NCBI GenBank assembly: GCA_031277045.1
Contig: JAISLX010000142.1
Location: forward strand, 1-41,870
Direction of reading: 5' to 3'
DNA: 41,870 bases
DNA from: Treponema sp.
Lineage (GTDB): Bacteria; Spirochaetota; Spirochaetia; Treponematales; Breznakiellaceae
Each line of letters begins with the position of its first letter. The stretch's first letter is position 1. The position numbers were made by a program, and so were the translations under genes. This document shows positions 1-41,870 of this stretch, piece by piece. The notes below the pieces were generated by a model, which saw only the letters and a program-made list of their open reading frames with translations, did not search any database and was not told where the DNA came from.

Positions 1-3000
1 CGCATGTGGGGAAAACGTACTTTTAACTATACCCTTGAACTGACAGGGGGAAACACCCCCACGCATGTGGGGAAAACCCTTTTCGTTAGCTTCGTCTCTG
101 GCGCGCAGAGGAAACACCCCCACGCATGTGGGGAAAACAAGCTTCCAAAGGATAAGGCGGAACGCGGAAAAGAAACACCCCCACGCATGTGGGGAAAACT
201 GAAGGCGTGATAGGGAATTTTTGCCATTTTGGGAAACACCCCCACGCATGTGGGGAAAACGCTTTCAAAATCGAAAAGTTATATTTCCGTGCAGAAACAC
301 CCCCACGCATGTGGGGAAAACCCCACGATTCCAAAACAACGGTGCATTTTTTAAGAAACACCCCCACGCATGTGGGGAAAACAATCCCCTTTACTCCGGT
401 ATGGTTTTTAGTGAAGAAACACCCCCACGCATGTGGGGAAAACGGAAATATGGATAATCCAAAAATCCGGGTTGTGGAAACACCCCCACGCATGTGGGGA
501 AAACCCGGCTGGGTTTATTTTGACGATGGAGTCCGTTAGAAACACCCCCACGCATGTGGGGAAAACGGATTAGCCTCCTGGGGGAAACCACGCTTTTTGG
601 AAACACCCCCACGCATGTGGGGAAAACCACGGTACTAGTAGTATCTTTCCGTTGTTTTTAGAAACACCCCCACGCATGTGGGGAAAACCCGCCCGGTCAA
701 TCTCCTCCTCCGCCGCCTGCAGAAACACCCCCACGCATGTGGGGAAAACCCGCCCGGTCAATCTCCTCCTCCGCCGCCTGCAGAAACACCCCCACGCATG
801 TGGGGAAAACTTTGTATCTTTTTTGTCGCTCTTTTACCGATAAGAAACACCCCCACGCATGTGGGGAAAACCCCATAGGTGCATGGTGGTTGCTTAATAT
901 CCTGGAAACACCCCCACGCATGTGGGGAAAACAACCCTACGAAAGTTGCAACGTAACATCAATGGGAAACACCCCCACGCATGTGGGGAAAACCTTGGCT
1001 GTACAGCCAAGGGCCTCTATGGGGGAGAAACACCCCCACGCATGTGGGGAAAACTGTACGAAGCCGCGCTTGCCACAAAGATAGATGGAAACACCCCCAC
1101 GCATGTGGGGAAAACTTCAAACTTTTCGTTGACGATCTGGTAAGCGTGGAAACACCCCCACGCATGTGGGGAAAACTACAAGTGCTTACCTGTGATCTTG
1201 TATGCGTCAGAAACACCCCCACGCATGTGGGGAAAACGCACCTGGGGTAACACAAGGAAAGATAGTGAAAGAAACACCCCCACGCATGTGGGGAAAACGC
1301 GTTATATTCACGGACAGCTAGTGCCATCGGAGAAACACCCCCACGCATGTGGGGAAAACATCCCACGCAATATTCCTAAACAGCGTAACACAGAAACACC
1401 CCCACGCATGTGGGGAAAACGTGCGCCATGTGCCGGCGGTTCACGGGGATAAGGAAACACCCCCACGCATGTGGGGAAAACCGTTCTGTTTTGTAGATTC
1501 TGTTCTTTTTGAAAGAAACACCCCCACGCATGTGGGGAAAACAGCATCAGCGCGCCCATAGTGTAGCCCTTGCCAGAAACACCCCCACGCATGTGGGGAA
1601 AACGCAACAATGTGTCGTTCTCTGACGATAATATTAGAAACACCCCCACGCATGTGGGGAAAACAAAAACTTCGCAACAAGCTACAGAGTAGAGGAGGAA
1701 ACACCCCCACGCATGTGGGGAAAACTACATTCCCGCTAAAGAGCAGATAGAGCGGCTCAGAAACACCCCCACGCATGTGGGGAAAACCCTGTGGCCCCTC
1801 TTTGGCCCTCTTTTTGGCCCAGAAACACCCCCACGCATGTGGGGAAAACTTGAATTATTTTACAAAGACCCTAAATCGGGGAGAAACACCCCCACGCATG
1901 TGGGGAAAACAGTATATACCTATAGAGGCTCCGGTCCCTACTAGAAACACCCCCACGCATGTGGGGAAAACGGACCGTCATAGGTGGTCATCAGCGATGC
2001 CATAGAAACACCCCCACGCATGTGGGGAAAACTGTGGACGCGGCGCGTGAATCCGGAGTTTTAGGGAAACACCCCCACGCATGTGGGGAAAACTAAGCTG
2101 GAAACACTACGGGGATGAAAGATTTAGAAACACCCCCACGCATGTGGGGAAAACTTGAACAGCAGTGCCATGACGAGATGGTAGAGAGAAACACCCCCAC
2201 GCATGTGGGGAAAACCCAATCCCACACCGCCCCCTGCGGGACTAGGTAGAAACACCCCCACGCATGTGGGGAAAACTGGACATGAGCTTGATTCGGTAAA
2301 TCATACCGAGAAACACCCCCACGCATGTGGGGAAAACACTGCCTTGCGCATGGGTAGACCCAGATGTATAGAAACACCCCCACGCATGTGGGGAAAACAA
2401 CTTTTTCGGCCTAAAAAGCCCTGGCGATATAGAAACACCCCCACGCATGTGGGGAAAACTCCATAGGTATATGTACATGTACAAGGACACTAGAAACACC
2501 CCCACGCATGTGGGGAAAACTACTACATCCTCATCCACGCGGTCGACGTCTAGGAAACACCCCCACGCATGTGGGGAAAACATGCAGATATATATCCCCC
2601 TTGAGCGTTCCGCAGAAACACCCCCACGCATGTGGGGAAAACCGCTATTCTCATCTCCTCGATAAATTTTTCTGAGAAACACCCCCACGCATGTGGGGAA
2701 AACCGGAACAGCTTATCTTGGAACCAATAGCCTCCGGAAACACCCCCACGCATGTGGGGAAAACCTGCGTTACTTCTTTACAGCTTCTCCCTGAGTAGAA
2801 ACACCCCCACGCATGTGGGGAAAACTTGGAAAAAGAACTGGGCGTGAATCTGGACTGGGAAACACCCCCACGCATGTGGGGAAAACGGCGCGACAATGGA
2901 ATACGCGGCAACGCACCAGGAAACACCCCCACGCATGTGGGGAAAACTGCCATAAAAGCATTGCTTATTCTATCTTTCAAGAAACACCCCCACGCATGTG

Positions 3001-4473
3001 GGGAAAACCCCGGGCGTCTTGCTTTCGGCGGTTGCAACCCAGAAACACCCCCACGCATGTGGGGAAAACAAACACATTTATTGATTCAGACGCGAACACT
3101 TAGAAACACCCCCACGCATGTGGGGAAAACTTTTTTAGCTTTGCTACCTGTTCGGTAGAGGCGGAAACACCCCCACGCATGTGGGGAAAACATTTCTTGA
3201 CAGCGGGGTTCCGTTTAGTATCAGGAAACACCCCCACGCATGTGGGGAAAACTCGGACTGGACGGCAAGCCGCTCCGCAGTACCGGAAACACCCCCACGC
3301 ATGTGGGGAAAACGCGGAGTGCGAGGACGATGTAATGACGGATTTAGAAACACCCCCACGCATGTGGGGAAAACGAGATTGTACGCGAAAGTAAAGCTGA
3401 TGTTGTAGAAACACCCCCACGCATGTGGGGAAAACTTTTCCGCCTCCACCGCCCGCGCTTCCATCGCGGAAACACCCCCACGCATGTGGGGAAAACATGA
3501 ACGGTAGTGGTCTGATAACTTTAAGCGTGGAAACACCCCCACGCATGTGGGGAAAACCCATACGGTGAAGCCGCGAATCCAGGCCGGGAAGAAACACCCC
3601 CACGCATGTGGGGAAAACCTCCTTAATCCGGCAGGCTGCTGAAGACCAGCAGGAAACACCCCCACGCATGTGGGGAAAACGCCCGTTTAAAGCGGGTTTA
3701 AAGGCTTTGAGAAGAAACACCCCCACGCATGTGGGGAAAACCGGTACGCGGCGGTAAAATCCGTATCGCACAGGGAAACACCCCCACGCATGTGGGGAAA
3801 ACCCTCTTATCGCGTCTGCTTCTGCATTTGCTTTAGAAACACCCCCACGCATGTGGGGAAAACCATAGGTACGACATATCTTAACGCCTCTCTCCAGAAA
3901 CACCCCCACGCATGTGGGGAAAACCGCTTCCCGATAGTTCCTGGCTGTTCCCCGGCGGAAACACCCCCACGCATGTGGGGAAAACTGTCCTATTTGCACC
4001 TGTTCGCCTCTAGCTGTAGAAACACCCCCACGCATGTGGGGAAAACTCACAGGACCCAGGGATAGTGTTACCTCCCTCAGAAACACCCCCACGCATGTGG
4101 GGAAAACTCCGCCCAACAATAATGCCGTCACCGCAAAGGAGAAACACCCCCACGCATGTGGGGAAAACTTCGGTCAGTTTTCATATTTAAAGATTCGGTT
4201 AGAAACACCCCCACGCATGTGGGGAAAACCACGGTAACGAGCTTCACAGTGACGTGGCAGCAGAAACACCCCCACGCATGTGGGGAAAACTATCAACAAA
4301 ATATTTTGTGTCAAATATATTTAGAAACACCCCCACGCATGTGGGGAAAACTTACAGCTTCGTTACAAGTCTGTGCCGGGTCCGGAAACACCCCCACGCA
4401 TGTGGGGAAAACCCTCCGCCATCTCCTTACGAGTAAGTAAACCCAGAAACACCCCCACGCATGTGGGGAAAAC
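1..4473 (-). CRISPR. Type I-E CRISPR array, 73 full repeats plus one partial
   Basis: Repeats of 28 bp start at 50, 111, 172 and so on to 4446; a partial repeat (1-16) shows that the array continues to the left of the window. All the repeats I read are identical. The period is 61 bp (33-bp spacers) except for four 34-bp spacers at 505-538, 1726-1759, 1788-1821 and 3619-3652. The repeat holds the stem CCCCAC/GTGGGG. Read on the minus strand it has the usual I-E form (GTTTTCCCC...GGGGGTGTTTC), so crRNA is expected from the minus strand, in line with the cas genes. The base just 5' of every repeat on the plus strand is A (48) or G (25), never a pyrimidine, so the base next to the crRNA 5' handle is always T or C. 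Counting that base, the layout is the standard I-E 29+32. The spacer at 689-721 is repeated exactly at 750-782. Confidence 0.98.
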
Positions 4474-4560
4474 CCAACATCTGGTGTGGTGGTTAGGAAG
4501 GGGACGCTACATCTAGCGGTTTTTGGGGAGGGGGAATTTCTTTTTCAATGATTAACTGAA
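4474..4560 (-). promoter_or_regulatory. Presumed CRISPR leader, mostly inside the cas2 3' end
   Basis: With the crRNA strand on minus, the leader must lie at the right edge of the array. Only 19 bp (4474-4492) separate the first repeat from the cas2 stop codon, too short for a normal I-E leader. The adaptation signals and any array promoter would therefore sit in the cas2 tail codons, or the array is read through from the cas operon. No clear promoter or IHF-type site was recognised. The right boundary given is arbitrary. Confidence 0.4.
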
Positions 4561-4813
4561 TGCCGTCTATCTCGGTTATCCGTCTGGTGTGATCGCCGAT
4601 TCCCCATATCTTGTAACCGGGCGAGCGGTTGACGCGCTGAAAAATCATCAAGCCGGATTCGGGGGGGCATGACTTGTTGAGGTAGGTAACTACTGTGTCG
4701 GCCACTGAATCTTTTACTCCTGACACGAAGACATTGGGGCGGGGCTCCACAAACCAGAGTTTCATGCGGCCCCTGACGGCCGAGGGAAGATTATTGGCTA
4801 TCACGACCAGCAT
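4493..4813 (-). CDS. cas2: Cas2 (type I-E)
   Basis: Integration partner of Cas1; the Cas1-Cas2 complex inserts new spacers at the leader end of the array. The protein is 106 aa and opens MLVVIANNLPSAVRGRMKLWFVE, the signature of the I-E Cas2 family (CRISPR_cas2_E), followed by the GIGDHTRR region. The ATG at 4813 is chosen because GAGGGAG lies just upstream and the Cas2 fold starts there; an upstream in-frame extension is antisense-like and has no family match. It overlaps the end of cas1 by 23 bp, so translation is probably coupled. It is slightly longer than the E. coli protein (94 aa). The extra proline-rich C-terminal tail (EIPPPQKPLDVASPS) is coded in the DNA expected to act as leader. 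Confidence 0.95.
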   Translation of the reverse strand: MLVVIANNLPSAVRGRMKLWFVEPRPNVFVSGVKDSVADTVVTYLNKSCPPESGLMIFQRVNRSPGYKIWGIGDHTRRITEIDGIQLIIEKEIPPPQKPLDVASPS

Positions 4814-5708
4814 CTTTTTCTCCCTCAATAAAATAACGGATATCATCACCGACCTGTTCCAGCATCCTTGTTTCAAGAACCCGTTTTCTAAACTCATTGG
4901 AAACTTTATGTTTGTTGTACAATCCGCTCATTGTTACGGTCAGGGAGAACGCTAAATCTATGCAGACTTTCTCTTTGTAAATATCCGCCATGTCGTAGAC
5001 GAAGGGGAGGGGGCTTCCTGAGTGTATAAAACCGATATGGGGGGAGTACCCCATGCTGTAAATTGCCGATGTAAGCAGCCCGTATATCGCGGCGTTTGCG
5101 GCGGTCAGGATTCTGTTTGTCAAATCGCCTAGTTCAAATTTTCCGGGGACATAATTTCGTCCTTTCCAGCCGGCCCCGTATTTTTCGGCCTTCTGCTCAT
5201 ACAGTTCCCGGACACGGTGGCCTTCCATTCCCATCATTTCCTTCAGGGATTTTCCGGAAAGATCGGCGCCGGGGAATCTTCTGGCAAACATGCGCCGGGC
5301 CACTTCGGTCTGTTTCTTTTTGTCGGATGCCGCAAGCATTTGACTTCTGAAATTTCTCGTATTGGCGGTGGGCGTCTGCCCCACGGCGTAAAACAGCAGG
5401 CTGTCTTCGCCTGTCCAGCAGACCGTACAATTCGCTGCGGCCATAACTTTTACCGCCTCGTGGGTAACGCTGGTCCCCGGGCCGAGCAGAACCGTGCAGA
5501 TAGTGGCGATAGGCAGCCGGACAACATTACCTTCGCTGTTTATCCATTTGACGCTGCTGTCGTCTATTTCAAGCCGTCCCCGTTCCAGATAGATGAAGGG
5601 ATATTTGTCCTTGACCTGGGGCAGTATCTCCCGGGTAATTTTGATGAACAGTCTCTGCCCCACGGCGCGTTCGGCATTCGGGCTTTGTCCCGGTTCGCCG
5701 TTACTCAT
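4791..5708 (-). CDS. cas1: Cas1 (type I-E) integrase
   Basis: Metal-dependent integrase that cuts and joins at the leader-repeat junction during spacer acquisition. Length is 305 aa, the same as E. coli Cas1. The catalytic residues can be placed: E162 in MEGHRVRELY, H229 in GFIHSG, and D239/D242 in VYDMADIYK. The start ATG overlaps the cas5e stop by 8 bp, and its end overlaps cas2 by 23 bp, so it belongs to the cse1-cas2 operon. There is no sign of inactivation: the active site is complete and the frame is open throughout. Together with Cas2 and the long array this points to an adaptation-competent locus. Confidence 0.97.
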   Translation of the reverse strand: MSNGEPGQSPNAERAVGQRLFIKITREILPQVKDKYPFIYLERGRLEIDDSSVKWINSEGNVVRLPIATICTVLLGPGTSVTHEAVKVMAAANCTVCWTGEDSLLFYAVGQTPTANTRNFRSQMLAASDKKKQTEVARRMFARRFPGADLSGKSLKEMMGMEGHRVRELYEQKAEKYGAGWKGRNYVPGKFELGDLTNRILTAANAAIYGLLTSAIYSMGYSPHIGFIHSGSPLPFVYDMADIYKEKVCIDLAFSLTVTMSGLYNKHKVSNEFRKRVLETRMLEQVGDDIRYFIEGEKDAGRDSQ

Positions 5709-6426
5709 GCTGTATAAGGGTTACCCTCCGGTCCCGGTATTTTTTTATCTGCCCGAATTGAACGGGGACATCGTTGATAGTATAATTTTCCCCGCCGGCA
5801 TCCTCGCCGGGGACAACCCGGAAATCTTCGAGCAGTTTTTTTTCGGATGCGACTTCCAGCGCTTTCGCGAAGGCGGTTTCTTCGTTGTCGAAAACGCCCT
5901 GGAACACAAAATCTGTCGGGACACAGTTTTTCCTTCCCAGATAAATATCGTACACGGGGTTTTGCAAAGCCGCGGCGAAGGCGGCGGCTTTTTGGGGTGG
6001 TACTTCGACTATGGCCGCGAATTTCGCGTCCTGCAGATAGTAACGGAAAGTCATTTTGGTTCCGCCGCCTACAGCCTTTCCGCCGTCAGCCGTTTTGGGA
6101 ATGTGCAGGATCTGCCACGAGTCGGAACTATCGTACCCGCTTCCGACCATGTGAAAATCCCGCAGCAGGGTTTCCCGTTCAGCCTTTTTCTTTGCCGCGT
6201 CCCCGCCGCCGTAAGTCCGGATGTACGAGATAACCGTCTGCCCAAGGGGGGCCATTTCCGCTAAAAGCTCCCGCTGTTCACCTGAGGCCCCCAGGGCGGC
6301 GCAGATAAGGCCGAGGATCCCGGATTTTGTCGGAAACGGAAGCGTATCCCTGCGGCCGAATTTGGAATCCGCCCCCCACGACTGCAGCGGGGCCTCAAGC
6401 CACAACAGCAGATAATGGCCGCTCAT
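5701..6426 (-). CDS. cas5e: Cas5e (CasD), Cascade subunit
   Basis: RAMP-fold Cascade subunit that caps the crRNA 5' handle and contacts Cse1. The 241-aa protein has the typical N-terminus (LLLWLEAPLQSWG, then FPTKSGILGLICAALG) and the glycine-rich middle of CasD. E. coli CasD is 224 aa, so the length is normal. Its ATG shares one base with the cas7e stop (TAATG), a strong sign of translational coupling, and its end overlaps cas1 by 8 bp. The usual I-E arrangement places cas6e right after cas5e; here cas1 follows directly and cas6e lies upstream of cas7e. Confidence 0.95.
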   Translation of the reverse strand: MSGHYLLLWLEAPLQSWGADSKFGRRDTLPFPTKSGILGLICAALGASGEQRELLAEMAPLGQTVISYIRTYGGGDAAKKKAERETLLRDFHMVGSGYDSSDSWQILHIPKTADGGKAVGGGTKMTFRYYLQDAKFAAIVEVPPQKAAAFAAALQNPVYDIYLGRKNCVPTDFVFQGVFDNEETAFAKALEVASEKKLLEDFRVVPGEDAGGENYTINDVPVQFGQIKKYRDRRVTLIQHE

Positions 6427-7541
6427 TAGCTTGCCCGCGCCGCTTTCTGTATGCCGGCGATTAGCTTGTCAACGGACAAATTCTCGTCTTCCCCAAAATT
6501 GAATTCCGCGATTTTGCAAAAGAGGGAACCCGCGTCAGTTTCTTTTTTCGCGATATACGCCTTTAGCTCAGCAATGCTGGGTTTCAGAAATCCTCCGTTT
6601 TCCGCCTTCACCGGCGTTTCAAAAGGGACCTGGAGCCGCTGGCCCTTGCGTACAAAAACTTTGGCGTACTCCCAGGGGGAAGCCGCGGATTGGGTGGTCT
6701 GCCGGGCCGGGGGAACGGCCACATAGAGGGCTTTGGTAAAGGCGTCTATAGCCTGGGGCAGGTACTCCCCGCCGCCCAGCGTCCGGTACAACTGCCCAAG
6801 ATCCAGCGATACATAGCGGTAATACGTCGCGGAATTAAATTCCAGGCTGCCCATGTGGGCCGAACCCTTTTCGTCCGAATAGTCGTCCAGGGCGGTAAAA
6901 AATTCAACTTCGTTGGCGGCCTTGTGAGTGGAAATGGCGTGGGAAAATGACGCGGCCGCCTCGACATCCATCTCCGCGGCCTGCGCCACCATGCGGCCAA
7001 AAAGGGCGATGTCAAGACCGTCAAGTTTATCCGCCATCTTTAATTTATTTTCCCCGATAATGCCGGCAAATTCTTTCGCCTGTTTTTTCGCGTCAGACTG
7101 CTTGATCAGCTTGTCAGGATCAAACTTGACTTCCTTGAATTTTTGGGCGATATGTTTAACCTCGGACGGCGCCAGAAAAATCAGCGTGTCGCTTTTCCCC
7201 TCCTCGTCTTTTGCGGTTTCTTTTTTGATAAATATTTTTTCTATCTTGTCCCCGCATGCCTTGGCCTGTTTTTCATTGGCTCCGGCTTCCCCGCAGGCAT
7301 CCTCAATAAGTTTTGACAGAAGCCTGGTCCTTGTCCCCGTATTGACGCCGAATGTATCGCGCATGGCCAGCCGCACCTGCCGTTTCCAGCACTGGCTGCT
7401 TACCCGCGCCCGCGTAACGCTGCCTACCATCGCGGTTTTCGGCGCGCCCGCATCGTCCCGGTTAAGGCACGATACGGGAAAGGATTGCAGGATGTGGTAT
7501 TCCACACGCAGATTCGTAAAGGGATTTTCTTTAGCGCTCAT
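6426..7541 (-). CDS. cas7e: Cas7e (CasC), Cascade backbone
   Basis: Forms the six-subunit backbone that wraps the crRNA and twists every sixth base out of the guide-target duplex. It is 371 aa (E. coli CasC 363). The N-terminus carries the family signature: HILQSFPVSCLNRDDAGAPK, then VTRARVSSQCWKRQVR. The ATG at 7541 has AAGGAG nine bases upstream. A 48-bp gap separates it from cas6e and its stop overlaps the cas5e start. The every-sixth-base property matters for reading the pseudo-spacer match described at 10353-10387. Confidence 0.96.
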   Translation of the reverse strand: MSAKENPFTNLRVEYHILQSFPVSCLNRDDAGAPKTAMVGSVTRARVSSQCWKRQVRLAMRDTFGVNTGTRTRLLSKLIEDACGEAGANEKQAKACGDKIEKIFIKKETAKDEEGKSDTLIFLAPSEVKHIAQKFKEVKFDPDKLIKQSDAKKQAKEFAGIIGENKLKMADKLDGLDIALFGRMVAQAAEMDVEAAASFSHAISTHKAANEVEFFTALDDYSDEKGSAHMGSLEFNSATYYRYVSLDLGQLYRTLGGGEYLPQAIDAFTKALYVAVPPARQTTQSAASPWEYAKVFVRKGQRLQVPFETPVKAENGGFLKPSIAELKAYIAKKETDAGSLFCKIAEFNFGEDENLSVDKLIAGIQKAARAS

Positions 7542-7589
7542 GTTCTTCTCCTTGTGTTTGGCGCCGGTTCCCGGCAGCCTGTTGCCCGA

Positions 7590-8195
7590 TTACCGGGACT
7601 GGTGTTGCTCCCGTAACGGGACTATTTCCAATAACCCAAACCCAAAACTCTTTCCCCGGCCTATGCCTTCCTCAAAACTTTTGATAAACAGGGGCCGGTC
7701 TTTGACTTTTAAGATGCCGGTAAACGTGGCCGCGTTCTGGGTAACCTGCCTGTCTTGTTTTTCAAAACTCTGAATGCCGGAACTTTGAATTTGCTGGCTT
7801 TCCCGGTCAACGGCAAAGCCCCAGCTTTCCGATTTCGCGCGGAACCATTCCAAAAGGTTTTCCCGCCCGCGGACGGGAACGATCTTCCCCCCTCCTTTTT
7901 CCCGCTTGACGGGGTTAAGGCGTATTTCAAAACCGTAGCAATTCCCCTCAAGAAACGATTTGGGGATTTCCCGCGATTCGATGGAACCGTATTCCGGGCG
8001 CAGGGGGCGGCGTTTCGACAGAATCAAAATCCGCCGCCTGTTAAAACCGCCTCCCTTGTCGGCGAAAAGAAAGTCCCGTCCCCCTTCGTCCGTTTTTGGA
8101 AAGAGGGAGTAGACCGTCCGGTGTACGCTGTAGGGATCGGTTATCCTGTGGGCTTTGCAGTCGGAAAAACTGAGTGTAAGAACCGACGCGATCAT
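7590..8195 (-). CDS. cas6e: Cas6e (CasE), crRNA endoribonuclease
   Basis: Cuts the pre-crRNA at the base of each repeat hairpin and stays bound to the 3' stem-loop. The 201-aa protein starts MIASVLTLSF and keeps the family block SVHRTVYSLFP, in which H25 matches the catalytic histidine of E. coli CasE (H20). The C-terminal glycine-rich loop GIGRGKSFGFGLL, typical of Cas6 proteins, is present. The ATG at 8195 is set by a strong GGAGGAGG site and by ATGA overlap with the cse2 stop. Its place between cse2 and cas7e differs from the E. coli order, where it follows cas5e. Confidence 0.93.
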   Translation of the reverse strand: MIASVLTLSFSDCKAHRITDPYSVHRTVYSLFPKTDEGGRDFLFADKGGGFNRRRILILSKRRPLRPEYGSIESREIPKSFLEGNCYGFEIRLNPVKREKGGGKIVPVRGRENLLEWFRAKSESWGFAVDRESQQIQSSGIQSFEKQDRQVTQNAATFTGILKVKDRPLFIKSFEEGIGRGKSFGFGLLEIVPLREQHQSR

Positions 8196-8719
8196 TCCTC
8201 CTCCTTTTTGCAGTAAAAATCCTTGGCCCATTTTGCTTTTACATAATTGTTGAACCATTCGCCGGGACGCGAAAGGTCTTTTAACAAGTCCGCGTAATTA
8301 AGCTGTACGTTCCGGGATTCAATCAGGCGGAGCAGGGGCCGGAGCATGCCGCAGGCTTCTTCCGCGGTATCGCAGGCCAGAAGGCGGCGGAGTTTTGCCT
8401 TGGCGGCGGGCTGTTCGTTTCCGTTTAACGTTCCCTCATCGGAATAGCACAGGGCAATGGACCGCCCTATTCCCAGACGGCCGTTTGCCTGCGGCTTGGC
8501 CCTGGCCAACGCGGCGCCGATAAGCGCGTAGGGTTTATAGTCCCGGCTTTTTTCGATGTCGCACCACCGGCATAGGTATTCCCAGCTTTGGTATTCTGTC
8601 GCGGGGTTGTCCGCCCGGCGCAGAGAAGCGCCGAAAGAAGTATCCGGGCCTTTTAGTTTTTCTATTACGGCGTTAACAAACGCTTCCTCTTTTGATTGTG
8701 TTTTGTCTTTCTGTGCCAC
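8192..8719 (-). CDS. cse2: Cse2 (CasB), Cascade small subunit
   Basis: Helical small subunit, present as a dimer, that holds the displaced DNA strand in Cascade. It contains the Cse2 family block LRRADNPATEYQSWEYL and a charged C-terminus (WFNNYVKAKWAKDFY). I choose the GTG at 8719 because AGGAGG lies five bases upstream; the in-frame ATG at 8740 would put that ribosome site inside the coding region. This gives 175 aa (E. coli CasB 160). It overlaps cas6e by four bases and follows cse1 after 59 bp. Confidence 0.92.
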   Translation of the reverse strand: MAQKDKTQSKEEAFVNAVIEKLKGPDTSFGASLRRADNPATEYQSWEYLCRWCDIEKSRDYKPYALIGAALARAKPQANGRLGIGRSIALCYSDEGTLNGNEQPAAKAKLRRLLACDTAEEACGMLRPLLRLIESRNVQLNYADLLKDLSRPGEWFNNYVKAKWAKDFYCKKEEE

Positions 8720-8778
8720 CTTAACCTCCTGGGAAACCATTTACAAAACCTTCCGGGCTTTGCGAAGGGTTCCCGCCA

Positions 8779-10335
8779 CTAAAGATTTACGGCTTCCGCG
8801 GGTTCTTTGTCTGCCGCGGCATATTTACCCAAATTGGGATAGTTTTCCGCCCAGGCTTCCAGTTGACGGGCCGTTCCCCGTGAACAGAATGCTTCGTAAG
8901 ATTTTTGAACGCACCTTAAAAAATAGGGCCGCAGTTCCGCCGCCGGTTTTTTTTCTTTGCTGTCGCATGCGTTGACCAGCTCCTGAAATCTCCGCTCACA
9001 AAGCTGCCAATAAAGTTCCGACGCCTGTTTTGCGAACGATTCGCCTTCCACTTTCAATCCCCGGTAGTACCCCGCAACCCTTCCGTATAAGACGCGGGAT
9101 AATTCGTCCAGGGTGTTCATTTCACTTTTAAGGTTGACATACAGATTTTCACCAAAAACGGACGATTCAAAAAACGTTTCGGATTCGACATAATCATCGG
9201 TTCCGGAAACGTACTGTTCTCCGGCGTTACTTGAGACTCGCAGCCCGGCGGACCAAATCCCGATGACGGGCGGTTTTTTCGCGGCGCCTATTATCCGGTC
9301 AATACCCAGGCGGATATAGGGACACTCAAAGTACTGTTCACCGGTCCGTAAAAAACCAAGCAGGGAAGTAAGGTTCCGCCACGGACGCCTTGAGGGATCG
9401 GCCCAGAATACTTTATATTCCTTTTCCGTCTTGTTTATCGCCATGCTGGGATCGGCGATGCCGTCTTTATGATTGGGGTGAAGAACGCCTTCCGAATAGT
9501 GTATCCCGTCTTCCGCCAGCAGGACAAAGCGCGAAAAAGGAACCAGCCGCCCCATAAGGGATTTTTTGAGCCTTTCCGCGACAGCATCCCTTTCGCCGGC
9601 GGGCGGCGTTTCCCAGGGAACGGGCCCAAGCCCGTGCGTGGCCTTGTCCGTAAATATTTTAAGATTCTCAATATCTTCCCGCGTCAAAAGGTTGAGCCAC
9701 AGGGTTTCAACCAGGCTTGTCCCCGTAAGAAAACTGTGCAGGTAACCGAGGAAACCGATGGACGCGCCGGGCTTGCCGGTGGAAGGTTTCCCCTTGTCGT
9801 TGCATTTTTCCTGATAGCCCCGGGAAAGTACGACCGAATTATCCGTTTTCTTCCCCCCCAGAGCAAAGCCCATAAGCCGCACCACCAGAAGCGCCTTTTC
9901 CGCGTCCGTAATGTCCCGTTCCCGCTGGGTTTGGGTCAGTACTGTGGTATTGCCCGTCGCTATGTCGGGCATTACCGCCCCGAAGGGCTGTTTCTCCGCC
10001 GCCGCGATTGCCGGAATCTGGAGGAAGGGCTTTTTTCCGTACAGCCAAAAATCGTCATAGTGGGTTTTAAGATACTCAAGGACCTTTTTTGCGAGCCCCT
10101 TCGCGCCAAGCTTTTCCCACTCGGCGGTATCCGCGGGGGTATACGCGGCCTGGGACACGGCCAGGAGCAGTTTGAGTACCGCGACTTTTTGGACCGGGTC
10201 CCCTCCCAGGGAACGAAGTCCGGTGTCCGTGAATATCTGCCGCAGGCTTACAAGCCCCTTGCCGGCAATAAGTGCCCACTTTTCGTCTGTCAGATTACAA
10301 CGGTTTGGAGGGCTTGCCTTGTTCTCGCGGGCCAT
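8779..10335 (-). CDS. cse1: Cse1 (CasA/Cas8e), Cascade large subunit
   Basis: Large subunit that reads the PAM and recruits Cas3. It is 518 aa from the ATG at 10335 (E. coli CasA 502), which has AAGGAG seven bases upstream. A longer reading to 10416 would run into the promoter and is rejected. The N-terminus NRCNLTDEKWALI and the internal KPFLQIPAIAAAEKQPFG and FLGYLHSFLTGTSLVETLW blocks are typical of Cse1. It is the first gene of the cse1-cse2-cas6e-cas7e-cas5e-cas1-cas2 operon and is driven by the promoter at 10385-10413, which the adjacent pseudo-crRNA appears to target. Confidence 0.96.
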   Translation of the reverse strand: MARENKASPPNRCNLTDEKWALIAGKGLVSLRQIFTDTGLRSLGGDPVQKVAVLKLLLAVSQAAYTPADTAEWEKLGAKGLAKKVLEYLKTHYDDFWLYGKKPFLQIPAIAAAEKQPFGAVMPDIATGNTTVLTQTQRERDITDAEKALLVVRLMGFALGGKKTDNSVVLSRGYQEKCNDKGKPSTGKPGASIGFLGYLHSFLTGTSLVETLWLNLLTREDIENLKIFTDKATHGLGPVPWETPPAGERDAVAERLKKSLMGRLVPFSRFVLLAEDGIHYSEGVLHPNHKDGIADPSMAINKTEKEYKVFWADPSRRPWRNLTSLLGFLRTGEQYFECPYIRLGIDRIIGAAKKPPVIGIWSAGLRVSSNAGEQYVSGTDDYVESETFFESSVFGENLYVNLKSEMNTLDELSRVLYGRVAGYYRGLKVEGESFAKQASELYWQLCERRFQELVNACDSKEKKPAAELRPYFLRCVQKSYEAFCSRGTARQLEAWAENYPNLGKYAAADKEPAEAVNL

Positions 10336-10352
10336 AGCTGAGCTCCTTAATT

Positions 10353-10387
10353 TGAAACTGTTGACATTTATCGCTATAAAAAGTATT
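10353..10387 (-). promoter_or_regulatory. Predicted Cascade operator (partial protospacer with AAT PAM)
   Basis: On the minus strand, PAM AAT (10387-10385) is followed by a stretch from 10384 that matches pseudo-spacer 1 (10527 onward) at guide positions 1-5, 7-16 and 19-21. Mismatches are at 6, 17 and 18; positions 6 and 18 are flipped out in I-E Cascade and do not pair. Beyond position 21 the match is lost, the pattern expected for binding without Cas3 cleavage. The site spans the -10 and start of the cas promoter and the spacer and -35 of the divergent promoter. Confidence 0.82.
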
Positions 10388-10389
10388 AT
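10361..10389 (+). promoter_or_regulatory. Overlapping divergent promoter for the pseudo-crRNA
   Basis: On the plus strand TTGACA (10361-10366), 17 bp and TATTAT (10384-10389) form a near-consensus promoter whose -10 overlaps that of the cas operon on the opposite strand. Its start near 10396 would transcribe rightwards through the degenerate repeats at 10486-10650 in crRNA sense. The two promoters cannot easily fire at once, and a Cascade complex on 10353-10387 would cover both. Confidence 0.75.
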
Positions 10390-10413
10390 AGTGCATGGAT
10401 GAACATTTGTCAA
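10385..10413 (-). promoter_or_regulatory. Promoter of the cse1-cas2 operon
   Basis: On the minus strand TTGACA (10413-10408), a 17-bp spacer and TATAAT (10390-10385) form a perfect consensus sigma70-type promoter. The start site should fall near 10378, giving a leader of about 43 nt to the cse1 ATG. So strong a promoter would need repression. The AAT of its -10 box is the PAM of the pseudo-spacer match that extends downstream over the start site. Confidence 0.88.
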
Positions 10414-10482
10414 CATAAATTCTTAAAAAACTTAAAGTTTTTTCTATGGTTGCGCTTCCAAAATCTGATATTTTGGAACTGA
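10399..10482 (+). CDS. Possible 27-aa ORF between promoter and pseudo-crRNA
   Basis: An ATG three bases after the predicted start site opens a 27-aa frame (MNICQHKFLKNLKFFLWLRF, then QNLIFWN). It is basic, aromatic and hydrophobic. No ribosome-binding site precedes it and it would be leaderless. It sits where a toxin (creT) lies in CreTA modules, between the Cascade-repressed promoter and the crRNA-like antitoxin. It may equally be chance or just RNA leader. Confidence 0.2.
   Translation: MNICQHKFLKNLKFFLWLRFQNLIFWN
10456..10478. repeat. Perfect 9-bp inverted repeat upstream of the pseudo-crRNA
   Basis: TTCCAAAAT (10456-10464) and ATTTTGGAA (10470-10478) flank a 5-nt loop. There is no T run after it, so it is not a plain terminator. 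It could be a hairpin in the leader of the pseudo-crRNA transcript, or a protein-binding site. Confidence 0.55.
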
Positions 10483-10485
10483 CTC

Positions 10486-10650
10486 AATTCCCCATACAAA
10501 AAGTTGTTCTTTATGGGGGTGTTTCTACTTTGTATAGCGATACCTGTTTTTTAAGCGGTCGTTCCCCACGTGTGTGGGGGTGCTTACGCATGGGCCGTAA
10601 CACCATCGCGTCATCTTGGATTGTTCCCCACATGTATGTGGGGGTGCTAC
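10486..10650 (+). ncRNA. CreR-like pseudo-crRNA: degenerate mini-CRISPR with three repeats
   Basis: Three diverged copies of the array repeat lie in crRNA sense on the plus strand, opposite to the main array. Copy 1 (10486-10525) keeps the 3' 12 bases exactly, including the 5' handle GTGTTTC, but has an enlarged loop between CCCCATA and TATGGGG. Copy 2 (10559-10586) matches 21 of 28 bases. Copy 3 (10621-10650) has a 2-nt loop insertion and overlaps the cas3 stop codon. Spacing follows the array period (61 bp, then 62-64). The hairpins are kept, so Cas6e processing and Cascade loading are plausible. Pseudo-spacer 1 (10526-10558) matches the cas promoter region; pseudo-spacer 2 (10587-10620) has no target I can see here. 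Position and logic fit the known CreR/CreA class of crRNA-like regulators. A decayed ordinary array is the alternative, but it would not explain the promoter match. Confidence 0.85.
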
Positions 10651-13244
10651 CAACTATTATCGTCTTCGGTGATCTTTTTCTTTACCGATCTGTACCCGCA
10701 GACGCTGGTGTAGGACAGTTCGTAGTTCCCGGTGATGTTGCAGGCGTCTTTACCTTCAAGGTCGCCGCTTTTGTTCACGATGGCTATGCGGAGTATGCCG
10801 TTCTCGTCATCGCCGCCGATGTAGAGATAGTCTCTGAACCACTCCAGGAAGCGCCGCTGGGTGGGGAGGGGGGCGCGTTTTTCTGGGACCGTTACTATGT
10901 GGCGGCTCAGGGCGGCGGCCCGCTCCCGCCATTCCCTGCCGTCTTTTCGCGTTAGTCCGGCGGGAAGTTCCAGGGATTCACCATCGGTGAAGGTCAGGGA
11001 TATACTGCCGGCCTCGTCTTTTTCCGCGGAACGGAGGAGCAGCACGTCTACGGTTTCCTGTTCCGAATACCGGGTGCTTGTCTCCGTGTCCGCCCTGGTT
11101 ACGCCGCCAATGGCGAGCCCCGAAAGGGCCATGTTCCGCAGATGGTCCCGCTTTTTTTCCAGATTATGCTTTAACCGGCCGCGTATCCCTTCTTCTTCCC
11201 GTTCGTTGTAGGTTTCTTCCACCAGCCGGCGTATATCGCCGGGCAGGCTTAAGCTTGCAAGATTTTCCCACAGTTCCAGGGTCCGCAGCAACACGTAGGG
11301 ATCGTATACGAAAGCGCTCGTTCCCAGTTCTTTTTTGTAGTTGTCCAGAACCTGTTCGTAATCCGCCGCGAGGATCCAGGTTTCCGGGCGGGCGTCCCGG
11401 GGCCGCAGGGGATCGGTTTTCCGGTGGCGCCAGAGCCGCCCTATGCGCTGGAGGAGCATGTCGGTGGGGCAGAGCCGGGTAACAAGAAAATCCGCGTCAA
11501 TGTCCAGGGATTGTTCCAGCACCTGGGTTCCGACGAGAATACGCCCCGTCTCCCCCCGGCGCGCCCTTCCTTCCTCCCCGTAGAGTCCTACCCACAGCGC
11601 CTCGTTGGCTTTCCGGTCGGCCTGGGTAAAGCGGGAGTGGAGCAGTCCGGTTTTAGCACTACATTCGGCGGCCCGGCCGGAAAGTTTTCCGTAGAGTTCC
11701 TGGGCCTGGTCAACCGTGTTTTCTATCCAGAGTACCTGCTGTCCCCTTTCCGCCCGTTTCAGGGCTTCCTCAATCGCCGCACTGTCATCGGTTCGGCGTA
11801 GCGCGATGTTCATGGCGTCGGGGGGCTCCACGGGGATTTCGCGGGGCTTTGTATCGCTTTCGCGGATATAGCTGATAAGGGGGTAGGCTGGAACCGGGCT
11901 GAGTCCTTTGGCTCCCGTCAGTTCTTTTCGCCGCTCGTCCGTAAGGGTGGCGCTTAAAATAATAATGGTGCAGCCCAGTTCCCCAAGACCCCGGACCAGT
12001 TCGTCAAGAATTACGCCGGTGTAACTGTCGTATGAGTGTACCTCGTCCAGAATAACTACTTTTCCCGCGAGGCCGAAGGTTCTGACAAAGCCGTGCTTTA
12101 CGTTCATCACCGCCATAAGGGCCTGGTCGATGGTACCTACTCCAAAGGGGGCCAGTATGCCGCGTTTTCTCGCGTCGAACCATGAGCCGCCGGGCTTGCC
12201 CTCCTCGCCCAGTTCGGTTTCATGGAGCCAGGCGGAACTGTGGAGCAGCCGGGCGGAACGGTGGGGGGACGCCGGATCCAGTACGCGGTCCAGGAAAGTA
12301 TTCACCCGCTCGTGAATCTTGTCGGAGGTGAGCCGCGTCGGCAGGGCAAAATAGACGCCAGACGCCTTTCCGCTTTCCAGGATTTTATAGGCCCCGTAAA
12401 GCGCCGCCTCGGTTTTTCCCATCCCCATAGGGGCTTCCAAAACGTAGAGCCCCGGCGCGGAAAGGGCTTCGATAAACCGCGACTGGACGGGGTAGGGGTC
12501 AAAATCAAAAACATCCCGAAAGGAAAACCCCGGCTTTACCACGGGCCGTATAAATCCCGCCGTTTCCAGGGCGGCATCGGCCCGGCGGCGCAGATCGCCG
12601 GTAGTTGTAACATGTTCGATTCCGTCAAAACTTGAACCTGATCCGATCCAGTCGGCGACGCAGGTAAGTCCCGACAGCAGGGCGGCGTGGGTATTGCTTT
12701 TTAGTTCCGGCCAGGGGACATCAAACCAGGCTTTTAGCTGTTCGATTAACGTTTCGCGCAGGTTTTGCCAGGATGCCCCGCCGAAATAATCGCTGTCCGG
12801 CGGGCACTTTTTTGTTGACCGTCCGTGGTGCCGCCCGGCGATTTCCGGAATGTATTTGGGACAACCCCCAAGCGCCGCCTGGCTTACCGCCGCGTGGCCT
12901 CCCCATGCTTTTTCCTGTTCGGGGGCGGCGTTCTCAAGGCCGGGAAGGGAATTGCGCTGGTAATGCTTCATTCCCGCGCGTACTTTTTCCTGAAAGCTTG
13001 GACATAGCTTTCCTACGTCGTGAACCGCGGCGATAAGTTCCGATCCGGGCGGAAAAAGCCGGGCGCGGATTGCCGGAATTGAATAGCGGATAAGGGCGTT
13101 GGCGACTTCGCCGACTATGACGCAGTGCCCAAACACATCTATGCCCGACGCCTTTTCGCCGTTTTCCAGAACACGGCTTTTTGCCAGACAATCGGATAAC
13201 GGGAGGACTGCTGTTTCGGTTCTGGTGTTTTTTGATCGGATCAC
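10647..13244 (-). CDS. cas3: Cas3 helicase-nuclease
   Basis: Recruited by target-bound Cascade; unwinds and degrades DNA. HD nuclease residues are visible, numbered from the chosen start: H40, H75-D76 in AAVHDVGK, H117 in GGHAAVSQ, and H139-H140 in AGRHHGR. The helicase has Walker A APMGMGKTEAA (271-281), DEVH (400-403), the SAT motif in IILSATLTDERR, and the QRIGRLWRH motif VI. The GTG at 13244 (865 aa; E. coli Cas3 888) is chosen because GGGGGA precedes it and because the promoter at 13301-13329 lies upstream; an in-frame extension to 13475 crosses that promoter. The start remains uncertain. The stop codon lies in pseudo-repeat 3. cas3 appears to be transcribed separately from the Cascade operon. 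Confidence 0.93.
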   Translation of the reverse strand: MIRSKNTRTETAVLPLSDCLAKSRVLENGEKASGIDVFGHCVIVGEVANALIRYSIPAIRARLFPPGSELIAAVHDVGKLCPSFQEKVRAGMKHYQRNSLPGLENAAPEQEKAWGGHAAVSQAALGGCPKYIPEIAGRHHGRSTKKCPPDSDYFGGASWQNLRETLIEQLKAWFDVPWPELKSNTHAALLSGLTCVADWIGSGSSFDGIEHVTTTGDLRRRADAALETAGFIRPVVKPGFSFRDVFDFDPYPVQSRFIEALSAPGLYVLEAPMGMGKTEAALYGAYKILESGKASGVYFALPTRLTSDKIHERVNTFLDRVLDPASPHRSARLLHSSAWLHETELGEEGKPGGSWFDARKRGILAPFGVGTIDQALMAVMNVKHGFVRTFGLAGKVVILDEVHSYDSYTGVILDELVRGLGELGCTIIILSATLTDERRKELTGAKGLSPVPAYPLISYIRESDTKPREIPVEPPDAMNIALRRTDDSAAIEEALKRAERGQQVLWIENTVDQAQELYGKLSGRAAECSAKTGLLHSRFTQADRKANEALWVGLYGEEGRARRGETGRILVGTQVLEQSLDIDADFLVTRLCPTDMLLQRIGRLWRHRKTDPLRPRDARPETWILAADYEQVLDNYKKELGTSAFVYDPYVLLRTLELWENLASLSLPGDIRRLVEETYNEREEEGIRGRLKHNLEKKRDHLRNMALSGLAIGGVTRADTETSTRYSEQETVDVLLLRSAEKDEAGSISLTFTDGESLELPAGLTRKDGREWRERAAALSRHIVTVPEKRAPLPTQRRFLEWFRDYLYIGGDDENGILRIAIVNKSGDLEGKDACNITGNYELSYTSVCGYRSVKKKITEDDNSW

Positions 13245-13300
13245 GGAAATTTCCCCCACGGTTTCGTGTAAGGCCGTACCGCCCCGGCAGGCTGAAGAAC

Positions 13301-13329
13301 ATTCTACAGAAAATTTAACGTATCGTAAA
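13301..13329 (-). promoter_or_regulatory. Predicted cas3 promoter
   Basis: On the minus strand TTTACG (13329-13324), 17 bp and TAGAAT (13306-13301). The start would fall near 13294, about 50 nt before the proposed GTG. It is weaker than the cse1 promoter. I found no convincing seed-type match of either pseudo-spacer here. Confidence 0.55.
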
Positions 13330-13468
13330 GCTGTTAAAACTACCAATGGCTGTTGTCCGGAAAACAAAAAGTTCAGGACAATTCTATTATGGACAAACTT
13401 CCTTATGGTTTTCCCGCCTGCGGTAACACCGGTATATGCGCCGGCCTTGGGCAGCGCGATTTGCGTTG

Positions 13469-13497
13469 TTGACAAAGATGGCTATGGCACGTACTAT
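13469..13497 (+). promoter_or_regulatory. Predicted promoter of the HigA-like gene
   Basis: TTGACA (13469-13474), 17 bp, TACTAT (13492-13497). The transcript would start near 13504, leaving a short leader that carries the AAGGAG ribosome site. Confidence 0.6.
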
Positions 13498-13514
13498 AAA
13501 CCGAAGGAGTTGTT

Positions 13515-13907
13515 ATGCCTAAATTTACAGAAACACCGGTTACCGCTCTTAAAGCTCTTATGGGCGAGTATCAAATCAGTACAAACAGACTGGCCAGGGA
13601 GATCAAACTAAGTCATACCGCCGTGGCGAAGATCGTTACGGGCCAGGGGAGAATCAGCCCTTCTATGGCCCTTCGCCTGGCGAAATTCTTTGCCACCACT
13701 CCCGGATACTGGATTGATATGCAGTCCAAACTTGATCTCGCGGAAGCTGCCGGGAATCCCGAACTGGCAAGGCTGCTTAAAACAATCGGCAAGGCCTCGA
13801 AACCTGCCCCGCTGAAAAAAACCGGCGGCAAAGCCGTGAAACCGGCGGGAACAGCGCGCGGGGCATCAAAGGCCCGGACAAGGGGCAAATCCTGCGTTTC
13901 AAAATAG
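13515..13907 (+). CDS. Orphan HigA/VapI-like XRE regulator with basic tail
   Basis: DNA-binding protein of the HigA antitoxin type. Residues 10-80 form an XRE helix-turn-helix (ISTNRLAREIKLSHTAVAKI, then RISPSMALRLAKFF) ending in the usual HigA PGYWIDMQSKLDLAEA block. The start ATG follows AAGGAG. No HigB/RelE-like toxin ORF is seen on either side, so it is either an orphan or a free-standing regulator. Residues 88-130 form an unusual tail rich in lysine, alanine and glycine, like a histone H1 tail and not usual for HigA. It is transcribed away from cas3 and shares a 270-bp intergenic region with it, so regulation of itself and perhaps of cas3 is plausible but unproven. Confidence 0.8.
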   Translation: MPKFTETPVTALKALMGEYQISTNRLAREIKLSHTAVAKIVTGQGRISPSMALRLAKFFATTPGYWIDMQSKLDLAEAAGNPELARLLKTIGKASKPAPLKKTGGKAVKPAGTARGASKARTRGKSCVSK

Positions 13908-14005
13908 CGTTGTCCTGGGCCCCGGTTACCGGCCGGAAATAGTGTTCCCGGACAACAAGCGTCAAAAACAACGAAAAAACACGGGTTTTGCGGCTGTTCC
14001 AACTG
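13908..14005 (-). repeat. Possible diverged copy of the dispersed hairpin repeat
   Basis: Read on the minus strand, CCGTGTTTTTTCGTTGTTTTT is followed by an outer pair GTTGTCC/GGACAAC. This resembles the end of the copy at 34480-34624 (CCGTGTTTTTTGTTGTTTTT and then a TTGTTC/GAACAA hairpin). The rest has decayed. The inverted repeat directly follows the HigA-like gene and might help end its transcript. Confidence 0.35.
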
Positions 14006-14188
14006 TATCGGTGGAAACCGCCGGTTAAGGCCTCGCCGTCATGACGGATTTGTTTACTCGAGGGGTGGCGAATACCCAAGACCCGGCTCGCGGGGGAGCC
14101 TTGGGGCGGTTCAATTCCTGCGAGGATGGCGGGGTAAAGACCTTCCCCGCGCAAAAAGACAATCCGGGCTCTTAAACCCAGGGTTGCA
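14006..14188. other. Intergenic stretch without recognised gene
   Basis: Between the HigA-like gene and the ABC exporter. It is GC-rich with no convincing ORF. A GGTTCAATTCC motif (14108-14118) looks like a tRNA T-loop, but no cloverleaf could be folded. Confidence 0.5.
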
Positions 14189-14224
14189 TGACAAGCTCCG
14201 CGTGTCTGACAAGCTCCGCATGTC
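14189..14224. repeat. Tandem 18-bp direct repeat
   Basis: Two adjacent copies of an 18-bp unit (TGACAAGCTCCGCGTGTC, 14189-14206; second copy 14207-14224 with one change, G to A). They lie about 55 bp ahead of the exporter start. Possible regulator-binding site or simple duplication. Confidence 0.8.
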
Positions 14225-14278
14225 TTGCAACTCGTGGTTTCAAGACAGCCCCATCCTGCGAAAAAGGAAGTAGACGGC

Positions 14279-16030
14279 GTGAAAGGGTTGCTGCGATATT
14301 TACGGCCTTTTGTATCCCTTCTCGTGCTGGCGGTGGGAATGCTCCTGATCCAGGCTGCCAGCGATCTTACGCTGCCCGGGCTTCTCTCGCGCCTGGTGAA
14401 TGAGGTTTTAAGAATCAGTTCGGATCCTCTGTCCCGGGGGGGTGGTTCCATCACCGGCATAGGCCTTGTCATGCTGGCCGTTACCCTGGGCGGGGGCGCC
14501 GCGGCGATTGGGGTGGATTTTTTTTCCACAAAGACGGCCGCAGGCATCGCCCGGGATCTTAGATACGCGGTATTTGAGAAAGTAGAACATTTTTCCAGCA
14601 GGGAATTTGATTCTTTTTCAACGGCGTCCCTTATTACCAGGTGTACCAATGACATCAACCAGATCCAGGGGATTTTTGTCATGGGCATCAGAATGATCTG
14701 TTACGCGCCCATTATGGGCATAGGAAGCGTCATTATGGCGGTAAATACGGCGCCGTCCATGAGCTGGCTTATCATTCTTGCCGTAGCCGTTCTTATGGGC
14801 ATGGTAATTATTATCACATCCCTGGCAATGCCCAAATTCCGCCTGATACAAACGCTGGTAGACCGGCTTAACCTCACGGCCAGAGAAACCCTGAACGGTC
14901 TTATGGTGATCAGGGCCTTTGGAAAAGAGCAGGCCGAGGAAAAAAGGTTCGACGAGGTTAACCGTGAACTTACCACAGTAAATCTGTCGGTAAACCGGAT
15001 TATGGCCCTCATATTCCCGGTGATGCAGCTTATTATGAATACGCTTATCCTGGCTGTTATCTGGATAGGCTCGCACCGGATCGCCGTGGGCGTTATGGAT
15101 GTGGGCGGCATGATGGCATTTATCCAGTACGCCATGCACGTTATTTTTTCGTTCATGTTTCTTTCGATGATGTTCGTTATGCTGCCGCGGACGGCGGTTT
15201 CGGCGGATCGCGTTGCCCAGGTGCTGAACACCAGGGCCGCCATTAATGATCCCGAAAAACCCGGAAGTTTTACCGCGCCTTCGCGGGGCGGCAGGGTTGA
15301 ATTCAGGAACGTATATTTCCGCTACGAAGCGGGTTCCGCTGATGCCCTGACCAATATCAGTTTTACTGCGGAACCGGGGGAAACCACCGCCCTTATCGGC
15401 CCCACGGGTTCGGGAAAATCCACCATTATCAATCTTATTCTGCGGTTTTACGATGTTACCGGCGGCGCCATATTTTTTAACGGCGTTGACATACGGGAAC
15501 TGGCGCAGGAGGAACTTCGTTCCTGCATCGGTTACGTGCCCCAGAAAAGCGTCCTTCTTTCCGGCCCTGTTTCTTTTAATCTTAGATACGGGAAAAAAGA
15601 CGCTTCCGGTGAGGAAATGAGGGAAGGCGCCGAAATTGCCCAGGCTCTGGACATCATCGGGGAAAAGGCGGAAGGTTTTGAGTTTTCCCTTTCCCAGGGG
15701 GCGGCGAATCTTTCGGGCGGCCAGAAACAGCGGCTTTCAATCGCCAGGGCTCTGGTGCGGAATCCGGAGCTTCTTCTTTTCGATGACAGTTTTTCCGCCC
15801 TCGATTTTGCTACCGACGCGCGGCTACGGCGGGCCCTGGCGGAAAAACGAAAAGACGCGGCGAAGATCGTCGTGGCCCAGCGGGTGGGCACCATTATGCG
15901 GGCCGAAAAAATTATCGTTCTGGACAACGGCAGAATCGTTGGCATGGGAACTCACCGGGAACTTCTGGAAACCAGTCCCGAATACCGGGAGATTGCCGAA
16001 TCCCAGTTTTCGCGGGAGGAAATGGCGTGA
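14279..16030 (+). CDS. ABC exporter half-transporter, degenerate-site partner
   Basis: Inner-membrane ABC exporter (MdlA/TM287-like): an N-terminal six-helix transmembrane domain (about residues 1-310) and a C-terminal ATPase. The GTG at 14279 is chosen for the AAGGAAG upstream; it gives 583 aa. The ATPase has Walker A GPTGSGKST and signature LSGGQKQRLSIARAL. The base after Walker B is Asp, not the catalytic Glu (LLLFDDSFSALD), and the switch histidine is Gln (VVAQRVGTI). These changes mark the inactive-site subunit of a heterodimeric exporter. The stop overlaps the start of the next gene (GTGA). Substrate unknown; drug, lipid or peptide are all possible. Confidence 0.9.
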   Translation: MKGLLRYLRPFVSLLVLAVGMLLIQAASDLTLPGLLSRLVNEVLRISSDPLSRGGGSITGIGLVMLAVTLGGGAAAIGVDFFSTKTAAGIARDLRYAVFEKVEHFSSREFDSFSTASLITRCTNDINQIQGIFVMGIRMICYAPIMGIGSVIMAVNTAPSMSWLIILAVAVLMGMVIIITSLAMPKFRLIQTLVDRLNLTARETLNGLMVIRAFGKEQAEEKRFDEVNRELTTVNLSVNRIMALIFPVMQLIMNTLILAVIWIGSHRIAVGVMDVGGMMAFIQYAMHVIFSFMFLSMMFVMLPRTAVSADRVAQVLNTRAAINDPEKPGSFTAPSRGGRVEFRNVYFRYEAGSADALTNISFTAEPGETTALIGPTGSGKSTIINLILRFYDVTGGAIFFNGVDIRELAQEELRSCIGYVPQKSVLLSGPVSFNLRYGKKDASGEEMREGAEIAQALDIIGEKAEGFEFSLSQGAANLSGGQKQRLSIARALVRNPELLLFDDSFSALDFATDARLRRALAEKRKDAAKIVVAQRVGTIMRAEKIIVLDNGRIVGMGTHRELLETSPEYREIAESQFSREEMA

Positions 16031-17859
16031 GCGGCCGCCGGGGTTCAAAAGAGCGGGGGCCGGGTCCCGGCCGCTTCGCCGTGATGGACGCCAAAGCCAG
16101 GGACTTTAAGGGCACCATGAGGCAGCTCATGGGCTATCTCCGGCCATATCTGGGCGCCATTGTTTTTGTGTGGATTCTGGTTGTTCTTTCAACGGTTTTT
16201 TCCATTGCGGGCCCCTTCATTATGGGAAAGGTTACCGACGAGATAATCGCCGGTCTGACCCGCGGAACGGGGGGTGTCGATTTTTACCGGATAGGCGTTA
16301 TTCTTCTCCAGCTTTTGGGCCTTTACCTTGTAAGTTCATTGTGCGGCTGGCTGCAGGGTTTTATTATGGCCGGGGTTACGGTAAAAGCCGTTTACCGGAT
16401 GCGGGACGACATCGGCAAAAAAATACACCGCCTGCCGTTCGCGTATTTTGACGGCGTTACCCACGGCGAGGTTCTTTCGCGGCTGACCAACGATGTTGAT
16501 ACCGTGGGTCAGAGCCTTAACATGAGCATTACCCAGATTATCACTTCCCTGTGTACTGCCGCGGGCATCCTTGCCATTATGATCCGGCTGAACTGGATCC
16601 TTACGGTTATTTCGATGGTGTTTCTTTCGATGTCGTTTATTTTCATTACCATTATTGTTAAAAAGTCCCAGAAACTTTTCAGGGAACAGCAGAGCAGTCT
16701 GGGAAAGGTGAACGGCCACATCGAGGAAATGTTTTCAAGCCATGTTGTGGTCAAGGCCTTTTCCGGCGAAGCCGATTCGGTAAAAACTTTTGACGGCCTT
16801 AACAGAACCCTCTACCACGCGGCGTGGAAATCCAATTTTCTTTCGGGGCTTCTTATGCCCCTTACGGGTTTTATCGGAAACCTGACCTACGCTGTTGTCT
16901 GTATTACCGGCGGCGCCTTTGCTGTCCGGGGACTTATGACCGTGGGCGGCATCCAGGCTTTTATCCAGTACATACGCTCGTTTAACCAGCCCCTGACTAA
17001 CATCGCCAATATTTCGAACATACTCCAGCAGACAGCCGCCGCGGCGGAACGGGTTTTTGAATTCCTCGCCGAAAAGGAGGAAAGTCCCGACCACTCCGCG
17101 CCTCTGCCGCCGCCGTCTCCCCAAGGCCGGATCGTTTTTGATCGCCTCCGCTTTGGCTACGATTCCGAAACCCCCGTAATCCGGGATTTTAGCGCCGCCA
17201 TCGAGCCGGGCCACAAAATCGCCATTGTGGGGCCCACCGGCGCGGGAAAGACAACTATCGTAAAACTCCTGATGCGTTTTTACGATCCCCAGGCCGGGGC
17301 AGTTTACCTGGACGGCAGTGATATCAGGTTGTTCAGGCGGCGGGATCTGCGCTCCCTGTTCGGCATGGTACTGCAGGATACCTGGCTTTTCAGCGGAACC
17401 ATCGCCGAAAATATCCGCTACAGCAGGCCGGAGGCGTCCCGCGCCGAGGTGGAGGAAGCCGCCCGCGCCGCCCAGGCGGATCACTTTGTCAGAACCCTGC
17501 CGGGGGGTTACGACATGGTTCTTAACGAGGAAACGGACAACATCTCCGCGGGTCAGAAACAACTGCTGACCATAGCAAGGGTCATTCTCGCGGACCCCGG
17601 AATCCTCATCCTTGACGAGGCCACCAGCAGCGTAGACACCCGCACGGAAAGCCTTATCCAGAAAGCGATGGACAACCTTATGAAATCCAGAACCAGCTTT
17701 ATCATAGCCCACCGGCTTTCCACCATCAAAAACGCCGATCTTATCCTGGTGTTAAAAGACGGCGACATCGTGGAACAGGGAACCCACCGGGAACTGCTGG
17801 AAAAGCGGGGATTTTTCGCGGAACTTTACAACAGCCAGTTCGCGGGCAGGGAAATTTAA
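16027..17859 (+). CDS. ABC exporter half-transporter, catalytic partner
   Basis: Second half of the heterodimer (MdlB/TM288-like), 610 aa: a membrane domain (about residues 40-330), then an ATPase with Walker A GPTGAGKTT, Walker B LILDEATSSVD with the catalytic Glu, and switch His in IIAHRLSTI. Its own signature is altered (ISAGQKQLLTIAR, Ala for the second Gly). The GTG at 16027 has GGAGG eight bases upstream and overlaps the stop of the partner gene, so the two are made together. The basic, glycine-rich first 30 residues are unusual; the GTG start could be wrong and an ATG at 16084 is an alternative. Confidence 0.9.
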   Translation: MSGRRGSKERGPGPGRFAVMDAKARDFKGTMRQLMGYLRPYLGAIVFVWILVVLSTVFSIAGPFIMGKVTDEIIAGLTRGTGGVDFYRIGVILLQLLGLYLVSSLCGWLQGFIMAGVTVKAVYRMRDDIGKKIHRLPFAYFDGVTHGEVLSRLTNDVDTVGQSLNMSITQIITSLCTAAGILAIMIRLNWILTVISMVFLSMSFIFITIIVKKSQKLFREQQSSLGKVNGHIEEMFSSHVVVKAFSGEADSVKTFDGLNRTLYHAAWKSNFLSGLLMPLTGFIGNLTYAVVCITGGAFAVRGLMTVGGIQAFIQYIRSFNQPLTNIANISNILQQTAAAAERVFEFLAEKEESPDHSAPLPPPSPQGRIVFDRLRFGYDSETPVIRDFSAAIEPGHKIAIVGPTGAGKTTIVKLLMRFYDPQAGAVYLDGSDIRLFRRRDLRSLFGMVLQDTWLFSGTIAENIRYSRPEASRAEVEEAARAAQADHFVRTLPGGYDMVLNEETDNISAGQKQLLTIARVILADPGILILDEATSSVDTRTESLIQKAMDNLMKSRTSFIIAHRLSTIKNADLILVLKDGDIVEQGTHRELLEKRGFFAELYNSQFAGREI

Positions 17860-17937
17860 GCCCGCCGGGTATCCGCCTGACGTCCCGTTTTGCCCCGTTC
17901 CGTCTGTACAGATTTATTAAGCGGAGGTAATAGAAAA

Positions 17938-19569
17938 ATGAAAGGATCAATATGTCTTATGGCAGCGGTCTGTATATTATTTTCATGTACTTCACTGAAC
18001 GCGGGAAAAGAAGCGGAACGAACAGCCGCCGTCTTATCCGGGGCTCCTGACGCGCTCGCGGCAGTTTTGGAATGTTTTCAAAAAGCTGATATTGTGTTTA
18101 TCGGCGGCGCAAGCCACCGGCTGTTAAATGAAGGTCTGTTTGTGACCGAAAACCTGCAGCGTTTCTATGATGCCGGAGTCAGGTACATCCTTGTTGAAGG
18201 CGGCGGCGGCAGAAAAGATGACAGCCCTGTTTATTCTGATGAAGAATTGCTTGACAGGGGAATTTTGCTTTTTTATCCCTGGGAATATGTGGGGGTGCGG
18301 TATAGTGCGCGCGACTGGGGGGGTGTAAGCGGAACGGGAAAGGCAAATTACCTTATCAACGCGGACAAAGAAGGCCGGGACAGGCTTACACGGGTTGGCC
18401 TTGAATGGGGCCGCATGAGTGTTATTCCGGGATCAACAGACCCCTGGGAACTGTTGAATTACCGGGATGAATATATGGCCGGCATGGCTTTTGAGTACAT
18501 TGATAAGGCCGCCCCGGGTGAAAAGTTTTTGGTGCTTGCCGGCGGTGAACATGGAATATCGGTAAGAACCGGCCCCCATTCCGACCCGGATGTTTGGAAA
18601 CCCCTGGGGATGTATCTTAGAGAAAAATACGGGAAGAATTTTATTTCCCTGTATTATATAACGCTGGATGAAACTATAAAGATGGACGGGGCGTACCGGG
18701 ACCTGCTTGAATCGGACGAATGGCGGAACATGCCGGAAGGCCCCAGGCTGGTTGCCCCGCGCCAGGCACGGAAACTGTTTAACGTATTGCCTATTCTGTA
18801 CAACCCGACTTTTGACGGGTATATTATTGACAAGGCCGGAATAAAGGGGGTCATGTACTCCTATACCCTGTTTATGCCGGAAGTCATGAGGGCGATCATC
18901 GATCAAACCAAAGAGTATGAGGCGGTTATTTCGGTTTTGTCCAGGGAAAACAATTTGGACTATGAGAATGTCGATTTGTATTACAACATAAGGAATCTTC
19001 TTGCCAACGTGTATTATTTACGGCTTTTCTTTGGGGATTATTTTCCTTACAGCTTTTGGAATCCTGAAATGCCCTTGAAAAACGCCCTGGCCGCCCTGGA
19101 ATCACTTGTTTTCAGCGTAGTGAAAAATCCGGCGGATTTGATGCGTTTTCCGGTTCCCGCCGTAGAAACGATACGGGACTATCATGATCATATAGAATTA
19201 TTTGCTTTGATAAATGGGTTAAATAATAATGAGGGGGATAATAACAAGCTGGAACGGCAGTTCAAAACAGCCGAACCGTATCTAAAAAAGGCGCATGAAC
19301 TGTTTCCTTATGAATTATGGACGGAATACTGGTACGGAAAAATGTATTATACATTAACTGATTATGAAAAGGCGTATGAACATCTGCGGCGTATGTTAGA
19401 CGATCCGCTGATTGTTTCCATGCAGATATACCCCGAAACACTGGAAATGGCGGCCTTTTGTGCCGAACGCATTGGAAATCAAGAACAAGCCGTCGAATAC
19501 CGTGCCGTAAAAAACGGCCTTGCCAATGAGTTTGGCATAGACACAACACGTTTTCATTTGTTCCTATAG
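17938..19569 (+). CDS. Putative lipoprotein, EreA/ChaN-like N-terminal part, TPR-like C-terminus
   Basis: 543 aa from an ATG preceded by GGAGG. The N-terminus MKGSICLMAAVCILFSC is a lipoprotein signal with lipobox ILFSC, so it should be anchored in a membrane. Residues about 40-90 (ADIVFIGGASHRLLNEGLFV, then LVEGGGG) and a later VLAGGEHG recall the H/E motifs of erythromycin-esterase and ChaN/Tiki-type proteins, but the GE-H motif is not exact. The C-terminal 120 residues look like two or three TPR-like helical repeats (AEPYLKKAHELFPYELW, YEKAYEHLRRML). It lies 78 bp after the exporter and co-oriented. Function is not known; the fold link is tentative. Confidence 0.7.
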   Translation: MKGSICLMAAVCILFSCTSLNAGKEAERTAAVLSGAPDALAAVLECFQKADIVFIGGASHRLLNEGLFVTENLQRFYDAGVRYILVEGGGGRKDDSPVYSDEELLDRGILLFYPWEYVGVRYSARDWGGVSGTGKANYLINADKEGRDRLTRVGLEWGRMSVIPGSTDPWELLNYRDEYMAGMAFEYIDKAAPGEKFLVLAGGEHGISVRTGPHSDPDVWKPLGMYLREKYGKNFISLYYITLDETIKMDGAYRDLLESDEWRNMPEGPRLVAPRQARKLFNVLPILYNPTFDGYIIDKAGIKGVMYSYTLFMPEVMRAIIDQTKEYEAVISVLSRENNLDYENVDLYYNIRNLLANVYYLRLFFGDYFPYSFWNPEMPLKNALAALESLVFSVVKNPADLMRFPVPAVETIRDYHDHIELFALINGLNNNEGDNNKLERQFKTAEPYLKKAHELFPYELWTEYWYGKMYYTLTDYEKAYEHLRRMLDDPLIVSMQIYPETLEMAAFCAERIGNQEQAVEYRAVKNGLANEFGIDTTRFHLFL

Positions 19570-19628
19570 GAGGAGCATACAGAAGAAAATAATTGTGAAC
19601 GGACAGTACGGTAAAAAAGGAGGCGGTT

Positions 19629-20636
19629 ATGAAAGCAGCGTTTGCCGCAATCGGGAAAGAGGGTGTGTTGGAACGGGTTTACGATTCCGCCGCCAGGGCG
19701 ATTCTCGCGGAAAAGCTCGATTTTATTCCGCCCTTTACCGGGCTGGAAGAACTGGAGACGCGGAAAACAGAGTGGAAAGATGTCGAGTTTCTTTTTTCAA
19801 CATGGGGAGCGCCGAAGCTTAACCGGGAACAGTTGGAACAGTACTTTCCTGGGCTCAAAGCGGTATTCTACGCGGCGGGATCGGTTCAGGAGTTTGCCCG
19901 CCCGTATCTGGAACGGGGAATACGGATCTTCAGCGCCGCCGACGCGAACGCGGCGCCGGTTATTGAATTTACCTCGGCGGAAATTGTTTTGGCCAACAAG
20001 GGATTTTTCAGGTCCGCCCTGTTGTACAGCGCCGGCCGGTATCCGGAAGCGCGTCAATACGCTTCCGCGTTTCCGGGAAATTACGACACGCCGGTGGGCA
20101 TTATTGGGGCGGGAAAAATCGGAAGCGGTGTTATCCAGCGCCTTAACGATTACCGGCTGAATGTCAGGGTTTTCGATCCTTTTTTGGGGGCCGCTGACGC
20201 CCGGAAACTTGGCGCGGAAAAAACGGACAGCCTGGAAGAACTTTTCAAAAACTGCTTTGTCATATCCAATCACCTTGCCAATAATGAACAAACCCGGAAC
20301 ATGCTGGACTACCGGTATTTTAGCCTGATGGGGGATTACGGGGTGTTTATCAATACCGGACGGGGAGCGCAGGTAGTGGAGGATGATCTGATCCGCGCCT
20401 TGACCGAGAAACCGGGCAGGACTGCCCTGCTTGATGTAACCTGGCCTGAGCCGGTACCCGGGGGGCATCCTTTCTACACGATGGATAACGTGATTCTTAC
20501 TCCCCACATCGCCGGCAGCGGCGGCCGGGAACTGGCGCGGATGGGGATGTACATGGCCGATGAATTTGAACGGTATAGTACCGGCGCTCCGCTGCGCCGC
20601 GAAGTTACCGCGGAAAAACTTGCCACACTGGCGTAA
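19629..20636 (+). CDS. D-isomer-specific 2-hydroxyacid dehydrogenase family protein
   Basis: NAD(P)-dependent oxidoreductase of 335 aa; AAGGAGG precedes the ATG. The Rossmann motif GAGKIG begins at G160. The substrate-side Arg lies in INTGRGAQVVEDDL and the catalytic His is H293 in LTPHIAG, preceded by DVTWPEPVPGGHPFY. The N-terminal substrate domain is unlike common lactate or phosphoglycerate dehydrogenases, so the substrate cannot be named. It lies 11 bp ahead of the isomerase-like gene, so the two probably act on related sugar acids. Confidence 0.85.
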   Translation: MKAAFAAIGKEGVLERVYDSAARAILAEKLDFIPPFTGLEELETRKTEWKDVEFLFSTWGAPKLNREQLEQYFPGLKAVFYAAGSVQEFARPYLERGIRIFSAADANAAPVIEFTSAEIVLANKGFFRSALLYSAGRYPEARQYASAFPGNYDTPVGIIGAGKIGSGVIQRLNDYRLNVRVFDPFLGAADARKLGAEKTDSLEELFKNCFVISNHLANNEQTRNMLDYRYFSLMGDYGVFINTGRGAQVVEDDLIRALTEKPGRTALLDVTWPEPVPGGHPFYTMDNVILTPHIAGSGGRELARMGMYMADEFERYSTGAPLRREVTAEKLATLA

Positions 20637-20647
20637 ACGGAGGAAAA

Positions 20648-21421
20648 ATGACAGGCGTAACATCCGTAACGTTCCGGAAATTCAGCCCGGAAAAAATAAT
20701 TTCCCTGGCAAAAAACGCGGGGCTGCGGGGAATTGAATGGGGCGGCGATGTTCATGTGCCTCCCGTGGACGGGAATTCCGGGGAGAATTCTTTCGCTGCG
20801 GCGGTCAGGGACATGACAACCTCGGCGGAATTAACGGTTTTGTCCTACGGTTCATACCACAAACTATGCGCCGGCCTGGATTTTGCCCCCGTTCTTGCCG
20901 CCGCCCGGACTCTGGGGGCTCCGCTAATCCGCGTCTGGGCCGGGACTGCCGCTTCCGCCGCCGCGGACGATGAGTATTACCGTAAAGCCGCGAAGGAACT
21001 GCGGGATATTTGCCTGTCCGCGGCGGACGCCGGCATCAAGATCGGCCTTGAATACCACCGTGGTACATTGACGGATACCGCCGCCAGCGCGAAAAAACTG
21101 GTTCTGTTGACCGGTCAGAAAAATCTACGGTTGTACTGGCAGCCGAATCCGGATATTCCCGCGGACGAACATTACCGGGAAATAGCGTTGCTGCTGCCCT
21201 GGATTTCCTATGTTCACGTGTTTTTTTGGGAAAAGGGAAATATCCGCCGCCCTCTGGCGGACGGCGAGGCGGTCTGGAAAGAGTACATCAGGCTGCTTGG
21301 GCACGGCAAAAACTACATCATGGAGTTTGTCCAGGACGACCGGGAAGATAATTTTTTGGCGGACGCCCGTGTCCTTGCCCGCCTATGTTCCGGTGAAAAC
21401 CCGGAGTCTTTAGATTCCTAA
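20648..21421 (+). CDS. Sugar phosphate isomerase/epimerase-like TIM barrel
   Basis: 257 aa, ATG preceded by GGAGG. It has the xylose-isomerase-like TIM-barrel pattern (AP_endonuc_2 family): an N-terminal strand and helix with GLRGIEWGGDVHVPP, RVWAGT, and GLEYHRGTLTD, whose Glu and His are typical metal ligands, then the YVHVFFWEKG strand. It follows the dehydrogenase by 11 bp. Exact substrate not known. It ends at a convergent terminator shared with the next gene. Confidence 0.8.
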   Translation: MTGVTSVTFRKFSPEKIISLAKNAGLRGIEWGGDVHVPPVDGNSGENSFAAAVRDMTTSAELTVLSYGSYHKLCAGLDFAPVLAAARTLGAPLIRVWAGTAASAAADDEYYRKAAKELRDICLSAADAGIKIGLEYHRGTLTDTAASAKKLVLLTGQKNLRLYWQPNPDIPADEHYREIALLLPWISYVHVFFWEKGNIRRPLADGEAVWKEYIRLLGHGKNYIMEFVQDDREDNFLADARVLARLCSGENPESLDS

Positions 21422-21445
21422 ACGCGGCTCCCAATGAGGCGGTTC

Positions 21446-21464
21446 AAAAATCCGGCATTCCGGA
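21446..21464 (-). terminator. Intrinsic terminator between convergent genes
   Basis: On the minus strand TCCGG-AATG-CCGGA is followed by TTTTT. It is nested in a longer imperfect pair (GGCGGTTC/GAACCGCC), so it may also slow transcripts from the plus strand. Confidence 0.65.
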
Positions 21465-21484
21465 ACCGCCGCGCGTAAAAACGG

Positions 21485-22450
21485 TCAGGCGTTTACTACG
21501 TGTATTGGATTTCCCCGCATAAAGGCGTCGAGGTTTTTAACGGCTATATCCATGAGCCTTGCCCGGCTTTCCTTTGGCGCCCACGAAATATGAGGAGTAA
21601 TAATACAGTTCTTTGCCGTAAGAAGCGGACTGTCCCCCGTTATGGGCTCGGTGGACACAACGTCTAAACCCGCGGCGTATATCTTGCCGCTGTTCAGCGC
21701 ATCAGCCAGATCCTGTTCAACGATCAAAGGGCCTCGGGAATTGTTTATAAGAATTACGCCGTCCTTCATCTTTTCAATAGCAGTTTTATTGATGATTCCC
21801 CGGGTTTCCGGGAAAAGCGGACAGTGAAGGCTGATTACGTCCGACCTGGCAAAAAGTTCATCCAGGGAAACATAGCGCGCTGTTTGCCCGCCGCTGTCAT
21901 TGGGATATTTATCGAAGGCCAACACATTCATTCCCAGTGCCCCGGCAATAGTTCCCGTAGCCTGACCAATCCTGCCGAAACCGATAATCCCCATGGTTTT
22001 ACCGTGCAGTTCAATCAGGGGGTAATCCCAAAAGCAAAAATCCTTGCCGTGTTCCCACCTGCCTTCGTGTACCGCCGCATTGTGGTGTCCAATGTGATGG
22101 CAAATTTCCAAAAGCAGGGCAATGGCAAATTGGGCAACCGCCGCTGTGCCATAACATGGTATATTGCATACAGGAATTCCCCTGTTTTTCGCCGCCTGGG
22201 TATCGACAATATTATAGCCCGTCGCCAATACTCCAATATAACGCAGCTTATCGCACTGCGTAATAACATCCGCGTTGACGGGTGTTTTATTGGTAATAAC
22301 GGCTTCGGCATCTCCGATGCGGCTGATTATTTCCTGCTTATCGGTAAGGGACGTGCGATCATAAACCGTAAGTTCTCCCAGGGTTTCAAATCCCTCCCAG
22401 CTTAAATCACCGGGGTTTTCGGTATACCCGTCTAAAACAACAATTTTCAT
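21485..22450 (-). CDS. Glycerate/2-hydroxyacid dehydrogenase
   Basis: 321-aa D-2-hydroxyacid dehydrogenase close in style to HprA/glycerate dehydrogenase. It has substrate-domain block GVLATGYNIVDTQAAKNRGIPVCN, Rossmann motif GIIGFGRIGQATG, Arg in NNSRGPLIVEQDL, Glu in the TEPITGDSPLL block and His in ITPHISWAPKESR. The SWAPKESR ending is usual for glycerate dehydrogenases. The ATG at 22450 has AAGG upstream. Convergent with the isomerase gene. It likely reduces hydroxypyruvate or glyoxylate, by family. Confidence 0.85.
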   Translation of the reverse strand: MKIVVLDGYTENPGDLSWEGFETLGELTVYDRTSLTDKQEIISRIGDAEAVITNKTPVNADVITQCDKLRYIGVLATGYNIVDTQAAKNRGIPVCNIPCYGTAAVAQFAIALLLEICHHIGHHNAAVHEGRWEHGKDFCFWDYPLIELHGKTMGIIGFGRIGQATGTIAGALGMNVLAFDKYPNDSGGQTARYVSLDELFARSDVISLHCPLFPETRGIINKTAIEKMKDGVILINNSRGPLIVEQDLADALNSGKIYAAGLDVVSTEPITGDSPLLTAKNCIITPHISWAPKESRARLMDIAVKNLDAFMRGNPIHVVNA

Positions 22451-22463
22451 ATTTCAACCTTAG

Positions 22464-22590
22464 TTGGACTTGTTCAATAACCCGGCTGGTTATCTGCCAG
22501 CCAAGGCGTGGCTTCAAGGCTCTCAAAAAAGTATGAATTTCCGGCAAGATCCATGCTTTTTGTTGTTTTTAAGCGGCTGTTGTTCAGAAG
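22464..22590 (+). repeat. Dispersed hairpin repeat, copy 1
   Basis: Begins TTGGACTTGTTCAATAACCC, has an inner hairpin AAAAAGTATG/CATGCTTTTT (with one G-T pair) and ends TTTTTAAGCGGCTGTTGTTC. Its sequence and order match the copies at 29368 and 34480. The inner stem differs in sequence from copy 3 but still pairs. It fills the gap between the glycerate dehydrogenase and yggT genes; the rest of that gap (22591-22643) is GC-rich with no gene. Confidence 0.85.
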
Positions 22591-22643
22591 CGCAGCAACG
22601 CTGCCGGCCCCGCGTTCCGGCCCTGCCGCGTTTAGCGCGGCGG

Positions 22644-23231
22644 TTACAGCTGCAGCCGCAGAAGCTGTACCTCCAGTACGTGGACCAGGACGGTTCCCGC
22701 CGCGGCGAGAACCATGAGTACCCCGGTGGTAAGAAGTATTCCGGCCAGGTAGTTGATAAGCCGGCGGCGGAAGAATATCCGCGTAACACGGTACAGGACG
22801 GGCTGAGAGACGGAGTCGATGATCCGCCAAAATGCGGAGTAGATGTTCCGGTTGGTAAGATAGGCGAAAAGCCGCAGAAGCAGGACAATGATGAAAAAAC
22901 CCAGGACGAAAGACAGGACAGACCAGCCCGCCCGCAGGACGATGGCAAGCAGGACCCCCAGGCTCAGGCGGCCGTAATAAGCGGCGGTGCCGCAGATTGT
23001 CTGGACCAGGGAGAGGGCTGTCAGGGCGGCCACAGGGGACAGATCGATGTAGCTTGTCCGCAAAATGGGGAAACGCCGCCACCAGTCCAGATATGGATCG
23101 GTAATCCGGGCCAGAATCTCGGCGGGACGGCCCAGACGGGCCCCGCCGAACCAACTGATCATAACCCGGACAAAGATGAGCAGCATGTAAAGCCCCGCAA
23201 GACTTTCCAGCAGGGTCAGGATAAAATGCAT
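22644..23231 (-). CDS. YggT family membrane protein
   Basis: 195 aa with two YggT units, each a pair of membrane helices around a short amphipathic loop: MHFILTLLESLAGLYMLLIF, then RVMISWFGG and ITDPYLDWWRRFPILR; then LSFVLGFFIIVLLLRLFAYL and IIDSVSQPVLYRVTRIFF. YggT proteins sit in the inner membrane; roles in cell division or osmotic protection are proposed in other bacteria. It starts one base after the dnaE stop (TAGCATG), so it is translated with dnaE. Confidence 0.85.
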   Translation of the reverse strand: MHFILTLLESLAGLYMLLIFVRVMISWFGGARLGRPAEILARITDPYLDWWRRFPILRTSYIDLSPVAALTALSLVQTICGTAAYYGRLSLGVLLAIVLRAGWSVLSFVLGFFIIVLLLRLFAYLTNRNIYSAFWRIIDSVSQPVLYRVTRIFFRRRLINYLAGILLTTGVLMVLAAAGTVLVHVLEVQLLRLQL

Positions 23232-23232
23232 G

Positions 23233-26200
23233 CTATTCCCCCCAAACTTCCGCTACCGCCCGGCAGCGTTTGATGGCGTCCAGGGAGGCCGGGCTGGCGC
23301 TGGCGCATATCTGGCTCGCGGTGCGGATTACCGTTTCCCGCTGGGCCGTTGTCCGGGGCACGTGGATAAACACATGGCAGGGGCCGGGGTTTTCCATAAT
23401 CTCGTCCCGCAGGGGCAGCAGATTCTCGTCGAGGCGGGCGGCCTCGCTGTCCAGCCGTATGTGCAGTTCCCGCCAGCGCTGTTCCGGGTCCCCGGAGTCC
23501 GCGCCGCTGACCCGCAGTTTGTCCGGCGGAGGCGGATTCGGAATCTCCCGCAAAGCCCCGTCCGCGCCGCTGTTTTCCGTTATGGTTTCGGTCATTTTTT
23601 CCGCCTTTTTTTCCAGCCGTTCCAGGTCCAGCACCGAGTTGACCTTAAAATTCGGTTTTTCCCTGGACTTGTCCAGCCGGCCTTTAAGGGCCGCCGGTTT
23701 TCCTTCGCTCACTTTGCCCTGGCAGCTTTCCCAGGTTTTCCCAAAAAATACCAGATCAATCTCTCCGCGGTAATCCTGCAGGGTTCCAAAGGCCATTGCC
23801 TTTCCGTTCTTGTCCTGAATGGGCCGCAGGTTTGTTACCGTGCCTACCAGGGTGTAGTCCCCCTCCGGGGCCTTTGCCGGATCCGAAAGGTCCAGCTTGG
23901 TAACGCGCCGCCAGGTTTCCCGGTACTTGTCCAGGGGCTGGGCGCAGAAACTTTCTACCAGTTCGGGGATTTTAAGCTTTTCCGCCTCCAGGACCGCCTC
24001 CGCCTGGACCGCGGGCTTTCCCCGCTTGGTGTCCAGTTTGCCCCTCAAGGCGATAATTTCGTCTTCTTTGATCTTGTCCCGGTACTTTACCCAGATATCC
24101 TCAAAAAAGACCAAGTCTATCTCCCCCCGGTAATCGGCCAGGGTGGCAAAGGCCATAGGCCGTCCGCCTTTGCTGGTGATGGCCCGCAGCCCTTTGAGGA
24201 TGCCGATTAGAACGCAGGGTCCCGGCGCGGCGGATTCGGCGCGGGATAAGTCCAGGCGGACATAGCGTTCCCAGGGTTCCCGGCAGCCGTCCATGGGATG
24301 ACCTGAAAGGTAGAAGCCCGTTAATTCTTTTTCGATGCGCAGCTTTTCTTCCCGGCTTTTGTCCGGAAACTCGTCAAAGACAAAATCGGGGTAGATTTTT
24401 TCCCCGGTGTCCCCAAAAAGGCTGGACTGGCCGTATTTGGATTCGTCCTTGATGTTCTGGACATATTCCACCGCCCGTTCCAGGTTTCCCAGCAGGATAT
24501 CCCGGCTTTGCCCCAGCGTGTCAAAGGCCCCGGTCTGGATGAGCAGTTCAACGCCCTTCTTGCCTACCGTTTTAATGTCTACCCGGTTGAGGAAGTCCAT
24601 GAAGCTTTCGTAGGGTCCGCCGCTCCGGGCCCGGACAATCTCTTCCGCGGGGATGTCCCCTATGCCTTTGATTGCCTTGAGGCCGTAGACGATGCGGCCG
24701 TCAACCACGGCAAAAAGCTTTCCGGAACGGTTTATGTCGGGGGGATCGATGGGGATACCCATTCGTTTGGCAACTTCGATGTACTCCCCCAGCTTGTCCT
24801 TGTCGGCGCTGCCAATCTCGTTGGTCAGGTTGGCGGCCATGAACTCCGCGGGAAAGTTGGCTTTGAGGTAGGCGGTACGGAACGAAAGTACGGAATAGGC
24901 GGCGGCGTGGCTTTTGTTGAAGCCATAATCGGCAAAAGGAACAAGAATGTCGTAGATTTCCTCCGCCTTTTCCCGGGAATAGCCCTGGCTAAGCGCCCCT
25001 TGCAGAAAGGGTGCCTTTTCCGCCTCGATGTCCTCTTTTTTCTTTTTCCCCATAGCCCGGCGCAGCAGGTCCGCCTTTCCCATGCTGTAGCCCGCCACGA
25101 TCCTGGCTACCTGCATGACCTGTTCCTGGTAGGTTATGATCCCGTAGGTTTCCTTGAGGATGGCTTCCAGGGAGGGGTCCGGGTACTTGATAAGCCGGGG
25201 GTTCCATTTGGATTCGATAAACTGGGGGATAAATTTTATGGGGCCCGGCCGCCCCAGGCTGTTAAGGGCCGTCAATTCCCCAATGCTGGCGGGCTTTGCC
25301 TTTCGCAGAATGTCCTTCCACCAGGATTTTTCAAACTGGAACACCCCCTCGTTCTGCTCTTCCGCCAGCATCGCGTAGGTATGGGGGTCAAGCTCATCGG
25401 CCTTTTCGATGTTGAAGGCCGCGTATTCCCCGCCGCGGCCGCGGATTATCTCGACGGTGTGTTTGATAAGGTCCAGGGTTTTAAGTCCCAGAAAGTCCAT
25501 TTTTACCAGGCCGCACTTTTCCAGAAAATTCATGGTGTACTGGGTGGCTATGCCCCCGGTTTTGGGGTCCCGGTAGAGGGGGACGTAATTGTCCAGCGCG
25601 GACTTGCCTATCACTATTCCCGCGGCGTGGATACTGGAATGGCGGTTCAGCCCTTCCAGCTTCCGGGCCAGGGAAAAGAGTTCGGTATATTTGGGGTCCC
25701 GTTCCAGTTCGCCCAGGCGGGATTCTTCACTAAATGCCTTTTCCAGCGTGATCTTGGGGTCTTTGGGGATCAGTTTGGTAATCACTTCGGATTCGGCAAT
25801 GCTGATGTCCAGCACCCGGGCCACGTCTTTGATCACCTGCTTGGCCCCCAGCGTCCCGAATGTGATGATCTGCCCCACCCGTTCTTTGCCGTACTTTCCG
25901 GTAACGTACTGGATCACCTCGTCCCGGCGTTCATTGCAAAAATCCATGTCAAAATCCGGCATGGAAATCCGCTCCGGGTTCAGGAACCGCTCGAACAGCA
26001 GACCGTATTTAAGGGGGTCTATGTCGGTGATCCGCAGGGCGTAGGCCACGATGGACCCCGCCCCGGATCCCCGCCCCGGCCCTACATCGATGCCCTGACT
26101 CTTGGCCCAGTTGGTAAAGTCCGCCACGATGAGAAAATACCCGGTAAAATTCATCGAGATGATCACGTCCAGCTCGTATTCGGCCTGTTTGAGGACATTC

Positions 26201-27216
26201 TCCGGCATGGCGGGGTAGCGCCTGGCAAGCCCCTCCATCGTCAGATGACGCAGGTAATCGTCGGCATTGGCGAAACCGGGGGGAATTTCAAAGTCCGGCA
26301 GGTACTGGGGCAGTTCCTTGACCTTGATTTCCGGCACGTCCGGGGCGCAGCGCCGGGCGATTTTTACCGTGTTGCTTATCGCCTCCGGGTATTCGGGAAA
26401 CAGGGCTGCCATTTCCTCGCCGGTTTTGAAGTAGAACTGATCCCCGTAGTACTTTTTCCGCCGTTCCTCGCTCCGCAGTTTTCCCGTGCCGATGCAGAGC
26501 AGCACGTCGTGGGCCGCCGCGTCCTCCCGCCTAAGGTAGTGGACATCGTTGGTGGCCACCAGCGGGATGCCGGTTCTGGCGGAGATGCCGGCGATGGCCG
26601 TATTGATGTCCTTCTGGGAAAGGGAATTGCCCCGCAGCCCCCCCCGCGGGATGCCGTGATCCTGAATTTCCAGGTAAAAATTCCCCTCCCCAAACAGGGA
26701 CCGGTAGAACAGGGCCTTTGCCTCCGCTTCTTCCGTTTTTCCCGCCTGGATTAACCGGGGAATCTCCCCGCTGACACAGGCGGAAAGGGCGATAAGACCC
26801 TGGTGGTATTCGGCAAGCAGTTCGTTGTCAACGCGGGGCCGGTAGTAAAAGCCTTCGGTATAGGCCCTGGAACAGAGCTTTACAAGGTTGAAATAGCCTT
26901 CCCGGTTTTCCGCCAGCAGGATAAGGTGGTAATACTTGTTGTCGCTTTCCGCTCCTTTTTTCTCAAGCCGGGAACCGGGGGCCACGTAGACTTCGCAGCC
27001 AATGATGGGCTTAATGGGCGCGGCCCGATCTTCGTGCCTGGCGTTCTTCTTGCAAGCCGCCAGGAATTCCATAGTCCCGAACATATTACCGTGGTCCGTC
27101 AGGGCCAGGTATTCCATGCCCAGTTCCTCCGCCCTGTCGCAGAGGCTCGTTACGGACACCGCCGCGTCCTGAAGGGAAAAATCGGAATGGACATGCAGGT
27201 GGACAAAACCGGTCAT
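23233..27216 (-). CDS. dnaE: DNA polymerase III alpha subunit with duplicated OB domain
   Basis: Replicative polymerase, 1327 aa (E. coli 1160). An N-terminal PHP domain (HLHVHSDFSLQDAA) is followed by the C-family palm with GPGRGSGAGS (379-388) and catalytic D423 and D425 in PDFDMDFC, then KMDFLGLKTLDLI. Two OB-fold units follow in tandem, marked by MAFATLADYRGEIDLVFF at 1021 and MAFGTLQDYRGEIDLVFF at 1141, 120 residues apart. The last 120 residues are the usual clamp-loader-binding end. The duplication explains most of the extra length. No clear ribosome site precedes the ATG. Divergent from uvrB with 111 bp between them. Confidence 0.97.
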   Translation of the reverse strand: MTGFVHLHVHSDFSLQDAAVSVTSLCDRAEELGMEYLALTDHGNMFGTMEFLAACKKNARHEDRAAPIKPIIGCEVYVAPGSRLEKKGAESDNKYYHLILLAENREGYFNLVKLCSRAYTEGFYYRPRVDNELLAEYHQGLIALSACVSGEIPRLIQAGKTEEAEAKALFYRSLFGEGNFYLEIQDHGIPRGGLRGNSLSQKDINTAIAGISARTGIPLVATNDVHYLRREDAAAHDVLLCIGTGKLRSEERRKKYYGDQFYFKTGEEMAALFPEYPEAISNTVKIARRCAPDVPEIKVKELPQYLPDFEIPPGFANADDYLRHLTMEGLARRYPAMPENVLKQAEYELDVIISMNFTGYFLIVADFTNWAKSQGIDVGPGRGSGAGSIVAYALRITDIDPLKYGLLFERFLNPERISMPDFDMDFCNERRDEVIQYVTGKYGKERVGQIITFGTLGAKQVIKDVARVLDISIAESEVITKLIPKDPKITLEKAFSEESRLGELERDPKYTELFSLARKLEGLNRHSSIHAAGIVIGKSALDNYVPLYRDPKTGGIATQYTMNFLEKCGLVKMDFLGLKTLDLIKHTVEIIRGRGGEYAAFNIEKADELDPHTYAMLAEEQNEGVFQFEKSWWKDILRKAKPASIGELTALNSLGRPGPIKFIPQFIESKWNPRLIKYPDPSLEAILKETYGIITYQEQVMQVARIVAGYSMGKADLLRRAMGKKKKEDIEAEKAPFLQGALSQGYSREKAEEIYDILVPFADYGFNKSHAAAYSVLSFRTAYLKANFPAEFMAANLTNEIGSADKDKLGEYIEVAKRMGIPIDPPDINRSGKLFAVVDGRIVYGLKAIKGIGDIPAEEIVRARSGGPYESFMDFLNRVDIKTVGKKGVELLIQTGAFDTLGQSRDILLGNLERAVEYVQNIKDESKYGQSSLFGDTGEKIYPDFVFDEFPDKSREEKLRIEKELTGFYLSGHPMDGCREPWERYVRLDLSRAESAAPGPCVLIGILKGLRAITSKGGRPMAFATLADYRGEIDLVFFEDIWVKYRDKIKEDEIIALRGKLDTKRGKPAVQAEAVLEAEKLKIPELVESFCAQPLDKYRETWRRVTKLDLSDPAKAPEGDYTLVGTVTNLRPIQDKNGKAMAFGTLQDYRGEIDLVFFGKTWESCQGKVSEGKPAALKGRLDKSREKPNFKVNSVLDLERLEKKAEKMTETITENSGADGALREIPNPPPPDKLRVSGADSGDPEQRWRELHIRLDSEAARLDENLLPLRDEIMENPGPCHVFIHVPRTTAQRETVIRTASQICASASPASLDAIKRCRAVAEVWGE

Positions 27217-27292
27217 GGTTTTATGGTACCGGTCTTCCCGGCCGCAGGCAAGCTATGGTTCCTGAGCCAATTTCAAAATTCGTTCCACCCCT

Positions 27293-27321
27293 TTGACGGG
27301 ACCGGACGAATTCCCCATACT
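27293..27321 (+). promoter_or_regulatory. Possible uvrB promoter giving a leaderless mRNA
   Basis: TTGACG (27293-27298), 17 bp, CATACT (27316-27321). Transcription would start around 27328, the A of the uvrB ATG. No SD sequence lies ahead of that ATG. The match to consensus is moderate. Confidence 0.4.
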
Positions 27322-27327
27322 TTTTTA

Positions 27328-29343
27328 ATGCGCCCGTTTGAAGTCGTAAGTCCTTTCCAGCCCGCCGGCGACCAGGGGGAGGCTATCGCGGCCCTGGCGG
27401 CGGGGATCAAGGCCGGGGACAAGTACCAGACCCTGCAGGGGGTTACCGGCTCAGGCAAAACTTTTACGATGGCGAAGATCATCGAGACGGTACAGATGCC
27501 CACGCTGATCGTAAGCCACAACAAAACCCTGGCGGCCCAGCTTTACCGTGAATTCAAGGGATTTTTTCCCCACAACGCGGTGGAGTACTTTGTTTCCTAT
27601 TACGACTACTACCAGCCGGAGGCATACGTTGCCAGCCGCGACCTCTACATCGAAAAAGACGCTTCCATAAATGACGAAGTTGAGCGGATGCGCTTGTCGG
27701 CCACCCGGAGCCTCATGGAACGGCGGGACGTGATTATCGTGGCCACCGTGTCCTGCATCTACGGCCTGGCGACGCCGGAAATCTACAAAAAAATGACGGC
27801 CACTTTCGCCCGGGGGGACCGGATCGACGTGGAAGGGCTGATGCGGCGCTTTGTGGAACTACAGTACGAGCGGAACGACGCGGCGCTGGAACGGGGGCGC
27901 TTCCGCCGCCGTGGGGATACGCTGGAGATCTACCCCGCCTATCTTGAGGAAGCCTACCGCGTGGATCTGGACTGGGACAAAGTGGAGCGGATCCGCCGCT
28001 ACGATCCGGTTTCCGGGAAGTTTCTGGACGATCTGGACCAGGCCATGATCTACCCGGCCAAACAGTTCGTCATGCCCGCGGAGATGATCCGCGGCGCGCT
28101 GGGCAGCATCAAAGAGGAACTGGCCGAACGCTATGAATTTTTGAAGAACAGCGGGAAGAACCTGGAGGCGGAACGGCTAAAAACCAGGGTGGAATACGAC
28201 ATTGAGATGCTGACCGAGATGGGCTACTGCCCCGGCATTGAAAACTACTCCGCCCCGCTGGCGGGCCGGAAGCCCGGCGAAGCCCCGGACACCCTGATCG
28301 ACTACCTGCCCGCGGGAAAAAACGGGCGGGGCGGACATCTTACGTTCATCGACGAAAGCCACGTTACGCTGCCCCAGATTGGGGCCATGTACGCCGGGGA
28401 CCGGAGCCGCAAGCAAAGTCTGGTGGACTACGGCTTCCGCCTGCCCTGCGCCCTGGACAACCGGCCCCTGCGCTACGACGAGTTTGTGGAACGCCTGAAC
28501 GAGACGGTTTTTGTTTCCGCCACCCCCGGCGCGGCGGAGACCGGCCAGTCCGTCCGGGTGGTCCAGCAGCTTATCCGGCCCACGGGACTGCTGGACCCGG
28601 AGATAGAGGTACGCCCCGCGGACGGCCAAATGGAGGACATTTACAGCGAAGTACTGCAGCGGATCAAAAAGGGCGAACGTTCCCTCATTCTTACCCTGAC
28701 CAAAAAAATGGCGGAAGATTTAACGGACTACCTTTCCGGCCTGGGCCTCAAGGTCCGCTACATCCACAGCGAAGTTGAAACAATAGAACGGGTAGAAATA
28801 CTAACCAGCCTGCGCGCGGGGGATTTTGATATTCTGGTGGGGATCAACCTGCTCCGGGAAGGAATAGACCTGCCGGAAGTTTCGTTTATCGCCATTCTGG
28901 ACGCGGACAAAATAGGGTTCCTCCGCTCCCTTACCAGCCTGGTGCAGATTATCGGGCGGGCGGCCCGGAACGCCGCCGGCAAAGTTATCATGTACGCGGA
29001 CCGGCGGAGCGACGCGATGGAGGCGGCCATCAGGGAAACCAACCGCCGCCGCGGCATACAGACAGCCTACAACAAGAAACACGGCATTACCCCCGCCACG
29101 GTGAAAAAGGCCATCGCCAACATTCTGGAACGGCACAACGAGGAAGATCAGAACGCCGCCGCGGCTTCCATCGCGGTCCTTAAAAAGTCCTATAACGTGC
29201 TAATCCCCGCCGAGCGGCGGAAACTTGTCAAGGCGCTGGAAGCCGAGATGCTGGAACACGCCAAAAACCTGGAATTTGAAAAGGCCGCGGCGATCCGGGA
29301 CGAGATTGAAAAAATCAGGGCCATAGGGAGCGCCGGACGCTGA
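27328..29343 (+). CDS. uvrB: UvrABC system protein B
   Basis: Nucleotide excision repair helicase-like subunit that takes over damaged DNA from UvrA and recruits UvrC. 671 aa, normal for UvrB. It has Walker A GVTGSGKTFTMAKI, the beta-hairpin region YYDYYQPEAYVASRDLYIEK, motif GINLLREGIDLPEVSFIAIL, motif VI QIIGRAARN, and a C-terminal UVR coiled pair (EMLEHAKNLEFEKAAAIRDE). The ATG at 27328 (MRPFEVVSPFQPAGDQ) is the family start; the open frame runs further upstream over the dnaE start and is not coding there. No SD site is visible. Confidence 0.97.
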   Translation: MRPFEVVSPFQPAGDQGEAIAALAAGIKAGDKYQTLQGVTGSGKTFTMAKIIETVQMPTLIVSHNKTLAAQLYREFKGFFPHNAVEYFVSYYDYYQPEAYVASRDLYIEKDASINDEVERMRLSATRSLMERRDVIIVATVSCIYGLATPEIYKKMTATFARGDRIDVEGLMRRFVELQYERNDAALERGRFRRRGDTLEIYPAYLEEAYRVDLDWDKVERIRRYDPVSGKFLDDLDQAMIYPAKQFVMPAEMIRGALGSIKEELAERYEFLKNSGKNLEAERLKTRVEYDIEMLTEMGYCPGIENYSAPLAGRKPGEAPDTLIDYLPAGKNGRGGHLTFIDESHVTLPQIGAMYAGDRSRKQSLVDYGFRLPCALDNRPLRYDEFVERLNETVFVSATPGAAETGQSVRVVQQLIRPTGLLDPEIEVRPADGQMEDIYSEVLQRIKKGERSLILTLTKKMAEDLTDYLSGLGLKVRYIHSEVETIERVEILTSLRAGDFDILVGINLLREGIDLPEVSFIAILDADKIGFLRSLTSLVQIIGRAARNAAGKVIMYADRRSDAMEAAIRETNRRRGIQTAYNKKHGITPATVKKAIANILERHNEEDQNAAAASIAVLKKSYNVLIPAERRKLVKALEAEMLEHAKNLEFEKAAAIRDEIEKIRAIGSAGR

Positions 29344-29367
29344 CAGCCTGCTGCCGCGCTTGTATAG

Positions 29368-29450
29368 TGGACTTGTTTGATAATCCGGCTGGTTATCTCG
29401 CAAGTCCTTTTTAAGCGGTTGTTGTTCAGAAACTGAGGTTTCTGAACAAC
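29368..29450 (+). repeat. Dispersed hairpin repeat, copy 2 (internally deleted)
   Basis: Starts TGGACTTGTTTGATAATCC, lacks the central hairpin, and ends TTTTTAAGCGGTTGTTG with the hairpin TTGTTCAGAAACT/GGTTTCTGAACAA. It abuts the ddl remnant exactly at 29450/29451, as if it replaced the front of that gene. The end hairpin followed by TTTATT may stop uvrB transcription. Confidence 0.85.
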
Positions 29451-29701
29451 TTTATTAATGAAAAAGGCGCGGTCCTGGAAATACCGGCCCGGCTCCCCCC
29501 GGACACGACCAGGCGAATCCAGGAATTGGCGGTTAAAACCTTCACGGTCCTGAACGGCGAGGGCCTCTCCCGGGTGGATTTTTTCCTCACCACCCGCGGC
29601 GGGGAGGAACACATTCTGGTAAACGAAATATAGAGCTGGCCATTCAGCGTTTTGAAAAGGAAAAACGGCTGAGTATCAGTTACCGGCAGGGCCGCGGATA
29701 A
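29451..29701 (+). pseudogene. ddl: Remnant of D-alanine-D-alanine ligase
   Basis: The frame from 29451 reads FINEKGAVLEIPARLPPDTT, RRIQELAVKTF and GLSRVDFFLTTRGGEEHILV, then NEI and a stop. This is the C-terminal ATP-grasp part of Ddl (GA-L-IPA...RVDFFL...NEINT). After a junction in another frame comes IELAIQRFEKEKRLSISYRQ and a stop at 29701, which fits the Ddl C-terminus. The N-terminal two thirds and about 30 residues between NEI and IEL are gone. A working ddl must lie elsewhere. Function of the remnant: none expected. Confidence 0.8.
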
Positions 29702-29749
29702 AGGCGGAAACCCGGCGTATAGCGATAGTACGTTACGAGTTGATGTTGG

Positions 29750-31114
29750 TCATGTTCCGCCGCCTTCAGTTTTGTTGCTGTTAATTTCAGCACGGATAAC
29801 CGGTAGTTTTTTATCCAGGTCGTAAAATTGGAATACAATTAACATGAGTATGGCAAGTGCGGCGGGAATAACCGTATTAAGCAAAATAATCATGTTGCTC
29901 GCCGAAGCGATCTGCGTCTCAGCCTCCCCAACATAGCCGGAAATTCCCATAAGAATTCCCGCCATACCAACTCCAAGGGCGGAACCTACTTTTGCGGTTA
30001 TGCTCTGTGCGCAGGCTATTATCCCCTCGCCGCGCTTCTTGTATTTCCACTCACCGTAATCCATACAGTCGATGCAGAAGGACGCGCTGAACACATAAAA
30101 TGACGCAAAGGTAACACCGGAAAGTACGCTGGAAAGCAGCAGCAGCGGAATACTGTGGACATCAATAAGCCTAACCAGATAACCCGCCGCGCCAATAATG
30201 ATAAATAGCTGAATACTGCGCCGCATACCTATTTTTTTCGCCATCGCCGGTACGGCAATCATGACGGCTATGATGGACAACATTCCGAGTGAAGCGAGGC
30301 TCGCCAACCCAAGGTCGCCCATAATGTACTTGAAATAATAGCTTGTAACGTTCATGCTTGTCCCGATGTTTCCGAGTAGAATAAGAACCGCTACCATCAG
30401 TATGTATTTGTTATGGGCAACCAAATACACTAAATCCTTGACCGGCAGTTTTTGGGCCGCGGAAATATCACTTTTGCGTATTTCTTTAATGACGAAAAAG
30501 CGTATGAGCCCTATGAGCGTAAACGGAACAGCGAGAATCAGCGCGATTCCCGTCCAACTGCCGCCGTTTTTGTCCATGTTCTCTATCATTTGCGGGACGG
30601 CGATATTTGCGGCAACGATAAAAATTATACTGATAAGGCCTGATACCGCCGCTACATTAACACTCTTACTGTGATCTTTAAGGGCATTCGCGAGATACAC
30701 CGGTTCATTACAGAAAAGCAAAGTCGCGAATATTGAATTAACAATGGAGTACATTACAAACAGGTAAACAAGGCCGGCGTTAACGCTCATTTGGGGTGCG
30801 CTAAACATCAGCACCGTGAAGGCCCAATAACCAATCAAAGCCAACTCGTAGGGCCGGGCTTTACCAAGGCGGGTATTCGTTCTGTCGATAACAATACCAG
30901 CTATAAAGTCAGTAACACCATCGAATATTTTAGCGACTACAAAAACTATTCCCACGCTTGCCGCGGGCAGCTTCATATAGTCAGTGGCGTACATCGTAAC
31001 ATATATGAGCAGCGTTGAAACGACCCCTATGGAGATTGTCCTTGTAGGCCACGCGAGCATAAAACTGATGGGAACTTTATCCGTTGGTATCGCTTTTTTG
31101 TTTTGCTTTACCAT
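29750..31114 (-). CDS. GPH-family sugar:cation symporter
   Basis: 454-aa membrane protein with about twelve helices, of the glycoside-pentoside-hexuronide family (MelB-like MFS). It has the N-terminal VAKIFDGVTDFIAGIVIDRTNTRLGKARPYEL loop, whose Asp-rich helix and GKARP motif are typical, and a second-half SASFCIDCMDYGEWKYKKRGEGI motif. The ATG follows GGGAG. It lies ten bases after the hydrolase gene, so the pair is an operon under the divergent AraC regulator. Likely imports a glycoside or uronide with a cation; the exact sugar cannot be read. Confidence 0.88.
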   Translation of the reverse strand: MVKQNKKAIPTDKVPISFMLAWPTRTISIGVVSTLLIYVTMYATDYMKLPAASVGIVFVVAKIFDGVTDFIAGIVIDRTNTRLGKARPYELALIGYWAFTVLMFSAPQMSVNAGLVYLFVMYSIVNSIFATLLFCNEPVYLANALKDHSKSVNVAAVSGLISIIFIVAANIAVPQMIENMDKNGGSWTGIALILAVPFTLIGLIRFFVIKEIRKSDISAAQKLPVKDLVYLVAHNKYILMVAVLILLGNIGTSMNVTSYYFKYIMGDLGLASLASLGMLSIIAVMIAVPAMAKKIGMRRSIQLFIIIGAAGYLVRLIDVHSIPLLLLSSVLSGVTFASFYVFSASFCIDCMDYGEWKYKKRGEGIIACAQSITAKVGSALGVGMAGILMGISGYVGEAETQIASASNMIILLNTVIPAALAILMLIVFQFYDLDKKLPVIRAEINSNKTEGGGT

Positions 31115-31124
31115 AATAATCTCC

Positions 31125-33161
31125 CTATTTTACCACCACCCGTACCCGGGCAAGGTTTTTAATCTGGGTAAAAATATCCCCCGCGTTACCTTGCCGCTGG
31201 GACTGTACCCGCAGGACCGGGAAATAGGTTCCGCTTTGCTGAAAACGATGGACAGCCAGAACCGTGGCGGACACGCCATCTTCACTTACATTGCTGAACA
31301 CGCCCTTGACCGGAAAATCCGCTTCACCCTCAAAACTCCACTCGGCGGAAATGAGTTTCCCCGCGCCGGGAGGTACTTCCACGGCGGCGGAAAAATGAAC
31401 CGCGTCCCCCACAGCCACATCGGCCCGCTCCGCGCCCTTGACTTGCAGACGTACCACCGGCTGGATTCCCCGGCGTTCAGCCGCGGTGGGCGGAACCGAT
31501 ACCTGCCCATCCGACACGGCATACCCGGTTCCGGCAGGAGGCGCGATACCCTGTTCCACCCAGGCGGCAAGGTCCAGCAGCGCCTGGTGGAGCGCCCCGA
31601 TATAGGTAACCACATGGAGGGCGTCCGCGGTTTTTTCGGTGTCGCCGTGAAAGGCATGATCGATATACCAAAGCCGGAACTGTTCCGCTTCCCGGTCCCC
31701 CAGGTTTTCCTTTACCCGGGCGCGGTACCAGTCCGCTTGCCAGGGGAGCGCGTCCATGTCCATCAGAGCGGCCACCACAATCATCTTGCCGTTAAAGCGG
31801 CCCGATTGCAGAGAACCCGCTCCGCCCCAGCTTATCATGGGGCCCACCAAAGCAGACCGCTGGGGATACCGGGGTTCGCCCTTTTCGTCACGAAATTGAT
31901 TCCACACCGCGTAACCGCTATCGGGAACCTGGTGACGGTGGTAGGTTTGTATGGCAATATAGTCCGAGTTATCCAGCATAATCTCATCGCCGCTCCTGAG
32001 CTTGGACAGCATATCAAGCAGATCATCCCTGCCGAAAAATGAATTGATAATAATACGATTGCCTTCAAGACGTTCTACCGTTATTTTACCGCCCGCGGCC
32101 GCACCGCTCTTGACGACAGCCACCAGCCCGGTGAGGTAATCACTTGCGGGTATGCTTTCCACTTCGATATAAGGCCGGGAGTCAAGACCGTCATCGCCCC
32201 GGTTTAATCGCTGCCAGGCATCGTCAACCCCGGTCTTTTCCGTACCCACCGGGGCTTCACTGATTTTTTTCGGAAGGTAAACCGCCTTGACCACCGTCTT
32301 ATGCTGAATATGATCCCGCGCCGCCGATCCCGCCGGGTCCGCGCCGAGATAACCGGGAACTTTCCAGAAGTCCTCATAATAGGTGGAGTCTATGGTGTTC
32401 ACCACCGGAACCACCACCGGCATAGCGCCATCGTCCAGGGTCCGGTAACAAAACCAAGACCGGGGCGGGAAGCCCATTTTGGTAACCTCCTCCAGGGCTT
32501 GCCGTTCCTCCTCGTTTAATCCGGCGTACATATCCTTGCCGCTCCCCGGTTCTATGGCATCGGCGATAAGGGGCAGCTTATGCCGCAGCACCCGCTTGGC
32601 ATGGGCGCGGACGGTAAAACAATTCGGAATAGCCATAGGGCTGCCGATAACGAAGGGCACAGCTCCGTCCCAGGCGTTGGTGTTTTCAAAACAACTGGTA
32701 CTCTTAAAACCACCGCCGCTGCCGCCGTAGACATAGCCAAAAGGACGGTGGGGACCGTAAAGTTTTACCGCCACTTCCCGGGAATATTCGGCCACCGCGG
32801 AACTGGCCCGGTAGATGATAGTCGGATCGGGGATAGCCCCAAAAATTGGGCCAACCCCCATGTTGGATTCCACAAAATACGCGCCGTGGGTGTTGGCAAA
32901 GGCGATTGGATCCTCCGTGCCCTCAAGAACCTGGGAAGCGTCTTCGCTGCCCTGCACGGGCGACATAAAATGAAAAAACCGTCCCTGGTAGGCGTCCTTG
33001 GCGGGAAAATACAGGGAAAACCGGGTTTCCGTTCCCTCAAAGCCCCCGTGGATATAATGGTAAGGGACAGCGCCTTCCCGCCATTCGTCAATGTCGATAT
33101 AGGGCTTTTGGAACTGCGCGTCTTTTTTGGGATCGTAGGTAACGGTATGACTGTCGCTCAT
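31125..33161 (-). CDS. Large alpha/beta-hydrolase-like protein with PKD-like C-terminus
   Basis: 678 aa with no signal peptide. FGYVYGGSGGGFKST (about residues 140-155) looks like a nucleophile elbow (G-x-S-x-G-G) of an alpha/beta hydrolase; tannase or feruloyl-esterase-like proteins have a similar layout. DNSDYIAIQTYHRHQVPDSGY and HAFHGDTEKTADALH may supply other active-site residues. The last 110 residues (VRLQVKGAERADVAVGDAV, then GTYFPVLRVQSQ) form a PKD-like beta sandwich. The ATG has AGGAG upstream. Paired with the GPH symporter, it probably acts on an imported plant- or glycan-derived compound. The family assignment is tentative. Confidence 0.65.
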   Translation of the reverse strand: MSDSHTVTYDPKKDAQFQKPYIDIDEWREGAVPYHYIHGGFEGTETRFSLYFPAKDAYQGRFFHFMSPVQGSEDASQVLEGTEDPIAFANTHGAYFVESNMGVGPIFGAIPDPTIIYRASSAVAEYSREVAVKLYGPHRPFGYVYGGSGGGFKSTSCFENTNAWDGAVPFVIGSPMAIPNCFTVRAHAKRVLRHKLPLIADAIEPGSGKDMYAGLNEEERQALEEVTKMGFPPRSWFCYRTLDDGAMPVVVPVVNTIDSTYYEDFWKVPGYLGADPAGSAARDHIQHKTVVKAVYLPKKISEAPVGTEKTGVDDAWQRLNRGDDGLDSRPYIEVESIPASDYLTGLVAVVKSGAAAGGKITVERLEGNRIIINSFFGRDDLLDMLSKLRSGDEIMLDNSDYIAIQTYHRHQVPDSGYAVWNQFRDEKGEPRYPQRSALVGPMISWGGAGSLQSGRFNGKMIVVAALMDMDALPWQADWYRARVKENLGDREAEQFRLWYIDHAFHGDTEKTADALHVVTYIGALHQALLDLAAWVEQGIAPPAGTGYAVSDGQVSVPPTAAERRGIQPVVRLQVKGAERADVAVGDAVHFSAAVEVPPGAGKLISAEWSFEGEADFPVKGVFSNVSEDGVSATVLAVHRFQQSGTYFPVLRVQSQRQGNAGDIFTQIKNLARVRVVVK

Positions 33162-33315
33162 AATTGTTCTCCTTCAATCACTATCAATCACTATTTTCAA
33201 AGCGGTATACGCCGCTTCAGGAAAGGTCATTTTTGCATAAATCAGGGCTTGCCGTATTCCATTATATTTGCTTTTTGTATACTATATTGACATAAGTTCA
33301 GGGAGGTACCACGCT
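33162..33315. promoter_or_regulatory. Divergent control region of the hydrolase operon and AraC gene
   Basis: On the minus strand a perfect -10 TATAAT (33266-33261) lacks a good -35, as in activator-dependent promoters. The 5' leader of the hydrolase carries two exact tandem copies of TCAATCACTA (plus strand, 33174-33183 and 33184-33193) and an AAGCGG/CCGCTT inverted repeat (33200-33217). On the plus strand TACTAT or TATACT motifs near 33287-33295 may serve the AraC gene. Confidence 0.5.
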
Positions 33316-34479
33316 ATGACAAATCATGAATTACCGCGCCGTTTTGCCGCGGCAACGGGCATACCGGTGCAGGTTTTTCACCGGGGAATACATATACGGA
33401 GTTACGGCGCCGCCAAACGCTATACCAGCCTTGCCCTCAGCATTGCCGGTTCCCTTCCGGAATCAGCCCATCCGGTATGCTATACCAGGTCTGACGAATT
33501 TTTGTTTTGCGGCATGGTCCGGCAATCCCGGGGCGCGGAATGTTTTCTCCTGGGCCCTGTCGCGGCCTTTCCCTGTACCCGGCGGCTGGGGCAAAAAATT
33601 CTGGCCCGCCTGGGCCAGCCGGAAAACAGGATCTACGAATTGCTGCGCTGGTTCAAATCCATACCGCTCTGCGATCCTCCACGTTTCCAGGAACTGCTAG
33701 TATTTTTTGACTATATGGTGAACAGAAAAACGGATCACCAGGTAGTCTTTGTTCCATGCCGGAACAACACTGTTTCTGTGAACCTGGAGGAATCAAATGT
33801 TTCTTTTATTGAACATTTATCCGGCTTTCCCGAAAACGCGCTGGTATCCGCCATAGAATACGGAAAGACGGAAACCATCACGGCCCTGTTTGATGAGCTT
33901 GAATCCTGGGGAGACGGGGTCCCTCAGGTGGCTTCTGACGCGGATCGGGCCTTTAAGAATATCTTTATCTTTGCAACCGGCATCATCTCCAGAGCGGCGC
34001 TAAGGGGCGGACTGGATTATGATACTATCACGGCAATGTCGGATTATTATCTTCAAAGAATCGAAGCCACCGAAGGTTACGCGGAAATATTTCAGCTCAT
34101 GAAAAAAATGTTTCTGGATTTTACCCAAAAAACCGCCCGGGTCCGCCAACCGGAAACGGCGTCCCCGCTGGCACGGAGGATCAATAAAGTGATAATGGCC
34201 CGCCTTTATGAAAAAATCTCCCCCACCGTCCTTGCGGAAATTTTAGGCATGAATTGTTCCTACCTTTGCAGGCGCTTCAAAGAGGAAACCGGAAAAACCA
34301 TATCGGAATACATCAACGAAGTAAAAATCACCGAAGCCAGGTGCCTGCTGGAATCCACGGAACTGCCGCTTGCTCAAATTTCCGCCCAGCTTGGTTTTTC
34401 ATCACAAAATTACTTTCAAACCATCTTCAAAGAAATTACCGGCGCGACTCCGGGCAAATACCGGAACAGGTTTCATTGA
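33316..34479 (+). CDS. AraC-family transcriptional regulator
   Basis: 387 aa; GGGAGG nine bases before the ATG. The last 100 residues are the double helix-turn-helix of the AraC family (SPTVLAEILGMNCSYLCRRF, KEETGKTISEYINEVKITEA, then PLAQISAQLGFSSQNYFQTI and the PGKYR end). The N-terminal 280 residues are an unrecognised sensing domain. It is divergent from the hydrolase-symporter operon and most likely activates it in response to the substrate. Transcription should end in the hairpin of the repeat just after the stop codon. Confidence 0.9.
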   Translation: MTNHELPRRFAAATGIPVQVFHRGIHIRSYGAAKRYTSLALSIAGSLPESAHPVCYTRSDEFLFCGMVRQSRGAECFLLGPVAAFPCTRRLGQKILARLGQPENRIYELLRWFKSIPLCDPPRFQELLVFFDYMVNRKTDHQVVFVPCRNNTVSVNLEESNVSFIEHLSGFPENALVSAIEYGKTETITALFDELESWGDGVPQVASDADRAFKNIFIFATGIISRAALRGGLDYDTITAMSDYYLQRIEATEGYAEIFQLMKKMFLDFTQKTARVRQPETASPLARRINKVIMARLYEKISPTVLAEILGMNCSYLCRRFKEETGKTISEYINEVKITEARCLLESTELPLAQISAQLGFSSQNYFQTIFKEITGATPGKYRNRFH

Positions 34480-34624
34480 TTGGACTTGTTCGATAACCCG
34501 GTTGGTTATCTGCCAACCAAAGGTTGGTTCCAAGTCTCCCAAAAAACACGGATTTTGCCGAGAATCCGTGTTTTTTGTTGTTTTTAAGCGGTTGTTGTTC
34601 AGAAACTGAAGTTTCTGAACAACT
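34480..34624 (+). repeat. Dispersed hairpin repeat, copy 3 (fullest copy)
   Basis: Begins TTGGACTTGTTCGATAACCC. It contains a perfect 14-bp hairpin (34541-34554 with 34563-34576) ending in TTTTTT, then TTGTTTTTAAGCGG, and ends in a second perfect hairpin TTGTTCAGAAACT/AGTTTCTGAACAA. The first hairpin is a good intrinsic terminator for the AraC gene. Copies 1 and 2 share the same order of parts. Confidence 0.88.
34541..34580 (+). terminator. Intrinsic terminator of the AraC gene
   Basis: Stem AAAAAACACGGATT/AATCCGTGTTTTTT with an 8-nt loop and a T-rich tail, inside repeat copy 3. The flanking A and T runs make it bidirectional. Confidence 0.75.
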
Positions 34625-34643
34625 CTATTGGAAGACCGGGTAC

Positions 34644-34669
34644 ATACCCAGGAGCTTGCTCCTGGGTAT
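34644..34669. terminator. Perfect 11-bp hairpin between convergent genes
   Basis: ATACCCAGGAG-CTTG-CTCCTGGGTAT. It lies between the end of the AraC gene and the end of the response regulator. The T run is weak on both strands, so it may be a transcript-end stabiliser as much as a terminator. Confidence 0.55.
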
Positions 34670-34715
34670 CTTCGTTTCGTCCACGCCGGCGCTTTGCCGG
34701 GCCCGGTAGATAGCC

Positions 34716-35438
34716 CTATGTTCTGTACATGCGGCTCCAGACGCCGGGGCTGACACCGGCGATTTCTTTAAACTGCCGGAGAAAGTATTTTACATCCCGG
34801 TAGCCGCATTTTTCCGCCGCCTCGTAAACCCGGTAATTTCCTTCCGCCAAAATCCGCATAGCAAGGGCTATGCGCCGCCGTTTAAGGTACTCCCTGAAAT
34901 GGACGCCGGTATGCTGTTTGAATTTTTCCGAGAAATAAGAGTAATTAACCGAAACCTGATTCGCCGCCTGGTCCATTGTGATATCTTCGGTAAGGTGGGT
35001 TTTTATCCAGGCAAGAGCGTCATCGATAAAATCCCGGCCGCCGTGTTTCTGTTCAGCGGCCTGTTCATGGACAAGGTTTCGCACCGCCTCCGTCAGTTCT
35101 TTCAGGTCAACGGGTTTTAGGATATACGCGGCGGCGCGGAAGCTTATCGCCTTTTGGGCGTAGGAAAAATCGTCGTAGCCGGAGAGGACGATAATGTTCA
35201 TGCCGGCGTTGCGGGGAGACATGCGGATGCGGCACATCAATTCTATGCCGTCCATTCTGGGCATTCTGATATCGGTGATAAGAATATCCGGCTTTTCCCG
35301 GACCGCCAGTTCCAGGGCTTCTTCGCCGTTTTTTGCCTCAAAAAAGGCGATGCCTGAAAATTCTTTCCGGAGAATTTTTATTATTCCCGCGCGGATATTT
35401 TTTTCGTCATCGGCGATAAGTATTGTTGTCATCCCCAT
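34716..35438 (-). CDS. YesN-type response regulator, AraC output domain
   Basis: 240 aa: receiver domain with acidic pocket D10-D11, phospho-acceptor D56 in DILITDIRMPRMDG and K in YILKPVD, then an AraC-type DNA-binding end (DITMDQAANQVSVNYSYFSE, VYEAAEKCGYRDVKYFLRQF). The start at 35438 is one of two close ATGs (the other at 35432); the ribosome site is weak. It lies just after the sensor kinase and is the natural partner. It probably activates the adjacent sugar importer genes. Confidence 0.9.
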   Translation of the reverse strand: MGMTTILIADDEKNIRAGIIKILRKEFSGIAFFEAKNGEEALELAVREKPDILITDIRMPRMDGIELMCRIRMSPRNAGMNIIVLSGYDDFSYAQKAISFRAAAYILKPVDLKELTEAVRNLVHEQAAEQKHGGRDFIDDALAWIKTHLTEDITMDQAANQVSVNYSYFSEKFKQHTGVHFREYLKRRRIALAMRILAEGNYRVYEAAEKCGYRDVKYFLRQFKEIAGVSPGVWSRMYRT

Positions 35439-35475
35439 GTTATCCCGCGCTGTTGTCAGGCGCAAAACCTCATAT

Positions 35476-35625
35476 TCACCCGCCGTGTCCGGTCCTGTTC
35501 CGCCCGGTTTCCCACGGGATGGGAACGCTGACCAGGATTCCCCCGCCCGCCGCGTTTTCGATTCGCGGTTTCCATTGGGGGCCGTAAAACGTGGAAAGCC
35601 TAAGCTGTATGTTTTTTAGGCCGAT
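35476..35625 (-). pseudogene. Out-of-frame C-terminus of the sensor kinase
   Basis: Past the G tract, another frame reads IGLKNIQLRLSTFYGPQW and then ILVSVPIPWETGRNR to a stop at 35476. This is the missing end of the kinase ATP-binding domain (G2 box IGLKNI). With 13 or 16 Gs, in place of the 15 here, it would join the upstream frame. Confidence 0.85.
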
Positions 35626-37289
35626 CCCCCCCCCCCCCCCGTTTTTTCGGCAAGCCCTGCCGTTTCCGCCGTGTCAAGGCCCGGACCATAGTCCCGGACG
35701 CTGATCCACAAAACGCCGTCTTTTTTCTCCAGCCGCAGTTCTACTGCCGCGTCCTCCCCCGCGGGCTCTATGGCGTGGTGAAACGCGTTTTCCACCAGGG
35801 GCTGAATGAGCATTTTGGGAATCCGGTTATCCACGCAGCGGGGATCAAGATTTTCATTGAGAGTAATATGATAATCGTTGCGGATGTTAAGAAAATCAAT
35901 GTAGGAGCGGATGTATTCCAGTTCTTCCCGGACGCTGACCTGCCCCGCGCCGGAAGACGAGGTGCCGGGACGCAGACAGTAGCGGAGCATCCTGCCCAAA
36001 AGGGTAAGGCTTTCCACAATGGACGATTCGTCCGCCAGTTCCGCCTGCATCCTGATTGTTTCCAGAGCGTTGTAGAGGAAGTGTGAATTGATCTGGTTCT
36101 GCATGGCCTTTAGTTCCGTTTCTGTAACCAGCCGCTGTTCCTCGGTTATCTGGGCGATAAGATCCCGAATCCGCGTAACCATGTTGTTGAAGGCCTGCGC
36201 CATGCCGGATATCTCGTCATTTCCTTCCTCGCTGACGCGGATATCCAGATTTCCCCGCCGGATTTCCCCCATGCTGTTCATGATCCGGTAAAGCCGTTCC
36301 ATCATTCTGCCGGTAACGAATCTAATGACAAGGAAGATGAGGACCGGGGAAAGGACAACGCCGGTCCCGGCGGCAATTCGCAGGGAGTTGATGCCCGCCT
36401 CTTTAAGTTCCCCGCCGCAGTCCCTGGCAAGGACAAGTTCCGTGTTCGGTATCCCCCGCCACAGGATGTACCGGAGCCTGCCCCTGTCCCGGATTTTAAG
36501 GACGCCGGTTTCTTCTTTCCCGGCGGCCCGGAGCAGTTCCCCGGTAACTGGTTCCCCCAGCGGTTCTTTGGCCGGATCTTCCCCCAGGAGTTTTCCGCCG
36601 GCAAAGACAGTGTAACGCCGGCCGTCCCGGCGCTCCAGAAAGGGAAAAAAATCAGCCATTGGCATAAGGATTTGGAGTTTCCCGATACGGCGCTTCCGTA
36701 ACAGCATCCCGGTGGTGTAGGAAACCACCGGCGTTCCTTCGTCCGTTTTAAAAATTCCCGCGGGAAGGCCGTAGCTCCAGCGCGGCGTGGAAGAATTTTC
36801 CCCCGCCGGCTCGTTGAGCCGTTCGCGGTGAAAAAACACCGGCCAGCGTTCGGGAATTGCCGGGTCGTCAATAAAAACGCGGACGCTGACCTGGGGAGAG
36901 GCAAATTGCAGCCGTTCCAGTTCGCTGCAAAGATCCCAAACCTGGAAAACCACCGACGCCTTGTCATTTTTGTTTGTGAACAGAAACAGATCGTCCATGC
37001 CCCGGTTGCCGATGACGGCGCTTTCTGAACGCATAACAAGATCGACACAGCGCAGGACATGGGCGGCGTTTTCTTTTAGATCGGCCTCCGCCGCCGTAAT
37101 TATTCTGCGGTACTCCAGATTCCAAAAACGTTCCGTGCCGGCAAGGATCGCTATGGACAGGGGGATGGTAACGATGAGCGTATAAACCAGGACCATCCGC
37201 CGGGAAAAGATTCGGCCTTTCCTCCCTTTTTCCGGGAGGAGGGTGGAAGCAGGGCTGTATTCCGGGGCCGCGGCCCGCATAGTTTTCAC
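35616..37289 (-). CDS. YesM-type sensor histidine kinase, frameshifted at poly-G
   Basis: Membrane sensor of 557 aa as read: TM1 (about 32-50), an extracytoplasmic sensor (51-303), TM2 (304-325), HAMP, His_kinase domain with H403 in AMQNQINSHFLYNALE, N501 in PLVENAFHHA, and G1 box DYGPG (533-537). After a poly-glycine run the frame ends with SA and a stop; the true G2 end lies in another frame to 35476 (about 600 aa in all). As read, the ATP-binding site is incomplete and the kinase likely dead. The start is a GTG at 37289 or the ATG at 37280. TATAAT (37301-37296) lies just upstream but without a good -35. Confidence 0.88.
   Translation of the reverse strand: MKTMRAAAPEYSPASTLLPEKGRKGRIFSRRMVLVYTLIVTIPLSIAILAGTERFWNLEYRRIITAAEADLKENAAHVLRCVDLVMRSESAVIGNRGMDDLFLFTNKNDKASVVFQVWDLCSELERLQFASPQVSVRVFIDDPAIPERWPVFFHRERLNEPAGENSSTPRWSYGLPAGIFKTDEGTPVVSYTTGMLLRKRRIGKLQILMPMADFFPFLERRDGRRYTVFAGGKLLGEDPAKEPLGEPVTGELLRAAGKEETGVLKIRDRGRLRYILWRGIPNTELVLARDCGGELKEAGINSLRIAAGTGVVLSPVLIFLVIRFVTGRMMERLYRIMNSMGEIRRGNLDIRVSEEGNDEISGMAQAFNNMVTRIRDLIAQITEEQRLVTETELKAMQNQINSHFLYNALETIRMQAELADESSIVESLTLLGRMLRYCLRPGTSSSGAGQVSVREELEYIRSYIDFLNIRNDYHITLNENLDPRCVDNRIPKMLIQPLVENAFHHAIEPAGEDAAVELRLEKKDGVLWISVRDYGPGLDTAETAGLAEKTGGGGGSA
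35626..35640 (-). repeat. 15-base G homopolymer inside the kinase gene
   Basis: Fifteen C on the plus strand (G on the coding strand). It codes the glycine loop of the kinase ATPase domain, and its length decides whether the protein is full length. It is a classic slippage-prone tract; assembly error is the alternative. Confidence 0.9.
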
Positions 37290-37315
37290 GGCTCCATTAT
37301 ACAGCCCGGCGGAGT

Positions 37316-38950
37316 TTAGTTGATTCCCAGTTTTCGTTTATTTTCCCGCAGGGCCGCGGACTGGACGGCCACGACCTTGGCGTAACCCGCGTCAGCTTTG
37401 AATTTCTGGTACTCGTTCCAGATGGCGTCAAATTCCGCGTCGCTCTTTGCCAGGAGCAGCCGGGGAAGGTCCCGGCCCCAGCGGCGTTCCACCTCGCCCC
37501 GGATTAGGGATTCCTCGGAACCGGGGGTCAGTTCCAGATTGTCGTACTGGGCGTAGGACCGGACATAAGGCCGGGTCCAGGCGTAGGCCTGCGCCACGGA
37601 GGGGGCGGGAGTTGCCGCGTACTGCTGGGCCCACGCGGTGTCCATAAGCATCCAGTAGGTGTAATCAAAACCGTATTCGGTTTCCTGCTTGTTCTTGTCC
37701 GTCAGGTTCAACTGTTCCATTTCGGGAAGATACGAGGGGATTCCGTTTACCACGTTGTAGGTGACGCCGGGAACGCCGAAACGGGTGGCAAGCTGGCCTT
37801 CCTCGCTGATAAGGTAGCTGAGGAACTGGATGGCCCTGGCCTTGTCTTTGCAGTTCTTGGAGATGAGGGTTACGGTCCAGCCGGCTATTCCGGATCCGGG
37901 GAGGGCCGGATCGCCGCCACTGCTGTTCCTGGGGCCGTCCACCGCGATGTAAATTGAGTTGGGGTCCTGGGCGTAAAGCGCGTCCTCGGAAGTCCGCATG
38001 TCGGAAATCTGGTAGAGCAGCGAGAAGTACCTTCCCTGGGCGGATTTCTCCTCGAGCTGTACCCGCTTGTCGACAAAGGCGTCCATGGGCATCAGGCCCT
38101 CCTGGGCCGCCTGACGGAAAGTCTTGAGCCAGAGGACATAATCGCTGTTCTGCGGCCCCAGCGCGTTGTCGATGTACTCGCCGTTTTCCTCATAGGGCAG
38201 GGCGAGGAACTGGGCCAGATAACTCTGAAACGAGTCGTTCCCCGTATCGCCGAATTCCTGGGCGGCGAAAGCGATAAGGGGCTGGCCGTTGACCGTGGGG
38301 AATTTTGCCCTGGCCGCCCGGAGCCCCGCCAGGAAACCTTCGGGGGTACTCATGTTGGGACTGCCGATGGCCTCGTACATATCCTTCCGTACCAGAAAGG
38401 TCCGGTTACTTTCCAGCTTTCCCCGGTAGGTTTCATAATCATCAGGGGTATAGGAAGAGTTGGGGTAGCCGTAAACATTGCCGTCCGGCTGGGTGTACCA
38501 GCCGGTAATTTGTGGTTTCGCCACTTTGAAAAAATAGGGATCGTACTGCTCTGCCAGTTTGTTGAGGGGCTCCACCATGCCCGCGTCAATCATCATCCCT
38601 ATCTGGCCCTCCCACCAGCCCAGGGTAATAAAATCGGGCAGGGAATTTCCGGCGATCATGGCGTTGAGTTTTTCCGCCTCGTTCCCCGCGGGGACAATAA
38701 AGCGGATATCAACCCCCGTCTGCCCGGTGATGTACTTAGAAACCGCCGATTGCCCCCACTGCCGGGGAAACCAGCTAAAGTTAATGTACCAGTCGAACTG
38801 CACGGGCTTATCCGCGTTCAGTTTCCAGCCCGGCTGGTCTGCTGTTCCCGCCGTTTCCGCGGCCGTGGCCGCCGGTCCGTTTTCTTTCCCGTCGCAGGCC
38901 AGAAATACCGCGCAGAGCGCGGCGCACAACAGTAATACTGTCTTTTTCAT
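37316..38950 (-). CDS. ABC sugar importer, solute-binding lipoprotein
   Basis: 544-aa extracellular binding protein of the LplA/YtcQ type (solute-binding family 1). The signal peptide MKKTVLLLCAALCAVFLAC has lipobox VFLAC (Cys19). The mature part has the large, tryptophan-rich layout of this class (FDWYINFSWFPRQWGQSAVS, ADFITLGWWEG-like DFITLGWWEGQ). The ATG follows AGGAGG. It is the third gene of the importer operon after the two permeases and precedes the kinase by 26 bp. Ligand is probably an oligosaccharide. No ATPase gene is in the window; such systems often use a shared ATPase. Confidence 0.9.
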   Translation of the reverse strand: MKKTVLLLCAALCAVFLACDGKENGPAATAAETAGTADQPGWKLNADKPVQFDWYINFSWFPRQWGQSAVSKYITGQTGVDIRFIVPAGNEAEKLNAMIAGNSLPDFITLGWWEGQIGMMIDAGMVEPLNKLAEQYDPYFFKVAKPQITGWYTQPDGNVYGYPNSSYTPDDYETYRGKLESNRTFLVRKDMYEAIGSPNMSTPEGFLAGLRAARAKFPTVNGQPLIAFAAQEFGDTGNDSFQSYLAQFLALPYEENGEYIDNALGPQNSDYVLWLKTFRQAAQEGLMPMDAFVDKRVQLEEKSAQGRYFSLLYQISDMRTSEDALYAQDPNSIYIAVDGPRNSSGGDPALPGSGIAGWTVTLISKNCKDKARAIQFLSYLISEEGQLATRFGVPGVTYNVVNGIPSYLPEMEQLNLTDKNKQETEYGFDYTYWMLMDTAWAQQYAATPAPSVAQAYAWTRPYVRSYAQYDNLELTPGSEESLIRGEVERRWGRDLPRLLLAKSDAEFDAIWNEYQKFKADAGYAKVVAVQSAALRENKRKLGIN

Positions 38951-39021
38951 ATATCCTCCTGTACTATTTCCAGGGTTCCATACGGAACCCTGCGGATACC
39001 CCCGCGCGCCGTTCCCCCGCG

Positions 39022-39900
39022 TTATCCCTTTATCGAGCCTATCATCACGCCCTTAACAAAGTACCGCTGCAGAAAGGGATAAATGCAGATGATGGGGCCG
39101 GTGGTAACCACCATGGTGGCAAGCTTTACCGACTGTGAACTTACCTGCTGGGTCGTAATGCTGGCGGGCATGTCTATGGTCCCCCGGTTTACCGAAACGC
39201 TGGCGATAATCCGGTAAAGAAATGTCTGAATAGGCTGCAAGTCCGGGTTGTTGACGTACATGACCCCCGCAAAATAATCGTTCCAGTGGTACACGCCGTT
39301 AAACAGGGCAATGGTGGCAAGCACGGGCATGGACAGGGGGATAATAATTCTGATGAAGATCACAAAATCGTTGGCGCCGTCCAGCTTGGCCGATTCCTCA
39401 AGCCCCGCGGGAAGCTCCCGGAAAAAGGACATAAAGATGATGCAGTTCCAAAAACTGAACATCGCCGGGATAATGTACACCGGAAACGTGTCGTAAAGCC
39501 CGATGCTCCGCAGCAAAATGAAATAGGGGATAATTCCCCCGCCAAAAAACATCGTAATAGTACCGGTTATCAGGTAGATCCGGTTCCCCATGATGTGCTT
39601 TTTGGAAAAGGCGTAGGCCGTCATGGAAGTAAAAAACACGCTGACTATGGTCCCGATAACGGTACGCCAGATAGTAATGTTAAAAGCCGCGATGATTGAA
39701 TTGTCCAGAAACACGGTCCGGTAGCTTTGCAGGCTGAATTTCCGGGGGAACCAGTAAATTCCGCCCCGCAGGGCGTCCATCGAATCGTTGAAAGAAAGGA
39801 TAACTGTGTACCATACGGGGTAAAGCGTAACAAAACTGATAAACAGCATAGCGGCGGTAATGATCCAGCCGCCTATGGTTTCCGCCCGGATACGTTTCAT
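39022..39900 (-). CDS. ABC sugar importer permease (MalG/LplC-like)
   Basis: 292-aa inner-membrane permease with six helices. The EAA loop that docks the ATPase reads EESAKLDGANDFVIFIRIII, and the protein ends GVMIGSIKG as is typical of LplC/YtcP proteins. AGGAG precedes the ATG at 39900. It follows the other permease by nine bases and forms the translocation channel with it. Confidence 0.92.
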   Translation of the reverse strand: MKRIRAETIGGWIITAAMLFISFVTLYPVWYTVILSFNDSMDALRGGIYWFPRKFSLQSYRTVFLDNSIIAAFNITIWRTVIGTIVSVFFTSMTAYAFSKKHIMGNRIYLITGTITMFFGGGIIPYFILLRSIGLYDTFPVYIIPAMFSFWNCIIFMSFFRELPAGLEESAKLDGANDFVIFIRIIIPLSMPVLATIALFNGVYHWNDYFAGVMYVNNPDLQPIQTFLYRIIASVSVNRGTIDMPASITTQQVSSQSVKLATMVVTTGPIICIYPFLQRYFVKGVMIGSIKG

Positions 39901-39909
39901 GCGGTTCTC

Positions 39910-40857
39910 CTAAAACAGTGATACGTCGTTTATCCGTTTGGTTACGTTATTGGCGATAAACAGCAGGATAAACGCGAAAACGGACTTGAAAAAGCCGATG
40001 GCGGTGGCGTAGGAAAACCTCAGGCTCCGCATGGCCACATTGTAGGTGTAAATGTCGATAACCGTACTGCGGGGGGCGTTAAGCGGATTCCACAGTACCA
40101 AAATCTGATCAAAGTTGGTGTTGAGGAGCCCCCCGACGGCCAGGATGAACAGCACCGCGATGGTCCCCTTGATGCAGGGCAGGGTGATAGACCACATGCG
40201 CCGCAGCCGTCCCGCGCCGTCCAGTTGGGCCGCCTCGTAAAGCTGCTGATCGATGCCGGTAATGGCCGCCAGGTAGATAATCGCCGACCAGCCAAGTTCC
40301 TTCCACACATCGGAAATAACCACGATGCCCCAGAAGTACCGCGGATAAGCCAGAAACGTTAATCCCTCTTCCACAAGTCCCGCCTTTATCAGAAGTTCAT
40401 TTACAAAACCGGTGTTGGAAAGCCACGTACTCAGAATTCCCCCCAGCACCACCCAGGAGAGGAAGTGGGGAAGATAGCTAATGGTCTGGACCACCCGCTT
40501 AAACCGGGGGCTTTTCAGTTCGTTAAGAAACAGGGCAAACACGATGGGCAGGGGGAATCCGACAGCCAGTTTTAAGAGGCTTATTCCCAAGGTGTTAATA
40601 ATGATGTTGGCAAATTCCGTGTCGTGGAAAAAAGCGATAAAATGCTGGAAACCAAACGAAGCGGCCCAGGGGGACGAAAGGAATTTCATGCTGAAAAGGG
40701 ACTGGGTGATCATGTAGTTCCGCTTAAAACCTACCAGGATCCCGTACATGGGCGCGTAGTTAAAAACCAGCATCCAGGCGATGCCCAAAAGCGCCATAAT
40801 CTGCAGGTATTTTTCGTTCCGCAGCCGCGCGAGAAAGCCGTTCTTATTCAGTTTCAT
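39910..40857 (-). CDS. ABC sugar importer permease (LplB/YteP-like)
   Basis: 315-aa permease with six helices; EAA loop YEAAQLDGAGRLRRMWSITL and end NNVTKRINDVSLF, typical of LplB. The ATG at 40857 is chosen because GGAGGG lies six bases upstream; the in-frame ATG at 40902 has none. First gene of the importer-kinase-regulator cluster. Upstream lies the divergent GH5 gene with an inverted repeat between them. Confidence 0.92.
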   Translation of the reverse strand: MKLNKNGFLARLRNEKYLQIMALLGIAWMLVFNYAPMYGILVGFKRNYMITQSLFSMKFLSSPWAASFGFQHFIAFFHDTEFANIIINTLGISLLKLAVGFPLPIVFALFLNELKSPRFKRVVQTISYLPHFLSWVVLGGILSTWLSNTGFVNELLIKAGLVEEGLTFLAYPRYFWGIVVISDVWKELGWSAIIYLAAITGIDQQLYEAAQLDGAGRLRRMWSITLPCIKGTIAVLFILAVGGLLNTNFDQILVLWNPLNAPRSTVIDIYTYNVAMRSLRFSYATAIGFFKSVFAFILLFIANNVTKRINDVSLF

Positions 40858-40913
40858 CTGTACCCTCCGGCAGACTGGTTTAGTATGAAACATGTTTTTC
40901 AAATCCGGATAGG

Positions 40914-40945
40914 CGTAAAAATTTCAGAAAGGTGTAATTTTTACG
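40914..40945. promoter_or_regulatory. Perfect 10-bp inverted repeat between importer and GH5 gene
   Basis: CGTAAAAATT (40914-40923) and AATTTTTACG (40936-40945) with a 12-bp gap. A second, shorter palindrome AACGG-GA-CCGTT lies just to the right (near 40950-40961). Placed in a divergent control region, both are candidate operators, perhaps for the YesN-type regulator. Confidence 0.55.
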
Positions 40946-41043
40946 GTTTTAACGGGACCGTTCCCGCAATCTGTCACGATAATTCCCCAAAACGGGAAAC
41001 CGGGTGTACAATATAACGCCAGACGGGACACCGGGAGGTTATG

Positions 41044-41870
41044 ATGCTGGAAAAACTTGACAGGGACAGGGTGCGGGGTTTTCTTAAAGCCCGGGGCAAG
41101 ACAATCGTCAACGGCCGGGGGGAGGAGGTCCTGCTCTGCGGCTGGGGCCTGGGGAACTGGATGCTCTGCGAGGGCTATATGTGGTTGTCCCGGGACAGCC
41201 GCCGCTTTGACCGGCCCCGGAACATCGAGGACACAATCCGGGACCTGACCGGTTCCGCCTACGCGGAACGTTTTTGGAAGGAATTCCGGGCCCGGTATAT
41301 CACCAAAAGCGACATTAAGCGGATGGCGGAACTTGGCTACAACTCCCTGCGCCTTCCCTTTAACTGGCGGCTGTTCATGGAAGACGAGCCGGGGGAGATT
41401 ATTTTCCGGGAGGAAGGGTTCAGCCTTATCGATCAGTGCCTTGCCTGGTGCGAGGAGCACAATATCTACGTTTTCCTGGATCTCCACGGCGCGCCGGGGG
41501 GCCAGACCGGGGATAACATCGACGACTCCCGCGACAACCTGCCCCGGCTTTTGACGGACCGGGACTACTGGGACAAGGGCATTGCCCTGTGGAAAGAACT
41601 GGCCCGCCGTTACAGGGACCGCTGGATCGTGGGGGGCTACGATCTCCTCAACGAGCCCATCCGCACCGTCCGTTATGATTACCCCAACGTTGATCATCTG
41701 GTCTCCGCCCTGGCGAAGTTCTACGAGGAGGCAATCGCCGCTATCCGGGAGATCGATCAGGTCCACCTCCTGTCCATCGAGGGGCACCACTGGTCCACGG
41801 ACCCCCTGATCTTCTGGAAAAAATACGATGACAACATGGTGGTCCACTTTCACCGCTACGGCTGCCCCCC
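41044..41870 (+). CDS. Glycoside hydrolase family 5 enzyme (cut by window end)
   Basis: Endoglucanase-like TIM-barrel glycosidase; 275 codons are seen and the gene runs off the edge. Start is the second of two ATGs (41041, 41044), set by GGGAGG five bases upstream. It has GH5 marks: GWGLGNWM at the N-terminus, YNSLRLPFNW with the conserved Arg, YVFLDLHGAPGGQTG, and the acid/base E204 in GYDLLNEP; then HLLSIEGHHW and VVHFHRYG. The nucleophile Glu lies beyond the window. No signal peptide is seen, so it may act inside the cell on imported oligosaccharides, which fits the divergent sugar importer. Confidence 0.9.
   Translation, partial: MLEKLDRDRVRGFLKARGKTIVNGRGEEVLLCGWGLGNWMLCEGYMWLSRDSRRFDRPRNIEDTIRDLTGSAYAERFWKEFRARYITKSDIKRMAELGYNSLRLPFNWRLFMEDEPGEIIFREEGFSLIDQCLAWCEEHNIYVFLDLHGAPGGQTGDNIDDSRDNLPRLLTDRDYWDKGIALWKELARRYRDRWIVGGYDLLNEPIRTVRYDYPNVDHLVSALAKFYEEAIAAIREIDQVHLLSIEGHHWSTDPLIFWKKYDDNMVVHFHRYGCP

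Follow-up and report, generated by a model that had tools for sequence, protein, structure and literature searches.

The window analysed here, by which we mean the whole stretch of 41,870 nucleotides, carries a degenerate three-repeat mini-CRISPR (10488-10650, plus strand) in the gap that separates cse1 from cas3 in a type I-E CRISPR-Cas locus, and the first spacer-like stretch of this unit, hereafter the guide, matches the promoter of cse1 beside a PAM. We consider it highly probable that positions 10488-10587 are a CreR-type mini-CRISPR, whose RNA would, as we predict, be cleaved by Cas6e and loaded into Cascade, and that Cascade directed in this way would repress the cse1-cas2 operon without cutting it. 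A preliminary description of this DNA had already proposed a crRNA-like RNA of the CreR type acting on its own cas promoter. The present analysis supports that interpretation with features that can be read in the DNA itself: the repeats, the handle, the guide, the PAM, the position of the target, the limited extent of the match and the co-variation of guide and target among relatives.

The type I-E locus and its mini-CRISPR

All seven genes from cse1 to cas2 score above the curated NCBIfam cut-offs (Table 1). For cas3, the HD-nuclease model, at 36.0 bits, narrowly misses its cut-off of 43.45, and the full-length model also falls short of its own. The repeat of the main array is 29 nt long, with T (48) or C (25) as its 29th base across all 73 repeats, and this constant T or C behind the 28-nt repeat suggests a PAM that ends in a pyrimidine. 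Two adjacent spacers of the array (689-782) are identical, a local duplication amid the 73 identical repeats. Among Cse1 sequences that bear an organism name, those closest to the Cse1 of the window come from Treponema MAGs, so that the host is probably a termite-gut type of Treponema; metagenome relatives (P0002-P0011) show 66-80% identity, and Cse1 proteins at 42-47% identity are encoded on five plasmid records. DNA matches to the window were sought on the plasmids, and a close Cse1 on viral contigs, and none was found in either case.

Table 1. Position of the features discussed in the text within the 41,870-nucleotide window
Feature	Position	Strand	Remark
Main CRISPR array, 73 identical repeats	50..4473	-	runs to the window edge
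cse2, cas6e, cas7, cas5, cas1, cas2	4493..8740	-	NCBIfam models
cse1 (casA)	8779..10335	-	opens the operon predicted to be repressed
Protospacer in the cse1 promoter	10353..10384	-	match from 10384 to 10364
Predicted mini-CRISPR promoter, TTGACA-17-TATTAT, 11/12	10361..10389	+	overlaps the cse1 promoter and the Cascade target
PAM AAT	10385..10387	-	last three bases of the cse1 -10 box
Predicted cse1 promoter, TTGACA-17-TATAAT, 12/12	10385..10413	-	consensus scan
psiR1, degenerate first repeat, enlarged loop	10488..10526	+	handle GTGTTTCT at 10519-10526
Predicted processed guide RNA, 61 nt	10519..10579	+	8-nt handle, 32-nt guide, 21-nt hairpin
Guide (pseudo-spacer), 32 nt	10527..10558	+	matches the cse1 promoter
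R2, second repeat, handle decayed	10559..10587	+	would give the 3' hairpin of the processed RNA
S2, second spacer-like stretch	10588..10622	+	without target in the window
R3, third repeat	about 10623..10650	+	overlaps the cas3 stop codon
cas3	10647..13475	-	core-helicase model passes its cut-off

Unlike the 73 identical repeats of the array, those of the mini-CRISPR are degenerate and lie outside it, beside cas genes. The preliminary description had placed three such repeats between cas3 and cse1, and all three were recovered. The first, psiR1, measures 39 nt against 29 nt for the array repeat, the extra length lying in its loop, and it alone retains the handle of the array (GTGTTTC plus T); the handles of R2 (GTGCTTAC) and R3 (GTGCTAC) have decayed. 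Of the earlier statement that the repeat hairpins and the handle are kept, the part on the handle holds for psiR1, but not for the other two repeats. The guide had likewise been recognized, with one base too many: position 10526 is the 29th base of the repeat, so the guide proper is the 32-nt stretch that begins at 10527, and not 10526-10558. Cas6e cleaves I-E repeats, and it is on this basis that the ends of the 61-nt guide RNA are predicted.

Searches of Rfam with 10300-10700 returned no match at E values up to 0.1, and S2 found no target within the window. When S2 was used as a pattern with positions 6 and 12 open, three viral-contig matches appeared, with AGG, AGG and CCT in the place of the PAM and poor agreement beyond the pattern, and they were taken as chance. 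Two observations concern the predicted plus-strand leader: a seven-codon ORF (10395-10418, ATG to TAA), without visible ribosome site, begins about at the predicted start site, and two A/T-rich hairpins at 10425-10480 are a possible regulator site or pause.

The guide matches the start site of cse1

Compared with the minus strand from 10384 to 10353, the guide is matched at positions 1-5, 7-16 and 19-21 (18 of 21, with mismatches at 6, 17 and 18) and at none of positions 22-32. A match at exactly these positions beside AAT, which then stops, had been announced beforehand; it is borne out and is, moreover, the best site of the guide in the entire window, where an exhaustive comparison of both strands gave 14 of 21 for the runner-up, with CCC in the place of the PAM. 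The 145-bp promoter region was also shuffled 20,000 times with a Markov model; none of the shuffles reached 18 of 21 and eight reached 16. AAY is probably the functional PAM, as judged from the target sites together with the 29th repeat base. In E. coli, according to the accessible text of PMC5904413, seed pairing and a PAM suffice for Cascade binding, and interference and priming need extensive pairing; from this we infer that the match in the window is too short for cutting and that cutting would be prevented.

A consensus promoter scan of 10200-10800 detected only two promoter-like sites, which are divergent and have their -10 region in common. Shuffling the gap 5000 times yielded 54 sequences with at least 11 of 12 consensus bases on either strand and two with 12 of 12, and none with at least 11 of 12 on both strands. 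Together, the target and the PAM span the -35 box of the promoter predicted for the mini-CRISPR itself, as well as four of its six -10 bases. The region also contains a short inverted repeat (TTGACA...TGTCAA). An overlapping promoter pair of the strength found in the window was not seen in L001 and L002, two spirochaete loci of the survey described below.

Similar units in related loci

An alignment of 21 Cse1 sequences led to 60 loci in public genomes, and whole-genome searches of overlapping sets gave matches in 9 of 9 genomes (reached through loci), 7 of 390, 22 of 311 and 5 of 195. The survey comprised, with the window, 75 distinct cse1 loci, 71 of which include at least 150 bp upstream of cse1; several loci from the whole-genome searches extend only about 1.5 kb upstream, where units located before cas3 would be missed. 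Orphan handles outside arrays (216-218 candidates) were each tested against their own locus.

Ten of the 75 loci, including the window, possess an orphan repeat whose guide finds its match in cas DNA next to AAT or AAC, and they represent eight guide families; several of these loci are metagenome bins. All ten share an AAY PAM, a guide of 32 nt and a second repeat that starts directly behind it. The 900 bp upstream of cse1 yielded eight of the units, and a search of the whole locus those of L004 and L035. As in the window, guide and cas genes are on opposite strands in the spirochaetes L001, L002 and L004; they occupy the same strand in L007, L022, L034, L057 (Methylococcales), L077 (from the order of L022's genome) and L035 (Thorsellia), and the gene order of L007, L022 and L034 points perhaps to a shared leader. 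In the window and L001, the target is situated at the end of a -10 box. That of L057 covers the -10 box, those of L007, L022 and L034 fall between the predicted -35 and -10 boxes or over them, and those of L002, L004 and L077 are at or near a gene start, off the -10 box; in L035 the target covers the end of the ORF before cse1. The unit and target of L004 lie at the start of a 902-aa ORF before cse1 (cas3 by position), and the handle co-varies there, array repeat and orphan repeat both having GATGTTTC. Scored as substitutions from one consensus, the first repeat is more distant than the second in L001 (8 vs 6), L022 (7 vs 2), L034 (11 vs 4) and L057 (7 vs 6), and the first repeats of the window, L002 and L007 are beyond the 11-substitution limit of this scoring.

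No such unit was found in the other 65 loci, among them L003 inside the spirochaete clade, a count in which the short upstream reach makes misses possible; since only 10 of the 75 loci have one, the unit is not essential. On a quick Cse1 tree of 74 rows, the clade of the window (support 96) has five rows, four of which carry the unit, and the unit was not found in the spirochaete rows L010 and L039, outside that clade. On this tree, the presence of the unit requires 8 changes, at least 6 of them forced by well-supported branches, against a mean of 9.6 in shuffled labels, of which 34 of 500 were as low. Gain, loss or missed detection is thus frequent, and the tree does not tell which.

Several sites were not counted: one in L053 (run of 10, AAT, upstream of cse1), about one such match being expected by chance on a rough estimate, a second one in L004 (run of 10, AAT), and those in L010 (run of 11, TAC), L011 (run of 10), L039 (run of 14, CAT; run of 10, GAC) and L051 (CCG). 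The guides of L047 have no promoter target and belong to a true array, with at least 11 repeats, directly upstream of cse1 (about -820 to -180 from its start, the last repeat being decayed). A handle-free search for guide/target pairs produced 84 matches on reversed decoy loci and was dropped as too noisy. Second or internal guides, compared with whole genomes at up to one mismatch, gave 6, 0, 2 and 1 matches for L001, L002, L007 and L057, against 3, 0, 2 and 1 when reversed, and no target emerged from them.

The coding strand of the cas operon contains further orphan repeats (ten in the 62 loci examined, some paired 61 bp apart). Counted from the cse1 start, they are found at +2705/+2766 in L007, where they sit between two ORFs, at +2649 and +4580 in L022, +2735 in L079, +4488 in L011, +4623/+4684 in L020 and +4722/+4783 in L057. 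Such repeats may be additional guide units, or else places where Cas6e cuts the cas mRNA; a genome-wide search with the guides of those in L007 and L057 found no target.

Mismatch pattern and alternative explanations

According to the accessible text of PMC5904413, I-E Cascade flips out every sixth base. Across positions 1-14 of the ten guide/target pairs, mismatches occur at 6 (8 of 10) and 12 (7 of 10) only; apart from these two, the match is unbroken up to position 14 to 17, the pairs matched numbering six at position 15, four at 16, three at 17 and two at 18. Full matching elsewhere is partly built into this result, as the search had excused positions 6 and 12, and for this reason a control was run with the other position pairs six apart and the PAM condition removed. 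With 6 and 12 excused, 11 matches were obtained, 10 of them with AAY (the remaining one is the CCG site of L051), whereas the other five phases gave 2, 5, 4, 0 and 2, that is, 13 matches, none with AAY. Likewise, 1198 array spacers from 40 loci, compared with 940 bp around the cse1 start, reached runs of 9 at most beside AAY and 10 beside any PAM, against runs of 12-15 beside AAY for the ten guides. When sites within 6 kb are ranked by plain matches across 16 positions, with 6 and 12 no longer excused, the true site comes first in eight of the ten loci and second in L022; that of L035, the weakest of the ten members, has 13, tied with the second and third sites listed and below one of 14.

The preliminary description had staked its proposal on the co-variation of guide and promoter in relatives, and this is what the ten loci display, with compensating changes in two related pairs. 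When each guide was compared with the 74 other loci, 4 of 740 comparisons reached a run of 10 or 11, all of them reciprocal (L002/L004 and L057/L077) and at the partner's own target; these two pairs are therefore counted as two families, hence the total of eight. Guide position 14 is A in L002 and T in L004, position 13 is C in L057 and T in L077, and the target base changes likewise in both cases, while positions 6 and 12 drift.

These observations weigh against the idea that the unit is an inert relic, namely the decaying end of a CRISPR array in which a spacer once taken from the own chromosome has left an idle partial match. The decayed handles of R2 and R3, as well as the missing target of S2, agree with such an origin. 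Nevertheless, a relic would decay evenly, and instead positions 1-5, 7-11, 13 and 14 are kept in the ten loci, where only 6 and 12 drift and the PAM is always AAY; moreover, the handle that precedes the matching guide is retained, and guide and target change together in the related pairs. We regard a relic as improbable.

Very improbable, in our opinion, is an addiction module of the CreTA kind, in which the plus-strand leader (10396-10487) would be a toxic RNA or mini-ORF held down by Cascade and the guide, such that loss of Cascade would kill the cell and repression of cse1 would be a side effect of the shared promoter. The Cascade target does cover the plus-strand promoter as well, and the seven-codon ORF begins near the start site predicted for it, but no ribosome site is visible before this ORF, the Rfam search of the leader gave no match, and the targets of the relatives lie at or ahead of the start of cse1 or of the gene that precedes it. 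That the similar stretches are regulator protein sites or a promoter duplication, with repeats there by coincidence, is scarcely credible: the inverted repeat of the promoter region would suit an operator, but the second copy falls exactly between handle and second repeat, at 32-nt spacing, in 10 of 10 loci, and the sequences differ among guide families. An ordinary array or self-targeting spacer, which would have uniform repeats and a full-length spacer match, does not agree with the degenerate repeats, against 73 identical ones in the array, or with a match that stops after position 21.

A model for CreR-type repression of cse1

If the unit acts as a CreR-type autorepressor, a plus-strand transcript would start from the promoter at 10361-10389 and be processed to an RNA of about 10519-10579, Cas6e cutting the RNA of the unit and the guide RNA being loaded into Cascade. 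The guide-bearing Cascade would then form a short R-loop over the start site of cse1 and block RNA polymerase. As pairing would stop at position 16, or at the latest at 21, a full R-loop would not form and Cas3 would not be activated. When ordinary crRNAs or anti-CRISPR proteins occupy Cascade, the operon would be released from repression, allowing Cascade to be rebuilt. Natural partial-match sites of E. coli are without effect on transcription, as stated in the accessible text of PMC5904413, most of them being expected inside genes; a stronger block is expected at a target located in a promoter than at such in-gene sites.

As the target and PAM also cover the -35 box and part of the -10 box of the predicted promoter of the mini-CRISPR, the loop would hold down not only Cascade but also the guide. 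On the basis of the overlapping divergent promoters of the window, we tentatively entertain, with rather more doubt than conviction, a self-limiting autorepressor in which the guide RNA is made from the very promoter region that it silences. Cascade would thereby shut off both itself and its guide, forming a homeostat set by crRNA load and not by promoter strength.

Comparison with known systems

The primary paper on CreR, the cas-regulating RNA, is reportedly that of Liu et al. 2023. Autorepression by CreR is reported in I-B, I-E and V-A systems in the accessible text of PMC13131331, PMC12737573 and PMC12948488. The window has in common with them a mini-CRISPR beside cas genes, a crRNA-like guide of limited complementarity to a cas promoter and, as a prediction, autorepression by the effector. 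It differs in its spirochaete host and, going by the descriptions in the accessible text of the same three papers, in a predicted guide-unit promoter that overlaps the cas promoter under the same Cascade target, and in the presence of a third repeat and a second spacer. The CreR arrangement is known already, and the window provides a spirochaete case; our literature search, which could not reach most subscription papers, found no title on another one in this group.

CreTA resembles the window in that its antitoxin RNA, CreA, has a guide that partly matches a promoter and is flanked by two degenerate repeats, the first more diverged than the second (PMC9458426, accessible text). The promoter matched by CreA drives a toxin RNA, whereas that of the window reads into cse1; the window was not assigned to CreTA on this account, and a match to the promoter of cse1 makes the toxin variant unnecessary. 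The scaRNA of Cas9 is similar in a more general sense, being a short-match RNA that directs a CRISPR effector to repress transcription without cutting (PMC9458426, accessible text). In contrast with the window, the repression guides of Cas9 serve a single-protein effector and have no Cascade repeat unit. Long-form tracrRNA is another such Cas9 guide used for repression, with a short match and no cutting.

The unit described here would extend RNA-guided self-repression of CRISPR-Cas to spirochaetes. Its evolutionary footprint across eight guide families, in which the paired bases of positions 1-14 are all kept and the flipped-out positions 6 and 12 drift, offers a test for such regulators that needs sequence only, and reveals the match length that is kept in nature. 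If the proposed mechanism is true, the loss of Cascade to anti-CRISPR proteins or to a heavy crRNA load would cause these defence systems to rebuild themselves.
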